Shown in pieces: positions 1-64,000 of a stretch of DNA of 64,000 nucleotides. Position 1 is the first letter of the stretch. Each line of letters begins with the position of its first letter. The DNA comes from Spirochaetota bacterium. Its GTDB lineage: Bacteria > Spirochaetota > UBA4802 > UBA5368. The DNA lies in assembly GCA_035477215.1 (NCBI GenBank), contig DATIKU010000018.1, positions 1 through 64,000 on the forward strand, given 5' to 3'. Under the pieces are notes generated by a model. That model worked only from the letters and a program-made list of their open reading frames with translations. It made no database searches and was not told the origin of the DNA. Position numbers and translations under genes: made by a program.

Positions 1-327
1 CGGGTCCAGATCGATGATCTCGGCCGCGTAGCACCAGCAGCGTGTTACATCGATCACCGCGCCGACGCCCTCCTTACGGAACAGCTCAAAACAGCGCGCG
101 GCCTCCGCCGCGCCGCCCGTCGTGAAATCGGGCACCACGCACCCAACCGGGAGGCCGCACGCATGCCTGAGGGCGCCGGTTATGAGTTCGGCCGCGGAAA
201 GCGCCATGGCCATGATCGGCTCCTCAAGCGATTCCCGGACGCCGTTTCGGCGCCCGTCGATCACCGGGCGTATGCCGATCTTCGGCAGTCGGCCGTTTTG
301 CCCGTTTCCCGGCGCGTGAATCCGCAT
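1..327 (-). CDS. fucI: L-fucose isomerase, N-terminal part (cut by window edge)
   Basis: The reverse strand reads from an ATG at 327 to the window edge without a stop, giving 109 residues. The start of the mature fold matches the N-terminus of E. coli FucI as I know it: [14 protein letters not shown], then [18 protein letters not shown] and [14 protein letters not shown]-fucose isomerase converts L-fucose to L-fuculose in the cytoplasm and uses Mn2+. Its active-site residues lie further downstream, outside the window. The ATG overlaps the stop of the upstream epimerase gene in a TGATG arrangement, so the two are probably translationally coupled. It is the last visible gene of the leftward sugar operon. 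An L-arabinose isomerase of the same superfamily is the alternative, but the N-terminal match is specific to FucI. Confidence 0.9.
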
Positions 328-1151
328 CACGGCGCCCCCATGGCTTTTCGCAGAAACGCGGCGCTTCGCCGAACGGCGACATCGGGATCGGCCGTGTATT
401 GGAAGCCGAGCTCCACGGCCAGAAATCCCGTATACCCGGAGGTCATGAGCGCGCTCAGGAAAATATCGTAGTGCATCCCTCCATCACCGGGCACCATGTG
501 GTCGTCGGTGACGCCGTTATTGTCGTCGATGTGATAATGGCAGGCCATCCCCGCGGTTTTCGAAACGACATCGGAAAGCGCCTCGGCGTTGACAAAGCAA
601 TGGCCGGTGTCCACGCAGAGTCCCATGGGACGGCCGAGCTCGCGGATTGCGCGCATCCCGTCATCCAGGGTGATAACGAGGTCCGTCTCGTGCCGGTTCC
701 CGGGCTCGAGGAGGAGCGAGACCGGTATCCCGGCCGTGTGCTCGGAGAGCGCGCGCATGCTTTCGAGCATGGCGCCCCACGCCGCGTCCCGCCCCTGGCC
801 GTAAAGGCTGTATCCGGGACACACGCTCACCGACGGGGAGCCGAGACCGGCCGCGGCGTCGATGCTCCGCTTCATGTAATCCACGCTTGCGCGGCGCATG
901 TCATCGTCGGGTGCGGCGATATTGACGGGATAGCGAAACTGTGCCGGAATGAAATTGGACACGGAAATATTCAGGTCCTCCATCAGCCGCCGGAGTCCGG
1001 CGACCCTGGCGCTGCTCATGTCCTCGCAGTAGGCATGAGGCCTCCCTCCCCACAGTTCGACCCCCTCGTAACCGAACGAGGCCGTGCGCCGTATCGCATC
1101 ATCCAGCGAATAGCGGTAGTATACGAATGTCGAGGCGCTGAGTCGTATCAT
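327..1151 (-). CDS. Sugar phosphate isomerase/epimerase, TIM-barrel family
   Basis: This 274-residue protein looks like a xylose-isomerase-like TIM barrel (AP endonuclease family 2 / sugar phosphate isomerase-epimerase). Visible metal-site segments are EGVELWGG near the N-terminus, LLLEPGNR and CVDTGHCF in the middle, YHIDDNNG, and AVELGF near the C-terminus. Such enzymes isomerise or epimerise sugars with a divalent metal; the exact substrate cannot be read from sequence. The start at 1151 (MIRLSAS) is chosen because AGGG lies a suitable distance upstream. In-frame ATGs at 1169 and 1193 would overlap or crowd the upstream hydrolase gene. It sits between a glycoside hydrolase and fucI, so a role in interconverting a sugar released by the hydrolase is likely but inferred. 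Confidence 0.75.
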
Positions 1152-1174
1152 ATGCGTACCCTTTTTCATCAGCA

Positions 1175-3694
1175 TTAATCCGCAAAAGCCCACCGCCGGT
1201 AGGACGGCTCCTCAATAATGCCTGAAGGCGAGAGCACGCACGGCGGATAGGCAAATGCCGACGCGTCGGCCCTGATATCTTCCGGCGGCGCATCGCCCCG
1301 ATACGGCGCCAGCATGATCTCAAAGGACTGCCGCCGCCCGTTGAAGGAGGGTGCATATGGCAGTATATGATCCGATGCCGAAAACCGCTTGGCGACGAAG
1401 GCCCCGATTCCGGTATAGGCCGTATGATAGGAATACTGTTTACCCCAATAGCTGCCGAAGGGATTGAGATAGACCCAAGTGTTATTTTGAATCCGCCGTG
1501 TCCTGAGCGGACAGAAGGCCATGGAGGCGGACGCGGACGCGGTCTGCGCGACCAGCATCCCCTCCCGGCCGTTGGAAACCGCCACCCAGGCGTTCGTCAC
1601 ATGGTTATTGCAGGAATCAAGCTCGCTATTGCCCGAAAAATCGCCGTAATCGAGGTGGTACGAGCTCACCTGGCCGAAATAATTGTGCTTCCACACCCTG
1701 AGAGGAGAGCCGGCACTTCCGCTAATAGAAGGCGCGATCTCGCAGGGAATGATTTCCTCCCAGCGGGCGTCCCATTTCTGCTGGAGACGGGCCGCCTTGC
1801 CCTTCTCGAATCCCTTCATGGGTGTTGATGGATACTGTATTGTCATCCGTACATACAGGTAAGGGAGGTCCGCGGCAAGGACGAACTCGCGTTCCACCAC
1901 GGCATGGGCGTTCACGTCGGGTAGCTCGATTTCACTTTTCATGCGAACGAAACCGAACCGGCCCTCGCCGATCGTCAGCGACTCCGCCATCTTCCACAAC
2001 ACGGGCTCGCGGCGTTTTCCGTTATAGCCGATGGCCGTTGACATTCCTCCACCGCGCAAGACATCCTCCCCGTCATGCTCAAGTCCAAGAACATTTCCGG
2101 AGGTGTCATAACGCAGCGCGATCCGGCCGTTTTTTATTCCTCCTGTATATATGTGCACCGGGTGGTCCGGGGCCTTTGTGATCCCGCCTCGCGCGACCAG
2201 TTTGAAGTCACGGCGCTCGTTCGCATCGAGATGCACGACCGCATAGAGTTCACTTCCACCATCGCGTTCCAGCACGGCGGCGGGCACGCTGCGCCCGCCG
2301 GTGTCGACGAGCTCGACCCCGGCCGGATTTTTAAACCTCGCTCCGAGCTTCAATCCGAGCATGGACCGGGAGGGGCTCGCCTTGTATCGAACGGCCCCGG
2401 TGGAGACGCCGCGCGGATAATCGAAGAGCTGGCAATCGGAGCTACCGGCACCGAGCGAAGCGGCGGCGGCCTCGAAGCCGTTTCGCGCCAGATCAACGGA
2501 GCGGGAGGTCAGTGAGGCGGCGGTCCTGAGCCGTGTGAGATTCATGACCGGCGCGGCCATTCCAAAATGGGTAGTGGAAAGCAGGCGCAACCGTTCCTCG
2601 AACGATTCCGCCAGCAGCCCCCCGACGCGCTGCCCTGACGCCGCCGATTCCTCAAGCAGCCTGAGGGACTGGAGTTCGAGCAGACGCGAACGCTCGAGCC
2701 CGGTCCATATCTCCTGGTTCTCCCATTTTTCCGCCCAGCTCGAGAGGCCGTCAAAGCTTCCGTCGGCCGTATCCTGTCCGAAACTCAGTTTCCCGACCGG
2801 CGGATGATTTTTCAGGTACTCGCAGGGCGTTGTGAAGGTCACATATTCCAGATCGAGGATGCTCTCGACCAGCCCCTTCAAGCCCTGCCCCATCGAGTAC
2901 AGGCGCGAAACGACCGGCACACTGATACCGTACCAGAACTGATCGTCGGCGTCCATATCGATAATGAGCAGCAGGTCGGTCGGCTCCTCCATGGAGCGCT
3001 GCTTTCTCCTGAGACGCTTCACCCAGCGACGCAGTGAGATATTGTCGAGCAGGTCGCCCGGATTGTAGGCGGGGACGAGCACCATGGAGCCTTCCATCCC
3101 GGGGACCGAGAATTCAAGAGGATTGTACCGCTCGGCAAGTGAAAGCTCCGGGACGAAATTACTGAAACCGTTGAAGGGGATGGCGCTGTAAAACAGGCTT
3201 ATGTAACGAATCCCGTGGCGGGGGTATAAAGCCAGGTGCGAGGGTGTGAACATCATCTCCTGTGGACGTACCATGGGAGCGAAGTCCCCGAACAGATCGC
3301 GCACTCCCGATCCCTGTGGATTCGATATCGCGCGCGCGATCGCCTCGTCGAACTCCCGCGCGGTCGACGCGCTCACAAGGCCGTTGTTGTAGGACATTAT
3401 CTGGATCTCGTCAAGCCCGCTCCTCACCCTTCGCTGCATCGATTCGATTATATCCGGGCAATGGCGCGGCATGATGGTCTCGAGCGAAAAATAGTTTTCG
3501 AAATCCCATGTCCCGCGCACCGGTACCCCTCTTGCATTGAATTCGTCGAGCACCTCGATGACCCGGCGAATCACTCGGATGTCTTTGCCGAAACCGAGCT
3601 CATCCGGCGTATCACCCCTGAAGGAGTGATAAAAGTTCCCGTGGAACCTGAAAGCCACATGAATACGCGAGGCCGGTCCGCTTTTCCCTTTCAT
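1175..3694 (-). CDS. GH38/GH57-like glycoside hydrolase
   Basis: This is an 839-residue protein without an obvious signal peptide. The first ~330 residues look like the distorted (beta/alpha) barrel of the GH38/GH57/polysaccharide deacetylase group. It starts with strand IHVAFRFHGNFYHSF, has RGTWDFENYF near residue 60, an acidic LLLIIDMDADDQFW near residue 255, and QIMSYNNG in between. The remainder is beta-rich with many aromatics, as in the C-terminal sandwich domains of GH38 enzymes. The role would be hydrolysis of an oligosaccharide in the cytoplasm after import by the adjacent symporter. I cannot assign catalytic residues with certainty, and the exact family and substrate are unknown. 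The start has a good ribosome-binding site (GGAGAGGG) and follows the symporter stop by about 10 bases. Confidence 0.6.
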   Translation of the reverse strand: MKGKSGPASRIHVAFRFHGNFYHSFRGDTPDELGFGKDIRVIRRVIEVLDEFNARGVPVRGTWDFENYFSLETIMPRHCPDIIESMQRRVRSGLDEIQIMSYNNGLVSASTAREFDEAIARAISNPQGSGVRDLFGDFAPMVRPQEMMFTPSHLALYPRHGIRYISLFYSAIPFNGFSNFVPELSLAERYNPLEFSVPGMEGSMVLVPAYNPGDLLDNISLRRWVKRLRRKQRSMEEPTDLLLIIDMDADDQFWYGISVPVVSRLYSMGQGLKGLVESILDLEYVTFTTPCEYLKNHPPVGKLSFGQDTADGSFDGLSSWAEKWENQEIWTGLERSRLLELQSLRLLEESAASGQRVGGLLAESFEERLRLLSTTHFGMAAPVMNLTRLRTAASLTSRSVDLARNGFEAAAASLGAGSSDCQLFDYPRGVSTGAVRYKASPSRSMLGLKLGARFKNPAGVELVDTGGRSVPAAVLERDGGSELYAVVHLDANERRDFKLVARGGITKAPDHPVHIYTGGIKNGRIALRYDTSGNVLGLEHDGEDVLRGGGMSTAIGYNGKRREPVLWKMAESLTIGEGRFGFVRMKSEIELPDVNAHAVVEREFVLAADLPYLYVRMTIQYPSTPMKGFEKGKAARLQQKWDARWEEIIPCEIAPSISGSAGSPLRVWKHNYFGQVSSYHLDYGDFSGNSELDSCNNHVTNAWVAVSNGREGMLVAQTASASASMAFCPLRTRRIQNNTWVYLNPFGSYWGKQYSYHTAYTGIGAFVAKRFSASDHILPYAPSFNGRRQSFEIMLAPYRGDAPPEDIRADASAFAYPPCVLSPSGIIEEPSYRRWAFAD

Positions 3695-3703
3695 GGCCCT
3701 CTC

Positions 3704-5173
3704 CTATCTCCTTCGACCGGAGCCGGTCTTGCCGCGTTCGAAGACGTTCTTCAATGCTTCCTCCTCCGCTACGTTCACGGCTCCGGCACGCCGGGCGATG
3801 AGAAACACCTTCAGCCGGTCATGCAGCTCCCGCGTGAGACCGTAACGCCAGGCATTATACACGCACACGGTCAGGTAGACCACCGGCACCAGCATAAGCA
3901 TCAATCGCAGGGTGAGTAAAAGCTCCGGCGATTGCGGCTGCTTTACCAGGGTCTTTACCCCGTCGATCGTCTGCTCGATCGGCTTTATAAAACCGGCATA
4001 GGCAAGCACGTTCGACACGATGAAGATCCCCAGTGCGGTGCTGAGCTGCCGGAGAAAGGAAAGCACCCCGGAATATATCCCCTCCCGGCGCTCACCGGTA
4101 TAGAGTTCATCCACATCGGGGACGTCGGGCAGGATTGAATAGATCATGATCCCCATGCCCCCGGACCCCAGCCCCACAAACGCGGAGAAAACATAAATAA
4201 CCCATCGCGGCTGATCTCTGGTTATCAGGATACTTCCGGCCATTACAAGGGCGAAGAAGAGCCCGGCGGCAAGGAAGGCTTTTTTCTTGCCTGTTTTACG
4301 GCTTGTCGCGGAAAAAATTAAAAGCGCGATAATCTGACAGAAAAGGAGTACCCCCAGCACGTAATTGGTCTCACCGGCACGCCCCATATAATAGGTCATA
4401 AAGTACATCATTATCGACATGATGATGTCCATCGTCGACATCGTGAACAGGTACATGAGCAGTACATTCACGAAGGTGGGGGTCTTGAACGGCTCGATGT
4501 AGGTCTTCCTGATGCTGAACGGCTCGGGTTCGCGCTGGAATTCCCTGCGCTCCCTGGTCAGGAAAAACGTCGCCAGGTACGGCAGGCCGAACACCAGGCC
4601 GAAGATAACGGCCATCACGAAGAAACCGGTGCTCTCGTCCGGGAACATCTTGACGATCTGGAAGGGGACCACCGCGCAGACAAGGGATGAACCCATCGAA
4701 AAGAGCATTCTTATGGTTGCGAGGGAGGTCCGCTCGGTATAATCGAGCGTGAGCTCCGACGCCAGCGAGAAATACGGGATCATCATGAAGGAATGTACCG
4801 TCGTGAAGAACATGTACGAGCCCAGCGCGTAAGCCAGCCGGTGCCATTCCTTTTCGAAGCCGACGTTGTACCAGAGCATGGAAAAGGCGAGCGAGACGAG
4901 GACTACGCCCGCCAGGAAATACGGCCTCCTGCGGCCGAAGCGCGTCCGGGTACGGTCCGTGAGGACTCCGATGATCGGATCGATTGAGGCGTCCCAGATT
5001 TTGCTGATGAGAAAAACTATCCCCGCCAGAGCCGGCGAGATGAGCAGTACGTCGGTGATAAAATACAAATAAAAAAAACCGATGATAACCAGCGATCCGC
5101 CGCCGAAGATATCGCCCGCGCCGAAACCCAGCTTCGTCGAAAGCCTCAACCTCTCGTCTTTGCCATTGTCCAT
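3704..5173 (-). CDS. GPH-family sugar:cation symporter (MelB-like MFS transporter)
   Basis: This 489-residue protein has about twelve hydrophobic segments. A glycoside-pentoside-hexuronide symporter signature is near the N-terminus: KIWDASIDPIIGVLTD, then RTRTRFGRRRPY. In MelB the matching Asp residues bind the coupling cation. It should import a sugar or glycoside with Na+ or H+ across the inner membrane. The start at 5173 is preferred because GGGGAG lies upstream; an in-frame ATG at 5212 adds 13 residues that do not look like transporter sequence. It is the first gene of the leftward operon with the hydrolase, epimerase and fucI, so a fucosylated or related sugar is a plausible substrate (inference). 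Confidence 0.88.
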   Translation of the reverse strand: MDNGKDERLRLSTKLGFGAGDIFGGGSLVIIGFFYLYFITDVLLISPALAGIVFLISKIWDASIDPIIGVLTDRTRTRFGRRRPYFLAGVVLVSLAFSMLWYNVGFEKEWHRLAYALGSYMFFTTVHSFMMIPYFSLASELTLDYTERTSLATIRMLFSMGSSLVCAVVPFQIVKMFPDESTGFFVMAVIFGLVFGLPYLATFFLTRERREFQREPEPFSIRKTYIEPFKTPTFVNVLLMYLFTMSTMDIIMSIMMYFMTYYMGRAGETNYVLGVLLFCQIIALLIFSATSRKTGKKKAFLAAGLFFALVMAGSILITRDQPRWVIYVFSAFVGLGSGGMGIMIYSILPDVPDVDELYTGERREGIYSGVLSFLRQLSTALGIFIVSNVLAYAGFIKPIEQTIDGVKTLVKQPQSPELLLTLRLMLMLVPVVYLTVCVYNAWRYGLTRELHDRLKVFLIARRAGAVNVAEEEALKNVFERGKTGSGRRR

Positions 5174-5313
5174 GCCCGTCACTCTCCCCGTGAAATTGAG
5201 CGTCTGCGGCACACCCGATATTCAATCCCGGCGACGAGCATGGTGCGGCACTGCGTACTCCCCGACTAATGGGAAACACCCTCCCCGGTATTTCATATCG
5301 TAAATATTATATC

Positions 5314-5331
5314 ATATTTGCGCGCAAATAT
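5314..5331. promoter_or_regulatory. 18-bp perfect palindrome upstream of the sugar operon
   Basis: ATATTTGCGCGCAAATAT is a perfect inverted repeat set in AT-rich sequence about 140 bases upstream of the symporter start and after the leuS terminator. The position and symmetry suggest a dimeric regulator's operator or a site near the operon promoter. The centre is GC rather than the CG usual for LacI-type operators. The regulator is not in the window. Confidence 0.5.
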
Positions 5332-5360
5332 TGCAAGAAGAAATCACACCCTTTCCACTA

Positions 5361-5393
5361 AAAACAAAAGGCCGGGCTTTCACCCGGCCTTTT
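5361..5393 (-). terminator. Intrinsic terminator after leuS
   Basis: The stem GGCCGGG / CCCGGCC (5370-5376 with 5383-5389) is extended by A-T pairs. On the reverse strand it is followed by a T-rich run. It lies just downstream of the leuS stop. Confidence 0.85.
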
Positions 5394-5419
5394 CATGCCG
5401 CATGGTTCGATTAAGGCTT

Positions 5420-7888
5420 TTACTTGACGACTATATTGACCAGCTTCCCCGGAACCACGATCACTTTTACGACCCGTTTGCCGGCGGTGAATTCCGCGAT
5501 CCGCTGGTCGCCAAGCGCCAGCTTTTCCATCTCGTCATTCGGGATGCCGGGAGTGACCACCGCCTTCGACCGGTTCTTGCCGTTTACCTGGAAGACGATC
5601 TCGATCTCCTCGCGCATCGAAAGCGCTTCAATATAGGAAGGCCACGGATGGTCGACGAGGAGCTCCCCGTGTCCCAGCATGGCCCACATCTCCTCGGCCA
5701 CGTGCGGCACGAAGGGGGAGAGCATCGGGATCAGCGAATCGAAAATTTCGGACAGAACCTTCGCTCCGTCGGGCGTGGAGGCCTCCGCCACGGGGAGCTG
5801 GTAGAGCGCGTTCACCAGCTCCATCATGCGGGCGATGGCGGTGTTGTACTGCATTCGCTCCTCGATGTCGTTGGTCACGATCTTCACCGTGCGATGGAGC
5901 TCGATTCGAAGCGACCGGAGCGCATCTGTAAGCGCGGCGTCGGGCTCTGGTTTTTCTTTGGTATAGCGATCGGCATATTTGCTCACGATGCGCCACACGC
6001 GGCCGATGAATCGGAAACAACCCTCCACGCCCTTGTCCGACCAGTCGAGGTCCTTGTCGGGCGGTGAGGCGAAGAGCATGAAAAGCCGCGCGGTGTCCGC
6101 GCCGTAATCTTCCATAATCTTATCGGGGTCCACGATGTTCCCCTTGGACTTGCTCATCTTGGCGCCGTCCTTGATCACCATTCCCTGGGTGAGGAGCCTG
6201 GTGAACGGTTCGCGGCACTTGACGAGCCCAAGGTCGTGGAGCACCATGTTGAAAAAGCGCGCATAGAGCAGGTGCATGCACGCGTGTTCGATGCCGCCAA
6301 TATACTGGTCCACGGGCATCCAGTGGTCGACCTCCTCGCGGTCGAACATCTCCCTCGATTTCGGCGAGGTGAACTTCGCGAAATACCACGACGAGTCCAC
6401 GAAGGTGTCCATGGTGTCGGTCTCGCGCCGCGCCTTCCCGCCGCACTTCGGGCAGGTGGTGTTGATGAAATCATCCATGAACGTAAGCGGCGAGCGCGAG
6501 TCTCCCCGGAACTCCACCTCCGTGGGGAGAACCACCGGCAATTCACCCTCCGGCACCAGCGCCGGGCCGCATTTTTCGCAGTAGACTACCGGAATGGGAC
6601 AGCCCCAGTAGCGCTGTCGCGAGATCAGCCAGTCCCGCAGACGATAGGTGACGGCGCGCTTGCCGAAACCCTTCTCCTCCGCAAAATCCGCTATTTTCGC
6701 CATAGCCTCCCCGTTCCACAGCCCGTCGAACGGCCCGGAGTTGATGCAGAGGCCGTCATCCACATAGGCGTCGTCCATGGTATCCACCGATAGCGGCTCA
6801 CCCGGGCGGTCGATCACGATCTTTACCGGGATTCCATACTTATGCGCGAAGACGAAGTCGCGCGTATCGTGCGCCGGCACCGCCATAATGGCGCCCGTTC
6901 CGTATTCCATCAGCACGAAATTGCCCACGTACAGCGGCACGATATCGCCGTTGAAGGGATTGATTATTTTGAGCCCGGTGTCGACCCCTTCCTTCTCCTT
7001 CTCCTCCGAAAGCCTGTCGATTAGGGACTGCGATTTGAATCGCTCTATAAACCCACGTACCTCCGGGTTTGTCACCCGGTCCAGCAGCGGATGCTCGGGC
7101 GCGATCACCATGAAGGTGACGCCGAACACCGTGTCGGGACGTGTCGTGTATATGGGAAAGTCCCCGCCGGTCTCAAGCCTGAAGTTTACGGTAAGACCGG
7201 TCGAACGGCCGATCCAGTTACGCTGCATCACGACCACGCGCTCGGGCCAGCCGTCGCCGAGTTCGTCGTGGCCTTTCAGTAGATCGTCCGCGTAATCGGT
7301 TATCTTGAAGAACCACTGCTCGAGCTCCTTCTGTGTGACGCTCGAGTCGCAGCGCCAGCAGAGGCCGTCCTCCACCTGCTCGTTAGCCAGCACCGTGTTG
7401 CACGAGGGGCACCAGTTCACCGAGGCCTTCTTCTTGTAGGCGAGGCCCTTCTCGTACATCCTGCAGAACATCCACTGGTTCCAGCGGTAATAGTCCGGGT
7501 CGCTGGTGGCGACCTCGCGCGTCCAGTCGTAGGAGACGCCGAGCCTGCGGAACTGCTCCTTCATGTGGCCTATATTGTCGAGCGTCCACCGGTACGGCGG
7601 GATGCCTCCCTTGATGGCCGCGTTCTCGGCCGGCAAGCCGAACGCGTCCCAGCCGATCGGGTGCAGCACGTTAAACCCCCTCATGCGCTTGAAACGCGCC
7701 ATAAGATCGCCGATGGAATAATTGCGCACGTGGCCCATGTGCAGCCGGCCCGATGGATAGGGAAACATCTCGAGAAGATAATATTTCTTACGTTTGGGGT
7801 CGCGCCTGGATTCGAAGACCCCGGCATCTTCCCAGCGCTTCTGCCATTTAGATTCAATCTCTTTAAACGTGTAATCGCGCTCCGCCAT
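5420..7888 (-). CDS. leuS: Leucyl-tRNA synthetase
   Basis: This 822-residue class I aminoacyl-tRNA synthetase attaches leucine to tRNA-Leu in the cytoplasm. The HIGH-type motif is HMGHVRNY near residue 42 within MFPYPSGRLHMGH. The KMSKS loop is intact (AKMSKSKGN) near residue 575. A CP1 editing insertion with VFGVTFMVIAPEHPL is present, and the zinc-type cysteines CPSCNTVLANEQV and CPKCGGKAR are visible. Length fits bacterial LeuS. The start at 7888 (MAERDYTF) is preferred over an upstream in-frame ATG because GAGGTG lies six bases before it. A possible -35 (TTGACT on the reverse strand near 7949) precedes it. It stands alone, with a terminator after it. Confidence 0.98.
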   Translation of the reverse strand: MAERDYTFKEIESKWQKRWEDAGVFESRRDPKRKKYYLLEMFPYPSGRLHMGHVRNYSIGDLMARFKRMRGFNVLHPIGWDAFGLPAENAAIKGGIPPYRWTLDNIGHMKEQFRRLGVSYDWTREVATSDPDYYRWNQWMFCRMYEKGLAYKKKASVNWCPSCNTVLANEQVEDGLCWRCDSSVTQKELEQWFFKITDYADDLLKGHDELGDGWPERVVVMQRNWIGRSTGLTVNFRLETGGDFPIYTTRPDTVFGVTFMVIAPEHPLLDRVTNPEVRGFIERFKSQSLIDRLSEEKEKEGVDTGLKIINPFNGDIVPLYVGNFVLMEYGTGAIMAVPAHDTRDFVFAHKYGIPVKIVIDRPGEPLSVDTMDDAYVDDGLCINSGPFDGLWNGEAMAKIADFAEEKGFGKRAVTYRLRDWLISRQRYWGCPIPVVYCEKCGPALVPEGELPVVLPTEVEFRGDSRSPLTFMDDFINTTCPKCGGKARRETDTMDTFVDSSWYFAKFTSPKSREMFDREEVDHWMPVDQYIGGIEHACMHLLYARFFNMVLHDLGLVKCREPFTRLLTQGMVIKDGAKMSKSKGNIVDPDKIMEDYGADTARLFMLFASPPDKDLDWSDKGVEGCFRFIGRVWRIVSKYADRYTKEKPEPDAALTDALRSLRIELHRTVKIVTNDIEERMQYNTAIARMMELVNALYQLPVAEASTPDGAKVLSEIFDSLIPMLSPFVPHVAEEMWAMLGHGELLVDHPWPSYIEALSMREEIEIVFQVNGKNRSKAVVTPGIPNDEMEKLALGDQRIAEFTAGKRVVKVIVVPGKLVNIVVK

Positions 7889-7983
7889 GGAACACCTCGC
7901 GCTCGTTGGTATCGACGCTTTCATTCTTTTTAAAAGCGGTAAAAGTCAAGTAAATTGCCGAAATCCGGGACGCGTCGCCCCCC

Positions 7984-9795
7984 CTATGACCCGCGGGGCT
8001 TTGAATCCGTCAGGAACTGGTCCGTGGTCCACGCGTCGAGAAGCCGGCTGTAGGCCTGGATTATATCGCGATGCGTCAGCACGCCCGTCACCGACCGGTT
8101 TTTCTCGGACTTCACCACGGGGATCGTCTCGAGGTCGTATTCCTCGATTTTCTGCATGGCGAACGACACGGGATCATCCTCGGTGACCACCGGAACCTCG
8201 GCGGTGACATCGTCCGCGATAAGGAGCTCGGTCAGCTCATGCGACACGATGGCCTGGCGCACCTGCCGGAGGGATATGACCCCGAGGAGCTCCTTCCTGT
8301 CATTCAGCACAAACACGTCACCGTATGTCGAGTGCATGAGTATATCAGTAAGCTTCCGAAACGGTGTGCGGTGGCTCACCACATCGTAGTTTGTCTTACG
8401 AAGCTCGCGCACCTTGATCTTCCCGAGGAGGTCCATCTCCCCCCGCTTCGAAACGTCGATGCCTTCCTTCATCAGCTCGAGCGTGTAAGTGCCCCCCTTG
8501 TTGACGTAGATCACAACAAGGTAGGCGATGATCGAGACGAACATGAGCGGCAGGATGAAGTGATAGTCGCCCGTCACCTCGAACACCAGGAGTATCGAGG
8601 TCAGCGGAATGGCATTGATGCCGGCAAGTACACCTCCCATCCCCACAAGCGCGAATACGACCGGATCGAGGGAGGTCGCGAACAACGCGTTCACCAACAC
8701 GGCGAAGGAGTGTCCAAGCAGAACGCCGATCATGAGCGAAGGCGCGAAGGTGCCGCCATAGAAACCCGCTTCGAGTAAAAGCGCCATGAAGACCAGCTTG
8801 AGCACGAGGAGCGCGAGCACGAAAGCCAGGGAATAGTGATGGTTGAGGACCTCGTTGATAGTGTTGTAGCCGATACCGTAAAGCTGGTGAAAGAAAAGGA
8901 GCACGACCCCGAAAAGCGCCGCGGCCGGTACCAGCTTCATGAATTCGTTTGTGATGCCGAGCTTTTTTACGAGGAGAAACGAAGAACCTTTGCGAAGCTG
9001 GAAAAAAAGAATCGAAACCGCGCCGCACAGAATCGCGAGCAAAAGGAAGTACGGAAAATCGCCGACCTCTCCCGAAGAGTATTGCGGGATTCTGAATACG
9101 TGCTTGTTGCCCAGGACCGCGCGGGAAAATACGTCCGCGACCACCGAGGAGATAACCAGCGAGCTCATGGCCTGGTTTTTAAAGTCGTTCAGGAGGATGA
9201 CCTCGATACCGAAAAAGACCCCGGCGATGGGGGCGTTGAACACCGCCGCAATCGCCGCACCGGCACCCGCCACGGCGTACATACGCATCTCGCGCTGGTT
9301 GAGTCGAAAAATCTGCGCCATGAGCGATCCGAGGCCGCTCCCCATCTTGGCGGCGGGGCCCTCCGGCCCCAGCGGCGCACCCGACCCTATCGAGATGATC
9401 GGCGCGAAGAAGTGGAACAGCGTAACCTTGAAGGGGATGAATCCATTACGAAAAAGCACGGACTTGATCACGCTCGTCACGTCGCGCTCGCGCGCGATCG
9501 CCGGTAGATATCTCGTCATCACCGCCACAACTATTGCTCCTATGACTGGGAATATGAAGATCAGATTGACATCGACTCCCATGTAGGTGCGAAGATTGAA
9601 ATATTCGAAAAAATGGCGGGTCCCCTCGAGCAGTGAGTGGAAGACGATTGCCCCCGCGCCGGCGAGAACACCGAGCAGTACGGAGAAAATGATATGCGAG
9701 ATGTACTTCGATATATCGGTGCTCGCGTAGCGCGTAAGAAGTCCGCGTTGCGCGTCTGCCAGTTCCCGCCAGGTGAAAAACCGACCCGGTCTCAT
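7984..9795 (-). CDS. ClC-type chloride channel/transporter with C-terminal CBS pair
   Basis: This is a 603-residue membrane protein. The ClC selectivity-filter motifs are visible: GSGAPLGPEGP near residue 135 (the Glu corresponds to the gating/proton glutamate of ClC exchangers) and GFYGGTFAPSLMIG near residue 350. About the last 140 residues form two CBS domains (TYGDVFVLNDRKELLGVIS and LETIPVVKSEKNRSVTGVLTHRDI), which in related proteins bind nucleotides and gate transport. It moves Cl- or another small anion, probably in exchange for H+. Its ATG overlaps the stop of the upstream PTS EIIA gene (ATGA), so the two are translationally coupled and perhaps functionally linked. Confidence 0.93.
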   Translation of the reverse strand: MRPGRFFTWRELADAQRGLLTRYASTDISKYISHIIFSVLLGVLAGAGAIVFHSLLEGTRHFFEYFNLRTYMGVDVNLIFIFPVIGAIVVAVMTRYLPAIARERDVTSVIKSVLFRNGFIPFKVTLFHFFAPIISIGSGAPLGPEGPAAKMGSGLGSLMAQIFRLNQREMRMYAVAGAGAAIAAVFNAPIAGVFFGIEVILLNDFKNQAMSSLVISSVVADVFSRAVLGNKHVFRIPQYSSGEVGDFPYFLLLAILCGAVSILFFQLRKGSSFLLVKKLGITNEFMKLVPAAALFGVVLLFFHQLYGIGYNTINEVLNHHYSLAFVLALLVLKLVFMALLLEAGFYGGTFAPSLMIGVLLGHSFAVLVNALFATSLDPVVFALVGMGGVLAGINAIPLTSILLVFEVTGDYHFILPLMFVSIIAYLVVIYVNKGGTYTLELMKEGIDVSKRGEMDLLGKIKVRELRKTNYDVVSHRTPFRKLTDILMHSTYGDVFVLNDRKELLGVISLRQVRQAIVSHELTELLIADDVTAEVPVVTEDDPVSFAMQKIEEYDLETIPVVKSEKNRSVTGVLTHRDIIQAYSRLLDAWTTDQFLTDSKPRGS

Positions 9796-10244
9796 CTCTC
9801 GATTGAAAGGAGATCGATGATTTTCGCGGGATTCGAGGCGTGTATAATCTCGGAGCGCCGCGTCTCATCTTTAAGAATGAACATTATTTTGGACAGCAGC
9901 GTGAGGTAATCCTTGTGCTGGCGGTCGCCCGCGGCGACCAGTATGATGAGATGGACGGGCTTGCCGTCGATTGAATCGAAATCGATTCCCGCTTTCGAAA
10001 TGCCGACAGCAAAGGCTATATCCTTTACTGATTTGATCTTGGCGTGCGGGATCGCCAGGCCCAAACCGATCCCAGTGCTCATTATTTTCTCTCGCTCAAC
10101 GAGTGCATTGACCAGCTCGTCCATGTCCGCACACACATGGGCGCCGTCAAAAAGCCGCGCGAGCTCCTCGATCGCCTTGAATTTGTTTTTCGATTTGAGC
10201 TTCTTTACGAATTTTTCGTTCGAGTATTCACTGACCCTTTTCAT
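9792..10244 (-). CDS. PTS EIIA type-2 (PtsN/fructose-like) regulatory domain protein
   Basis: This is a stand-alone EIIA domain of about 150 residues. The phosphorylatable His lies in LGLAIPHAK, the usual type-2 EIIA active site, followed by IILVAAGDRQHKDYL and TLLSKIMFIL. The start at 10244 (MKRVSEYSNEKF) matches where EIIA domains begin. An in-frame ATG at 10319 would lie only a few bases past the terminator of the upstream peptidase gene and is less likely. No EIIB or EIIC is nearby, so a regulatory role is more likely than sugar uptake. The 4-base overlap with the ClC gene suggests that phosphorylation state may control anion transport (inference). Confidence 0.85.
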   Translation of the reverse strand: MKRVSEYSNEKFVKKLKSKNKFKAIEELARLFDGAHVCADMDELVNALVEREKIMSTGIGLGLAIPHAKIKSVKDIAFAVGISKAGIDFDSIDGKPVHLIILVAAGDRQHKDYLTLLSKIMFILKDETRRSEIIHASNPAKIIDLLSIER

Positions 10245-10323
10245 CAAACCCGCCGCACGCTGAGTATGAATTAGCTTGCTATCCCTGTTATTCTTATCAT
10301 TACTTTTTACGATTTTCATGAGG

Positions 10324-10350
10324 AAAAAACCGCGCGTCCCGTGCGGTTTT
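10324..10350 (-). terminator. Intrinsic terminator after the M23 peptidase gene
   Basis: The stem AAAACCGCGC / GTGCGGTTTT has a five-base loop, and a run of six T follows on the reverse strand. It separates the peptidase gene from the EIIA-ClC pair. Confidence 0.8.
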
Positions 10351-10368
10351 GTCTTTTCCCGGCCTCGC

Positions 10369-11544
10369 TCACTCTCCGGGCTGCACCGCTGTGGCGAATA
10401 TCCAGCCGAAGTATTTTTTTACGTCCGCAAGCGCCATCCCGTAACCGAGGTAAAACCCGTCGACCCATATCTCGAAGTGCAGGTGCGCTCCGTATTTCTC
10501 CCCTTCGGCCTCGCCTAAAAGTCCCGAGTTCCCGATGCGGCCGATACGCTGACCTTTGGAGACTTTCCCGCCGGCGACGATCCTCCTGTCGATTTCCGAC
10601 AGATGGTTATACGTGGTTACGACACCGTTCCCGTGGTCGATCCACACCTGCCTGCCGCCGAACGAGCGCAGCACGAAGGTGCGCGGGTTGCTCTTGGTAT
10701 ACTCCGACTGCTGTTTCCACTGGACCGGCGTGAGCGCCTCGTACTTCCAGTCGGCCCGGATCACCGTCCCGCCGTCCGCTGCGTATACGGCCGTAGTGAA
10801 ATCGACCGGTTTCGCTTCGTAGCTGCCTTCCGCGAACGCACTGTAGATATCCAGCCCCGCATGGATCCCGCCGCGGTACGCCCGTTGAGCATTCGGATAT
10901 CCGGCGTCGTTCGGCGGAAGCAGGGCGTTACGCACCGGCATGCACAGCCCCTTCAGCCGGCCGTCGAAATACCTCAGGCTGTTCGCGCCGACGAAACACT
11001 CGACCTCGGCGATCGCCGCCTGCCCGTCCACCATGCCGTCAACCGGCACTAAAATCCGGAACTTGCTCGCGTCCACCCCGCCCAGGTCTACTTCCGCACG
11101 GTCGCCCGCTCCCGCCCTCCCGGCAAGCCGCGCAATAATCCCTCTGCGCGACTGCCCGGTGAATTCCACCCGCGCGAAATCGAACCATTCGCCGTTGTAT
11201 ATGAACTGAACGGTGCAATTACGGAGCATGCGGTAATTGTCCCTGTACCCGGGGACGATAACGATTTTCGTTAACAGGCGCTTCGCCCCGAAATCGACGC
11301 TGAGCCACTGCGGCGACTCCGAGCGCGCCGACCTCCACGAGCTGTCGATATCGCTGTCGACCGCCATGAACCCAGTGTGGTTCGGGCCATGGCTCGAGCT
11401 CACCTCCCAGCGCACCTTTTGCGCGGTGTTCGCGCCGATGATGAAATAGTCGCCGCCACGCGTGTTGCCGCCGGCGGGCGGTACGCATGGCAGAAGGCAT
11501 ATGATCACGGCAATCCCCACCATGGAGCCTTTGCGAATCCTCAT
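10369..11544 (-). CDS. Exported discoidin-like (F5/8) + M23 metallopeptidase
   Basis: This 391-residue exported protein has an N-terminal signal segment (MRIRKGSMVGIAVIICLLP). Residues ~40-180 resemble an F5/8 type C (discoidin-like) binding domain, with SWRSARSESPQWLSVDFG and KIVIVPGYRDNYR. The C-terminal part is an M23/LytM peptidase. It carries GIHAGLDI, VWIDHGNGVVTTYNHLS and HLHFEIW, the last being the HxH zinc motif. M23 enzymes cut peptide bridges in peptidoglycan or act as scaffolds that activate amidases. The start at 11544 is chosen for the signal peptide; an upstream in-frame ATG at 11664 adds an unlikely extension. The gene stands alone with its own terminator and is divergent from cutA. 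Confidence 0.85.
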   Translation of the reverse strand: MRIRKGSMVGIAVIICLLPCVPPAGGNTRGGDYFIIGANTAQKVRWEVSSSHGPNHTGFMAVDSDIDSSWRSARSESPQWLSVDFGAKRLLTKIVIVPGYRDNYRMLRNCTVQFIYNGEWFDFARVEFTGQSRRGIIARLAGRAGAGDRAEVDLGGVDASKFRILVPVDGMVDGQAAIAEVECFVGANSLRYFDGRLKGLCMPVRNALLPPNDAGYPNAQRAYRGGIHAGLDIYSAFAEGSYEAKPVDFTTAVYAADGGTVIRADWKYEALTPVQWKQQSEYTKSNPRTFVLRSFGGRQVWIDHGNGVVTTYNHLSEIDRRIVAGGKVSKGQRIGRIGNSGLLGEAEGEKYGAHLHFEIWVDGFYLGYGMALADVKKYFGWIFATAVQPGE

Positions 11545-11607
11545 CCGTTCATCCCGCTTTTTTTTCCGCGTTTCGGTAAAATCCCGGCCGCGGATATTCA
11601 CAAGCGC

Positions 11608-11636
11608 TTGACTGTCAGTCAGAGCGGGGATAGTGT
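11608..11636 (+). promoter_or_regulatory. Possible promoter of cutA
   Basis: TTGACT, a 17-base spacer and TAGTGT lie 44 bases before the cutA start. The -35 is good and the -10 is poor. Confidence 0.3.
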
Positions 11637-11680
11637 GTGGTCCCGGCACAAACCGGTAAACCATTATTTCGAGGGAAGCG

Positions 11681-11998
11681 ATGGAAAAGCACGTTGTCGT
11701 CTACTGCACCACGCCGTCCAGGGAGGTGGCGGTCGCCATCGCCGAATCACTGGTTTCCGGACGGCTCGCCGCATGCGTCAATATCGTCGGGGGTATTCAT
11801 TCCATTTACACATGGAAGGCCGAGCTCTGCCGCGAAGAGGAGTGTCTGATGATAATCAAGACGCGCGGGGAGCTTTTCGAACGATTGCGTGAAACGATTA
11901 CATCCCTGCACCCCTATGAGGTGCCCGAGATAATAGCCCTGCCGATTGCGGCGGGCAATACGCCGTATCTCAACTGGATCGACGAATCGACGGGCTGA
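11681..11998 (+). CDS. cutA: CutA1-family divalent cation tolerance protein
   Basis: This 105-residue protein is full length for the family. Family hallmarks visible are VVYCTTPS at the start, RLAACVNIV, SIYTWKAEL, EECLMIIKT, HPYEVPEIIALP and YLNWI at the end. CutA1 proteins are very stable cytoplasmic trimers linked genetically to tolerance of copper and other divalent metals; their biochemical role remains unclear. The ribosome-binding site GAGGGAAG lies just before the ATG. It is convergent with the small coiled-coil gene that follows. Confidence 0.95.
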   Translation: MEKHVVVYCTTPSREVAVAIAESLVSGRLAACVNIVGGIHSIYTWKAELCREEECLMIIKTRGELFERLRETITSLHPYEVPEIIALPIAAGNTPYLNWIDESTG

Positions 11999-12004
11999 GG
12001 GGAT

Positions 12005-12298
12005 TTACAGCAGTCCGCCCCACGACCTGCGCTTCGCCCAGGCAAAGCCGCCGTTCTTCGAGGCCTTTTCCTCCGCCTTCACGCCGACTACGCGCGCGGG
12101 AGAGCCGGCTGCGCTTTCCATTGAATCAATCTTCGCGAGCAGAACGCGAACGAGGTGGACGATGTACTCCTCCTTTTTGTTCATGATCTCTATGAGCTCG
12201 CGCTGCCGGTCCTGAATTTCCTTCTTTAAGCCGCTCTCGACTTCCTTGAGCTTTATGATGGTCGTAAAATCGACCACATTGTTTCCTTCACCGTTCAT
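12005..12298 (-). CDS. Small hypothetical protein with coiled coil
   Basis: I do not recognise this 97-residue protein. It has a charged amphipathic stretch near residues 10-55 (KLKEVESGLKKEIQDRQREL and MNKKEEYIVHLVRVLLAKI) that would form a coiled coil, then a basic Gly/Trp-rich tail. No signal peptide or membrane segment is visible. AGGACGG precedes the chosen ATG at 12298; an ATG at 12349 would add a non-conserved-looking lead. It follows the selenium cluster on the same strand, about 100 bases downstream, with no evident functional link. Confidence 0.6.
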   Translation of the reverse strand: MNGEGNNVVDFTTIIKLKEVESGLKKEIQDRQRELIEIMNKKEEYIVHLVRVLLAKIDSMESAAGSPARVVGVKAEEKASKNGGFAWAKRRSWGGLL

Positions 12299-12394
12299 TT
12301 TCGTATCCGTCCTGGCTATGGGATCATGGGCATATATGCAGCAAAACATAGCATTACCGGAAGGAAAAACCTTAAAAAACCTCAGAATAATCGC

Positions 12395-12619
12395 CTAAAG
12401 GCGGACGATTTCGTCAAACTCGAGGGACTTCGCCGCGAAGACGGCACGCAGCCGGACTTCATCGGCGCAGTGAAAACGGAGACATACACCGCAGTCCGAG
12501 CCCAAATTGCGCGGAACGGGTATAAGCTTTACGGGGATTTCTTCCTCCCGGCACAGCCTCTCCCCTCGAAGCGCCAGGCTGGTTGAGTGAAAGAGCGCGA
12601 CGCACCATTCTTCGTTCAC
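12395..12619 (-). CDS. DUF3343 family small protein, putative Se/S carrier
   Basis: This 74-residue protein starts at a GTG that overlaps the stop of the cysteine desulfurase-like gene (GTGA), with GGGAG upstream. It contains FHSTSLALRGERLCREE followed by PVKLIPVPRNLGSDCGVCL, the DUF3343 pattern as I recall it, including the C-G-x-C pair. In other genomes DUF3343 genes often sit beside YedE, YedF and SufS-like genes and are thought to handle selenium or sulfur, but the biochemistry is not established. The coupling here supports one shared task. It is easily missed because of its GTG start. Confidence 0.8.
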   Translation of the reverse strand: MNEEWCVALFHSTSLALRGERLCREEEIPVKLIPVPRNLGSDCGVCLRFHCADEVRLRAVFAAKSLEFDEIVRL

Positions 12620-13773
12620 GCCCCGCTCCCTTTTCGCACGATGACGCGCACCGCATCGATCGCCGCGGCGATATCGTCGTGCGAGATGAAGTATCCGGCG
12701 CTGAACCGGACAGTCCCGTCCGGAAAGCTGCCGAGGCTTACGTGCGCGGCCGGACTGCAATGAAGGCCCACCCTGCACAAAATGTCGAACTCCTCGTCGA
12801 GCCGCAGCCCCAACCCGCCTGGCGACACGGCATTACTGGTAAACGAGACCGTCGAAAGGCGCCGGCCGGGCGGCCCGGCGAACAGGCGTACGCCGTCGAT
12901 CGAGGAAAGGCCGTCGACCAGCGCGTTCGCAAGGTCGTCTTCGTGACGGCGGATCGCCGCAATCCCCGTTCCCTGGACAAAGCGCACCCCTTCCCCGAGC
13001 CCGGCGATACCGATGGTGTTGGGCGTCCCGCTCTCGAAACGGTCGGGTGCGAATTCGGGCTGCGTCTCGAATTCGGAGCGGCTGCCGGTCCCTCCGTACA
13101 TTAGTGGACGCATGCGCTCCAGAGGCGAGTGCTCGCCGACGATAAGGCCCCCCGTCCCCTGCGGGCCATACAGCGCCTTGTGGCCCGTAAAGGCGAGGAG
13201 GTCGATGTAGTCGCGTTCCATGTCGATGTCCACGCATCCGGCCGTCTGGGCCGCGTCAACGAGAAACAGGGCCCCCGTCTCGCGGACGATAATTCCCAGA
13301 TCGCGAACCAGCTGCAGGCAGCCGTTGACGTTCGAGCCGTGATTGACGACCACCATCGCGGTCTTCTCCGAAAGCGCGCGCCTTAAATCGTCGGGGTCGA
13401 AAACGCCCCCGGAGGATGAAGGGACGACGACCACCCGGACGCCTTCCGCCTCGAGGGCGCGCAGCGGACGCATCACCGAATTGTGCTCCATGCCGCTGGT
13501 CACCACGCGGTCGCCCGGATTTAAAAAGCCAAGCAGCGCCTGGTTCAGCGCGCCGGTGGCGTTGTTCGAGAAGAGCACGCGCAGCGGATCGCGAACATTG
13601 AACAGCGACGCGAGCGATTCGCGCGTTTCGTAGATGATGCGCCCCGCGTCAACGGAAAGGCGATGTCCGGACCTTCCGGGGTTCGCGCCGACTTCACGCG
13701 CGAAACGGAGCATGCCCTCGTAAACGGCCGGAGGCTTGGGGAAGGATGTCGCCGCATTATCGAGATAGATCAT
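12616..13773 (-). CDS. Cysteine desulfurase-family PLP enzyme (selenium cluster)
   Basis: This 385-residue fold-type I PLP enzyme of the aminotransferase class V group opens with MIYLDNAATSFPKP. The PLP lysine is in TGHKALYGPQGTG near residue 195, with LVDAAQTAG just before. A candidate catalytic Cys lies in GLHCSPAAH near residue 340. Such enzymes remove sulfur from cysteine or selenium from selenocysteine to form a persulfide or selenide. In this setting (YedE, YedF, DUF3343) it belongs to the desulfurase subgroup found with selenium genes, rather than the IscS or SufS of Fe-S assembly. There are no iscU or suf genes nearby. It probably feeds Se or S to the two small carriers. Confidence 0.9.
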   Translation of the reverse strand: MIYLDNAATSFPKPPAVYEGMLRFAREVGANPGRSGHRLSVDAGRIIYETRESLASLFNVRDPLRVLFSNNATGALNQALLGFLNPGDRVVTSGMEHNSVMRPLRALEAEGVRVVVVPSSSGGVFDPDDLRRALSEKTAMVVVNHGSNVNGCLQLVRDLGIIVRETGALFLVDAAQTAGCVDIDMERDYIDLLAFTGHKALYGPQGTGGLIVGEHSPLERMRPLMYGGTGSRSEFETQPEFAPDRFESGTPNTIGIAGLGEGVRFVQGTGIAAIRRHEDDLANALVDGLSSIDGVRLFAGPPGRRLSTVSFTSNAVSPGGLGLRLDEEFDILCRVGLHCSPAAHVSLGSFPDGTVRFSAGYFISHDDIAAAIDAVRVIVRKGSGA

Positions 13774-13836
13774 TGTGTGGGATATGCGAAACGCTCCGGA
13801 CGAAAATATCCGCCTCGCCCGGAGTGTTCCCTGAAA

Positions 13837-14049
13837 TTATTTTCTGAGCGTCAGCGAGTATTCTCCGTCCTGTTCCCTGATCGAAACCGCCCATCCCTTG
13901 TTCTCGGCCAGGCGGGTGACGTTATCGCGCGCCGTTCCGGAATCGACAAGCACTTCAAGCGCGCCCGAACCCATCTCCTCGATTTTTTTCTTCGTCTCGA
14001 AGACCGGCTGAGGGCACGAAAGCCCGCGCATATCCAGTTTATATGCCAT
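13837..14049 (-). CDS. yedF: YedF/TusA (SirA-like) sulfur/selenium carrier protein
   Basis: This 70-residue protein has the TusA fold signature LDMRGLSCPQPV with the reactive Cys in CPQP. TusA-type proteins carry persulfide sulfur, and YedF-type members in selenium clusters may carry selenium. The preceding gene is yedE (15 bases away) and the next is a cysteine desulfurase-like gene, as in known YedE-YedF pairs. Length and motif are complete. It lacks the C-terminal DsrE-like domain that the longer YedF proteins have, so it is the short form. Confidence 0.9.
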   Translation of the reverse strand: MAYKLDMRGLSCPQPVFETKKKIEEMGSGALEVLVDSGTARDNVTRLAENKGWAVSIREQDGEYSLTLRK

Positions 14050-14064
14050 AGATTCCTCCTTCCC

Positions 14065-15177
14065 TCAAGCCGTCCGGCGCATGGTAAAACCGATCACAAG
14101 GCAGGCCGCAAGACCCGCGACCACCGACGCGGGGCCCCAGAGTCCGGGACCAGCCGGAGAGCTTGCCGTGGCGAAATTGTGCGCAAAACCGGCCCCCACA
14201 ATCATTCCCATCACGAAGATCGCCGCGTCGCCGTCGCCTTCACCCGAAAGAAAAAGCTGACGGCCGGGACAACCGCCCGCAAGCGCGAAGGCGAGACCCG
14301 AGAGCATCATTCCGCCGAAGTTCCAGACGTGGGCGGTGTGGGCAACCGGCTGACCCGCGAAACCGGGGTTGAACTGGCCGAGCGCGAGGTTTGCCGCAAG
14401 CGCGCCGATTACCAACGCGACCACACCCCACATCAAATGCATCTGGCGCATCAGGATGACGTCGCGGATGGCGCCCATGGTGCAGAATCGCGTGCGCTGC
14501 GCGAGAAATCCGATGACGAGTGCCGCTCCCAGTGAAATGAACAGCGGGGCATGCTGCGATCCGGGCCCCATCTCGCTGAAAAATGGGGCGAACTTGTCGG
14601 GCTCCGGATACAGCAGTGCCTTCGATGCGCCCCAGACGGTGTTGCCAAGCAGGAGCACAAGCAGGGCAATCATTATTGCGGGCATTATCCAGCCCGCCAC
14701 AGTGTACGTCTTTTTACTCGAACCCAGGCTGTATCCACTTTTTATCAAGAAAACCCCGATCGCAACCCCGGCAATCAAACCCGCAAGGCCGACGATTGCA
14801 TTCCCGTCCCCGCCCGAAAGGCGAAGCAGCGCACGCCAGGGACAGCCCAGAAAAACAAGAGCGCCGATCATGGCGAAGAAACCGAGCACAAAGCGCACCA
14901 TCGGCGCCGAGCCCGAGCGGGCGCGGAATTCCCTGAAGGCGATCGCCGCAACGAGCGCCCCTATCACGAAACCGATGATTTCGGGCCTGATGTACTGTAC
15001 GACCGCGGCCCTGTGAAACCCGAGCGCCCCCGCAATGTCGCGCTCCATACAAGCCACGCAGATCCCCATGTTGGCGGGATTGCCGAGTTTCTGGAGAACC
15101 GCCGCGACTATTCCGACAAAAAGGCCGGTCGCCACAATGCCCTTTTTCGAACCGAAAAATCCGGTGAGTGATGACAT
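14065..15177 (-). CDS. yedE: YedE/YeeE-family selenium (or sulfur) transporter
   Basis: This 370-residue inner membrane protein has about ten hydrophobic helices. It contains GICVACMERDIAGALGFH and RTRFCTMGAIRDVIL, the Cys-bearing repeats of YeeE/YedE proteins, and GCPWRALLRL. Members of this family take up thiosulfate (YeeE) or are proposed to move selenium compounds (YedE, linked to selenium metabolism). The neighbourhood favours the selenium role. The start at 15177 is well supported by GGGGAGGAAT directly before the ATG; an upstream ATG at 15246 is unlikely. It is the first gene of the leftward selenium cluster. Confidence 0.9.
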   Translation of the reverse strand: MSSLTGFFGSKKGIVATGLFVGIVAAVLQKLGNPANMGICVACMERDIAGALGFHRAAVVQYIRPEIIGFVIGALVAAIAFREFRARSGSAPMVRFVLGFFAMIGALVFLGCPWRALLRLSGGDGNAIVGLAGLIAGVAIGVFLIKSGYSLGSSKKTYTVAGWIMPAIMIALLVLLLGNTVWGASKALLYPEPDKFAPFFSEMGPGSQHAPLFISLGAALVIGFLAQRTRFCTMGAIRDVILMRQMHLMWGVVALVIGALAANLALGQFNPGFAGQPVAHTAHVWNFGGMMLSGLAFALAGGCPGRQLFLSGEGDGDAAIFVMGMIVGAGFAHNFATASSPAGPGLWGPASVVAGLAACLVIGFTMRRTA

Positions 15178-15558
15178 ATTCCTCCCCGCTATGTAATGAT
15201 GGAGCGCCTCACTCATGACAGGCGACTCAATCCCCGTATACCGCAAAAGGTCCCCGGCCTGTTCCCGGCGGACAGAAGCCGTTCGTTCTATGATTACACC
15301 GCATACCGCGGCGCTACAATGAAGCGCACGGGAATTGATTTATCAATAATTAAAAATATCAATTGAAGGAAAAATTCCCCGGTGTCGGCATAAGGGTATT
15401 CACGCTCCCCCCAGGGGGATGTGTTAGCGCTTATGAGCACAGGCGGCCCGGGAGCGCCTTTTTTGGAAAATAAATGTATTGACTGTCGCTGATTCCACCC
15501 CCCACAATCCGCCGTGTCGTTGTTTCTCCCAAACTATTTATAATCGAGGAGCACCGTA
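15178..15558. other. Divergent intergenic region between yedE and the haem protein
   Basis: This 381-base region has no convincing gene. It holds nested AT-rich inverted repeats at 15333-15364: ATTGAT/ATCAAT (15334-15347), and AATTGAT again with ATCAATT at 15358-15364. There is also a short GC hairpin followed by T at about 15440-15462. The inverted repeats are candidate regulator sites for the divergent promoters. No riboswitch was recognised. Confidence 0.45.
15478..15507 (+). promoter_or_regulatory. Candidate sigma-70 promoter of the haem protein gene
   Basis: TTGACT and CACAAT are separated by 18 bases, placing transcription start about 45 bases before the ATG at 15559. The -35 is five of six and the -10 four of six. 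Confidence 0.4.
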
Positions 15559-15789
15559 ATGAAAAAGATCGGGTTCTTGGTTCTGCTTGCGGCGTTCTGC
15601 GCAGCACAGGTCGCGCTCGCGAATCCAAATATTCAGGCAAAACATAAGGGTTTGAAAAAAGACGGCAAGATGATCAACTGCGTTTATTGTCACACGACCG
15701 CCAAGATCGAGAAAAAAAAGGGGTACGGGATAGCGCTGGTCAACAAGAACCCCCTGTGCATGGGATCCGGATGCCATCCCGTTAAATAA
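15559..15789 (+). CDS. Small periplasmic c-type cytochrome-like protein
   Basis: This 76-residue protein has a signal peptide (MKKIGFLVLLAAFCAAQVALA) and mature sequence with CVYCH, a CxxCH haem motif, and CMGSGCH, a CX4CH motif also used for haem binding in some multihaem cytochromes. Additional His (HKGLKK, AKHK) could be axial ligands. It is therefore probably a one- or two-haem periplasmic electron carrier related to class III cytochromes, but the mature length (~55 residues) is short. GAGGAG precedes the ATG. It has its own terminator, so it is monocistronic and divergent from the selenium genes. Confidence 0.75.
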   Translation: MKKIGFLVLLAAFCAAQVALANPNIQAKHKGLKKDGKMINCVYCHTTAKIEKKKGYGIALVNKNPLCMGSGCHPVK

Positions 15790-15812
15790 ACTCAAAACGC
15801 GTCCACCACGGT

Positions 15813-15847
15813 AAAAAAGCATGTTCCACGCGGAGCATGCTTTTTTT
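15813..15847. terminator. Strong intrinsic terminator after the haem protein gene
   Basis: The stem AAAAAAGCATGTTCC / GGAGCATGCTTTTTT has loop ACGC and a T run. A-rich sequence on the 5' side makes it usable in both directions. Confidence 0.9.
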
Positions 15848-15911
15848 ATTTGACAGTATTGCATTCCATACTGTCCCATTATCGATCGCAGGCCTAAAAT
15901 CCGAAAGAACC

Positions 15912-17006
15912 ATGCCCGGAATCATAACCCACAGCAGGCTGTTTCACGAGTCGCTTTTCTCCCTGAAAAGGGCGAAAAGCGCTACGCCGTTCGGCAAATC
16001 GATCGAAGCCCTTTACAGCGCACCCGAACGGCTCAAGGCTGGATTTTTCGGCTCCATCGGACCCGACATCTTCGACTATCTCCCGGTTGCGCGAAGGGAT
16101 TTTTTCGGAACCTCTCTCACCATGCAGCTCCATTCCCCGCGACTATCGCAAAGCATTGCGGCGCTCCTCTCGCGGACGCTTCTCGTCGGAGATTTCAACA
16201 ATGAGTGGTCGGCGACACGACGGGCCTACTCGTATGGCTATGTCGCCCATCTTATCGCCGACGCCGTCTTCCATCCGTTTGTTTATTACTGGGCCGGTTT
16301 CCCCGACAATGAAAGCCGCGCCGAAATATATCGCTATCGCGAACAGCTTCTCCTTTTTCAGTACAATATGGACCTTTTTTTCCAGTACCACTACAATACC
16401 CGGGTATTTGATTTCGTCATCGACGAGTCGCTTCCGGTACGGTACATCCGCGGTGGGATACGGGTGCTCGACTACCGGATCAAGAGTCTGATCCTTGAGA
16501 CGCTGACGGATACCTGCCCCGGGGAGATCTCCCGCCTGATATGGAACGCGCGCAACCCCCGCAGCGCCGACGGCACCTGGAAAAGCGGACCGCTCGACCT
16601 GATACCGCACCTTATACGCCGCACTTACCTGATCAAGCGCAGCGGCAGCAGGGCGCTGCGCAAACTGCTGGATCGGCTGAGGGTCCGCCGCAGGTTTTTC
16701 CCCGACTATGTAACGCGCTATCCCGAGCCGCGGCGCATGAACCGGCATGCACTCAACCTTCACCGCGAGCGCTGGTTTCACCCGCTCGGCACGCCGGGTC
16801 TGCACTATGAATCCGTTGAGGATCTGTTCAAGATTGCCCGTGACCGAACGGTGGCCGCATGGGTGAGAATGGAATCGGCGCTCTATGCCGGCGCAACCGA
16901 TATATCACCGATTATAGCTGAACTATCGGTGGACTCGCACACCGGCGAAGCCGGGAACGGCCCTTCACACATGAAGGAAAAAAAGCCCCTTCGTCTGCAC
17001 TTTTAG
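15912..17006 (+). CDS. Zinc-dependent phospholipase C-like domain protein
   Basis: This 364-residue protein resembles the zinc-dependent phospholipase C family (PF00882). It opens with MPGIITHSRLFHE and has GSIGPDIFDYLP near residue 40. GYVAHLIADAVFHPFVYY, near residue 110, supplies the H...D...H metal ligands. No signal peptide is visible, so the location is unclear. The C-terminal half is basic (RSGSRALRKLLDRLRVRRRFF) and has no recognised domain. The family includes phospholipases, but many members have unknown substrates. The start at 15912 is preferred to 15837 because the conserved sequence begins there and 15837 lies inside the terminator. Confidence 0.75.
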   Translation: MPGIITHSRLFHESLFSLKRAKSATPFGKSIEALYSAPERLKAGFFGSIGPDIFDYLPVARRDFFGTSLTMQLHSPRLSQSIAALLSRTLLVGDFNNEWSATRRAYSYGYVAHLIADAVFHPFVYYWAGFPDNESRAEIYRYREQLLLFQYNMDLFFQYHYNTRVFDFVIDESLPVRYIRGGIRVLDYRIKSLILETLTDTCPGEISRLIWNARNPRSADGTWKSGPLDLIPHLIRRTYLIKRSGSRALRKLLDRLRVRRRFFPDYVTRYPEPRRMNRHALNLHRERWFHPLGTPGLHYESVEDLFKIARDRTVAAWVRMESALYAGATDISPIIAELSVDSHTGEAGNGPSHMKEKKPLRLHF

Positions 17007-17045
17007 GTGAACGTAGAACGCCGGGGATCTATTTCGGCTTCAAAA

Positions 17046-18164
17046 TTACCGTATATGTTTGAGGAGAGAGTTGAAATGCAGACGGGAAAGGCGCTGCAGC
17101 TCCACAACCGGTAAATATTTTAAAAGTGACGGGTTTTCCGTAATTTCCTTTTTCCCGGTCTCGGCCGCAACGTACCGGATATAATTCATGGCCGCTATCC
17201 TGTGGGGGTTGGTGCTGTTATAATCGAGGTATGCGTAGAGTACCGACAGTCCCAGGTATGCGTTGGCGAAGACCGTGCTTGAAAGCGCAAGCTCCTCACC
17301 CGACACCTGGTCGTAATAATTGTAGCTATTATTAAGTATCTTGTGCGTCAGCTCGTGAATTTCGAAGAGCTTCCATATCTCGGCGCGAATAGACTTCGAA
17401 TTGTCGAAGGCCCTCGCCAGGCAGTATTTGATGTCCTCGCCCACCCGGGCCCCGACGAAGAACATGGAATCCACGTTCTCTCCCGTAAGTATTCTCCTGG
17501 CGATTATATAATCGTTCTGCACCTCTTCCGGATTGATGTATATCATATCGAAATAGAATGTTGAATTACTGGTTGAAAACTCATCATAGTAAATAAACGG
17601 GATGATGTTATAAAAGCGTTCGCTCGTATTAAAAAGTGGATGATTTATAGTAAGCGGTTTCCGGGCGCCGAAGATACAGTAATCGAGGAGGATCCTCTCT
17701 TCATCGCTCCCCTTCCTGTCCCGTGAAAACCTGAGGATGATGTTCCGTTTCTCAAGCGCATCGCGCAGCGAGTCCAGAACCTTGTCGTTGTACTTCCTCG
17801 GCTGGCGGCTGGCGTTAAGGAGCTGTTCGGCGATGCGATAGGTGGCGGGATCGCGCAGGTTTTTCAGATAATTCCGGTATTCCGCTATATGAAAGCCGTC
17901 CTTCTGCATCTTTTCAACGGGGATGCTGTGCTCCTGTATCATATTGACGAAATGGGGGTTTTCGTTGAAGAGCAGGACGACATACGCATACAGTTTGCCG
18001 TTGGGGGTCCGAATATTTATAAAGCTCTGCGAGTACGAATGGTCCTGCGCGCCGTCCCCGTGAATGTCGGCTTTCAGGTCGAAATCCGACCACACCGCGA
18101 CCGCACCGAATGCAATCAACACCGCCGCGATTTTCCGCACTACCCCTTGCCTGCTCAGCAACAA
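17046..18164 (-). CDS. Membrane-anchored protein with HExxH motif (putative zinc peptidase)
   Basis: I do not recognise the family of this ~372-residue protein. A hydrophobic segment follows the start (VVRKIAAVLIAFGAVAVW), suggesting membrane anchoring or export. Near residue 275 is KLFEIHELTHKILNN, an HExxH zinc motif, followed by SGEELALSSTVFANAYL, which could give the third ligand Glu. A gluzincin-type peptidase is therefore possible. The start is a TTG at 18164, chosen because AAGGAG lies six bases upstream; an ATG at 18311 would add about 49 residues of non-conserved-looking sequence. It lies 157 bases after the CoA-transferase gene on the same strand. Confidence 0.6.
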   Translation of the reverse strand: MLLSRQGVVRKIAAVLIAFGAVAVWSDFDLKADIHGDGAQDHSYSQSFINIRTPNGKLYAYVVLLFNENPHFVNMIQEHSIPVEKMQKDGFHIAEYRNYLKNLRDPATYRIAEQLLNASRQPRKYNDKVLDSLRDALEKRNIILRFSRDRKGSDEERILLDYCIFGARKPLTINHPLFNTSERFYNIIPFIYYDEFSTSNSTFYFDMIYINPEEVQNDYIIARRILTGENVDSMFFVGARVGEDIKYCLARAFDNSKSIRAEIWKLFEIHELTHKILNNSYNYYDQVSGEELALSSTVFANAYLGLSVLYAYLDYNSTNPHRIAAMNYIRYVAAETGKKEITENPSLLKYLPVVELQRLSRLHFNSLLKHIR

Positions 18165-18321
18165 CTCACGCTCCTTGACATTTAGACCGGTCCAGCCACC
18201 AACCGTCCAGTCCGGCTTGCACCGCCAAACGTCGGACAGGCTGTCCACCGACCGTTTAAAAACGCAAATCAAATTTACTGCAAACGCAGGCTTTAGGCAA
18301 GGATTGTTCAAGGAATACGCG

Positions 18322-20223
18322 TCAGTCGCGTCCGAAATACGCCTTCATCTCGTAGACTCCCGCCCCCAGGTTCCGTTCGGCGTCCAGACCGCACTTTTCG
18401 AGCAGGTGCAGTACCGGCTTATTTTCTATGAGGGCCTCCGCTGAAATGTAGAAAAGCCCTTCCCTGCGGGCGAGGAGGCTGAGGTAGGCGATGATTTCCG
18501 TTCCGATGCCGCGGTTCATGTATCCGTCCAGTACAGCGAGCGAAAGCTCGGCGCCATGATCGTCCTCGTTAACGGCATACTTTCCAACCCCCAGCACGAT
18601 CTCGTTCCCCCCGAGATTTGCGACCCCGAGGATGATAACATCATTGATGTGATCGACTTCGACCAGCTCACCGAGATCGTCCGGCACCTTTCCGCTTTTC
18701 ACGAAGCGCCCCCGTACGCTCTGATCCGAGAGCGACGAGAAGAAGTCCCGGAGAATCGTGATATCATCCGGCCTGACCGGCCGCAGAAGCAGTCGGTCGC
18801 CCCCCCTTGTCGTACGACGGGCCTCGAGGTGCGCGGGATACCAATCTTTCGCGCCGGGGATTCCTGTCGCCGTGGCATCCATGACGCCAAGCTTCTTCGC
18901 CTCTTCAACCAGCCACGGCCGAAAATCGGGATGCGCGATCGCGATAATGGACAGCGCCCGCTCCCGGAGGTTCTTGCCGTTGATATAGGCGATACCGTAT
19001 TCGGTGACGATGTAGTGTATGTCTCCGCGGCTGAGCGTGACCCCCGCCCCGGCGTCGACCGCCGGCACAATACGCGAGACCGTACCGTTTTTCGCGGTCG
19101 ATTTAAGCATGAGGATGCTCCTGCCGTCCGGCGCGAGCATCGCCCCCCGCATAAAATCCGCCTGGCCTCCGATCCCGCTGTAATTATACCGTCCCAGGGA
19201 TTCCGCGCTCGCCTGGCCGGAGAGGTCGAGCTGGAGAACGGAATTGATCGCCGTGATGTTCCTAAGGGAGGCGATGACGAGTGGATTATTGGTATAATCC
19301 ACCGTATGAAAGGATATACTGGGATTATCGTGTAGAAAATCGTACGTGGATTTCTTTCCCATACAGAAAGTCGCCACGGTCTTTCCGCGGTCGATCGTCT
19401 TCCTGTTGTTGTTTATCGCACCGCTTTTTATCAGCTCCACCAATCCGTCAGAAAGAAGCTCCGTGTGGATTCCCAGGTTCTTCCTTTTATGAAGGTTGGC
19501 CATAATCGCGTTGGGGAGACTGCCGTAGCCGACCTGGATCGTGTCGCCGTCCCTGACGATGCGAGCGACAAAACGCCCGATCCGGCCGGAAACCTCGTCC
19601 GGCTCTCCCGATTCATACTCGAGGAGGGGCTCGTCGTGATGAAAAATGAAATCGACCTCATCCACGCTGATGAAGGTGTCACCGTGCACCCTGGGCATGA
19701 ATGAGTTAACCTGCGCGATGACGATCGACGCATTCTCGACGGCGGCCTTGACGATATCGATGCTTACGCCGAGACTCAGCATACCGCTTGGATCCGGAGA
19801 CGATGTCTGGATAAGCGCAACGTCTATTTCGATGATCCTCTGGCGGAAGAGTCGGGGGACTCCAGAGAAAAAAACCGGGGTGTAGTCGGCCTCGCCCCGG
19901 TTGACCGCCTCACGGATGCTGTGACCGATAAAAAACGAATTATACCGGAAGCTCTGCTTCAGCCTCTCGTCGAAATACGGCGAAACGCCGAGCGTATACG
20001 CGCGAATGCTCTCTTCCCCGGGAAGAAAACCCGGATTTGCTCCGGCGTATTCAACAAGCGATCGAATAAGATACCGGGGGACTGCACATGCGGTCGAAAC
20101 GAAGATCCTCCGGCCGCGCCGGATATGGGAAAACGCCTTCTCGAATGTGGTGAATTTTTCGGGATGCCCGGCACGAAGCTCCTCCACCATCGCGCGGCAA
20201 TCGTCCTGCATTTCATTTGTCAT
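18322..20223 (-). CDS. Acetyl-CoA hydrolase/CoA-transferase fused to GNAT acetyltransferase
   Basis: This 633-residue cytoplasmic protein has residues ~20-430 resembling the acetyl-CoA hydrolase / 4-hydroxybutyrate CoA-transferase family. IHTELLSDGLVELIKSG is near residue 235, GQADFMRGA near 345, and VTEYGIAYINGKNLRERA near 405. The last ~150 residues (LRPVRPDDITILRDFFSSL to the end) are a GNAT domain with the acetyl-CoA loop region DGYMNRGIGTEII. Similar CoA-transferase-GNAT fusions are known in other bacteria. The function may be acyl-CoA/carboxylate exchange with acetyl-CoA-responsive regulation, or acylation of a partner (inference). GGGGTGATGG precedes the ATG. Confidence 0.85.
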   Translation of the reverse strand: MTNEMQDDCRAMVEELRAGHPEKFTTFEKAFSHIRRGRRIFVSTACAVPRYLIRSLVEYAGANPGFLPGEESIRAYTLGVSPYFDERLKQSFRYNSFFIGHSIREAVNRGEADYTPVFFSGVPRLFRQRIIEIDVALIQTSSPDPSGMLSLGVSIDIVKAAVENASIVIAQVNSFMPRVHGDTFISVDEVDFIFHHDEPLLEYESGEPDEVSGRIGRFVARIVRDGDTIQVGYGSLPNAIMANLHKRKNLGIHTELLSDGLVELIKSGAINNNRKTIDRGKTVATFCMGKKSTYDFLHDNPSISFHTVDYTNNPLVIASLRNITAINSVLQLDLSGQASAESLGRYNYSGIGGQADFMRGAMLAPDGRSILMLKSTAKNGTVSRIVPAVDAGAGVTLSRGDIHYIVTEYGIAYINGKNLRERALSIIAIAHPDFRPWLVEEAKKLGVMDATATGIPGAKDWYPAHLEARRTTRGGDRLLLRPVRPDDITILRDFFSSLSDQSVRGRFVKSGKVPDDLGELVEVDHINDVIILGVANLGGNEIVLGVGKYAVNEDDHGAELSLAVLDGYMNRGIGTEIIAYLSLLARREGLFYISAEALIENKPVLHLLEKCGLDAERNLGAGVYEMKAYFGRD

Positions 20224-20306
20224 CCATCACCCCGGATTTTAAATCACTACGAATAAATCACTTCACCTGCATGTATTTTTGTCCGGCAACCGGCTTCGGT
20301 CAAATA

Positions 20307-21053
20307 CTAATCGGTCATTGCCTGTTCGGTAAACACCCGCTCCGCGACCCGCGCGGCGAAGTCCCGGCGTTCGTTGTCCTTAATCATGGAAAAATACGGG
20401 AGCCTCATAACCACCCGCTCCCGACTACCCCTGAAAATCGCTACCGAGAGCTCCTGTGCGTTCTTTCGCCTGCAGTGCCCCGTCACGGCGAACCGGCATT
20501 GTGAAACAACAAGGCGGCACTCGAATCCGCCGGGCGATTTAACCGACCCGGCTTTCGCCCTGAGCGAGCCTGCCAGTTCGTCGAAGAATTTCTTCCCGGC
20601 CCCGTCAAGGTGGTCATCCGAAAGCATCGGATCGAAGGCCACCGTAATGCGGGCGCCGCCGTTCGCCACTACCGCCTCCACCGGGGCGATATCTTCTCCA
20701 TACGGGGTCTTGCCGTCGAGTGAGATCGTCCTCTCGCTTCCGTCGGGCTTTCGATAATGCCTGGTCCCGTCGAAATCAATGATCAGGCTTCTCCCGTCCG
20801 GGACGGTTATCTCCCTTTTCCCGTCCCTGTGCCGTATGATGACCGTACCGTCTTTCAATACCGCCTTTTCATGTTCCGGATATTTGAATATTTTCGTTCC
20901 GTCGGGCTTTACGTACTCCTCATGTTCCGCGCCCTTCTTCAACAGTTCGGCGCCGAAGTAATCGAAATTGGTGACGGTCTGCGCACCGGCGGGTACACAG
21001 CACGAAAGGATGGCTGCAATGACCGAAATTACCGAAAAATTCCCGAATTTCAT
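20307..21053 (-). CDS. Exported protein with DGT-type beta repeats (G-box-like)
   Basis: This 248-residue protein has a signal peptide (MKFGNFSVISVIAAILSCCVPAGA). Residues ~40-120 contain repeats of the form xPDGTxxxxxP: VKPDGTKIFKYP, VLKDGTVIIRH, TVPDGRSLIIDFDGT, RKPDGSERTISLDGKT. This resembles the single-sheet G-box repeats of centrosomal CPAP/TCP10 C-terminal domains, also found in some bacterial proteins. The C-terminal part is an alpha/beta domain with DDHLDGAGKKFFDELAGSL and several Cys. Function unknown. GGGAG lies upstream of the ATG at 21053, which is only 12 bases from the divergent YkgJ-type gene. Confidence 0.65.
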   Translation of the reverse strand: MKFGNFSVISVIAAILSCCVPAGAQTVTNFDYFGAELLKKGAEHEEYVKPDGTKIFKYPEHEKAVLKDGTVIIRHRDGKREITVPDGRSLIIDFDGTRHYRKPDGSERTISLDGKTPYGEDIAPVEAVVANGGARITVAFDPMLSDDHLDGAGKKFFDELAGSLRAKAGSVKSPGGFECRLVVSQCRFAVTGHCRRKNAQELSVAIFRGSRERVVMRLPYFSMIKDNERRDFAARVAERVFTEQAMTD

Positions 21054-21065
21054 GAGCACACTCCC

Positions 21066-21659
21066 ATGGAAAAATTGACAAAGCGGGGCTACAGGATACA
21101 CTCGAACCGAATGCTTTCGCTCATTCATTATACCGCCCTCGTTCGCCGCGTCGACGCGTTTTGCGCCGAAGTGCTGCGGGAATACCGAAGCTCTATGGCC
21201 TGTGCCCCGGGCTGCGACTCCTGCTGCATACTTGAAACCGTAAACGCGGTTGAAGCCGGGGTCCTTCTCAACCATGCGGCATCGATCGGGCCGGCGCACA
21301 GGGACGCCGTCATGCTCCGGGCGGCCGAACCAGCGCGCGCCGGGCAGCCCTGCGTCTTCCTCGAAAACGGGCTCTGCGCCGTCTACGAGGCCCGGCCGCT
21401 CATATGCCGCACCCACGGGCTTCCGGTCTACCTTGACGGCGCCGTCGACTTCTGCCCTAAAAACTTTACCGAAGTCAGCCGCATCGAATCGCCGTTCATC
21501 CTCGGGCTTGAAAACCTCAATACAATGCTCGGCGCCATCAACCTCGAATTCCAGCGCGAACATCCCGATTCTTTTTTTCAAAAGGAGCGGTTCGTCCTTC
21601 GCGAATTATTTAAGAGCCCGGTAGCCGATATCCCTGCGAAAAAAAGCACCCTCGAATGA
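21066..21659 (+). CDS. YkgJ-family cysteine-cluster protein
   Basis: This 197-residue cytoplasmic protein has the Cys-rich pattern of the YkgJ (PF03692) family: CAPGCDSCC near residue 42, CVFLENGLC, RPLICRTHG and FCPKNF. These Cys are thought to chelate zinc or iron, or hold an Fe-S cluster; function is poorly known. The start is uncertain. ATG 21066 lies almost on top of the divergent gene. A -35-like TTGACA at 21075 and TACACT at 21097 would place transcription start right at an ATG at 21111, implying a leaderless start there. The 3' end overlaps the purD 3' end by 54 bases in convergent orientation. Confidence 0.7.
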   Translation: MEKLTKRGYRIHSNRMLSLIHYTALVRRVDAFCAEVLREYRSSMACAPGCDSCCILETVNAVEAGVLLNHAASIGPAHRDAVMLRAAEPARAGQPCVFLENGLCAVYEARPLICRTHGLPVYLDGAVDFCPKNFTEVSRIESPFILGLENLNTMLGAINLEFQREHPDSFFQKERFVLRELFKSPVADIPAKKSTLE

Positions 21660-22850
21660 TATCCTCCCGACCGCCTCGTACGCCAGGTCCCGCGCAGCGG
21701 AGAGGTCGGTTCCCGTCGCCGTTACATTGAGGACCCTCCCGCCCGCCGTATGGCAGGAGCCGTCGCGCTTTTCCGTTCCGGCGTGGAACACGAGCGCGCC
21801 TTCCGGCACCGCGTCGAGCCCCTTTATCGCTTTCCCTTTTTCGTAGTCCCCGGGATATCCCCCCGATGCCATCACGACCGTGATCGCGCTCTTGCGCGCG
21901 AAACGTATGTCGCACTTCGCAAGCGTGCCGTCCTCCGCCGCGGTAAAAAGATCCCCCAGTCTGTTCTCAAGCAGCGGCAGAATCACCTGCGTCTCGGGAT
22001 CGCCGAAGCGGGCATTGAACTCGAGGACCCTCAGATCGTCCCCGTTTACGATGACGCCGGCGTACAGGATTCCCTTAAACGGGATACCCTCTTTCTTCAT
22101 GCCCTCGACAGTCGGCACCAGGACCTCGCGGCGGACGCGCTCGAGGCGGTCGGCCGTCATCACCGGCGCCGGCGCGTATGCGCCCATTCCGCCCGTATTG
22201 GGCCCCCGGTCGCCGTCGAAAACGCGCTTGTGGTCCTGGGCCGCCACCAGGGGGAGCACCGTCTCGCCGTCGCAGATCCCGAGCACCGAGGCCTCCTCGC
22301 CTTCAATATACTCCTCAACGAAGACCTTCATTCCGTCCCTGACCATGGAATCGACGAAAGCACGGGCGTCCTCCCTGCTCTCGGGAATCCCGACCCCCTT
22401 TCCCGCGGCAAGACCGTCGAGCTTGATCACCATCGGAAACGTTTGCACCGAGTCGATATAGCGAAGCAGCCCGTCGCGCGAATCGAACTCGCGGTAGTCT
22501 CCCGTCGGGACTCCATACGCGCGCATGATTTTCTTCGCAAAGAGCTTGCTTCCCTCGAGCATCGCCGCTCGCTTCGAGGGGCCGAAGGTCCTAATTCCGC
22601 GTTCAACGAGATAATCCGTAATCCCGGCCGACAGCGGCACCTCGGGCCCTACCACCACCATATCGATTTTCTTTTTGTAGCAGAATTTCGTGATACCCCC
22701 GAAATCATCGATCTTCATGTTCACCCTGAACTCATCGGCGATGCCGCCGTTCCCGGGCAGCACGTATACCTCTCTGGCGCTGCCATCGGTCATAAGCCTC
22801 CAGGCGATCGCGTGCTCCCTGCCCCCGGAACCTATTATGCAATACCGCAT
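21606..22850 (-). CDS. purD: Phosphoribosylamine-glycine ligase
   Basis: This 414-residue ATP-grasp enzyme forms glycinamide ribonucleotide in purine synthesis. Visible are the N-terminal IGSGGREHAI, VVGPEVPL, the ATP-grasp KLDGLAAGKGV, and DHKRVFDGDRGPNTGGMGAY, followed by NARFGDPETQVILPLL. Length and motifs are complete. GGGGGA precedes the start at 22850; an upstream ATG at 22970 adds unlikely sequence. It is preceded on the same strand by the vWA-FHA gene and a terminator, so it is probably transcribed alone. It overlaps the convergent YkgJ gene at the 3' end. Confidence 0.97.
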   Translation of the reverse strand: MRYCIIGSGGREHAIAWRLMTDGSAREVYVLPGNGGIADEFRVNMKIDDFGGITKFCYKKKIDMVVVGPEVPLSAGITDYLVERGIRTFGPSKRAAMLEGSKLFAKKIMRAYGVPTGDYREFDSRDGLLRYIDSVQTFPMVIKLDGLAAGKGVGIPESREDARAFVDSMVRDGMKVFVEEYIEGEEASVLGICDGETVLPLVAAQDHKRVFDGDRGPNTGGMGAYAPAPVMTADRLERVRREVLVPTVEGMKKEGIPFKGILYAGVIVNGDDLRVLEFNARFGDPETQVILPLLENRLGDLFTAAEDGTLAKCDIRFARKSAITVVMASGGYPGDYEKGKAIKGLDAVPEGALVFHAGTEKRDGSCHTAGGRVLNVTATGTDLSAARDLAYEAVGRISFEGAFFRRDIGYRALK

Positions 22851-22997
22851 GTCTGTCCCCCGCGTGTCTTTTTCTCCGGTGCGCAATCGGCCGTCCGGAC
22901 CGCCGCGGCGCGGCGCTTCAATCCGGGAAGTCCCGGCGGTCAATGGATCGTATGAAAGTGAATTTATCAAATATTGGCAAGCAAAAATGCGCGATTC

Positions 22998-23025
22998 AAA
23001 AAGGCCCGTGCCAACGGCGCACGGG
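22998..23025 (-). terminator. Intrinsic terminator after the vWA-FHA gene
   Basis: The stem CCCGTGC / GCACGGG (23005-23011 with 23019-23025) is followed by TTTTT on the reverse strand, immediately past the vWA-FHA stop. Confidence 0.7.
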
Positions 23026-23027
23026 GG

Positions 23028-24524
23028 TCAGGAAATCTTCGTCCCTCGAAAAATGAAAAGGGTGCGCCCCATGCGAAGTTCGTCCCAGTCGTAGAGGGGC
23101 CGGGGCCTGAGGAGCTTCTTGCCGTTGAGAAACGTGCCGTTGTCCGAGGCGAGATCGAAGAGATAATATGCTCCCTTCGTTTCCCTTATTCGGGCGTGTC
23201 TAAGCGACACGGCGTCGTCCCGTACGACAATCGCGTTTTCTTCGTCCCTCCCGATCGTAATCTCCTCCCAGTACATCGGGAACTTCTTACCCGCCTCGGG
23301 ACCATCCTTTTGCACCAGCCATGCCTTTGCGTATACATATTCCGGGTCCTGTGAAGTGACCAGACGGTCCCGGTGAAGCTTCGCCTCCTCGTCGCGTTTG
23401 AGGGCCGCTTCAAACTCATCCGCCGAAAAGGGCGGGCGCAGGCCCGGAGCGAACCCTGCCGGATTCATTGCCGCCCGTCGTATCGCGAGAGTGCCCCTGC
23501 GCAGGAGTATGAATACACAGCCGATTAAAAGACCGATGATCAGCAGGATGAGCGCCACCAGGAGAATCTGCGGCAATGCCGGAAGCTCCACGCCGGCGAT
23601 TCCGCGCCGGTAGGTGACCTCCCGGACGTCCCGGTCGGCGATCGAATCGTAGCGCAGGCGCACCTCGACCGAGCGCGCTTTGCCGTCGGCCGCGGCCATC
23701 GATCGGAAACGCACGTCGTATCGGTTCGACCCGCCGGATTTTAGGGTACCGTACAGTGCGCGAACGTCCTCTTCCGTGCAGCATCGGATAAAGTTGCCGC
23801 CGCTGAGCCTGGCGATCCGCTCGAGCCGGCGCGACGCCTTTCCCGGGCGAACTGCAACGACGTGGACCGGAACAGACATTTCCTTCGCAAGGGCCACAAC
23901 ATCGCCGCCCTCCAGGCTGCTCCCCTCGTCCCTGCCGTCGGAAAAAACGATTACGGCTTTCGCCCCGTCAGCTTCCCTTCCGAGCAGCTCGATCGAATCG
24001 TAGAGCGCCGTATACAGACTGGTGCGCGAACCATGCCGGCGCGTTTCACTGACGCAGCGGTCCAGCCTGTCGCGCGCTGTTGTGAGAGTACAGGCTATCT
24101 TCACCTCGTCGTTGAACCGCACGACGGCGAAGCCGTCCGCGGGAGATGACAAGGCGATGAGCCCTCGCGCCGCCTTTTTGATGCGTTCGAGTTCCTTCGG
24201 GCGGATACTTTTGCTCGAGTCGATGGCGAGAACGTAACTGGCCGCTACTGCGTCTTTAGCCGAAGGCTTGACGCTCACGTAATTTACGCGGAAGCCGTCC
24301 TCATAGACCTGGATGTTTTCGTCGGTAAGGTCGCCGGGCGCTCCCCGTCCTCCGTTCGACACGGCGATGCGGAGCAGGACCGTCGGAAACTCTGACTCGC
24401 CGTCCGCCGAGATGATTTCTATGTTGGGGCCGGCCAGCGCAGGTGTGAGCATGCATGCCGCGAGAAGCAAAAGCGCCGCCGTGCGGAGCACCGGTTTCGT
24501 CCTGTGTTCGGGTAGTAAAATCAT
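23028..24524 (-). CDS. vWA domain + membrane segment + FHA domain protein
   Basis: This ~498-residue protein has an N-terminal signal segment (LRTAALLLLAACMLTPALA), then a von Willebrand factor A domain with the MIDAS motif DSSKS and AVIVFSDGRDEGSS. A membrane helix follows near residue 315 (ILLVALILLIIGLLIGCVFILL). The C-terminal FHA domain has ITIGRDEENAIVVRDD, VSLRHARI and DLASDNGTFLNG, the phosphothreonine-binding signature. The vWA part would therefore be outside the membrane and FHA in the cytoplasm. It may link an outside ligand to phosphoprotein signalling (inference). A TATAAT on the reverse strand near 24559-24564 favours the start at 24524 over 24560. Confidence 0.85.
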   Translation of the reverse strand: MILLPEHRTKPVLRTAALLLLAACMLTPALAGPNIEIISADGESEFPTVLLRIAVSNGGRGAPGDLTDENIQVYEDGFRVNYVSVKPSAKDAVAASYVLAIDSSKSIRPKELERIKKAARGLIALSSPADGFAVVRFNDEVKIACTLTTARDRLDRCVSETRRHGSRTSLYTALYDSIELLGREADGAKAVIVFSDGRDEGSSLEGGDVVALAKEMSVPVHVVAVRPGKASRRLERIARLSGGNFIRCCTEEDVRALYGTLKSGGSNRYDVRFRSMAAADGKARSVEVRLRYDSIADRDVREVTYRRGIAGVELPALPQILLVALILLIIGLLIGCVFILLRRGTLAIRRAAMNPAGFAPGLRPPFSADEFEAALKRDEEAKLHRDRLVTSQDPEYVYAKAWLVQKDGPEAGKKFPMYWEEITIGRDEENAIVVRDDAVSLRHARIRETKGAYYLFDLASDNGTFLNGKKLLRPRPLYDWDELRMGRTLFIFRGTKIS

Positions 24525-24558
24525 GTCATGGTTCGATTGTACGCATGATACCGTTTTC

Positions 24559-24564
24559 ATTATA
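24559..24564 (-). promoter_or_regulatory. Candidate -10 box of the vWA-FHA gene
   Basis: TATAAT on the reverse strand lies 35 bases before the chosen ATG. No good -35 is seen, so this is tentative. Confidence 0.3.
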
Positions 24565-24645
24565 TACTATCGGTTTCCGCGGATAATCTGTGCAGGCTTT
24601 TTCCATGCAGGGCAACGCGCATGATTGTACGCCGAACGAAAGTCT

Positions 24646-25140
24646 TCAGCAATTCGGAGCACCGCAGTCGCCGACCCTCCCTCGCAAAAGCTCAATGGCA
24701 TGCGGGACCGCCTTTTCGATCACCTCGAGGTTTTCGCGCACTGCTTTCGGGCTTCCAGGCAGGTTGACGATCAGGCTCGTCCCCCTGATACCGGCAACCG
24801 CCCTTGAGAGCATGGCGTGGGGGGTAATGGCAAGCGAACGATGCCGCATCGCCTCGGCGAAACCGGGGGCCGCTCTGTCAATGACCGCGAGCGTCGCCTC
24901 GGGGGTCACGTCGCGCGGTGCGAAACCGGTTCCTCCCGTGGTTAGGATGAGATCGATCCCCCTCGCGGCATAGGCGATCAGCTCGTCCCGTATGCGTTCC
25001 GTCTCGTCCGGAACGATCGATTCAGCCTCCACCAGGTGCCCCCTGCGCTCCGCCCAGCGCCGTATCTCGGGCCCCGAGAGGTCCTCGCGCTCCCCCCTCG
25101 ACGAGCGGTCGCTGACGGTGATTATTCCGACACGGACCAT
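24646..25140 (-). CDS. MoaB/Mog-family molybdopterin protein
   Basis: This 164-residue protein of the MoaB/Mog family acts in molybdenum cofactor synthesis; Mog adenylylates molybdopterin. Motifs include VGIITVSDRSSRGEREDLSG, LILTTGGTGFAPRDVTPEA and GIRGTSLIVNLPGSPKA. The family cannot be split into MoaB and Mog with certainty by eye. A strong site, GAGGAGG, precedes ATG 25140. It lies 10 bases after hypA on the same strand, so the two are co-transcribed. The pair joins molybdenum and nickel maturation in one transcript. Confidence 0.9.
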   Translation of the reverse strand: MVRVGIITVSDRSSRGEREDLSGPEIRRWAERRGHLVEAESIVPDETERIRDELIAYAARGIDLILTTGGTGFAPRDVTPEATLAVIDRAAPGFAEAMRHRSLAITPHAMLSRAVAGIRGTSLIVNLPGSPKAVRENLEVIEKAVPHAIELLRGRVGDCGAPNC

Positions 25141-25150
25141 GACCGCCTCC

Positions 25151-25498
25151 TCATTCAACCTCGATGCTGATGATCCTGAATTCCCGGCCGCTTAAGATCT
25201 CGATATCGGCCGATTCGCACGCGGAACAGGAAAAGCGCCAGTCCTCCTTCGTGAACCTGAACTCCGTTCCGCACGATTTGCAGCGCAGCACGGCGGGTAC
25301 TTTTTCCACCGAAAGCTCGGCCTTTTCCGCGATGGTGTCCTTGCTGACAAAATCGAAATAGGTCTGCATCCATTCCGGGATAAGGTCGGAAATTTCACCC
25401 ACCTGCAGGTTGATTCGGGCGACCCGTTTGGCCCCGTTTTTCCCCGCGGAATCCAGGACGATGTCCAGGATGCTGCCCATTATCGAAAGCTCGTGCAT
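25151..25498 (-). CDS. hypA: Hydrogenase nickel incorporation protein HypA
   Basis: This 115-residue protein begins MHELSIM, whose N-terminal His binds Ni. It has two CxxC zinc-binding pairs, CKSCGTEF and CSACESADI. HypA delivers nickel for [NiFe]-hydrogenase maturation with HypB. No hypB or hydrogenase structural genes are in the window. It precedes the moaB/mog gene in the same transcript. It implies that the organism makes a nickel enzyme, probably a hydrogenase. Confidence 0.95.
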   Translation of the reverse strand: MHELSIMGSILDIVLDSAGKNGAKRVARINLQVGEISDLIPEWMQTYFDFVSKDTIAEKAELSVEKVPAVLRCKSCGTEFRFTKEDWRFSCSACESADIEILSGREFRIISIEVE

Positions 25499-25616
25499 TG
25501 TCGGCGTCCCCGCCCGCGATGTTTTGCTAAATCTTTTTACCGCAAAGGCACGATATAGATGCTGAGACCGGTGCGTTTATTTCAAGACAAATTCCCGGCG
25601 GCAGGCCGCCATACCG

Positions 25617-27392
25617 ATGAATCGAAAACACTATCTCTCACGGCACGGAAAATACGTCGATTACCGCATAGCCCTCCTCGGCGGTCCCAACCTTTGGGAC
25701 GAGGAGGAATGCGCGTCTGCCTGCGGGATGGTGTCCTACCTCATGGACCACGCTCCGCTGCCGGCGGCTCTTCGGGGAGAACCCCGCCGGGCGCTGGAGG
25801 AGCTGAAGGATCTCCTGCGCCGGTGGGACATCCTGCGTGATGGAGACCTTCTCGGCTACATCCACCAGGAACTCCAGTCCAGGAAAACGCGCAAAAAGCA
25901 CGGCCGCTATTTCACCCCCCGCGATATCGTCGACTACATCGTTTCACGAGCGCTCGCTCCAGTACCCGGCGCGGATCTTCCGCTGATTCTTGATCCGGCC
26001 TGCGGATCGGGCCAGTTTCTCATCGCCGCCTATGCCCTCCTCTCGTGCTCCGGCAACCGGCGAGGTAGTATGCGCCGGAATACGGAGGAGCTTATCCATC
26101 ACCGTATTCACGGCATCGACAACGACCAGGTCGCCGCGTCGATATGCAGATGGAACCTTTCCAGGGTTTCCGGCATCAATGAGAGTGAAATCAAAAATAT
26201 ACACAATAATAATTATTTGTTCAAAAGCCTTCGCGGTGACTCCCGCGATGAAGCCGCTGGCTATACGGCCGTCATTGGCAACCCTCCCTGGGGGTCGCGC
26301 CTTTCGGCGGACGAGCGGCGCGCCGCCCGCGAGCGTTTTTCCTCGGCAGGGTCCGGCATCAATACCTTTACGCTGTTTATCGAGCGCACGCGCAGGCTCC
26401 TGGCCCCCGGGGGGACGATGGCCTTTCTTCTTCCCGAGGCTTATTTGAACATCGGCGCGCACAGTGCTTCGCGGCGGCAGGTGCTCGACCACATGCGGAT
26501 ACTCGATATAGCGGCCTGGGGCGAGCGCTTCAGGGGTGTGTTCGCCCCCTCCGTTTCGTTCATCGCGGCCCGCGAGGATTCGGCGAGTGCGCGATCGCGG
26601 CATGTAGTCAGGATATCTTCGGCGCCGGCGGGCGGCTCCGCAACGGCCACACTGATACCGCAAGCGCAGTACGACTCGACACCTCAGAACATCTTCAACA
26701 TCCATTATTCGCGCAGGGCGGTCGAGCTCATCTCGCGCATGGAGGATGAGGGGTGCTTCTATCTGAAGGGTTCCGCCCGCTTTTTCCTCGGCGTGGTGAC
26801 CGGGGATAACCCGCATCACCTCAGGGACGCGCGCTCGGAAGATGCGCCCGACCCTATCATTGTCGGACGCGATCTTTCGCAGTACAGGATCGATTTCAGC
26901 GGCCATCATTTCAGGTTCGACCCCGGCGCGCTCCAGCAGGTGGCGCCGCGCCAACTTTATCTTACGCCGAACAAGCTCCTCTATAAATTCATCGGCAGGC
27001 GCCTGGTCTTTGCGCTCGACACCGAGGGGCGCTACTCGCTCAATAACGTCAACGCGTTCATTCCCGGGGATAAGATGCTCGAACCCGAATGCCTGCTTGC
27101 GCTCCTCAACTCGCGCCTCATGCAGTATTACTATGAAAAGAACTTCTTTACGGTGAAGGTCCTGAGGGGAAACCTCGAGCGACTGCCGCTTCGGACCGCC
27201 GATGGCGGAACCAGGCGAAAGATCCGCTCACTCGTGAGACGCGTCATGGAGTCGCCGGATTCGGGAGCGGGGATGCGAAGCAGGGAGACGATCGAGGACA
27301 TTGTCTTCAGCATCTACGGTATCGGCGACGCCGAGGCCGCGCGCATCAGCGAGGCCGTGCTCTCCCCGGCACCGGCGCTTTCACCGCAGTGA
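25617..27392 (+). CDS. Solitary N6-adenine DNA methyltransferase (TaqI/Eco57I-like)
   Basis: This 591-residue protein has an SAM-dependent N6-adenine methyltransferase core: motif I ILDPACGSGQFLIAAY near residue 125 and motif IV VIGNPPWGSRL near residue 220. FTPRDIVDYIVS comes before. The C-terminal half (LYLTPNKLLYKFIGRRLVF, NVNAFIPGDKMLEPECLLALLN) resembles the TaqI-like target-recognition region of Type IIG/Eco57I-like enzymes. I see no nuclease motif (PD-ExK) and no restriction gene nearby. It may be an orphan methylase or a BREX/DISARM-like component that has lost its partners. Its 3' end overlaps the convergent gene by 47 bases. Confidence 0.85.
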   Translation: MNRKHYLSRHGKYVDYRIALLGGPNLWDEEECASACGMVSYLMDHAPLPAALRGEPRRALEELKDLLRRWDILRDGDLLGYIHQELQSRKTRKKHGRYFTPRDIVDYIVSRALAPVPGADLPLILDPACGSGQFLIAAYALLSCSGNRRGSMRRNTEELIHHRIHGIDNDQVAASICRWNLSRVSGINESEIKNIHNNNYLFKSLRGDSRDEAAGYTAVIGNPPWGSRLSADERRAARERFSSAGSGINTFTLFIERTRRLLAPGGTMAFLLPEAYLNIGAHSASRRQVLDHMRILDIAAWGERFRGVFAPSVSFIAAREDSASARSRHVVRISSAPAGGSATATLIPQAQYDSTPQNIFNIHYSRRAVELISRMEDEGCFYLKGSARFFLGVVTGDNPHHLRDARSEDAPDPIIVGRDLSQYRIDFSGHHFRFDPGALQQVAPRQLYLTPNKLLYKFIGRRLVFALDTEGRYSLNNVNAFIPGDKMLEPECLLALLNSRLMQYYYEKNFFTVKVLRGNLERLPLRTADGGTRRKIRSLVRRVMESPDSGAGMRSRETIEDIVFSIYGIGDAEAARISEAVLSPAPALSPQ

Positions 27393-27918
27393 AGACGATA
27401 ACCAGGTCGATGGAATCGTCGCCGCCGTCATCGGCGACGGCGATGCCGAGGTTCCGGTAGACGTACATGACGTTTTTACGCCTGGTCAGCCGCTCCAGCC
27501 CCTCGTTTCCGTAATTAAAGACAAACGATTCGGCCCCCGCGGATATGCTCACCGCGTCCGTCGTAACGCGCGACCGATCGTACCCGGCGACGGCGACCAC
27601 TTCATCCCCCAGCAGGAATACCGCGAAGCGCCCGTACGCATAGTGGTAGACGCGATCAAAACGGATGGCGGGGCCCGATGTCTGCCCGAACACATCCCTC
27701 AGGAGGTCCCTCACCCCCCCGGGCATTGCGACGCGGTCCGCCCGGCCCCGGTCGCGTACGAGCGAACTGACATTTTCGCCCAGCACCACCCCTTCCGAGC
27801 CCAAACCCGGCGCCACGAGCGAGGTATCGTTCTTCAAGCGCAGAGCGAGCTCGTCGGGAGAGAACAGGCTCCCCGTGATAACGAGCAATGAACCCAGCAC
27901 GATGGAATGATTCATCAT
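27346..27918 (-). CDS. Hypothetical exported protein
   Basis: I do not recognise this 190-residue protein. It starts with a signal-like segment (MMNHSIVLGSLLVITGSLF), and the rest is beta-rich with repeated acidic and Gly patches (AVFLLGDEVVAVAGYD, VADDGGDDSIDLVIVF). GGGGGAGAGGG precedes the start. It lies between rsmG on the same strand, 63 bases upstream, and the convergent methylase gene. It takes the place usually held by parA after rsmG in origin-proximal clusters, but no Walker motif is present. Confidence 0.55.
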   Translation of the reverse strand: MMNHSIVLGSLLVITGSLFSPDELALRLKNDTSLVAPGLGSEGVVLGENVSSLVRDRGRADRVAMPGGVRDLLRDVFGQTSGPAIRFDRVYHYAYGRFAVFLLGDEVVAVAGYDRSRVTTDAVSISAGAESFVFNYGNEGLERLTRRKNVMYVYRNLGIAVADDGGDDSIDLVIVFTAVKAPVPGRARPR

Positions 27919-27981
27919 TGCCCTCTCCCCCGGGATGATGGCGCCACTTCACGCCTGCAGCGGGCCCCCATTGTCGATTTA

Positions 27982-28710
27982 TTATGTCTCATGGCCCGCG
28001 TCCCCGCCGATGCGTTCGGCCGCACGCTTGATGGCCGGGTAGCGGCGCGGGTAGGCATCCGGCGTTTCTCCGACCTTTCTCACCATGATGCCGGGCCCAC
28101 CCATGGGGTCCGTATCGATCCGCCCCCCCAGCGCCATGGCATGATCGGCGATTACCCTCCCCAGATCGGCCCCCAGAAGTTTTGAATATATATACAGATA
28201 TCCTCCTGTCTTTAAAAGCGGAAGCGCCATCTCGATCACCGCGTAGACCGGCCCAAAAGCGCGGCTGAACACCGCGTCGAATGCCCCCCTCCACTCCGGC
28301 ACTCGTGCAAGCTCTTCGGTCCGTCCGCAGACCACCGACAGGCCGGGGACCGGCAGCTCCTTCCGCGCGTACTCGAGGAATTCCGCCCGCTTCGCCTGCG
28401 CCTCCATCAGCACGCCCGTAATCCCGGAGAGAGCGAGCGCGAGCGGGATTCCCGGCACCCCGGCGCCCGAGCCAATGTCCGCGAAGCGCGTTCCACGTGG
28501 AACATCAAGGCGGCAAAGGGGCTCCAGGCTCCCCAGCACCAGCGCCTCGAGCGCCCCCATGGTGGTCGAGCAGCCCGTAAGGTTGTGTCGCCCGTTCGCC
28601 TCGATCACCATGCCCGCGTACCGGGCCAGCAGGCCCGCCGCTCCTTCCGGGAGGACAATTCCGTTTCGCTCGGCCCATTCACGAACGGCCTCCCGTTCCA
28701 CATGGAACAT
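27982..28710 (-). CDS. rsmG: 16S rRNA (guanine-N7)-methyltransferase RsmG
   Basis: This ~242-residue SAM methyltransferase modifies G527 of 16S rRNA. The SAM motif is FADIGSGAGVPGIPLALA near residue 80, with NLTG before it (HNLTGCS) and FSRAFGPV later. Loss of RsmG gives low-level streptomycin resistance in other bacteria. The start at 28710 (MFHVEREA) is chosen because family homology begins there and GGACGG precedes it; ATG 28782 would overlap mnmG by 14 bases and is also possible. The gene carries a parS-type site (28490-28503) and a degenerate one at its start (28695-28708). It follows mnmG closely. Confidence 0.93.
   Translation of the reverse strand: MFHVEREAVREWAERNGIVLPEGAAGLLARYAGMVIEANGRHNLTGCSTTMGALEALVLGSLEPLCRLDVPRGTRFADIGSGAGVPGIPLALALSGITGVLMEAQAKRAEFLEYARKELPVPGLSVVCGRTEELARVPEWRGAFDAVFSRAFGPVYAVIEMALPLLKTGGYLYIYSKLLGADLGRVIADHAMALGGRIDTDPMGGPGIMVRKVGETPDAYPRRYPAIKRAAERIGGDAGHET
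28490..28503. promoter_or_regulatory. parS: parS-type ParB-binding site inside rsmG
   Basis: GTTCCACGTGGAAC is a perfect palindrome matching the conserved core of bacterial parS (TGTTNCACGTGNAACA). It lies within rsmG, about 12.5 kb from dnaA. ParB loads at such sites to organise and segregate the origin. No parA or parB gene is present in the window. Confidence 0.85.
28695..28708. promoter_or_regulatory. Degenerate parS-like site at the rsmG start
   Basis: GTTCCACATGGAAC differs by one base from the perfect parS core and overlaps the rsmG start codon, encoding MFHVE. It may be a weak second site or a chance result of codon use. Confidence 0.5.
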
Positions 28711-28768
28711 TCCGTCCTTCTCGTCCGCCTGTCCGGCGCCCCGCGCATGACCGACGGAGTCCTCCGGC

Positions 28769-30673
28769 CTACGGTCCATCATGGCCGTTCTCCGTCTCCG
28801 CTTTGCGTGCGGCACGCGCCATCGCCTCGATGCGCACCATTACAAGCGATATATCCGACGGATCTACGCCGGAGATCCTTGTCGCCTGCCCGATCGTCTC
28901 CGGCCGTAGGCGCTTAAGCTTCTCTCGAGCCTCGTTCTTCAGCCCCGCAACCGTGGCGTAATCGAACGATTCCGGAATACGGCGCGACTCCATCCGTTCC
29001 ATTTTCCGTATCCGTTCAAGATCTCTTTCAATATACCCCTGGTATTTAATATGCATCTCCGCTATAGCGGCCCTGTCCGCGTCGATCTCCTCCCCGAGCG
29101 CGTCGAGTATATCCGAAATCCTGATCTCGGGACGCCTGAGAAGCTGTCCTGCGTTCATTTTCCCCGACACCTCCGATCCTCCCTGCCGGGACACGGCAAG
29201 CTTTTCCTTCAGCGCCCCTTCCACGACGACAACCCTCGACGACAGTTCCCGCACCAGATCGTCCGCCCTTCTGTATTTCAATTCCATTCGCTCGCAGCGC
29301 TCCCGGCTTACCAGGCCGTTCTCGAGGCCGTATCCCATCAGGCGGCGGTCGGCATTGTCCTGCCTGAGGATCAGCCGGTGCTCCGCCCGCGAGGTAAACA
29401 TCCTGTACGGCTCGTCCGCGCCCTTGGTGACCAGATCGTCGATCAACACGCCCAGATAGGCCTCGTAGCGCCTTAGGACGAAAGGCTGCATCCCCCGTAT
29501 CTTTCGCACGGCGTTTATCGCGGCGACAAGCCCCTGGCCCGCCGCCTCCTCGTAACCCGACGTGCCGTTTATCTGTCCCGCGTGGTACAGTCCGGCGATG
29601 CGCCTGGTCTCGAGCGTGCTTTTCAATTCATCCGGTGGAACGAAGTCGTATTCCACCGCGTATGCGGGTCGCATCACCCGAACGTTCTCGAGCCCCGGCA
29701 GCGTACGAATCATCTCGAGCTGTACATCCTCCGGCAGTGAGCTCGAAAAACCGTTTATATATACCTCTTTCGTCGTCATTCCCTCGGGTTCGAGAAACAG
29801 CTGATGACCCGGCTTGCCCGCGAAGCGGACGACCTTGTCCTCAATCGAGGGACAGTATCGCGGCCCGATGCCCCTGATGCGCCCTCCATAGAGCGGCGAG
29901 CGGTGCAGGTTCTCGCGGATGATTCGGTGCGTTTCCCCGGTTGTACCGGTGATCCAGCACGGCAACTGTGGACGGTCGATCGATGCGGTGTCGAACGAAA
30001 ACGGTGACGGCACTTCGTCGGGGTGTTGAATAATACATTTGGAAAAATCGATCGAATCGGCGTTAACGCGCGGCGGCGTACCCGTCTTCAGCCTGCGTAC
30101 GGGGAATCCAAGCTCGCGCAGGGAATCCGAAAGCTCTTCTGACGAAAAGTCGCCCAGCCTTCCGCTTTTCTCATTGTACTCCCCGATATGGATGAGCCCC
30201 TTTAGAAACGTCCCCGTGCAGATGATGACCGCCTCAGCCCGATGCTCCTGCCCCCGCACGGTCGCAACCCCCCGAACGCGGCCGCTCTCCGCCACGATCC
30301 GGGCGGCGATGTCCTGTATCAGCGTGATGTTGCGCTCGGCCTCGATGACCGATTTCATCCTGAGTTGATACGCCTTCTTGTCGGCCTGGGCCCTCGGCGC
30401 CCACACGGCGGGACCCTTGCTTCTGTTGAGCATCTTATAATGGATTCCCGTCTCGTCGATTGCCCTGGCCATCTCTCCGCCGAGCGCGTCGATCTCCCGC
30501 ACAAGGTGCCCCTTGGCGAGCCCGCCGATCGCCGGGTTGCAGCTCATCTGGCAGATCGTGTCGAGGTTCCCCGTCAGCAGCAGCGTCGAACATCCCATGC
30601 GTGCGGAGGCGAGTGCCGCTTCCGCACCGGCGTGCCCCGCCCCCACAATGATTATGTCGAACGTCCGTATCAT
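28769..30673 (-). CDS. mnmG: tRNA uridine 5-carboxymethylaminomethyl modification enzyme MnmG
   Basis: This 634-residue FAD enzyme works with MnmE to modify the wobble uridine of several tRNAs. The N-terminal FAD motif is [19 protein letters not shown], followed by [13 protein letters not shown] and [28 protein letters not shown] and [12 protein letters not shown] lie further on, and FTSRAEHRL is near residue 420. All are MnmG hallmarks and length is normal. AGAGGAAG precedes the ATG. It forms an operon with rsmG, a pair commonly found near the chromosome origin. mnmE is not in the window. Confidence 0.97.
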
Positions 30674-30909
30674 CTTCCTCTGTTTTATCGTTTTTCAATG
30701 AGACATATTATTTTACTTCCATTTTTCAGCGGGACGGTTCATCATCGCCCCATCGCAAGTAGTATACAACATTTTTACTATTGGAATAATTTTTTAGTAT
30801 CGTTCGTCCTTACACGGTCTTACAGTACGCCAGTCAGGCCGCAATACAAAGAGAACGGGGGCGAACGGTGTATAAACAGCCCCCGGCACGCTTACAAAAT
30901 TAATTCTTC

Positions 30910-31497
30910 ATGAGAGGACGGGCCGTGAATTCGTATCCATCCGAACTGCTCGATCGGCTTTTTGTCCGGCAGGGAGACATTACCCGTGAGCGCGTCGACG
31001 CGATCGTAAACGCCGCCAATCCGGCCCTGCTCGGCGGAGGGGGCGTCGACGGGGCGATCCATCGTGCCGCCGGACCCGGGCTTCTCGAGGAATGCCGGCG
31101 CATCGGCGGCTGTCGCCATGGCGAGGCGAGAATCACCGGAGGGTATAATCTTTCGGCGCGACATGTCATCCATACTCCCGGACCCGTCTATAAAGACGGC
31201 GCATCGGGAGAGCGGGAGACACTGCGCTCCTCGTACCGGACCTCCATGGACCTGGCGATGCACAACGGTCTGCGCTCCATTGCATTCCCCGCCATATCCA
31301 CAGGCGTATACGGCTACCCGGCCGCGGAAGCCTGCGAGGTTGCCGTGTATGCCGTCCTGGATTTTATGGCGGAAACCGGACATATGATTGATGTTTATTT
31401 TATTTTATTTGATAATAACATTTATTATATATATTCTAATTTTATTGAAGCACTAAGGAGGCAGGCCGCTCCTCCAGCAGACGGCGGAAATCGGTGA
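30910..31497 (+). CDS. Macrodomain ADP-ribose-binding/deacetylase protein
   Basis: This 195-residue protein is a single macrodomain (YmdB/MacroD-like). Visible are IVNAANPALLGGGGVDGAIHRAAG, with the ligand loop of MacroD enzymes, RHVIHTPGPVY, and AFPAISTGVYGYP. Such proteins remove O-acetyl-ADP-ribose acetyl groups or mono-ADP-ribose from proteins. Here HTPGPVY replaces the common HTVGPVW. An unusual extension near the C-terminus (FILFDNNIYYIYSNFIEAL) is AT-rich compared with the rest of the gene, perhaps a local drift. The gene is followed by pyrF after 73 bases. Confidence 0.88.
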   Translation: MRGRAVNSYPSELLDRLFVRQGDITRERVDAIVNAANPALLGGGGVDGAIHRAAGPGLLEECRRIGGCRHGEARITGGYNLSARHVIHTPGPVYKDGASGERETLRSSYRTSMDLAMHNGLRSIAFPAISTGVYGYPAAEACEVAVYAVLDFMAETGHMIDVYFILFDNNIYYIYSNFIEALRRQAAPPADGGNR

Positions 31498-31570
31498 GGC
31501 ATGCCCGCCCCGTACGGGATGCGCATCTACCGGGGACCGTTTAGGCAAAACCTTTCACAAGGGATCATAT

Positions 31571-32419
31571 ATGGATTACTGCTCATTGCTCAGGTCGTCT
31601 TCGAGGAAGTTCAACTCCATCGTCTGCCTGGGGCTCGATCCGGTGCTGGGGAACATACCCGTCGAGAATGGAAGCCCGGGCGACCGTATCCGGTCCTTTT
31701 ATGAAACGATGCTCAACACGATGGCGCGCAGGAACATCCTTCCGGCGGCCGTTAAACCCAATTATGCGTTTTATGCCCAGCACGGTCTCGACGGCATCGG
31801 CACCCTCGCCTCCGTCATCGACGCGTGCAGGGGGCTCGGCCTCCCCGTCATCCTCGATGTCAAGCGCGGCGATATCGGCTCCACCGCCGAGGCGTACAGC
31901 CGCGAGGCCTATGATTTTTTCAATGCCGACGCTGTGACGCTCTCTCCCTACCTCGGCTTCGATTCCATCGAGCCGTTCCTTGCAAACTACCCCGGGAAGG
32001 GAGCGTACATCCTCAACAAGACCTCTAATAAAAGCTCCGGCGAGCTCCAGGACCTCATCGTCGACGGGGAGCCTTTGTACATTCGCGTTTCGAAAAAAAT
32101 CGTTGAATGGCACCGTCCCGGCATAGGTGCGGTAGTCGGCGCCACCTACCCCGAGGAGCTCGTGAACATCTGCGGGATCTTTATTGATTCCGGGCTCGAG
32201 ATTCCCCTGCTGATACCTGGCGTCGGTTCCCAGGGAGGGAGCGTCGAGGCCGTCTGCTCCGCGCTCAGGCTCCATCCCGACTCCTCCATACACCGGATCA
32301 ACTCGTCGAGCGCCATCAACTACGCGTACCGTCAGCGGCCGGACCTCCGATTCGATGACGCCGCGGCGGCCGCGCTTGCCGTCCTGAACGACGAAATCAA
32401 CTCCTTTCTTACCGAGTGA
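31571..32419 (+). CDS. pyrF: Orotidine 5'-phosphate decarboxylase (class 2)
   Basis: This 282-residue TIM-barrel enzyme makes UMP from OMP, the last pyrimidine step. Key motifs: FNSIVCLGLDPVLGNIP near the start, AVKPNYAFY, DVKRGDIGSTAEAYS (catalytic Lys/Asp group), AVTLSPYLGFDSIEPFL and LLIPGVGSQGGS. The length and pattern fit the subfamily of ~270-310 residues (PyrF type 2). AAGGGA precedes the ATG. Its stop overlaps the start of the GGDEF protein gene (ATGA), so the two are translated together, an unusual partner for a pyrimidine enzyme. Confidence 0.95.
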   Translation: MDYCSLLRSSSRKFNSIVCLGLDPVLGNIPVENGSPGDRIRSFYETMLNTMARRNILPAAVKPNYAFYAQHGLDGIGTLASVIDACRGLGLPVILDVKRGDIGSTAEAYSREAYDFFNADAVTLSPYLGFDSIEPFLANYPGKGAYILNKTSNKSSGELQDLIVDGEPLYIRVSKKIVEWHRPGIGAVVGATYPEELVNICGIFIDSGLEIPLLIPGVGSQGGSVEAVCSALRLHPDSSIHRINSSSAINYAYRQRPDLRFDDAAAAALAVLNDEINSFLTE

Positions 32420-34578
32420 CGAGGCCCCGGTTGAAGGACCCCAGAGGAAGCCAAAAAACAGTGCTGGTGGTCGCCCACCGGCAAGAGGACGTCGATCTTA
32501 TCTGCGAGGTCCTGAACGACATCGATTACGATTATATTACGGCGCACACCGGGATCGAGGCGCTCAGCGTCATCACCTACCGGCTTCCGCACATCATCAT
32601 CTCCGAAATCTACCTTCCCGAACTCAACGGCTACGAGCTCTGCCGTAAGATCCGCGCGGGTATAAAAACGCGCCTGATCCCATTCATATTCATCGCCCCG
32701 TCGGACAAAGTGGACGACCGTATCGCCGCCCTGCAGACCGGCGCCGACGCGTTCCTTGCCAGGCCGTTCAACGCAGACGAGCTGCGGGCACTGGTGCGCT
32801 CAAAGGTAAACAGCTTCGACGAGCTGTATCATCTGTCCGTCACCGACGATCTCACACGCCTTTTCAACCGGCGCGAGTTTCTCAAGCGCTTCGCCGGCGA
32901 GCTCGAGAATCCCCGGACCCAGTCTGTCGCCCTCTGTATTCTCGATCTCGATTTTTTCAAGAAAGTCAACGACACCTACGGCCACCAGACCGGGGACCTT
33001 GTACTCATGAAGCTGGCGGATATGTTAAAGAATCGCTCTTCCGACAATTTCTTCCCTGCGCGCTTCGGCGGGGAGGAATTCGTTATCCTCCTTCCCGGCA
33101 CGAGCGCGCCTTCCGCAGTTACGACGATCGATTCGCTCCGCGATGAGCTCGCCGCGACGCCGTTTCGACATGCCGGCTCGAGCGAGGTGTTCCATATCTC
33201 CTTCAGCGCCGGGATTGCCGAATATCCATCCATGGCCTCCAACATCTCCGAGCTGCTTTCCCGCGCCGACCAGGCGCTCTATGCGGCCAAGAACGATGGA
33301 AGGGCGCGCACCTACATTTTCAGGCCCATCATGGCGCGCAACGACCGTTTCTGGGAATACCTGAAGACCTGCAAGGGGACATTTTTCGAGGCGCCGTTCA
33401 ACGAGCCGGTCTCCAAGCTCCCCTATCTTCCCCAGACGCTGGAACAGATCATCAACCTCGACTACGAGGTGCGGAGCATCGGCGTGCTCATCATCAAGCT
33501 CCAGCCGCTGTTTAATCTCAGGGAGCTACGCGGACAGAAGAACATGGATTATGATGTCGAGAACATCAAGTTCATCATCAGCTGGGCGTGCGAGTGCAAC
33601 TTCCCGTCAGACATCTACCTGGCCGTCACCAATTTCTTCAGCCACGAAGTCGTGGCCCTCTTCCCCAGCATCGTCGATTTCTCCTACAACCCGGAGAAGT
33701 TCAAGACTCTCTGCCGCGACATCTCCATGGATTTTTTCGTCTTCATCCTTAACTATTTTTTCGACATCTACTTCTCCGGCGACGTTATCTATTTCGAAAA
33801 GTGGAATCCGCGCAACCTCCTGGATGAAATCGAGCACATACGGGACAGGGTGTACCTGCTGGACGACAAACGAGACTTCTTCGTGAACATCTTCAACGAG
33901 GTTCGCCAGGCACTTTATGACTCCTCCTCCCTGAAAGGCGTGCTCGAGATAAGGAGTTTTTACAACTTCTTGTCGATGAAGCCCTCGTACAATTATTTCT
34001 CATCGTGCAACTTCATCATAAAGGCCGACTTCACCGAGCTCCTCCTCAGGGAGAGCATCGTCGGGAGCGATGATTTCGAGAGATTCATGAGACTCTTCGC
34101 CGAATCCTTCTCGGACGAGATTGAATGCCCACTCGTCATCCCGTGGGTTTCCGCAGTCGAGCTGGACGAGTACGCGCGGCTGCTGGGCGCGGCGCTCCCC
34201 GACAGGGAGGTGGTGCTTATGCTGAATGAGAGCGTTCTCGAGTCGTTTCCGCCCGAGCTGCTCGTCGGCATAGCCTCCGATCTGCCCGGGAACGTCTCGC
34301 TGGGAATCGACAACTGCTATATCGGAAACGACATTCTCAATATACTCTCCACGGTGGACCTTCGCCTGCTCTGCTTTTCCGAGAACATTATACGGAACAT
34401 CCACCTGTTTCCCGATCGCATCAAGATCATCAACGGGCTCAAGCTCTTCGCCGACGAGCTGGGAATACCCGTACTCGCCCGCAATATCCTCCTCGAAGAC
34501 GAATTTCAGATTCTTAAAGATCTAAAGATCTTTCACGCCTCGGGACCGTTTATATCGAACATGCGGCAGAGTTCGTAA
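32416..34578 (+). CDS. Receiver-like + GGDEF + degenerate EAL domain protein
   Basis: This 720-residue protein has three parts. Residues ~12-125 resemble a response-regulator receiver, but the acidic pair is missing (VLVVAHRQED) and the phosphoacceptor Asp is replaced in HIIISEIYLPELNG, where Glu sits at the usual Asp; the conserved Lys is Arg (LARPF). Residues ~145-295 are a GGDEF domain with RFGGEEF, consistent with an active diguanylate cyclase. An RxxD-like NRSSD lies before it but with a two-residue longer spacing than the usual I-site. Residues ~560-715 look like an EAL fold with the catalytic acidic residues lost (VSLGIDNCYIGN, IIRNIHLFPDRIKIINGL). It follows pyrF with a 4-base overlap. 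Confidence 0.82.
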   Translation: MTRPRLKDPRGSQKTVLVVAHRQEDVDLICEVLNDIDYDYITAHTGIEALSVITYRLPHIIISEIYLPELNGYELCRKIRAGIKTRLIPFIFIAPSDKVDDRIAALQTGADAFLARPFNADELRALVRSKVNSFDELYHLSVTDDLTRLFNRREFLKRFAGELENPRTQSVALCILDLDFFKKVNDTYGHQTGDLVLMKLADMLKNRSSDNFFPARFGGEEFVILLPGTSAPSAVTTIDSLRDELAATPFRHAGSSEVFHISFSAGIAEYPSMASNISELLSRADQALYAAKNDGRARTYIFRPIMARNDRFWEYLKTCKGTFFEAPFNEPVSKLPYLPQTLEQIINLDYEVRSIGVLIIKLQPLFNLRELRGQKNMDYDVENIKFIISWACECNFPSDIYLAVTNFFSHEVVALFPSIVDFSYNPEKFKTLCRDISMDFFVFILNYFFDIYFSGDVIYFEKWNPRNLLDEIEHIRDRVYLLDDKRDFFVNIFNEVRQALYDSSSLKGVLEIRSFYNFLSMKPSYNYFSSCNFIIKADFTELLLRESIVGSDDFERFMRLFAESFSDEIECPLVIPWVSAVELDEYARLLGAALPDREVVLMLNESVLESFPPELLVGIASDLPGNVSLGIDNCYIGNDILNILSTVDLRLLCFSENIIRNIHLFPDRIKIINGLKLFADELGIPVLARNILLEDEFQILKDLKIFHASGPFISNMRQSS

Positions 34579-34588
34579 TGCCGGCACG

Positions 34589-36538
34589 CTATCGCATGTC
34601 TTTCACGCCGAAGTTGAACGGCCATTTCAAGAATTCGCACCCGGCGCGTCGATAGTATCGCGCCGCCTCCTCCTCGCTCTCGAATGCCATGTTTTCTATC
34701 CGGTCAGCCCAGTGCTCCAGTATCTCGTCCCCGATCGCGTCGAGGGCGCCCCGCGCCACGAGTATGGCGGCCCCGGGGAGCTGCGCAACGGCCGCCGGCG
34801 CGCCACCACCGTTCGCATCGATCCGCAGTATCGGGTCGATGATGCGATACCTCCCGAGGGCTTCCCGGAACCTTCGCTCGCCGCGAAAGACCTGGTAAAA
34901 CATGATCTGTGAGCCTTCCCTCCATTCGTCAAATACGCGCATGCGGCGATTCGGATAATCGCCGTCGATGTGCCTGAGGAATTCGCCGATACCCCTTTCG
35001 TCCTGCGGCTCTTCCGAAAAGAAAACCACGTTGTAAAACTGGTGTCGCATCGGAAGGGCCTCGAAAAGGGATACCAGGGCCGGCATGGCTTTTATCCCGG
35101 TATCGCAATAAACGTTAAAACCGAATACCGCGCTCTCAATGAGATCCGCGTATCGCGCCCCGTCCCATGCCCCGGCGACGCTCCCATCAAATCGCACGCC
35201 CCGGCAGAACAGGCCCCCCTCGGCCTCGCTGAAATCCGGGATCCTCATCGTCTGATGCGAATAGCCGGTCATCGCCTCGAGGTCGCGTCTGATGGCCGTT
35301 ATATCGCTGAAATCGAAGCCCCATCCATCGACAAGATAATAAGGGGGTTTCTTCTGAAACACCGCCCCCTCCCGCGTTCCCTCTTCACGTATGCGGGTTC
35401 CTGGAAGCATCATGAGAGGATAAAGCTCGATCGATTCCCCGAAGCCCTTATCCACCAGGGTCTGCACGCCTTCAAGAAAACGCGCGGGGTTGTCGCCGGG
35501 AAGCCCGGGAATGACGCCGATCTTCAGATCGATGCCGGCAAATGCGAGGCTTTTCATTCCCTGCATAGCGCGTTGCACGCTTCCACTCCGGCCTATGCGC
35601 TTCAGCGCACCGGGAGTGAGCGTCTGGATGCCCACCTCGAGGCTGCGGAAACCGGCGGCATGGAGCAGCATCGCGGTCTCATCGTCAATATCCTCCGAGC
35701 GCATTTCCGTATGCAGGCGGACGCCGTTGTTGCGCCCGGCAAGCGTTCGCAGCCTGGCGCGAAAGTCCGGCATGCGGTTGAAGGTCGGCGAAAGGATATA
35801 TATCTCGGAAAGATCGATTCGCCCGTTTTTATCGAGCGCGTCGAGCAGCACGCCAAACTCGCGCTCCCGGACGCCGGGGCAGTTGCCCGAGTAAAAGCAG
35901 TACGAACAGCGGTACGGGCATCCCCTGGTCATCTCCATGAAGACCGAGCCGTCGGTCATGGTGTCAAGCTCGCAGCCCGTAAACGGCTCCGGCGCTTTAA
36001 TGATGTCCACCAGTTCCGTATCGGGCTGACGGACCAGACGGTTTCCGTTTACGTCCTTTATATATTTTTCAATTCCATTTCCATTACCGGAAAAGAACCG
36101 GTCAAAAAACCATTCCCCCTCTCCGGCGACAAAATAATCTACCGCATCACGACGCTCCGAAAGCGCCCACGAGCCTTCCCGTATTTCCGGGCCTCCCATC
36201 AGCACGGTCAGTTCCGGCAGCATTGTCCGGATGATACCGGCTATTTCGACGTTGCGCTCGACGTTCCACAGGTAACATGAAAAGCACAGCACGTCCGGCG
36301 CGGTGTTCCCTATATACCGGGTGATCACCCGGTCTGAGCAGAGGTTCGCGATGACGAATGGCAGGTGTTCGATCGCGACCCTGCCGGGGTGATTGCGGCG
36401 CACGTATGCCGCGATGGCTGCCGGTGCGTAGGGCACATTCCCCTGTATATAATTGTATCCGTGGTCGATGAGCGGTAGCTGCACGTACAGGATGCTCATG
36501 ATCTTTTTGTTGCCCGACGGCGCGCCTCGACGTATCAT
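34589..36538 (-). CDS. Radical SAM protein with B12-binding-like N-terminal domain
   Basis: This 649-residue protein has residues ~15-180 resembling the cobalamin-binding domain of class B radical SAM enzymes (ILYVQLPL, DVLCFSCYLWN, LMGGPEI). Residues ~200-420 are the radical SAM core with the 4Fe-4S motif CPYRCSYC in MTRGCPYRCSYCFYSGNCP and a GVIPGLPGD segment. The C-terminal ~200 residues are a family-specific region (DUF4080-like), ending WPFNFGVKDMR. Substrate unknown. The start at 36538 has a good AAGGTGG site; ATG 36499 (MSILYVQ) is where homology starts. It is divergent from the unknown 36573 gene, 34 bases apart. Confidence 0.83.
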   Translation of the reverse strand: MIRRGAPSGNKKIMSILYVQLPLIDHGYNYIQGNVPYAPAAIAAYVRRNHPGRVAIEHLPFVIANLCSDRVITRYIGNTAPDVLCFSCYLWNVERNVEIAGIIRTMLPELTVLMGGPEIREGSWALSERRDAVDYFVAGEGEWFFDRFFSGNGNGIEKYIKDVNGNRLVRQPDTELVDIIKAPEPFTGCELDTMTDGSVFMEMTRGCPYRCSYCFYSGNCPGVREREFGVLLDALDKNGRIDLSEIYILSPTFNRMPDFRARLRTLAGRNNGVRLHTEMRSEDIDDETAMLLHAAGFRSLEVGIQTLTPGALKRIGRSGSVQRAMQGMKSLAFAGIDLKIGVIPGLPGDNPARFLEGVQTLVDKGFGESIELYPLMMLPGTRIREEGTREGAVFQKKPPYYLVDGWGFDFSDITAIRRDLEAMTGYSHQTMRIPDFSEAEGGLFCRGVRFDGSVAGAWDGARYADLIESAVFGFNVYCDTGIKAMPALVSLFEALPMRHQFYNVVFFSEEPQDERGIGEFLRHIDGDYPNRRMRVFDEWREGSQIMFYQVFRGERRFREALGRYRIIDPILRIDANGGGAPAAVAQLPGAAILVARGALDAIGDEILEHWADRIENMAFESEEEAARYYRRAGCEFLKWPFNFGVKDMR

Positions 36539-36572
36539 ACACCCACCTTGATAATCCGGACCGGAGCGATCA

Positions 36573-38003
36573 ATGCATTATACCATGCCCTCGCGTATCC
36601 TTACAGGCCTTCTTCTTCCGGGGATCGAGGCGCACGTTGACGGCGGGATTGCCGCGCTTTCCCCTCTCGTCCGGACTGACCCGCGCGACCCCTTCGCGGC
36701 CCCCGTGCTCTCAATGGCGATCGCCTCCGGGCACCGCCGCCTGTCAGTTATACTCTCCACCGGCGGCCTTTCCGATGAAACCTGCAAAACGCTCGCCGGG
36801 TATGCCGCTTGGCTTGAGCGCAGCGTGTCCATGCTTTTATGCATCGCCTTCGGTATGCCGGTCTCGGTGCGCGTGCAGACGTTCGCACCGGACGCGGTGC
36901 CCGGGGTATCCTATATTATTGATCTTTCCATTGTAGGCGGCGGTTTTCTCAGGCTGGTTATTCCAGTTGAATTCTTCCGTCTGTTCCTGCCCTTTAAATT
37001 TAGCGGTGAAGACCCTCAGTTTATAGAAGAGGCGATCGGCGCCTTCTTCCTGGAGTCCCGTGCGTGCTTTCCCCGCATCAGGGCGCTCATCGACTGTCTT
37101 CCTCCCCTGGATCTCGAAGCTCTTTTCCACGCGCTCCGCGTCCACGGTCATCTTTCCGCTTACCAGGCCCTTCTGCTGCTCCATGCGTTTCCCGAATACG
37201 TCGATCGCATACGCGCCGCATTGCCCCCGGCGCTCGTCCGGGAGGGCCTTGGCATTGCCGCCGCGCGCTGTTTGCGAATAACGCGGCGCGACCTTGTCGG
37301 GGGCGTTTATTCCGTCGAGGAAGCGTTGCACCGTCTCATCATGTCGGCCGATCCCCCTAAGTATTTTAAGCCCTTTCGCGAACTGCGTGCCGTCATCCTC
37401 GACCTTCGCCTTACACGTTCCCTGCCCTGCGGCGAGTTATGGTCTCTCTGTGAGACCGCTGCCCGTGATGGATATCTGTACGAGGCTCTCGGTCTCTGCG
37501 GCGAGCGTACCGCCGCCATAGCCCTGGCGGGAGCCCCCCCGTCGTGCGTTGAGGCGCTTCGGTCGTGCGTTTCGGGGCGCACCGTCGAGGCCATTGTATT
37601 TCCGGCCGGCTGCACCGCTTTCGGCGTTACGGAACTGTCCGAGGCGAGGGCGCGTTTCGCCTCAACCGTCCGAAAGGCAGGGATGCGCCGCCTTTCCTCG
37701 GGGCGTACGGACATCGCGTTCCTGCTCTCACGCCTCGCCGGACCCCGGGATTACGATCTTCTTCTGGTGGACGCGGGATGGTTCCTTATCGCGACCGCGC
37801 TTAAGGGGGTCGGCGGCGAAACGCGCCGACGCCTTCTCGCGGGGATCGTGCAGCCCGCACGCTTTCTCGTCGAGGACGTACTCAGGGGAACTGTCAATCC
37901 CGACATCCTGCACGATGAACCCCAGGTGCGCAGGGCCGGTGACGAACTCGCCGATCGCATACTCTCGCTCTATGAACGCGGCGTCATTCGGTTTTCGAGG
38001 TAG
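36573..38003 (+). CDS. Unknown 476-residue protein
   Basis: I do not recognise this protein. It has no signal peptide. Residues ~85-140 contain a beta-rich stretch (VSYIIDLSIVGGGFLRLVIPVEFFRLF) that loosely recalls the middle domain of FliM-type proteins. Residues ~165-230 have helical repeats (LPPLDLEALFHALRVHG, HAFPEYVDRIRAALPP) that loosely recall FliG/MgtE N-terminal repeats. The C-terminal part has ARFLVEDVLRG and ends with ILSLYERGVIRFSR. These likenesses are weak and unconfirmed. It is divergent from the radical SAM gene, and its 3' end overlaps the PC4-like gene by 20 bases. Confidence 0.5.
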   Translation: MHYTMPSRILTGLLLPGIEAHVDGGIAALSPLVRTDPRDPFAAPVLSMAIASGHRRLSVILSTGGLSDETCKTLAGYAAWLERSVSMLLCIAFGMPVSVRVQTFAPDAVPGVSYIIDLSIVGGGFLRLVIPVEFFRLFLPFKFSGEDPQFIEEAIGAFFLESRACFPRIRALIDCLPPLDLEALFHALRVHGHLSAYQALLLLHAFPEYVDRIRAALPPALVREGLGIAAARCLRITRRDLVGGVYSVEEALHRLIMSADPPKYFKPFRELRAVILDLRLTRSLPCGELWSLCETAARDGYLYEALGLCGERTAAIALAGAPPSCVEALRSCVSGRTVEAIVFPAGCTAFGVTELSEARARFASTVRKAGMRRLSSGRTDIAFLLSRLAGPRDYDLLLVDAGWFLIATALKGVGGETRRRLLAGIVQPARFLVEDVLRGTVNPDILHDEPQVRRAGDELADRILSLYERGVIRFSR

Positions 38004-38244
38004 TGCCGTCCTTCTTGTCGTTGAGGTATGCGCCGATACGCTCTATGCCGTCCTTCAGCTCTTCATACTGGGCGACATTGACCGCTATGCCCTTCTGTGT
38101 CGGCTTGTACACGGCGTTTCCCTTTTCATCGAGGGACTGGAACCATATCCGTATATTGATGAGATCCCGTCCCTTGAATTCGGATATCTCTATCCTGATG
38201 ATCTCGTTGTTCGATTTTGGAATGTCTTTTATCAGAACGCTCAT
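37984..38244 (-). CDS. PC4/YdbC-like ssDNA-binding protein
   Basis: This 86-residue protein has the bacterial PC4-like pattern: EIIRIEISEFKGRDLINIRIWF, followed by a short acidic loop, then PTQKGIAVNVAQYEELKDGIERI. PC4 fold proteins bind single-stranded DNA as dimers and can act in transcription or repair. The start overlaps the SGNH hydrolase stop (ATGA), so the two are coupled. Its 3' end overlaps the convergent unknown gene. The C-terminus is short and charged. Confidence 0.8.
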   Translation of the reverse strand: MSVLIKDIPKSNNEIIRIEISEFKGRDLINIRIWFQSLDEKGNAVYKPTQKGIAVNVAQYEELKDGIERIGAYLNDKKDGTTSKTE

Positions 38245-38828
38245 TGCAATTTCTCCGATTTGTTCAGTATTTCCCTTATTTTCTCCGCGATTGCCGAAGC
38301 GATTATCCTGTGCCCTTCCGTATTGGGAAATCGCTCATCGTAATCATACAGCGTGGCGCTGTTCTCGCCCTTCGACTCGAGATGCGACATCCACCACAGA
38401 TGCACCGGCAGATACTCGCAGCCGAGGTCCACAGCGACCTCACGGATCGCCCTGTAGTAAATCGACGCGGCGTCCATCACAGAGGAATCGGTAAAGGACT
38501 GCGAGGTCAACAATAATATATCGGGAGCGAATCGTTCGCGCGCGAGCCTCACTACCTGCACCATATTCTCCTTGAATTCGGACCGGTAAACCGGATGGTA
38601 CATATCGTCCAATCCGAAATGAAGAATTAGTATGTCCGGGCTGAGCGGAGCGATGTCATCGAAAAACGTCCGTACCGCCTCAAAGCTCGTGTCTCCCGCC
38701 CGGGAACGGTTAAACACCTCGACTCCATTCGCCGCAAGCTCACCGGCAAGAATCAACGCGTACGGCTCGGAGGCTCCTATTCCCGCTGCTATACTCCCTC
38801 CCCGTATCAACAGCCTGCGCATGATCAT
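38241..38828 (-). CDS. SGNH/GDSL-type hydrolase domain protein
   Basis: This 195-residue cytoplasmic protein has a GDSL-like fold. Block I is IRGGSIAAG, with the Ser nucleophile in GGS rather than GDS. Block II is RSRAGDTS, block III HFGLDD (often GxND), and the last block has NTEGHR, supplying the catalytic His. Such proteins are esterases or acyl hydrolases of wide substrate range. Variant blocks make activity uncertain. AAGGGA precedes the ATG. It is translationally coupled to the PC4-like gene and divergent from the TPR gene. Confidence 0.75.
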   Translation of the reverse strand: MIMRRLLIRGGSIAAGIGASEPYALILAGELAANGVEVFNRSRAGDTSFEAVRTFFDDIAPLSPDILILHFGLDDMYHPVYRSEFKENMVQVVRLARERFAPDILLLTSQSFTDSSVMDAASIYYRAIREVAVDLGCEYLPVHLWWMSHLESKGENSATLYDYDERFPNTEGHRIIASAIAEKIREILNKSEKLQ

Positions 38829-39014
38829 CTATCCGTCCCTTCTATCTCGTTGCATATAATTGTTTACATCTTACATCATGTGTTTAAATGTTCCCTTTGC
38901 TGGTCGCCTTAAAATTTTCTTTATTTTATATCATTTCAGTCGTATTGTCTGGTTTCGCCCAGTTGCGGGACCAGGGTAACCGGGCTCGGAAAACTCGAAA
39001 TCAGGAGACAGTCC

Positions 39015-40655
39015 ATGAAGAGAACAACTCTCATATTTCTATTTTTTTTTCAATTTCTTTTCGCCGGTTCCCTCTTCGCGGAAAAGGTGATCGGCGTGTC
39101 CTCGTTCAGCAACCTGACCATGGACAAGTCCATCGCCTGGCTCGAGATCGGCCTGGCCGACTCCATCTCGTACAAGCTTAAAAACGTACAGGATTATATC
39201 GTCATCGACCGGGTCAACGTGGACAAGGTGCTCGGCGAGGTCCAGCTGGGCCAGTCCGGGGTGCTCGACGAGACCAAGGCCAAGAAGGTCGGGAAGGCCC
39301 TGGGGGCGGATATCATAGTTGTGGGAAACTACGTGAAGAGCGGCAATCGCATCCGAATCAATGCCAAGCTCGTCGAGGTCGAGAGCCATAAAATACTCAA
39401 GCAGGTGCAGTCCGACGGCGTCCTCGACAATATCTTCGAACTTCAGGACGAGATCGCACTGAAGATCATAAACCAGACCAACATCGCAATTACGCTCGAT
39501 GTAAAGAACCGCATCACCCAGAACTTCACGAGCAACATCGGCGCCTATGAGTACTACGTTAAGGGGCAGGAGTTCCTGCTTAACAAACTCGACTACGTAA
39601 AGGCTATCGAGATGTTCAACAAGGCTGTCGGGATAGACGCCAATTACAGCCTTGCGTACGCCGGTCTCGGCAAGGCATATTCGCTTCGCTACTGGGAGCT
39701 TCGAAATTACGCCAATAAAATCGACGTCTCTCTTATCGAGAATTCATTCAAGTTCAGCAAGAAGGCCATTGAAATAAGCCCCAATCTCGACGAGGCGCAC
39801 CTTTCTGTCGCGCGTTACTACCAGGAGGCCGACGACAAGCGCTACCCGGACAAGTGGCGGCTCTGCGAGGACGAAACGCGCAAGGCGCTCGAGATCAATC
39901 CAAATAATGCCGAGGCGTATTTTCTTCTCAGTCGGATTTACGGCTACGACGACGCAAAGGAGGAGGAATATCTTTTAAAGGCCATCCGGCTCAACAACTT
40001 CCTTACGGACGCGCACAACAACCTGGGCGTCATTTATCTGGACCAGAAAAAACTGGACCTTGCCGAGCAGTCCTTCACGAGGGCCGTCGAAATTGATCCC
40101 GAGTTCAAGACCGGATACATGAACCTCGGCGTGGTGTATGACCGCAATAACCATCTTGAGCGCGCCCTGGACATGTATAAGATCGTGCTTCAGAAATATC
40201 CGGACTATCCGCTCGGGATAATAAACCTCGGAATCGGCTATAGGCGTTTGAACAGGCTCGACGATGCAATGGAGCAGTTCCAGAAGGCCGTCAAGGTCAA
40301 GCCCGACTACGCCAACGCATGGAGCGAGATCGGTTATGTCTATCTTCTGAAAAACCAGCACCCGGAGGCGATAAAGAATTATCTTGTCTCACTCAAGCAT
40401 GATCCGAAATATCGTTACACGCTGGCGAATCTCGGCTACTGTTATGCGCAGACTGGCGATAACGCTAACGCCGTTAAATACCTCCGACAGGCACACGACT
40501 ATCACCCAGATTACGCGTGGCCCGCCGGATACCTGGGATGGCTCTACCGCAACAAGCTGAATGACGCATCCACGGCGCGTTTCTGGTATGGCGAGGCGGC
40601 GAAGCGCGACCCGAACAACGCTGATTACCGGAAGAACCTTTCGGAACTTCAATAG
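39015..40655 (+). CDS. FlgO/CsgG-like domain + TPR repeat exported protein
   Basis: This 546-residue protein has a signal peptide (LIFLFFFQFLFAGSLFA), then a domain resembling FlgO/CsgG-type or TolB N-terminal domains, with AEKVIGVSSFSNLTMDKS and IGLADSISYKL through NAKLVEVESHKIL. From ~residue 175 it has tandem TPR repeats (YVKAIEMFNKAVGIDANYSLAYAGLGKAY, then LDLAEQSFTRAVEIDPEFK and further copies) up to the end. It is likely a periplasmic or outer-membrane-associated scaffold for envelope complexes. CAGGAG precedes the ATG. A strong terminator follows, separating it from the origin region. It has no obvious operon partner. Confidence 0.85.
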   Translation: MKRTTLIFLFFFQFLFAGSLFAEKVIGVSSFSNLTMDKSIAWLEIGLADSISYKLKNVQDYIVIDRVNVDKVLGEVQLGQSGVLDETKAKKVGKALGADIIVVGNYVKSGNRIRINAKLVEVESHKILKQVQSDGVLDNIFELQDEIALKIINQTNIAITLDVKNRITQNFTSNIGAYEYYVKGQEFLLNKLDYVKAIEMFNKAVGIDANYSLAYAGLGKAYSLRYWELRNYANKIDVSLIENSFKFSKKAIEISPNLDEAHLSVARYYQEADDKRYPDKWRLCEDETRKALEINPNNAEAYFLLSRIYGYDDAKEEEYLLKAIRLNNFLTDAHNNLGVIYLDQKKLDLAEQSFTRAVEIDPEFKTGYMNLGVVYDRNNHLERALDMYKIVLQKYPDYPLGIINLGIGYRRLNRLDDAMEQFQKAVKVKPDYANAWSEIGYVYLLKNQHPEAIKNYLVSLKHDPKYRYTLANLGYCYAQTGDNANAVKYLRQAHDYHPDYAWPAGYLGWLYRNKLNDASTARFWYGEAAKRDPNNADYRKNLSELQ

Positions 40656-40678
40656 ATTCCCTGATCTGATCTCAATTT

Positions 40679-40713
40679 AAAAGAAAGGCGGGCATGGCGC
40701 CCGCCTTTCTTTT
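40679..40713 (+). terminator. Strong intrinsic terminator before the origin region
   Basis: AAAGAAAGGCGGGC and GCCCGCCTTTCTTTT form a long stem with a five-base loop. It ends transcription of the TPR gene just before dnaA. Confidence 0.92.
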
Positions 40714-41041
40714 AACACCAATAACACCAATCCACAGACTACTACCTGCTTTTTAACAAAAAAATGCCACTTATTAACACCTTATGCACTCGAATTCACG
40801 GGCTTATCCTCAACATATCAAGAATACCGTTTTTTTTCGACTTATACTTTTTTTGCTGAATTAATTGGTTGCAAAAATACAAGCTCTAAACTAAAGAAAG
40901 GGCAGCGCGGTGCCAATAGATCTTTCTTTCGTCTTACGTCCGCCGTACGTAACAGAAAAAATTATACAAACATTACTCGAACCATTATTCATTTTATAAA
41001 CAAAGTTATCCACATTTGTTGATAACTGGTGAGTTGTCTTT
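40714..41041. other. oriC: Origin region, left part (DnaA boxes upstream of dnaA)
   Basis: This is AT-rich non-coding DNA. It has a perfect DnaA box TTATCCACA (41006-41014), near-matches TTATGCACT (40782-40790) and TTATCCTCA (40804-40812), and an inverted near-match TGTTGATAA just after the perfect box (~41017-41025). These boxes can serve both replication initiation and dnaA autoregulation. T-rich tracts lie in between. No gene is present. Confidence 0.8.
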
Positions 41042-42376
41042 ATGGTACAGGAAATCTGGGTAAAGGTTCTTTTGTCCGTTCAGTCAAATATCAACAAGCA
41101 GTCTTTTGATATGTGGCTGAAGGACACGGAGCCTGTTTCCCTGTCTAACAACACGCTCAAGGTGAAGGTTCCCGACGAGGTTGCCCGCCGGCACATCTCC
41201 GAGAATTATTCGTCGATGATAGTCGCGGCTCTCGGCGCCATTACCGGGCATAACATGTTCTGCGAGTTCGTCACCGGAAACGGTCGCGCCACTGCGGTAG
41301 ATACACCCGCGCCCGCCGAGCCGTCAAGACCGGTTGAGGGGACCGACTATTCCGCCCAGCGGCTCAATCCGCGCTATACCTTCGAGAACTTTGTCATTGG
41401 ACCGAATAATCAGCTCGCCCACGCTGCCGCAATTTCCGTCTCGCGCGCGCCCGCGACTCAGTACAACCCTCTTTTCATCCACGGCGGCACTGGTCTCGGC
41501 AAAACGCACCTCATGCAGGCGATCGGCCATCACATCCTCAGGGAACGTCCCTATCTTAAAGTGCTGTACGTTCCAAGCGAGGAGTTCGTCAACGAGTTCA
41601 TACAGGCCATCCGTACCAACACGATTACAAGTTTCAAGATCAAGTACCGCAACGTCGATGTCCTCCTCATCGACGATATTCAGTTTATCGAAAAAAAGGA
41701 GCAGACACAGGAGGAGTTCTTTCACACCTTCAATACGCTCCACAACAATAAAAAGCAGATCATCATCTCGAGCGATCGTCCTCCGAAAGATCTTTCCACG
41801 CTCGAAGAGCGGCTTCGCACCCGTTTTGAATGGGGACTGCTCACCGACATTCAGCCTCCCAATCTCGAGACCCGCGAGGCCATTCTCCGCAACAAGGCCG
41901 AGCGCGATAACATGAACATTCCCGACGAGGTGCTCAATTATATTGCACGACGCATCAAGTCGAGTATACGCGCGCTCGAGGCCGCGCTTATCAGGCTCAA
42001 TATGGTGGCCGTCGTTAAAAACGAGCCTATTACAATAGCGCACGCCAAGACACATCTCAAAGACCTTTTCGACGAGGACACGCAGAAAAAGATATCACCG
42101 GCCGATATAATGTCAAAGGTCGCTGAGCGCTTTGAAGTCTCCGTCGAGGACCTCTCCTCAAAGAGCCGCCACAGCCGTGTCGTTCTTCCGCGATTCGTCG
42201 CGATGTATATCTCCCGAAAGATGACAGATCTTACAACTATCGATATAGGCAGGGAATTTGGCGACAGGGACCACAGCACCGTACTCAATGCGATGAACAA
42301 TGTCGAAAAAATGATAAAAGAGGACGAAGAATTCAAGGAGCGCGTCGAGGACATGATAACCGAACTCAAGTGCTGA
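41042..42376 (+). CDS. dnaA: Chromosomal replication initiator DnaA
   Basis: This 444-residue AAA+ protein binds DnaA boxes and melts the origin. Domain I is at residues 1-85 (IWVKVLLSVQSNINKQSF). The ATP site is HGGTGLGKTHLMQAIGHH near residue 145 (Walker A), with VLLIDDIQFI (Walker B) near residue 215. Domain IV with FGDRDHSTVLNA, the DNA-binding signature, is near residue 410. Length is normal. It starts the dnaA-dnaN-recF-dciA-remB-gyrB-gyrA series and is flanked by DnaA boxes on both sides. Confidence 0.98.
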   Translation: MVQEIWVKVLLSVQSNINKQSFDMWLKDTEPVSLSNNTLKVKVPDEVARRHISENYSSMIVAALGAITGHNMFCEFVTGNGRATAVDTPAPAEPSRPVEGTDYSAQRLNPRYTFENFVIGPNNQLAHAAAISVSRAPATQYNPLFIHGGTGLGKTHLMQAIGHHILRERPYLKVLYVPSEEFVNEFIQAIRTNTITSFKIKYRNVDVLLIDDIQFIEKKEQTQEEFFHTFNTLHNNKKQIIISSDRPPKDLSTLEERLRTRFEWGLLTDIQPPNLETREAILRNKAERDNMNIPDEVLNYIARRIKSSIRALEAALIRLNMVAVVKNEPITIAHAKTHLKDLFDEDTQKKISPADIMSKVAERFEVSVEDLSSKSRHSRVVLPRFVAMYISRKMTDLTTIDIGREFGDRDHSTVLNAMNNVEKMIKEDEEFKERVEDMITELKC

Positions 42377-42719
42377 TCTCCCGTTAATATCCTCTTGATA
42401 TCCGGTGGATATCCTTCTTTTTCAGCGGTATAAAATTTTTATTTTATTCTCAGTTGGTATTTATACGATATTTTTTCCTTAACAATCCAATATTCACTTA
42501 TGTCTCATTAAGTTGTTGATTTTATTCACATGTATGCTACGGTGTTAACCGCTGGACATACCAGCAGTTCCGGAGTTATCAACATATCCGGCGATACTAT
42601 TACTACGAAGTATAATTAATAATTAATATGTTTATAACAGTAGTGTTGCAGAACATCTGGATTTCCGGTCTTTCCCGGTTTCTCAACACGGCAACTTTTA
42701 TCAGCGGACGGAGACCGAT
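42377..42719. other. oriC: Origin region, right part, with a DnaA-trio-like unwinding module
   Basis: This is a 343-base AT-rich gap between dnaA and dnaN. It has a perfect DnaA box TTATTCACA (42522-42530) and a one-mismatch box TTATCAACA (42576-42584). The second box is followed by a GC-containing spacer, TATCCGGCGATA. Next comes CTA-TTA-CTA (42597-42605), which reads 3'-GAT-AAT-GAT-5' on the other strand as a DnaA-trio, then AT-rich sequence around 42608-42635. This order matches the basal unwinding system described for Bacillus subtilis. The region also carries the dnaN promoter, which I cannot place firmly. Confidence 0.72.
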
Positions 42720-43841
42720 ATGAATCTTACTGTCGACAAAGATTCCCTCCAGCGGTCGATAATGATCGCCGACTCGATAATATCGAGCAAGAACGTAAAT
42801 ACGATTTTATCGAATTGCCTTTTCAATATTTCAAGGGATTCGGTGGAGATCGTTTCGACCGACAACGAGATAGGTATCCGCACGCGGCTGGACGCGGTCG
42901 CGGACGGAGACATGTCCCTCACCGCCAACGGCAAGCGCTTCGCGAGCATCCTAAAGGAGCTGCCGAAGGGAGAGGTTATCGTCGATGTCAACAATTCATA
43001 TCAGGTCAATATAAAGACCAGGTCGAAGGATATAAAGGCCCGCTATACGCTGGTAGGGACATCGAAGGATGATTATCCAGCAGTCCCGTTTTTCGCTGAA
43101 GAGAATGCCGTGGAGATAAGCCAGAGCGTATTAAAAGACATGCTCAGAAAAGTGATACACGCGGCGGCGATTGACACGATAAAACCGGTTTTCAACGGTG
43201 TGTACATGGTGTCCGAGCAGAAAGGAAAGGTGACCGTGGTAGCGACAGATTCTCGCCGGCTCTCCATGGTGACCAGGACGGTTGAAAACGATGTCCAGCT
43301 CCCCGAGAGTGTGATAATACCGCTGAAAACCGTGAATGAAATAGTGCGTCTTCTCGCCGGCGGCATGTGCAGTTTTTCTTTTTTTGAAAACCAGTGTTTT
43401 TTCAAGATAGGTGAGACGGATCTTATCTCGAGGATAGTTGAGGGGCAGTTTCCGAATTACCGGCAGGTCATTCCGAAAGAACAGAGCATAACCGCGGTTC
43501 TGGAGACAAAGCGCCTGATTGATTCGGTGAGAAGGGCCATGGTTTTTACAAAAGAGCCCGCGAATAAGATCATCCTCACTTTCGGCAAGGAAAGCCTTGT
43601 GGTGGAAGCGAAGACTCCCGATCTCGGCGAATCGAGCGAGGAGATCGCAATGGAATCGAACGCCGGAGACACTCTGCAGGTGGGAATAAACGCACAGTTC
43701 CTGATGGATTCGCTCAAGGAGATGGACGCTTACTCTGTATCGATCGGACTGACCGGGCAGATGAGCCCGGTCACGATTACTCCTGATGGTGACCCTGACT
43801 GCTTTTCGGTTATCATGCCGATCCAGGTAAAATCATCATAG
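42720..43841 (+). CDS. dnaN: DNA polymerase III beta subunit (sliding clamp)
   Basis: This 373-residue protein forms the ring clamp that tethers DNA polymerase III to DNA. It has the three-domain pattern with NLTVDKDSLQRSIMIADSI at the start. Internal strands TVVATDSRRLSMVTR (typical DGHRLA position) and FFKIGETDLISRIVEGQFPNY are visible, and the C-terminus VTITPDGDPDCFSVIMPIQ closes the last domain. Length is normal. GGAG lies before the ATG. It follows the origin gap and precedes recF by 54 bases. Confidence 0.97.
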   Translation: MNLTVDKDSLQRSIMIADSIISSKNVNTILSNCLFNISRDSVEIVSTDNEIGIRTRLDAVADGDMSLTANGKRFASILKELPKGEVIVDVNNSYQVNIKTRSKDIKARYTLVGTSKDDYPAVPFFAEENAVEISQSVLKDMLRKVIHAAAIDTIKPVFNGVYMVSEQKGKVTVVATDSRRLSMVTRTVENDVQLPESVIIPLKTVNEIVRLLAGGMCSFSFFENQCFFKIGETDLISRIVEGQFPNYRQVIPKEQSITAVLETKRLIDSVRRAMVFTKEPANKIILTFGKESLVVEAKTPDLGESSEEIAMESNAGDTLQVGINAQFLMDSLKEMDAYSVSIGLTGQMSPVTITPDGDPDCFSVIMPIQVKSS

Positions 43842-43895
43842 GAGACGGTTGACGGAATCGGATTTTTCCGTGTGCCGCCTTAATGGCTTATACCG

Positions 43896-44996
43896 ATGTT
43901 TGTGGACAGCATCGTACTAAAAAAATTTCGCAATTATGATACCCTGGAATTGGGCTTTTCGAGCGGCATAAATTTTATCGTCGGTCCCAACGGAAGCGGA
44001 AAGACTAATATTATCGAAGCGGTCTCGGTGGCGGCGAATATACGGTCTTTCAGGGGGGCCGCGGACGCCGACATGGTAAAATGGGGCGAGGAATCGTATT
44101 TTTGCAGGTTGATGTCGGCAGAGTCCGACTTCAGAGAACTTGAAATAGGATACTCGTCCGTGCCCGGGTCGACCACAAAAAAAGCCAAGGTGGACGGCTG
44201 TGAAATACACAGGTCATCGGACTATTTCGGCAGACTTCTTACGGTGATATATTCCCCAGGTGATATACTGGTTATATCCGGATCGCCGGAGGGTCGACGA
44301 CGTTTCTTCGACGCCATCATCGCGCGGGTTGATCGTGAGTACCTTTCCATGATCGGTGAGTTTAGAAAAATACTGGCGTCTCGGAATCGCCTGTTAAAGG
44401 CCCTTCTTGAAAGGAAAGCCGCCGTGAGCGAGCTTGACGTCTGGGATGAAATGCTGGCGTCGAGCTCGTCAGGGGTCATTAAAAAAAGAATGGATTTTCT
44501 GGAATCTTTTACGCCCTCTTTCAGTGGTGCGTATCAGTGTATGGCGAAACAGGACAGCGTTCCCGTGCTCCGCTACCTCTGCGGCTTCGGGGAGGGCCCA
44601 CTGCATGAGATACGCGAAAAAATATCCGGAAACAGAAGAAGGGATATGATGGCCGGTACGACGACGGCCGGTCCTCATCGCGATGATTACGTCCTATACC
44701 ATGAAAATGGAAGGACCTTTTCAAGCTGCTCGTCTCAGGGCCAGAAGAGAACCGCGTCCATAGCCCTGAAAAACGCTGAGCGCCTTTTCATTGAGGAAGC
44801 CACCGGTGAGCGAGTCGTTATTATGGTCGATGATGTTTTTTCCGAGCTCGATTCCGAGAGAAGGGAAAACCTGGTCGATTCACTTCGGGGTGAGAACCAG
44901 GTTATTTTTACGATCGTTAATACAGGATCGATCGATCCGGCGACTTTTTGTGGAGCGCGCATTTTCAACGTCGGTCCAGGGGGGATGATTTCGTAG
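43896..44996 (+). CDS. recF: Recombination mediator RecF
   Basis: This 366-residue SMC/ABC-type ATPase helps load RecA at single-strand gaps. N-terminal RNYDTLELGFSSGINFIVGPNGSGKTNIIEA contains the Walker A motif. C-terminal CSSQGQKRTASIALK is the ABC signature, and VIMVDDVFSELDSERRE the Walker B/D-loop. GTTTAGPHRDDYVLY is another RecF hallmark. Length and order are standard. It is followed almost directly by dciA. Confidence 0.96.
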   Translation: MFVDSIVLKKFRNYDTLELGFSSGINFIVGPNGSGKTNIIEAVSVAANIRSFRGAADADMVKWGEESYFCRLMSAESDFRELEIGYSSVPGSTTKKAKVDGCEIHRSSDYFGRLLTVIYSPGDILVISGSPEGRRRFFDAIIARVDREYLSMIGEFRKILASRNRLLKALLERKAAVSELDVWDEMLASSSSGVIKKRMDFLESFTPSFSGAYQCMAKQDSVPVLRYLCGFGEGPLHEIREKISGNRRRDMMAGTTTAGPHRDDYVLYHENGRTFSSCSSQGQKRTASIALKNAERLFIEEATGERVVIMVDDVFSELDSERRENLVDSLRGENQVIFTIVNTGSIDPATFCGARIFNVGPGGMIS

Positions 44997-45024
44997 AATG
45001 AAATTCAGGGTAAAGGAACCGAGG

Positions 45025-45368
45025 ATGAACAGGCCGACGCGGTTCGGCGTCCTCGTGGAGTCGATAATTGCACAGTTCGGCTTCAGGGACGATTTTCTCG
45101 TTGAGTCCATCCGTTCAAGGTGGGCTTCTGTTGTCGGCGAACTCATCTCGGCGCATAGTTATCCCGACAGGATATTCAGCGGAATTCTTTTTGTGGCTGT
45201 TGATCACTCCGTCTATGGAGGCGAGATATCGATGATGCGTGATTTAATTCTCGCCAAGGTCAGGGACGAATGCGGCGTTCCCGGGCTTCGCGATTTGCGC
45301 GTGGTGGTACGCCGGGACCTCTTCGCGGGGCGGTCGTCGTCCGGAAAAAACGGCGGGGGCAAACGTTG

Positions 45369-45369
<1 letters not shown>
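45025..45369 (+). CDS. dciA: DUF721 (DciA-family) replicative helicase loader
   Basis: This ~114-residue protein of the DUF721/DciA family recruits the replicative helicase in many bacteria that lack DnaC or DnaI. Family features are the N-terminal RFGVLVESIIAQFGF, W in SIRSRWASVVGELISAHSYP, and GILFVAVDHSVYGGEISMMRD. The start at 45025 (MNRPTRFG) has AAGGA seven bases upstream; ATG 44998, one base after the recF stop, is possible. The family often sits in this slot between recF and gyrB. Its stop overlaps the remB start in a TGATG arrangement. Confidence 0.88.
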
Positions 45370-47499
<2,130 letters not shown>

Positions 47500-47544
47500 G
47501 GGTCGACCTGGTTAAACAGACCGATTGAGAGAGGAGAACAGGAC

Positions 47545-50004
47545 GTGACGAAGAAGGACTCCAAAGAAGGGAAAGACCAGAGTCAGAGGGTCATCAACAT
47601 AGAGATCGAAGACCAGATGAAAGACTCGTATCTGGCCTATGCGATGAGCGTCATCGTCGGAAGGGCGCTGCCTGACGTCCGCGACGGGCTGAAGCCGGTG
47701 CACCGGCGCATCCTGCACGCCATGAACGAGCGGGCCTGGCGAAGCGACCGTCCCTATGTAAAGTCGGCGAAGATCGTCGGTGAGGTCATCGGTAACTATC
47801 ATCCGCACGGTGACGCGGCCGTATACGATACCATGGTCCGAATGGCGCAGGATTTTTCGATGCGCATTCCGCTCATCGACGGCCAGGGCAACTACGGCTC
47901 GGTCGACGGGGACCCGCCGGCCGCCTACCGGTACACCGAGGCGAGGCTCGCGAACCTCGCCGAGGAGCTTCTTAAAGACATCGACAAGGAGACGGTGGAT
48001 TTTCTCTCCACCTTCGACGAGACGAGGAAGGAGCCGACAGTGCTTCCCGCGGCCTATCCCAATCTGCTGGTCAACGGGTCGTCCGGCATCGCCGTTGGTA
48101 TGGCGACTAACATACCACCTCATAACCTCTCCGAGGTGGTGGACGGAACCGTGGCCCTAATCGACAATCCCGATCTTACCATCAGGCAGCTCATGAAGAT
48201 CATCAAGGGGCCCGACCTGCCGACCGGCGGAATCATAATGGGAGCGGACGGCATTGCCAAGGCCTATTCCACGGGAAGGGGAAGCGTTGTCGTGCGCGGG
48301 CGCGTGGAAATAGAGGAGGACAAAAAAGGGCGCGAAACGATCATCGTAAGCGAGATACCCTACCAGGTAAACAAGGCCTTGCTGATAACGCGCATCGCAG
48401 AGATGGTTAACAACAAGGAGCTCGAGGGCATCTCCGAGCTTCGCGACGAATCGGACCGCGAGGGCCTGCGCATCGTCATAGGGCTAAAGAAGGACGCAAA
48501 CAGCAATATCATACTCAACCAGCTCTACAAGCATACGCCGCTCCAGACCTCGATCGGCATCATCCAGCTCGCGCTGGTGAACAACGAGCCCAAGGTGCTC
48601 GACCTCAAGGGCCTGCTTTCAAATTATATAATGCACCGCAAGATCGTGGTGACGCGCAGGACCCAGTTCGAGCTCAAGCGCGCCGAGGAGAGGGAGCATA
48701 TTCTGCAGGGCCTTAAGATCGCGCTCGACAATATCGACGAGGTCATAAGCATAATCCGCTCCTCCAAGACCGTCGACGAAGCCGACGAGCGCCTGCGCAA
48801 GCGGTTCAAGCTCTCTCAGGTCCAGTCAAAGGCCATTCTCGAGATGCGCCTGCAGCGGCTGACCAGCCTGGAGGTGAAAAAGATAATAGAGGAGCTAAAG
48901 GATCTACTGAAGCTGATAGAGGAGCTAAAGGCAATCCTTAAAAGCGACAAGCGGATCCTCGGAATCGTGAAGGACGAGCTTCTTGCGGTTAAGCAGAAGT
49001 TCGGCGACGCGCGCCGCACGGAGATACTGGTCGGGGCCGAATCATCCACCTCGTTCGACGTGGAGGACCTCATCGCCGACGAGGACATGGTGGTCACGGT
49101 TACCAACGACGGGTTCATCCGAAGGCTCTCGGTGGACACGTTTAAAAAACAGAGGCGCGGCGGCAAGGGCGTTACGGGGATGTCGTCCAAGAGGGAAGAC
49201 TTTATCAAGCTGATGATGGTGGCGGCCACGCACGATATGGTTTTTCTCTTCTCGAACAAGGGCAAGATCTTCGGGATGAAGACCTACGAGCTTCAGGAGG
49301 CTTCCAAGACCAGTCGCGGAAAATCGCTGAAGGGAATGATAAACCTGTCCTCGGGCGAGGATATTACGGCCATCTGTGCCGTTCCCGACATGGAAAGCGA
49401 AATGTACATCTGCATGGTGACGAAGGGCGGCATCCTCAAGAAAACATTGATTGAGGATTTCCGCAACGCGAAGAAGGGTGGAATCATCGCGATCAACCTG
49501 AAAAAGGACGACGAACTCTCCGAGGTCAAGCTCGTCAAGGGAGATGACGATGTCATTATCGCCTCGCGTAAGGGACTTCTCGTGCGGACCAACATCCGGT
49601 CGATGCGCCCGATGGGGAGGAACTCCTCGGGGATCATCGGCATGCGCCTTGCTTCCGGCGATATGGTTATAGGAATGGACGTGGTGAAAAAGGACTCCTC
49701 GCTTTTCGTTGTAACCGAAAAGGGCTACGGGAAAAAGATTGATTACCGCAACTTCGCCACCAAGGGCAGGGGCGGCAAGGGAATGGCTTACCTCAAGGTT
49801 TCGGATAAAAACCGGCCTGCATCGGGTATACGATCGGTATTCCCCGAGGACGAGATCATCATTGCGTCGAAGACCGGCATGACCATACGCCTTCTGGCGA
49901 AGGACGTGTCGATACAGGGCAGGTCAACGGTGGGAGTCAAGCTCCTTGATCTGAACGAAAGCGATGTGGTTACGGATTTCGCGGTAATTTCGGAAGAGCT
50001 GTAG
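47545..50004 (+). CDS. gyrA: DNA gyrase subunit A
   Basis: This 819-residue subunit cuts and rejoins DNA. It starts at GTG 47545 with AGGAGAACAGG upstream. The catalytic Tyr lies in AAYRYTEARL near residue 133. The quinolone-determining region reads YHPHGDAAVYDTMVRMAQ, with Ala where E. coli has Ser83 and Asp kept at 87. The C-terminal GyrA-box QRRGGKG near residue 534 distinguishes it from ParC. Beta-pinwheel repeats follow. The gene ends the rightward replication cluster; a terminator follows. Confidence 0.98.
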   Translation: MTKKDSKEGKDQSQRVINIEIEDQMKDSYLAYAMSVIVGRALPDVRDGLKPVHRRILHAMNERAWRSDRPYVKSAKIVGEVIGNYHPHGDAAVYDTMVRMAQDFSMRIPLIDGQGNYGSVDGDPPAAYRYTEARLANLAEELLKDIDKETVDFLSTFDETRKEPTVLPAAYPNLLVNGSSGIAVGMATNIPPHNLSEVVDGTVALIDNPDLTIRQLMKIIKGPDLPTGGIIMGADGIAKAYSTGRGSVVVRGRVEIEEDKKGRETIIVSEIPYQVNKALLITRIAEMVNNKELEGISELRDESDREGLRIVIGLKKDANSNIILNQLYKHTPLQTSIGIIQLALVNNEPKVLDLKGLLSNYIMHRKIVVTRRTQFELKRAEEREHILQGLKIALDNIDEVISIIRSSKTVDEADERLRKRFKLSQVQSKAILEMRLQRLTSLEVKKIIEELKDLLKLIEELKAILKSDKRILGIVKDELLAVKQKFGDARRTEILVGAESSTSFDVEDLIADEDMVVTVTNDGFIRRLSVDTFKKQRRGGKGVTGMSSKREDFIKLMMVAATHDMVFLFSNKGKIFGMKTYELQEASKTSRGKSLKGMINLSSGEDITAICAVPDMESEMYICMVTKGGILKKTLIEDFRNAKKGGIIAINLKKDDELSEVKLVKGDDDVIIASRKGLLVRTNIRSMRPMGRNSSGIIGMRLASGDMVIGMDVVKKDSSLFVVTEKGYGKKIDYRNFATKGRGGKGMAYLKVSDKNRPASGIRSVFPEDEIIIASKTGMTIRLLAKDVSIQGRSTVGVKLLDLNESDVVTDFAVISEEL

Positions 50005-50035
50005 AAGGAGACTCGTGGGCCGGTGGGCCGGTGCG

Positions 50036-50063
50036 AAAAAAGCGCGGTTTCCCGCGCTTTTTT
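50036..50063. terminator. Bidirectional intrinsic terminator between gyrA and the SPOR gene
   Basis: The stem AAAAAAGCGCGG / CCGCGCTTTTTT has a four-base loop and T or A runs on both sides. It can end both the gyrA and the convergent SPOR gene transcripts. Confidence 0.93.
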
Positions 50064-50080
50064 TATTATATAAGAGTTTG

Positions 50081-50827
50081 TTATTCGCGGATCATGAAGC
50101 TCTCGGTGTAACGCGAGTCTTCCTGTATCTCGTTCAGTATGTCGAGCGCGCGGGCTTTCGTTGCGATGGGGCCGATGCGAACCCTGAAATAGCTCTTACC
50201 GTTCACCTGTGTCCGGTCCATGAAGGCGTCGTATTTCATCTTTTTGAGGCTTTCGATTTCGGTAGCGGCCTTGGATTTTTTATCAAATGCCGCGACCTGC
50301 ACGGAGTACTCCCCCCTGAGCGCATGGCTGGTCTCCTTCTTCGTGTCCGAAACGACCTCCACGGTCTTCTGCCTGCGCGATTTGTCCCCCTTCTTCACCG
50401 TCTGTTTTTTTGAAGGCTTAATCTTCTCCGCGGGAACGGCATGCTCCTTTAGATCGGGTGCGGGCGGTATGATCTCCTTAATGGCCTCGGAGGTGAGTAC
50501 ATCGTGAGATAAGGAATTCTTCTCCATCGCGGCGAACTCATTTCCCCTGGCCGCCGGTGTTTTGTCCCTTTCGCCTGCGCCGGGCATGATGAGTCGGTCT
50601 ATCTCAGACTGGGCGTTCATCATACTATCGTCCGGAGGCGGGATCCTTCCCGGGGAAATCGAGTCCGTCGGCAGATCGAGCAGGGAGTCCCGCTGCGCGA
50701 GGGAGTCCCCGGGCTTCTCGTGCGCCTTATACAGGTTCATTCCGAGCAGAAACGATATTATGATTACCCCGATCGCGACCGACGCGACGATGATGATGCG
50801 CGGCGTGTCGAGATTGACGGTATACAT
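50081..50827 (-). CDS. SPOR-domain membrane protein
   Basis: This ~248-residue single-pass inner membrane protein has a short cytoplasmic lead, a helix near residues 10-31 (IIIVASVAIGVIIISFLLGMNLY), and a Pro/Ser/Lys-rich linker. The C-terminal SPOR domain (YSVQVAAFDKKSKAATEIESLKKMKYDAFM, YFRVRIGPI) covers the last ~75 residues. SPOR domains bind denuded peptidoglycan glycan strands, often at division sites. The start at 50827 has GAAGGA upstream; ATG 50875 would overlap coaE. It lies 12 bases after coaE on the same strand and ends at the shared terminator. Confidence 0.88.
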   Translation of the reverse strand: MYTVNLDTPRIIIVASVAIGVIIISFLLGMNLYKAHEKPGDSLAQRDSLLDLPTDSISPGRIPPPDDSMMNAQSEIDRLIMPGAGERDKTPAARGNEFAAMEKNSLSHDVLTSEAIKEIIPPAPDLKEHAVPAEKIKPSKKQTVKKGDKSRRQKTVEVVSDTKKETSHALRGEYSVQVAAFDKKSKAATEIESLKKMKYDAFMDRTQVNGKSYFRVRIGPIATKARALDILNEIQEDSRYTESFMIRE

Positions 50828-50838
50828 GTTCTTTTCCT

Positions 50839-51435
50839 TCACTCCCTTCTGGTGGAATTCTTCAAAGTGTTCCATATTTCTACTACCTGCCTCCTGGTGT
50901 TTTCCAGCCCGCCTGAATTATCGATTACATAATCGGCCCTTTTTATCTTTTCATTGAGAGAAATTTGGTTGTTCAGCCGATCCTGGATTTCTTCCCTGCT
51001 TATATTGTCCCGCAGCGAACCCCGTTCGAGCGCCTGTTCGGTGGCGGCGGTGACGACTATTGTTTTATCCATAAACCGGTCGAAACCGCTTTCGAAAAGG
51101 AGCGGTGTGTTCACCATGAAAATGGCGTCCGGCGCGCTTTGAAATATTTCAGCGGCCTTTTTCAAAATGAGCGGGTGGGTGATGGAGTTGAGACGTTTTA
51201 CCCATTCGGGATTTTTGAACACCAGGTTGCCGAACCCCCGGCGGTCGAGCGCGCCGTCGGTTCCGATTATTTCAGTGCCGAATTCCTCGACAAGCAGAGC
51301 AAGCCCCTCGGTGCCGGGCTCGACTATGTCCCTGGCGATGATGTCGGTGTCGATGACGCGAGCGCCGAGATCCTCGAACATCGCGCAAACCGTGCCCTTG
51401 CCCGATGCGAATATTCCTGTTACCCCGATCTTCAT
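50839..51435 (-). CDS. coaE: Dephospho-CoA kinase
   Basis: This 198-residue P-loop kinase catalyses the last step of coenzyme A synthesis. GIFASGKGTVCAMF is the Walker A region (unusual FASGKGT instead of the common IGSGKS). VIDTDIIARDIVEPG and LNSITHPLILKKA follow, with VNTPLLFESGFDRFMDK near residue 107. Length is normal. The start overlaps the DUF115 gene stop (ATGA), so the two are coupled. It is followed by the SPOR gene. Confidence 0.95.
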   Translation of the reverse strand: MKIGVTGIFASGKGTVCAMFEDLGARVIDTDIIARDIVEPGTEGLALLVEEFGTEIIGTDGALDRRGFGNLVFKNPEWVKRLNSITHPLILKKAAEIFQSAPDAIFMVNTPLLFESGFDRFMDKTIVVTAATEQALERGSLRDNISREEIQDRLNNQISLNEKIKRADYVIDNSGGLENTRRQVVEIWNTLKNSTRRE

Positions 51436-52985
51436 TGTTCATCCTCCATATTCAACACATGCATTGTTTTGGTCTTCATTGAATTGATGATCGCTTCATC
51501 GGTCTCTCCGGGGAGCGAGGCGCGCAGAAGGCGATTTCGAATATCGGGATGAGCGAAGGCGTTTCGCAGAGCGCGCATTTCCGGATTCTGGGAAATGACC
51601 GGGAACGATTCGATGGCCGAGCGGATGATCTGCGCGGAATCGAGGGCGCGGACGGCGAACGACGAGAAAAAGATTTCAGGTTCGATATCCGACGTGCCGG
51701 CAAGCGAAACGCCAGAGGTCCGGAGTCGGTACAGGTTACGGATGTCCTTGCGGCGGATGAGCGACTCGATGGAACCGCGGTAAGCGGCGAAGGACTTGCG
51801 GCTGAACCGGCCGTCAACGAGATGACCGCCGCTTGATTTCATGATGTAGGCGAGGTTGCGCGTTTCAATCGGTTCGAACCGTCCCTGGAAAAAGAGAGCG
51901 AAGCGCCGCTGATAGGCCGTATATCGCGCGTAGATGGTGTGATCGCCGAAGCAGAAGTCGAAGCCGGCAAGAGCGATGGGCGATAGCCCAAGACGCGCCG
52001 CAAACAGTATGGCGTCTCCGGCGACCGTACCTGTTCCTGAATCGATAGAGCCCACTGCCCCCGGGTGAAGCTCCTCGATAAGCTGGGAGACGGGATGCGT
52101 GTTGAGCGATAAAAGCCCGCCGTGCCGCCTAACCGGAAGCGGATATGCGGTGAGCGAAAATACGGGCATCGCTCCCTCGGGCCATCCGCGGGCGAAGTGT
52201 TCACAGACATGCTGCTGAGGGTCGATGGAGATCGCGAAATCCGGTGTAATTCCGGCGCCGGAGAGCACCGGAAGCGCCGAGTCTACCGCAACGATCACAA
52301 TGCGCGAGCGTGATTCTTTAATAAACGGAAGAACGCAATCCAGCGTCGGTCCCGAGGTGATGACGACGGAGGGAAGGCCCTCCAGCCGGTCGAACAGCGC
52401 GTTGACCGGGTAAAAACGCCCGAGGCTCCCGATGTTGAGGATGGCGTTGCGGAGATAGCGCCGGGCGAAGGCATTCCTGGTTGCTATATTGGCGCTAAAG
52501 CGGTCGAGGGCCCTGCGGATGACGGTCCTGGCACCGTCGTAGTATTCCGGAAAAAGACGAAGCGACGCGGGGTGCTCGAGCACCTGGATACCCCTCGTCG
52601 CGCCATGGGAGAGAAATTCGTCGACACGGGGCTCGATTTCGTCCATGGAGCAGCCGGCGACCAGGCTTACGGGCTGCTCGAGCAGAAAGGCCGTCAATGG
52701 ATTACGGGCGATCTCCGAATCGATTCCGTGCAGGATGTCGATGATCAGCACCCGCGTGTATGCAAGGGCGTCCTCACCCAAGGGAAGTAGGTGGTAGCCG
52801 AGGCCGGCGCCGAGGACGATGAGCACGTCGTATTTATCGGTATTGAACGAAGGGCGAAGGGATTCCGCCTCTCGTGTGGGAGCCACCCTGCTGTGCAGGT
52901 AGTGCCTGGCGCCGCCATCCATGACGGCGAGGGTCGGCGGGCCTTCACGGGATGGCTCTATGACGAAGCGCGGCGATCGGTCCAT
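51432..52985 (-). CDS. DUF115 / Maf-family (MptE-like) protein
   Basis: This 517-residue protein has the DUF115/MAF_flag10 core: SGPTLDCVLPFIKE, IVIVAVDSALPVLSGAGITPDFAISIDPQ, and SGTGTVAGDAILFAARLGLSPIALAGFDFCFG. Related Maf proteins act in flagellin glycosylation with nonulosonic acids, and MptE of archaea is a 6-hydroxymethylpterin pyrophosphokinase. The function here could be glycosylation (inference); no flagellin gene is near. The ribosome-binding site is weak. It is coupled to coaE by overlap. Confidence 0.82.
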   Translation of the reverse strand: MDRSPRFVIEPSREGPPTLAVMDGGARHYLHSRVAPTREAESLRPSFNTDKYDVLIVLGAGLGYHLLPLGEDALAYTRVLIIDILHGIDSEIARNPLTAFLLEQPVSLVAGCSMDEIEPRVDEFLSHGATRGIQVLEHPASLRLFPEYYDGARTVIRRALDRFSANIATRNAFARRYLRNAILNIGSLGRFYPVNALFDRLEGLPSVVITSGPTLDCVLPFIKESRSRIVIVAVDSALPVLSGAGITPDFAISIDPQQHVCEHFARGWPEGAMPVFSLTAYPLPVRRHGGLLSLNTHPVSQLIEELHPGAVGSIDSGTGTVAGDAILFAARLGLSPIALAGFDFCFGDHTIYARYTAYQRRFALFFQGRFEPIETRNLAYIMKSSGGHLVDGRFSRKSFAAYRGSIESLIRRKDIRNLYRLRTSGVSLAGTSDIEPEIFFSSFAVRALDSAQIIRSAIESFPVISQNPEMRALRNAFAHPDIRNRLLRASLPGETDEAIINSMKTKTMHVLNMEDEQ

Positions 52986-53051
52986 GCTTTAATGATCGAA
53001 ACAATCGGTGTTTTTTTTTCGCTTTTTATCGATCCGCCCTTTCCCGTTCCG

Positions 53052-54593
53052 TCATTGCAACAGCCTGAATTCGGTGCGGCGGTTCTGCTCGTCGTACTCG
53101 GGGCCGGTTTTCCCGACCTTGGGCTCGGTCTTTCCCGCACCGCGTATCGAGAGGCGCGACGCGTTGACGCCCTTATTGACCAGGTAGTCTTTAACCGCGC
53201 GGGCGCGCTCGAGGCTGAGTTTGTTGTTGAATTCGTCCGTGCCGTGGAGGTCGGTGTGGCCGATGACTTGAAACCGGAGCTCCGGGCTCTTCTTCAGATA
53301 CTCCGCGAGCGCGTCCAGATAAGGGATCGATTCGGGCTTGATCCTGGCGGATTCGAAATCGAAGTGTATTGCGTGCATATCGAAGCGCGCCTCTTTTTCG
53401 ACGGGGGTGAGTTCGATAACCTGAGGCGTACCCTTTGCCTTTGCGAGGTCGATCGTTTTAAAGAGCGGCATGTATCCCTTTTCGCTGATATTGAGGTCGA
53501 TCGTTTTAACGGCGGGATTGTAGGTGATTACGGCCTCGCCTTTCGCGTCGGTCTTTTTTTTGAGCGCGACGGTCATGGCATCCTCTCCGTCCTGTTCAAT
53601 CCTGGTGAAAAGGTTAAGTTCGGTTTCTACCGGGTTGCCGGTCTTTTTATCGCGGATGATGATTTTAAGCGGCTCGATTTTAACGATGGTGGAGGTGTAG
53701 ATATCGTACAGCCCCAGGCCGCCTTTTCGATTGGAACAGAAAAACAGGCTGCCGCCGATTACGGAAAGATGGACGTCGTTGGCGTCTGAATTGATCCCGG
53801 GGCCGAGGTTCACCGAAGCGCCGTACTTGCCGTTCTCGAAGGGCGCGAAATACAGGTCCCATCCCCCAAACCCGCCCGCCCGACGCGAGGAAAAAAAGAA
53901 GCCTTTACCGTCGAGCGAGGGGACGAGGCTGATGTCCTGCTCGCCGGTGTTGATCGGCGCGGGCATGCGCCGTGGATCGACGAAGGAACCGTCGCCGGTT
54001 TCGTCACGGTATTCGGCGCTCATTATGTAGGCCTTGTCTATGGTGCCGAAAGGCCATGTGGTATAGTAGAGGGTGGTGAAGTCCCGGCTGAGGCTGGGAG
54101 AGCGCTCGTGGTGGATGGTGTTGACCGTGCCGGGCAGTCTGATAGGGCGCTGCCAGTTCCCGTTGATGTTCTGGCTTACATAGATGTCGTACGAAACCCG
54201 TATTTTCCCGGCGGCGTCGGCGGGCATCTCGAGGCTGCCGTCGCGGTCGGACGCAAAAAAAATGAAGGTCCCGTCGGCGGTTATGAACGGGGTTTCGTCG
54301 TTAAACGACGAATTTATCTCTCTGATGGCGCGAGGCTCGCTCCATTCGCCGTCCTTATTGCTGCACAGGTAGATGTTCTGGTAGGGTTCGCCGGAGCGTT
54401 TAGAATTGAATACCATGGTCTTCCCATCGGCGGTAAAGGAGGGGGCGAAATCATCGAAAGGGGTATTAATAGATGGACCCATGTTCGCGATATTTTCCAC
54501 CTGCGGGGGAAGTATCTGGGAGAACAGCACAACCGCAAAGGACGCGGCGAGGATGCACGCCATCAAGGAAACGAACAGTGCGTTTTTTTTCAT
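53052..54593 (-). CDS. WD40-like (PD40) repeat + OmpA C-terminal domain protein
   Basis: This 513-residue exported protein has a signal segment (KKNALFVSLMACILAASFAVVLF). Residues ~40-300 have PD40 beta-propeller repeats (APSFTADGKTMVFNSKRSGEPYQNIY, SPSLSRDFTTLYYTTW, VPSLDGKGFFFSSRRAGGFGGWDLY). A small domain, KIIIRDKKTGNPVETELNLFTR, follows. The last ~110 residues form an OmpA-like peptidoglycan-binding domain (HFDFESARIKPESIPYLDALAEYL, GHTDLHGTDEFNNKLSLERARAV, NRRTEFRLL). It anchors the outer membrane to peptidoglycan in a TolB/Pal-like manner. AAGGA precedes ATG 54593. It is divergent from the amidohydrolase. Confidence 0.9.
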   Translation of the reverse strand: MKKNALFVSLMACILAASFAVVLFSQILPPQVENIANMGPSINTPFDDFAPSFTADGKTMVFNSKRSGEPYQNIYLCSNKDGEWSEPRAIREINSSFNDETPFITADGTFIFFASDRDGSLEMPADAAGKIRVSYDIYVSQNINGNWQRPIRLPGTVNTIHHERSPSLSRDFTTLYYTTWPFGTIDKAYIMSAEYRDETGDGSFVDPRRMPAPINTGEQDISLVPSLDGKGFFFSSRRAGGFGGWDLYFAPFENGKYGASVNLGPGINSDANDVHLSVIGGSLFFCSNRKGGLGLYDIYTSTIVKIEPLKIIIRDKKTGNPVETELNLFTRIEQDGEDAMTVALKKKTDAKGEAVITYNPAVKTIDLNISEKGYMPLFKTIDLAKAKGTPQVIELTPVEKEARFDMHAIHFDFESARIKPESIPYLDALAEYLKKSPELRFQVIGHTDLHGTDEFNNKLSLERARAVKDYLVNKGVNASRLSIRGAGKTEPKVGKTGPEYDEQNRRTEFRLLQ

Positions 54594-54741
54594 CGTCTGA
54601 TCCTTTTCCGGTATTTCGTGTTCCATCCTGACGACGGGAGAGTAAATGTTTCGCCGGGAAAAGGCAAATAAAATTCGAATGCCCCGGCTTCCCAGGATGG
54701 AAATATCTTGCGCCTGCGGAGAAAGAGGATAGGATGCGGTC

Positions 54742-55584
54742 ATGGTCATCGACTTTCACACGCACATCTTCCCCGACCGGATTGTCCGGAACCGCGATGA
54801 TTTTCTGGACGACGCCGACTTTCGCGCCATATACGGTTCCGTGAAATCCCGAATCGTGGGCGGCGACGGACTTCTGCGAGCGATGGATGAAAACGGAATC
54901 GACGCGGCCGTGGTGATGGGTTTTCCCTGGTCCGATGCCGACCGCCTGTGGCTGCACAACGACTATCTTCTCGAATCAGCCTCGGCATCCGGAGGAAGGA
55001 TACTGCCGTTCTGCGGGCTTCCCGTCGGGGAGGCCGGGGCCGTTTCACGCTCCGTTGAGAGAGCGCGGACCGATGGATTCGCCGGGATAGGAGAGGTGGC
55101 CTTTTATTCTACGGGCCTGACCGCCGAAACGGCCCGGATCCTCCCGTCACTGTTCTCCGCGGCGCGTAAAGCCGCGCTTCCAGTCTGCGTGCACGTGAAC
55201 GAGCCGTTGGGTCATCGCTATGCGGGCAAGTACGCGACGGATTTTTCCATGTTATATGAATCCATCGGCGCGGAGGCGGGGCTTCCAATAATTCTGGCGC
55301 ACTGGGGGGGCGGCATACTCTTCTATGAGCTGATGCCCGAGGTGAAGGAGGCGTTTGCGGATGTCTATTACGATACCGCGGCGTCGCCGTTTCTTTATCG
55401 GGACGAGGTCTACCCCGCGGCGCTTTCGATTACCGGCGTGGAAAAAATACTCTTCGGATCCGATTATCCGCTTGCCGGATACCGGCCCTATCTCGATGCC
55501 ATGGAAGCGGCGCCATTCTCCGACATACAGAGGCGGGCCGTGATGGGAGAAAACGCCCGTAAGCTGCTTGGAGGTATAAAGTGA
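54742..55584 (+). CDS. Amidohydrolase-2 family metal hydrolase
   Basis: This 280-residue TIM-barrel amidohydrolase (PF04909) starts MVIDFHTHIFPD, the HxH metal motif. HVNEPLGHRY near residue 152, ILAHWGGG near 190 and GSDYPLAG near 245 supply the remaining His and Asp. Substrate unknown; related enzymes are decarboxylases or hydrolases of cyclic acids and esters. It starts 148 bases from the divergent OmpA gene. A strong hairpin without T run follows the stop. Confidence 0.83.
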   Translation: MVIDFHTHIFPDRIVRNRDDFLDDADFRAIYGSVKSRIVGGDGLLRAMDENGIDAAVVMGFPWSDADRLWLHNDYLLESASASGGRILPFCGLPVGEAGAVSRSVERARTDGFAGIGEVAFYSTGLTAETARILPSLFSAARKAALPVCVHVNEPLGHRYAGKYATDFSMLYESIGAEAGLPIILAHWGGGILFYELMPEVKEAFADVYYDTAASPFLYRDEVYPAALSITGVEKILFGSDYPLAGYRPYLDAMEAAPFSDIQRRAVMGENARKLLGGIK

Positions 55585-55623
55585 ACGCGACAGACCGGCA
55601 TCGGCTCGCCGTGTCTGTCGCGT
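55585..55623. terminator. Long hairpin between convergent genes
   Basis: ACGCGACAGAC and GTCTGTCGCGT form an 11-bp stem with an inner GC stem. No T run follows, so it may be a weak terminator or an mRNA 3' stabiliser. Confidence 0.5.
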
Positions 55624-55656
55624 GTGCCGTCTTTGCCCGGAGAAACGGAGGTCCTG

Positions 55657-55938
55657 CTATTTCTGTTCGCCCCGGAGCTTTTTGAGCCTGATCTCGCCGA
55701 TTTTAGCCTTGAGATCGGGATCGCTCTCGACCTTCGTTGCGAAATCCTCGTACTGTTTGAGGGTGTAATTGTATTTCTTAACGATGACTTCCTTCGACTC
55801 GGGAGTGAGATCGGTATCGTATATCTCGCTGTCTATCCTCAGAAATTCCTCCGGCGTCATCTCGCCCGAGAACTTAGAGCATGAGGTGGCAAGAGCGAAG
55901 GCGACAATGGCGATCAGCAATAACTTCGCGTATTTCAT
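55657..55938 (-). CDS. Small lipoprotein
   Basis: This 93-residue protein has a lipoprotein signal peptide (MKYAKLLLIAIVAFALATSC) with lipobox LATSC, so Cys20 should be lipidated. The mature part is charged and helical (MTPEEFLRIDSEIYDTDLTPESK, KKYNYTLKQYEDF). This resembles small lipoproteins of spirochaetes, without a known function. AGGAGG precedes the ATG closely. A strong promoter (TTGACA / CATACT, 17 bases apart) lies at 56024-56052. The gene is convergent with the amidohydrolase. Confidence 0.8.
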   Translation of the reverse strand: MKYAKLLLIAIVAFALATSCSKFSGEMTPEEFLRIDSEIYDTDLTPESKEVIVKKYNYTLKQYEDFATKVESDPDLKAKIGEIRLKKLRGEQK

Positions 55939-56023
55939 AATACCTCCTGGATTTCGTCAATATTCTCCGGCGCTCCCTGCGGCTGGCTCTGATGCCGTTA
56001 TAAGTAGTACCGTTTGCCGACGC

Positions 56024-56052
56024 AGTATGAATGAGATTTTTCGAGATGTCAA
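56024..56052 (-). promoter_or_regulatory. Sigma-70-type promoter of the small lipoprotein gene
   Basis: On the reverse strand TTGACA (perfect) and CATACT are separated by 17 bases. Transcription would start about 80 bases before the lipoprotein ATG. Confidence 0.6.
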
Positions 56053-56211
56053 GAATATTTATCAGGGTGATCGATAGTGTCATATGGCGGTTTATCGAGC
56101 CGACCAAACGTGAAACAGGTTTATTATTCTTGAAAAATAACAGGCCGACCGGGTAAATGCAGGTGAATATCCCGGCGGGGAAACCTTACTACACGACGCG
56201 GGGTGCACGTG

Positions 56212-57513
56212 ATGATACCGGTAAAAAGGCTTGTGGAGCTTTCGACGGACGAGCTTGATGCCCTGTTCAACCGCTTCGGCGGGGATTTCAGCGACATCAT
56301 GATCAACACGGTGGTTCCCATCGTGAACGACGTTCGCGCACGGGGTGATGACGCCGTGCGCATGTACACCGAGCGCTTCGACGGCGCGAAGCTTGATGGC
56401 ATGATGGTGACGGAAGAGGAGATCGAAAGGGCTTCCGCCCGTTTCGATAAAAAGGCGCTCGCGGCCTTCCGGAAGGCGAAGGAAAACATAGAGGAGTTCC
56501 ACCTGCACCAGAGGCGCACGAACATTATGTACGCGCGCCCGGACGGTACGACCCTTGGCGTTCAATATGAACCGATCGAGAGTGCGGGGCTCTATGTGCC
56601 GGGCGGCAAGGCGTCGTACCCGTCCTCGGTGCTTATGGGGGCTATTCCGGCCCGGATCGCCGGGGTGAAGAATATCACGATAATCACGCCTCCGGATAAA
56701 GCCGGAAACATTCCGGACGCGGTGCTTGCCGTCTGTAAAATCATCGGCGTTGGCAGCGTGCTGAAGTCGGGCGGCGCCCAGGGGATAGCGGCTTCCGGTT
56801 TCGGAACCGAAAGCGTCCGCAAGGCCGACATCATCGTTGGGCCGGGCAACATCTACGTGACGGCGGCGAAGACCTATCTCTTCAGCATGGGGATTATTCA
56901 GATCGATTCGATGGCCGGCCCGAGCGAGGTACTCATCATCGCCGACGAATCGGCCGATCCGGCATGGGTGGCGTACGACTTGCTGTCGCAGGCGGAGCAC
57001 GAAGAGCGGGCGCTCGCGGTGCTGGTGACGACTTCCGAGACTCTCGCGCGCCGGGTTGTCGCTGAAATAGCAAAGGACATCGAACGCGGTATGGGCCGCA
57101 TCGAAATTAAAAAGAAGGCGCTCGAGCGGGCGGTCATCATCCTGGCGGATTCGATCGACGAGGCTATCGAGTTTTCAAACCGTTACGCTCCCGAGCACAT
57201 GGAATTAATGGTTCCACAGCCGCTCGAGTACCTGGGGCGCATCCGAAACGTGGGTTCGCTCTTTCTGGGGACACATGCGCCGGTCGCAGTCGGCGACTAC
57301 TATTCGGGCACCAATCATATACTGCCCACAGGCGGAGCCGCGCGGTTCTCCTCGGGGGTATCGGTGGAAACTTTTTTACGGCGAACCACATTCCAGCACC
57401 TTACTCCCGGCGCGCTCCGCGACGCGCTCGAGCCGGTGATGACGATGTCCCGCATCGAGGGCTTTGACGACAAGCACGGCGGTTCGGTGGAGATACGCTT
57501 TATAAAGTCTTAA
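56212..57513 (+). CDS. hisD: Histidinol dehydrogenase
   Basis: This 433-residue NAD-dependent zinc enzyme makes L-histidine from L-histidinol. Visible are GLYVPGGKASYPSSVLM near residue 130, DIIVGPGNIYVTAAK near residue 210, IDSMAGPSEVLIIADE, LLSQAEHEERALAVL and the catalytic RYAPEHMEL near residue 325. The end has FDDKHGGSVEIRF. Length is normal. The start at 56212 (ATG) has GGGG upstream; a GTG at 56203 is also possible. No other his genes lie near, so histidine genes are scattered. Confidence 0.97.
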   Translation: MIPVKRLVELSTDELDALFNRFGGDFSDIMINTVVPIVNDVRARGDDAVRMYTERFDGAKLDGMMVTEEEIERASARFDKKALAAFRKAKENIEEFHLHQRRTNIMYARPDGTTLGVQYEPIESAGLYVPGGKASYPSSVLMGAIPARIAGVKNITIITPPDKAGNIPDAVLAVCKIIGVGSVLKSGGAQGIAASGFGTESVRKADIIVGPGNIYVTAAKTYLFSMGIIQIDSMAGPSEVLIIADESADPAWVAYDLLSQAEHEERALAVLVTTSETLARRVVAEIAKDIERGMGRIEIKKKALERAVIILADSIDEAIEFSNRYAPEHMELMVPQPLEYLGRIRNVGSLFLGTHAPVAVGDYYSGTNHILPTGGAARFSSGVSVETFLRRTTFQHLTPGALRDALEPVMTMSRIEGFDDKHGGSVEIRFIKS

Positions 57514-57567
57514 GGACAATTTCGGCGCGCCCGATGTGGCGTGTTCCGTCCGCCGGAGGTTTTTCGT

Positions 57568-57597
57568 TTGTCAGTGACAGTGCGATCGTGCTATAAT
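57568..57597 (+). promoter_or_regulatory. Sigma-70-type promoter upstream of the ornithine cyclodeaminase-like gene
   Basis: TTGTCA and TATAAT are separated by 18 bases. The -10 is perfect. Transcription would start about 30 bases before the ATG at 57633. Confidence 0.65.
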
Positions 57598-57632
57598 CCG
57601 CCCGTGCCCGTTGTGGGTGCCTTGTCGGCAAA

Positions 57633-58757
57633 ATGGTGCGCATTCCAATGAAACCGGATATCGTCATGCCAACGCAATTTGAGCTTCCCGTCTACCGGCC
57701 TCCTGATTTTTCAGGCGAGCGTTTCGCCGGTTGTCCGCCGGCGCGTACCATTCGGGCCGAGGCCGATGGAGTCGCGCCCGATGGGTATCACGCCACGAGC
57801 ATCTATCCCGAATATGTCCAGACGGCGAAGGGCGCGTGGAGGCTCCTTTCATCCTCACGCATGGACTGCGCGGTCGTGATCGAAGGCGACTCGATCGAGG
57901 TAAGGGAGCTCAGGCGAATACGGAAGGGGGACCAGGTCCTGGTCGGACGGAGCGAGGAGGGCGAAGACGGAATTTACGTCCATACCGCTGGTTTCGCGGA
58001 TAACGCGGCAAGGGATGAAAAGTTTTCGTTTCATACCCGCCGAACGCGCGAGACACCCTTCTCGCGTGACTACGACAGCATGTACGATCTGCTCAGGCAC
58101 GAGCGGGACAAAGGAAAAATCGTCTGGGTGCTGGGACCGGCGCTCACCTTCGATTTCGATTCGCGTTCCGCCATGTCCGGCATTATAGAATCGGGCTACG
58201 CCCACGCAGTGCTCGCCGGCAACGCGCTGGCAACCCATGATATCGAGGCGGCCCTGTACCGGACTGGGCTGGGACAGGATATCTATACCAAGGAATACCG
58301 CCACCTCGGGCATTACCATCACCTCGATGCGATCAACACGGTGCGGCGGCACGGTTCGATGAAGGGCCTGTTCGATCAGGGCCTGCTGAAAGACGGTATC
58401 GTTCGGGCCTGCATAAAGCGGCAGATCCCGCTGGTGCTCGCAGGCTCCATCAGGGACGACGGTCCGCTCCCGGAGGTCATCGACGATGTGTACCGGGCCC
58501 AGGACGCGATGCGCGGGGAGGTGAGAAGCGCAACGACGGTGATCGCGCTCGCGACCCAGCTGCACGCCATCGCGACGGGCAACATGCTTCCTTCTTATCA
58601 TGTATCCGGCGAGGAGGTACGCCCCGTGTATTTTTATATTGTTGATGTGTCGGAATTCGCACTGGACAAGCTGGCGAACCGCGGAAGCCTTGAGGTCCGC
58701 GGAATCGTTACCAATGTTCAGGATTTTCTCATCAACCTTCAGCGCGCGCTCGCGTAA
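57633..58757 (+). CDS. TIGR00300-type protein, putative archaeal-type ornithine cyclodeaminase
   Basis: This 374-residue protein resembles the TIGR00300/LOR-SDH-related family. Hallmarks are LGPALTFDFDSRSAMSGI near residue 170, HAVLAGNALATHDIEAALYRTGLG, HYHHLDAINTVRRHGS, LAGSIRDDGPLPEVI and LATQLHAIATGNMLPS. In cyanobacteria this domain is the C-terminal part of ArgZ/AgrE and in some archaea it is free-standing, where it converts ornithine to proline with NAD. Here the dihydrolase part is absent. The start is uncertain (57633, 57648 or 57666), with no clear ribosome-binding site. A good promoter lies upstream. Confidence 0.82.
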   Translation: MVRIPMKPDIVMPTQFELPVYRPPDFSGERFAGCPPARTIRAEADGVAPDGYHATSIYPEYVQTAKGAWRLLSSSRMDCAVVIEGDSIEVRELRRIRKGDQVLVGRSEEGEDGIYVHTAGFADNAARDEKFSFHTRRTRETPFSRDYDSMYDLLRHERDKGKIVWVLGPALTFDFDSRSAMSGIIESGYAHAVLAGNALATHDIEAALYRTGLGQDIYTKEYRHLGHYHHLDAINTVRRHGSMKGLFDQGLLKDGIVRACIKRQIPLVLAGSIRDDGPLPEVIDDVYRAQDAMRGEVRSATTVIALATQLHAIATGNMLPSYHVSGEEVRPVYFYIVDVSEFALDKLANRGSLEVRGIVTNVQDFLINLQRALA

Positions 58758-58859
58758 ATCTGGCGGCGGAAACTATAATCATTCGGATGGATGCAAATAG
58801 ACGTCAAGGCTTGAGTAAAACGTTAGCGGTTATGGATTCGGAGTGAGCGGGGTATCGGC

Positions 58860-59579
58860 ATGAGAATGGGTACGGGTCTTGCGGTGCTTGCATGCATCGG
58901 TATGTGCGCGTGCGCGTCGTCCGGCAAAACCGGCACTGCGCCCGGGACCGAACAGCTGCGCGCGGAGAACATCCTGATTAAAAAGAGGCTTGTCCTCGTC
59001 GAGCGCGAGAACGCGGTATTGAAAGACGAAAATTTGCAGTTTAAAAGCGACGTCCGCCAGCTTGCCGCCAGGGTGGAAAAACTGACGGCGGATATCGCCG
59101 CGCGCGAAGACCGGTACCGAAAGGACATCGCGTTGAAGGAAAGCCAGCACCAGGCCCTGCAGCAGCAGAACGCGGTGCTGTCGAAAGAGAGCTCCGAGAA
59201 GATACGCGAGCTCATGGAACTGAACGGGGCAACCGAATCAAGACTGAGCGGAGAGATCGCCGGTTTGAACGACGAGATGCGCAAGCTCCAGGAATCGTTC
59301 TCAAAGGAGCGCGAGGCGGTACGAAACGATAATGCGAAACGGGAGCTTGCGCTGTCGCGGGAGATTGAAGCTTTGAAAAAACTCGCCGTGGTCAAAGAAG
59401 CGGAGGCGGCATCGCTTAAGACGGCCCTTGCGTCGCTTGAACAGCGCTTCGAGGAGAAGTGGAAAGACTCGGAGGCAAAGGAGCGCGAATTGAGAAACAG
59501 GGAACAGGAGATTCGGCATCTGAAAGAAAAAACCGATGCGATGCAGAAAGAGGCCGCAGCCAGGCCGGCCGGTCAGTGA
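58860..59579 (+). CDS. Coiled-coil lipoprotein
   Basis: This 239-residue protein has a signal peptide (RMGTGLAVLACIGMCAC) with a lipobox-like end (MCAC, Cys lipidated). The rest is one long charged coiled coil (QLRAENILIKKRLVLVERE to KEKTDAMQKE). It would extend from a membrane into the periplasm. Function unknown. The gene is followed 10 bases later by the nucleotidase-like gene, so they are co-transcribed. It opens the envelope cluster. Confidence 0.75.
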   Translation: MRMGTGLAVLACIGMCACASSGKTGTAPGTEQLRAENILIKKRLVLVERENAVLKDENLQFKSDVRQLAARVEKLTADIAAREDRYRKDIALKESQHQALQQQNAVLSKESSEKIRELMELNGATESRLSGEIAGLNDEMRKLQESFSKEREAVRNDNAKRELALSREIEALKKLAVVKEAEAASLKTALASLEQRFEEKWKDSEAKERELRNREQEIRHLKEKTDAMQKEAAARPAGQ

Positions 59580-59589
59580 CGGAAATCCC

Positions 59590-61731
59590 ATGAGCGACTT
59601 CCATGCACTGCTGGTTCGATGCGCATTCGCGGCGGTGCTCTGCGTTTCGTCCGGCCAGGTCCTTGCCGGAGACATCAGCCTGCTTCTTACACACAACCTC
59701 GAGGGGCGTTTCGCGCTCGAGGAGAAGGGCCAGGATGAAAACGATCCCATGCTGGTTCTGGCGCAGAATATCCTCTCCGAACGTCGGGCGGGAAAGGCGG
59801 ACCTCTTCCTCGATCTGGGAAACTCCTTTTATCCGGGGGCGCTGTCCAAGTACAGCTTCGGCTCGGTCGTCATGGACTATTTCAATTATCTGGGCTGCGA
59901 CGCAACCCTCCTGTCATCGCGCGATCTACGCATAGGGATCGATAACCTCGAATTCCTTCAGAAGGGCAGAAAGACGCGTCTTCTCTCGGTGGGAATCATC
60001 CGCGAAAAGCAGCGGCTTTTTTCGCCGCACTTTACATACGTGAAGAACGCCGATTCCGTCGCGGTAGTGGGCATTCCTTCGCGGAAAATCCGCTTCGATA
60101 TCGCGGAGCAGGACCTCTACGGCGTGACCCTGGCAAATGACGCCGCGGCCCTGCGGCCGGTCCATGCGGAGATCGAGCGGTCGGGCGTGCGGCATGTAAT
60201 CGCACTCAGCGGCCTGGGCGTCGGGGACATGATGGCGCTGATGAACGAGCACCCATGGATATCGATTGCGATCTGCGGGGGGGATTTTACCGGAGAACTC
60301 TTCTCCGGGCGCGCCGGGAGGGTCGACCTGGCTGACGGGCGTTCGATCGTCATCCTCACCGAAAAAAGCGGGTATTATCTTCTGAATATTTCGATCGAGG
60401 AAAAACCCGTCGTCCGCTCGATTACGAGGAAAGTACCCTTTCCGGTAAAGACCGAGGATCCGGCATACCGGGAATTCGCGAACCGACTTAGGCTGTGGAA
60501 GCGCAAGTTCAGGGATGAGGAGGACCGGGTGGTCGCGGATGCCGGCCCGAATGAAATAAGGGCGGAAGACCGGCGTCTCATGTGTCTGGCCAGGGACCGT
60601 TTCAATGCGGAGGTGGCGCTGGTCGAATCGGGCACCATTTCTCCGGTGACGATTCGAAACGGCGTGAAAACGTCTGACATCCTGAAAATGGTGAACCATG
60701 ATTTTTTCCTGTTCACGTTCCGGCTGAGCGGGGCGGAGCTTAAAAGGGTCTACGGCGCCGATGAGACGCTTCTGGTCGCCGGTACCGACGGCAGGACCGT
60801 GCAGGGATATCCGATCGTCGATTCAAGGTCGTACCGGGTCGTCGCCCCGCAGGCGTCATTCGATCGGGTGGGGAAGATTTTGTCGCGCGAAATCGAGTAC
60901 ACGAACAGCTGGACGAACATCACCGACATGCTGATGGACGATTTCCGCGGAGGAAAAGTCTTTCAGCGGGACGACTGTGTTCACCTCGATTCCAGGTTCA
61001 GGGCGACCGTGGATTTTTATCTCTCGAATTTTTTTGACCAGGCGATGGTTAAAAAAGGGGACGATATCGAAAGACCGCCCGGACAGCCCAACAGTACCTA
61101 CCGACGATGGGGCCTTGAGAACCGCGTCGATATTACCGTCTACAACCGGCTTCACCAGTTTGTGTTCACGCCCTACATGCTGTACACGCTGCTCTACACG
61201 CGCGATAACGACGCGTATTATTACCAGAACAACCTTCTGAGGGGCTCCTTCGTGTACAATTACAACCTTCACGAGCGTGTGAAACCCTACCACAAGTCGC
61301 AGTGCGATACCGTCATCAAGGTGGTGGATGATTACCGGCCCGTTGTGATCCGCGAGACGGCGGGAGCGAACCTGACGGGCGAGTTCGTTTCGGCCAAATT
61401 CGGTCTCGGATTCGAGAAACGCGTACACGACCCGGTGCAGATCCCCGAATACGGCTTGGAGGCGATACTGTCGGCCAGGGTTCCGTTTCTACGCTATTTT
61501 AATTACGGGCTTTCGGTCGATTCCTTTCTTTCGCTCCAGGGAAACGACAGGAGCCGCCGTCATATCAGAAGCCAGATAGAGAATTCATTGTTTGTCTCGG
61601 TGAACAGGTTTCTCGGGATTTCCCTGAAACACCGGTGGTTGTATCTTTATTCCAGGGATTACCGCGAGGAATACCGCAACTCGCAGGTGATCACATCAGC
61701 GGACCTTAAAACCGATTTCAAGATATGGTAA
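59590..61731 (+). CDS. 5'-nucleotidase-like protein with eroded metal motifs and beta-rich C-terminus
   Basis: This 713-residue exported protein has a signal segment (CAFAAVLCVSSGQVLA). Residues ~28-250 resemble the metallophosphatase domain of UshA-type 5'-nucleotidases, but the metal motifs are altered: LLLTHNLEGRF instead of TNDxHG, LFLDLGNSFYPG instead of DxGD, and AICGGDFTG instead of GHxH. Residues ~320-420 resemble the nucleotidase C-terminal domain (VALVESGTISPVTI, TSDILKMVNHDFFLFTFRLSGAELKRVY). The last ~200 residues are aromatic-rich alternating strands (LENRVDITVYNRLHQFVF, FLGISLKHRWLYLYS, ending DFKIW), like an outer-membrane barrel. Phosphatase activity is doubtful. Confidence 0.75.
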   Translation: MSDFHALLVRCAFAAVLCVSSGQVLAGDISLLLTHNLEGRFALEEKGQDENDPMLVLAQNILSERRAGKADLFLDLGNSFYPGALSKYSFGSVVMDYFNYLGCDATLLSSRDLRIGIDNLEFLQKGRKTRLLSVGIIREKQRLFSPHFTYVKNADSVAVVGIPSRKIRFDIAEQDLYGVTLANDAAALRPVHAEIERSGVRHVIALSGLGVGDMMALMNEHPWISIAICGGDFTGELFSGRAGRVDLADGRSIVILTEKSGYYLLNISIEEKPVVRSITRKVPFPVKTEDPAYREFANRLRLWKRKFRDEEDRVVADAGPNEIRAEDRRLMCLARDRFNAEVALVESGTISPVTIRNGVKTSDILKMVNHDFFLFTFRLSGAELKRVYGADETLLVAGTDGRTVQGYPIVDSRSYRVVAPQASFDRVGKILSREIEYTNSWTNITDMLMDDFRGGKVFQRDDCVHLDSRFRATVDFYLSNFFDQAMVKKGDDIERPPGQPNSTYRRWGLENRVDITVYNRLHQFVFTPYMLYTLLYTRDNDAYYYQNNLLRGSFVYNYNLHERVKPYHKSQCDTVIKVVDDYRPVVIRETAGANLTGEFVSAKFGLGFEKRVHDPVQIPEYGLEAILSARVPFLRYFNYGLSVDSFLSLQGNDRSRRHIRSQIENSLFVSVNRFLGISLKHRWLYLYSRDYREEYRNSQVITSADLKTDFKIW

Positions 61732-62057
61732 ACCCCGCGAGATGTCTTTATTTACAAAATACTTGTAAAGGAATAGCTTTTCGGCATCGACATCGACCGT
61801 TATGACCGGGATGGAAGGAGAAAACGCGAACCGGCGCTGGACATGGCGTTCCGGTGCTTCGACGCATTCACGATTCCCGACATGTCGTTCCTGAACAATT
61901 CGTACAGGGAAGAGCGCTTCACCAATTGAAGCACTTTCCGGAAAACGCTTCCCTGTTTTGCAGATCAAAAAGTGCTTTATTTTATCGTGCGATGATGAAT
62001 GATTGAAGGTGCCGCCGCATATCACGGCGGCAAACTACATACGGGGATGCGCGCACA
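61732..62057. other. Intergenic region with possible gene remnant and hairpin
   Basis: This 326-base gap holds the coding-like remnant at 61777-61929. An inverted repeat AAGCACTTT / AAAGTGCTT follows (61929-61937 and 61969-61977) with a 31-base loop, then AT-rich sequence. No intact gene is seen. Confidence 0.4.
61777..61929 (+). pseudogene. Possible remnant of a coding sequence
   Basis: The stretch reads open for 50 codons after a stop (61774-61776) and before TGA 61927. It has codon use like neighbouring genes: GIDIDRYDRDGRRKRE, then ALDMAFRCFDAFTI and PDMSFLNNSYREERF. No start codon or ribosome-binding site opens it. It may be the decayed end of a lost gene. Confidence 0.3.
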
Positions 62058-63527
62058 ATGACAATCACGAGATTGACGGCCGTAATCCTTCTTGCAACGG
62101 CGTTTTGCGCCGCACGCCTTTCCGCCGACGACCCCGCCGAGCTCACCCGCCGGGGGGTCCAGCTCAGCGGTGAAAAAAAATTCGACGAGGCGGTGAAACA
62201 GTTTGACCGGGCCATCGAGATCCAGGATCAGGTCTCCGCGAAGACCCATCACAACAGGGGATGGGTGCGCGAGCTCAAGGGAGATTTCCCCGGCGCCATA
62301 AATAATTATGAGGAGGCGATCCGCCGCAATCCAAAACAGCTTCCCTCGTATGAACGGGCCGGATACCTCTATTACAAGACGGCCGATTACGACAAGGCCG
62401 TGGCGGCCGGCGAGTATGTCATCAAGGCCGATCCGAACAACACCGAGGTGATCAAGTGGCTTCCCGACGCGTATAAGATGAAACTGTTGAAACAGCAGGA
62501 AGACCTCCTGGCCAGACAACGCGAGGAGGAGCGCAAGAGGAAGGAGGAAGAGGAACGCCGCCGCGCGGAGGAGAAGAAGCTGGCCGAGAAAAAGGACGAG
62601 GAAAAGAAGCCATCGCGCATTCTGTACGCAACGTGGGATTTCACTTTACGCAGCGCCTATTATTTCGACGGCGGGGACTTTAAGTACGTAACGACGAGCG
62701 GTATTCCGGTGTCGCTGCCCAACATGCTCTACGTGAGCGTTATGCCGACGCCCTCGTGGGAGTTTGACCTGCTGGCGGGAACGCCCCACCTCGGGGCCCT
62801 CATGCCGGATGTTACCGCCTTTATGGAGCGCTTCCAGGTCCTCTATCATATGGATAAGTGGTACCTTGGCGTGGGCGTCCTGGGCAGTCATTATAAAGAG
62901 AATTTCAATTTCGGCAAATCGCTCACGCTTCATGACATCAAGGTGGGCGCGGTCCTTGGATTCAGGGATGAAAAATCCACGACGAAGATTACCGCATATC
63001 CACGCTACCTGCCCCAGGACACCTCGCACTCGAAGGGACGCACGCTCGACGTAGGATTTTTCGAGTTCAGCTACCGCTACGATGTCGACAAGTACCTTGG
63101 GTATTATTCCAGGATATCGGCCGCGGACTACTACTTCTTCGACCACCGGAACAGGGTTTCGAATTATTACGGTGTATACGAGCTTAGCCTTGGGCTCGTC
63201 CTGGGAAAATACGACGAGGCCACGCGCCAGAAATTCCTTACCTTTACCATTGACCTGACCGAGCGTTTCTATCTGCTCGATCTGGCGAACGACGAACCCT
63301 ACCGCTTCGCCAACGGCCAGGGCCTGTTCGGAGCGGATTCGAGGACCTGGTTCAAGGGGGACGCCTTCCCCGGCTATTTCACCAGCGGACACGTCTTTTC
63401 TGTGAAGGCCGAGGAAAAAATAAACCGCTACTTCTTCGTGTACCAGAAGATCGGTTTCGAGCTGACCGGCGGCAAGGGAGACCGAAACGAATTTTTTCTG
63501 CAACTCGGCGGTGGCGCGGTCTATTGA
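62058..63527 (+). CDS. TPR + coiled linker + outer-membrane beta-barrel protein
   Basis: This 489-residue protein has a signal peptide (LTAVILLATAFCAARLSA). Residues ~28-145 contain three TPR motifs (FDEAVKQFDRAIEIQ, FPGAINNYEEAIRRNP, YDKAVAAGEYVIKADPNN). A highly charged helix (QREEERKRKEEEERRRAEE) joins it to a C-terminal region of alternating amphipathic strands (WDFTLRSAYYFDG, WYLGVGVLGSHY, VGFFEFSYRYDVDKY), ending in an aromatic Tyr, as in outer-membrane barrels. It may hold periplasmic partners to the outer membrane. Its stop overlaps the start of the inositol phosphatase gene (TGATG). Confidence 0.8.
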   Translation: MTITRLTAVILLATAFCAARLSADDPAELTRRGVQLSGEKKFDEAVKQFDRAIEIQDQVSAKTHHNRGWVRELKGDFPGAINNYEEAIRRNPKQLPSYERAGYLYYKTADYDKAVAAGEYVIKADPNNTEVIKWLPDAYKMKLLKQQEDLLARQREEERKRKEEEERRRAEEKKLAEKKDEEKKPSRILYATWDFTLRSAYYFDGGDFKYVTTSGIPVSLPNMLYVSVMPTPSWEFDLLAGTPHLGALMPDVTAFMERFQVLYHMDKWYLGVGVLGSHYKENFNFGKSLTLHDIKVGAVLGFRDEKSTTKITAYPRYLPQDTSHSKGRTLDVGFFEFSYRYDVDKYLGYYSRISAADYYFFDHRNRVSNYYGVYELSLGLVLGKYDEATRQKFLTFTIDLTERFYLLDLANDEPYRFANGQGLFGADSRTWFKGDAFPGYFTSGHVFSVKAEEKINRYFFVYQKIGFELTGGKGDRNEFFLQLGGGAVY

Positions 63528-64000
63528 TGGATGAACGGACTGCGATCCTCGATTTCGCCCGGGAGATCGCGCTCCAGGCTGGCAAAATCCTTTTAAAAGG
63601 GTTCCGCTCGCCCGGGTTGACCGTGTCGTACAAGGGCGTCTCGAACCCGGTTACCAGCGTCGACCGCGAGTCCGAGGACTTCCTGTACGAAAGAATCCGC
63701 GACCGCTATCCGGACCACGGTGTCGTGGCCGAGGAAGGGCACCGCGCGGACGGAAGCGGGGAGTATCTCTGGTATGTAGACCCGCTCGACGGCACGACGA
63801 ACTTCGCGCACGGCGTCGCCCATTTCTCGGTATCGATCGGCGTGTATTCAAAGCGAGCTAACCGCATGGCCGTCGGTATCGTGTATGATCCGTGCAGGGG
63901 GGAGCTTTTCGGCGCGCTCGCCGGCGGCGGGGCCTTTCTCAACGAAGAGGTCCTTCGTGTCACGGAATCGGACGATCTTTCGCGCTCGCTTGTAGCCACC
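63527..64000 (+). CDS. Inositol monophosphatase family protein (cut by window edge)
   Basis: The first 158 residues of an IMPase-family enzyme are visible and no stop appears before the window edge. Motifs are PVTSVDRESEDFLYERI, HGVVAEEGHRADG (metal-binding Glu) and WYVDPLDGTTNFAHG, the DPxDGT metal motif. IVYDPCRGELFGALAGGGAF is typical of the family. It hydrolyses inositol phosphate or a related phosphomonoester such as fructose-1,6-bisphosphate. The ATG overlaps the upstream TPR-barrel stop (TGATG). Confidence 0.93.
   Translation, partial: MDERTAILDFAREIALQAGKILLKGFRSPGLTVSYKGVSNPVTSVDRESEDFLYERIRDRYPDHGVVAEEGHRADGSGEYLWYVDPLDGTTNFAHGVAHFSVSIGVYSKRANRMAVGIVYDPCRGELFGALAGGGAFLNEEVLRVTESDDLSRSLVAT

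Follow-up and report, generated by a model that had tools for sequence, protein, structure and literature searches.

Where does DnaA first open the chromosome of this uncultured spirochaete, and which sequence elements are gathered around the opening point? The window analysed covers the opening 64 kb of a contig of 134,644 bp in a Spirochaetota draft genome of 3.57 Mb and carries the gene order dnaA-dnaN-recF-dciA-gyrB-gyrA, with a 343-bp gap (42377–42719) between dnaA and dnaN (Table 1). Its near relatives are metagenome assemblies such as UBA5368 and UBA2205. A sequence-only reading had described within this gap a DnaA box, a GC spacer, the triplets CTA-TTA-CTA and an AT-rich stretch. Box, spacer, triplets and AT-rich stretch proved correct base for base, and the start of the range noted, 42522, is another strict box, TTATTCACA. 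The label 'GC' holds only locally: the spacer is 50% GC in the window, AT-rich in other families and not conserved in base content.

Table 1 Features of the dnaA region of the window
Feature	Positions	Strand	Basis
dnaA, initiator	41042–42376	+	Pfam
dnaN, sliding clamp	42720–43841	+	Pfam
dciA, helicase operator (PF05258)	44998–45369	+	Pfam
DnaA box TTATTAACA, upstream cluster	40771–40779	+	strict match
Weak DnaA box TTATCCTCA, upstream cluster	40804–40812	+	1 mismatch
Three-box array before dnaA	40994–41025	 	TTATAAACA at 40994 (+, 1 mismatch); TTATCCACA at 41006 (+); TTATCAACA at 41017–41025 (-)
Distal DnaA box TTATTCACA, 54 bp before the unwinding box	42522–42530	+	strict match
Dyad AACCGCTGGACATACCAGCAGTT, AA-N3-CTG-N7-CAG-N3-TT, putative dimer-binding site	42547–42569	not applicable	 
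Unwinding-module DnaA box TTATCAACA	42576–42584	+	strict match
12-bp spacer TATCCGGCGATA	42585–42596	+	letters read directly
DnaA-trios CTATTACTA (CTA TTA CTA on +; 3'-GAT-AAT-GAT-5' opposite)	42597–42605	-	 
AT-rich unwinding stretch	42597–42640	not applicable	duplex stability
CGAAGTATAATTAATAATTAATATG, directly after the trios	42606–42630	 	 
Trio-like array facing the first trios (TAACAGTAG here, TAGTAATAATAG in other families)	42635–42643	+	 

The order of these parts had been likened to the basal unwinding system (BUS) known from Bacillus, and the likeness bears comparison with the published definition, which asks for a box with at most two mismatches, a spacer of up to 16 bp and at least three trios of the form 3'-NAN-5' (PMC8287927). 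The box in the gap, TTATCAACA, has one mismatch to TTATCCACA, the 12-bp spacer lies within the range of 0–16 bp, and GAT-AAT-GAT supplies exactly three contiguous trios, the published minimum. A BUS is also expected at a chromosome origin next to AT-rich DNA; the skew minimum lies at 42832, and the least stable 40 bp of the gap begin exactly where the trios do, at 42597, and rank at the 99.98th percentile of the contig. A second, weaker tandem DnaA box accompanies 57% of predicted BUS cases (PMC8287927). The candidate for it in the window, ATATCCGGC at 42584, is very weak, its four mismatches being the permitted limit, and is nearer to consensus in some relatives (for example TTATCAATA in L022). 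The 3.57-Mb genome contains the composite pattern TTATYMACA-N8-14-YTAYTAYTA a single time, at 42576, as do four congeners, each in the same place; the reversed pattern, used as a control, has none in any of these genomes.

Strict boxes of the form TTAT[TC][AC]ACA occur five times on the 134,644-bp contig, at 40771, 41006, 41017 (-), 42522 and 42576. All five sit in the two intergenic gaps beside dnaA, three upstream and two in the dnaA-dnaN gap, and none lies elsewhere on that contig. The upstream group that had been proposed as the second half of a split origin is thus present, with box clusters on both sides of dnaA, and it is conserved, its three-box array (40994–41025) being near-invariant across the order. 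A second unwinding module was sought in the DNA upstream of dnaA in the window and rejected, as no conserved box-spacer-trio order was found there. Also upstream of dnaA, at 40858–40882, is a GAATTAATTGGTTGCAAAAATA-like block that hardly varies within the order and resembles the -35 region of the dnaA promoter. GC skew, checked for signs of an origin elsewhere and read on the window's own 134.6-kb contig, that is, on part of the chromosome, changes sign at the gap, with its cumulative minimum 230 bp from the trios. The minima of three other genomes (G008, G016 and G017) fall within about 1 kb of the module. The oriC of Borrelia is likewise placed between dnaA and dnaN (PMC9879097).

Conservation was followed through 46 genomes of the order and is counted over the 32 with a substantial dnaA locus and sequence beyond dnaA; the assemblies of the other 14, including all of family f4, offer no usable dnaA locus. 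Box, spacer and trios were found in 32 of 32, so that the comparison of relatives that the sequence-only reading had called for shows the trios kept throughout the order. The spacer measures 11–12 bp in 28 origins and 13–14 bp in four, which puts the start of the trios about two helical turns from the start of the box. Module boxes carry 0–2 mismatches. Counted from the first CTA or CTG, at least three trios are contiguous in 27 of the 32, and the array is interrupted in five. The distal box stands at -52 to -55 in 27 origins, about five helical turns from the unwinding box. Trio modules were also found in other spirochaete orders (L131, L132) and in other phyla. A TTATGTCNCAT-like block at 42498–42510, at about -75 of the unwinding box, is kept in congeners and in two relocated modules (seen in the window, L041, L032, L024 and L022); TATGTC was rejected as a further universal part, since it occurs in only 13 of 32 origins and at differing positions. 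Loss of dnaA, suggested by absent or weak matches in 15 of 59 relatives, was rejected as well: dnaN is also missing in 14 of the 15, which indicates that those assemblies lack the contig carrying the origin. Both genes are missing from many assemblies of the order (G010, G019, G023, G027 and others, and all four of f4), in which the origin contigs were most likely not binned.

The module lies in the dnaA-dnaN gap in 30 of the 32 genomes and upstream of dnaA in two, which represent two genera of one family. It is found about 0.76 kb upstream of dnaA in G020 (L032, G020:C97:11006) and about 2.3 kb upstream in G011 (L041, G011:C77:2060), in each case beyond a PC4-family gene. The relocated copies keep the layout of dyad, box, trios and AT-rich stretch, with a clear distal box in G011, and the dnaA-dnaN gaps of both genomes contain no strict box, trios or dyad. 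Skew minima, read on short contigs, lie 2–3 kb from the module in these genera. In the window a PC4-family gene (PF02229; 37984–38244, -) is likewise situated upstream of dnaA and divergent from it, an arrangement shared by nine of the ten loci of the order that were inspected. In G020 such a gene adjoins the relocated module; its product is a candidate origin-linked single-stranded-DNA-binding protein.

Two other readings of the conserved gap were weighed against these results. The block immediately precedes dnaN, a gene that may be under DnaA regulation in Borrelia as it is in Bacillus (PMC9879097), so that the block could be the promoter and leader region of dnaN with incidental trios; yet in G011 and G020 the module is upstream of dnaA and away from dnaN, the gap left behind has lost strict boxes, trios and dyad, and skew and duplex instability point to an origin, all of which makes a dnaN leader very improbable. 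It is even less probable that the working unwinding site is the upstream box cluster (40771–41025), with the gap as a regulatory DnaA site only. That cluster has more boxes, is very conserved and finds a parallel in the two genera with a trio module upstream of dnaA, but it lacks a conserved box-spacer-trio order, the skew minimum falls on the gap side, and the least stable duplex within the gap begins at the gap's own trios. The single genome match, the skew minimum, the boxes flanking dnaA, the instability and the order-wide module together give the reading as a BUS within a split origin good support at the level of sequence. We are therefore highly confident that the chromosomal origin is split and that the gap is its unwinding half, with a BUS of the Bacillus kind, and the module in the gap is very probably the place where DnaA is predicted to open the chromosome first. 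The lines of evidence obtained span sequence, position, uniqueness, conservation, skew, duplex instability and conserved DnaA contact residues.

The last of these come from the initiator itself, which can be aligned over its length to B. subtilis DnaA as seen in 8btg, the structure of a BUS complex. The residues reported to hold trio bases in B. subtilis DnaA are Asn187, Ile190, Ile193, Arg202 and Glu228 (PMC10721633); in the alignment to 8btg, N187, I190, I193 and E228 are identical and R202 is replaced by Lys, leaving four of five unchanged. A DnaD/DnaB_2 protein (PF07261), which a second loading system of the DnaD/DRE type would need, was found in none of the 46 genomes of the order and was detected in the B. 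subtilis and L. lactis controls. This absence, together with dciA in the cluster, makes delivery of the helicase by a DciA-type route likely. DnaA would bind the box at 42576, helped by the distal box at 42522 and by the cluster before dnaA, and a filament of ATP-DnaA would cross the 12-bp spacer onto the bottom-strand trios and capture their bases. By homology, the AT-rich DNA would open rightward, towards dnaN, and the helicase would then be loaded, with DciA rather than DnaD as its likely partner.

Between the distal box and the unwinding box, 6 bp before the latter, lies a dyad that has not been described previously and is conserved across the order. Its core, CTG-N7-CAG, is exact in 22 of 32 origins (0.1 expected from dinucleotide shuffles) and ranks top among 64 triplets at 13 spacings, and AA and TT flank it in nearly all 32. 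It always stands at -24 or -25 relative to the unwinding box, a spacing fixed to 1 bp. Searched as one pattern, box plus dyad occurs 20 times in the 46 genomes, 17 of these at the origin, and the control pattern not at all. In the relocated modules of G011 and G020 the half-sites read GCG-N7-CGC and CCG-N7-CGG in the same place, with symmetry kept and letters changed. The dyad is absent from all ten of the best trio-module cases in other phyla, and Rfam returned no match for it or for the dispersed repeat described below. The half-sites are 10 bp apart, one helical turn, and the arms do not pair continuously: the middle pairs are unpaired in 13, 19 and 21 of the 32 origins, counts on which a perfect hairpin, and with it the continuous pairing that marks a terminator, was rejected. 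A dimeric protein fits this combination of spacing and pairing better than a hairpin does, and the chances are slightly better than even that the dyad is a site for a dimeric protein that bends, bridges or gates the five-turn interval.

Dyads of the same form also occur away from the origin. In whole-genome searches AA-N3-CTGR-N5-YCAG-N3-TT outnumbered its reversed control in many genomes (6 versus 1 in G000, 23 versus 0 in G001 and 59 versus 1 in G010), an excess that the control overstates because palindromes in general are often over-represented; the stretches inspected for context were chosen around matches and are not an unbiased sample. Among nine loci tested, seven have such a dyad 3–11 bp from the 3' end of a tRNA gene (L157, L165, L166, L173, L174, L176 and L180), terminator-like with a T-run in some and not in others. 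In G000, G001 and G010 the dyad forms the core of a dispersed repeat of about 140 bp with three inverted repeats (GGGAACCTCTAAAAATTAAATTTTTGAGGTTCCC ... AACTACTGGCATACTCAGGACTT ... GCCCGCCGAAGGCGGGC ... TTATTAGAGGTT), the centre of which matches the origin dyad. Copies number at least three in the window's genome and dozens in G010 (L161 at about 1460–1590; L159, L162 and L155; the G010 stretches L183–L202). The dyad is therefore not exclusive to the origin: the copies elsewhere could be further classes of site for a single protein, or a widespread type of hairpin that keeps reappearing.

At the end of the AT-rich stretch away from the first trios, TAGTAATAATAG-like triplets on the top strand would present trios to DnaA coming from the other side. 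In a sample of about one genome per genus, this facing array scores 64.5, a value never reached in 500 dinucleotide shuffles (24.7 ± 9.6), and the forward strand of the same stretch scores 4.5 against 5.9 in shuffles. Weaker than the first trios, the array occurs in most families; it stands out clearly in f2, f5, f6 and some members of f1, is weak in f7, and in the window is both short and weak. Since no DnaA box leads into it in the window, it is not a mirrored complete module. The array may help to place the second helicase. In a deltaproteobacterial dnaA-dnaN gap (L102, 4493–4570), two trio arrays face each other perfectly (CTACTACTACTTCTT ... AATAGTAGTAGG).

For each of the two added elements a more ordinary explanation was weighed. 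The dyad could belong to the dnaA transcript, as an RNA hairpin or a terminator with no part in the origin, in keeping with its position downstream of dnaA in 30 of the 32 genomes and with the similar dyads, some with a T-run, that follow tRNA 3' ends. No T-run follows the dyad at the window's origin, however, its three middle base pairs fail in many species, its distance from the DnaA box is fixed to within one base pair, and a dyad of the same geometry with altered half-sites sits with the module on the upstream side of dnaA in G011 and G020, so that we consider a hairpin or terminator of this kind unlikely. Whether one protein or a common hairpin form underlies the dispersed copies, the fixed distance and the joint relocation argue for a role of the dyad at the origin. 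The facing array stands at even chances of being merely AT-rich sequence that runs into the ribosome-binding site: it is weak in the window and absent or degenerate in f7, where TAG merges with AGGAGG, whereas its score is above that of all 500 shuffles, the forward strand has no such excess, and the array is present in relocated modules that do not adjoin dnaN.

In B. subtilis the BUS of oriC consists of tandem DnaA boxes, a spacer and the DnaA-trios CTACTATTACTTCTACTA. The spirochaete module resembles it in its gap, orientation, order of parts, box-to-trio spacing, trio letters and DnaA contact residues. It differs in having one strong box and no tandem pair, only three trios in the window species, the dyad and the distal box 54 bp upstream as fixed parts, and an order without the DnaD family (DnaB_2, PF07261). 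As in the split origins of B. subtilis and Helicobacter pylori, two box clusters flank dnaA and one holds the unwinding site, but two genera of this order have the unwinding cluster on the opposite side of dnaA. The oriC of E. coli has an IHF site between two DnaA boxes. The dyad, as a putative protein site between two boxes, recalls that arrangement and could conceivably have an architectural role; unlike the IHF site, it is symmetric. The DnaD recognition element of B. subtilis lies on the strand opposite the trios and has been proposed to place the second helicase (PMC10201434). Here, too, the unwinding region may hold a second layer of information, although the candidate is a facing trio-like array rather than TnnT repeats read by DnaD, which is absent. 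In Thermotoga maritima, DnaA binding requires TAG repeats (eTrio) within the unwinding stretch (PMC10316083). The spirochaete shares TAG repeats in the unwinding stretch, which in T. maritima are read by DnaA, but there the essential repeats belong to the array beside the boxes, whereas here the second set faces the first.

At its most far-reaching, and rather improbably, the region would be a movable origin cassette of fixed geometry, comprising the distal box, a dyad whose dedicated dimeric protein couples the boxes over five turns, the unwinding box with its trios, and a further trio array assigning the second helicase its strand in bacteria without DnaD. In one lineage such a cassette would have changed sides, from downstream of dnaA to upstream, and remained functional. 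The natural relocation shows which parts travel together as a unit. The dyad, the facing array and the relocation were absent from the sequence-only reading, which was right as far as it went. The core opening signal is the known Bacillus-type one, to which the order-wide dyad and a fixed geometry around the signal are added, and the Bacillus-type opening system, including its spacing, is thereby extended to a little-studied order of spirochaetes. The added parts matter most: an undescribed conserved site beside the opening point and, possibly, a sequence signal for the second helicase where DnaD is absent, a question raised in PMC10201434.
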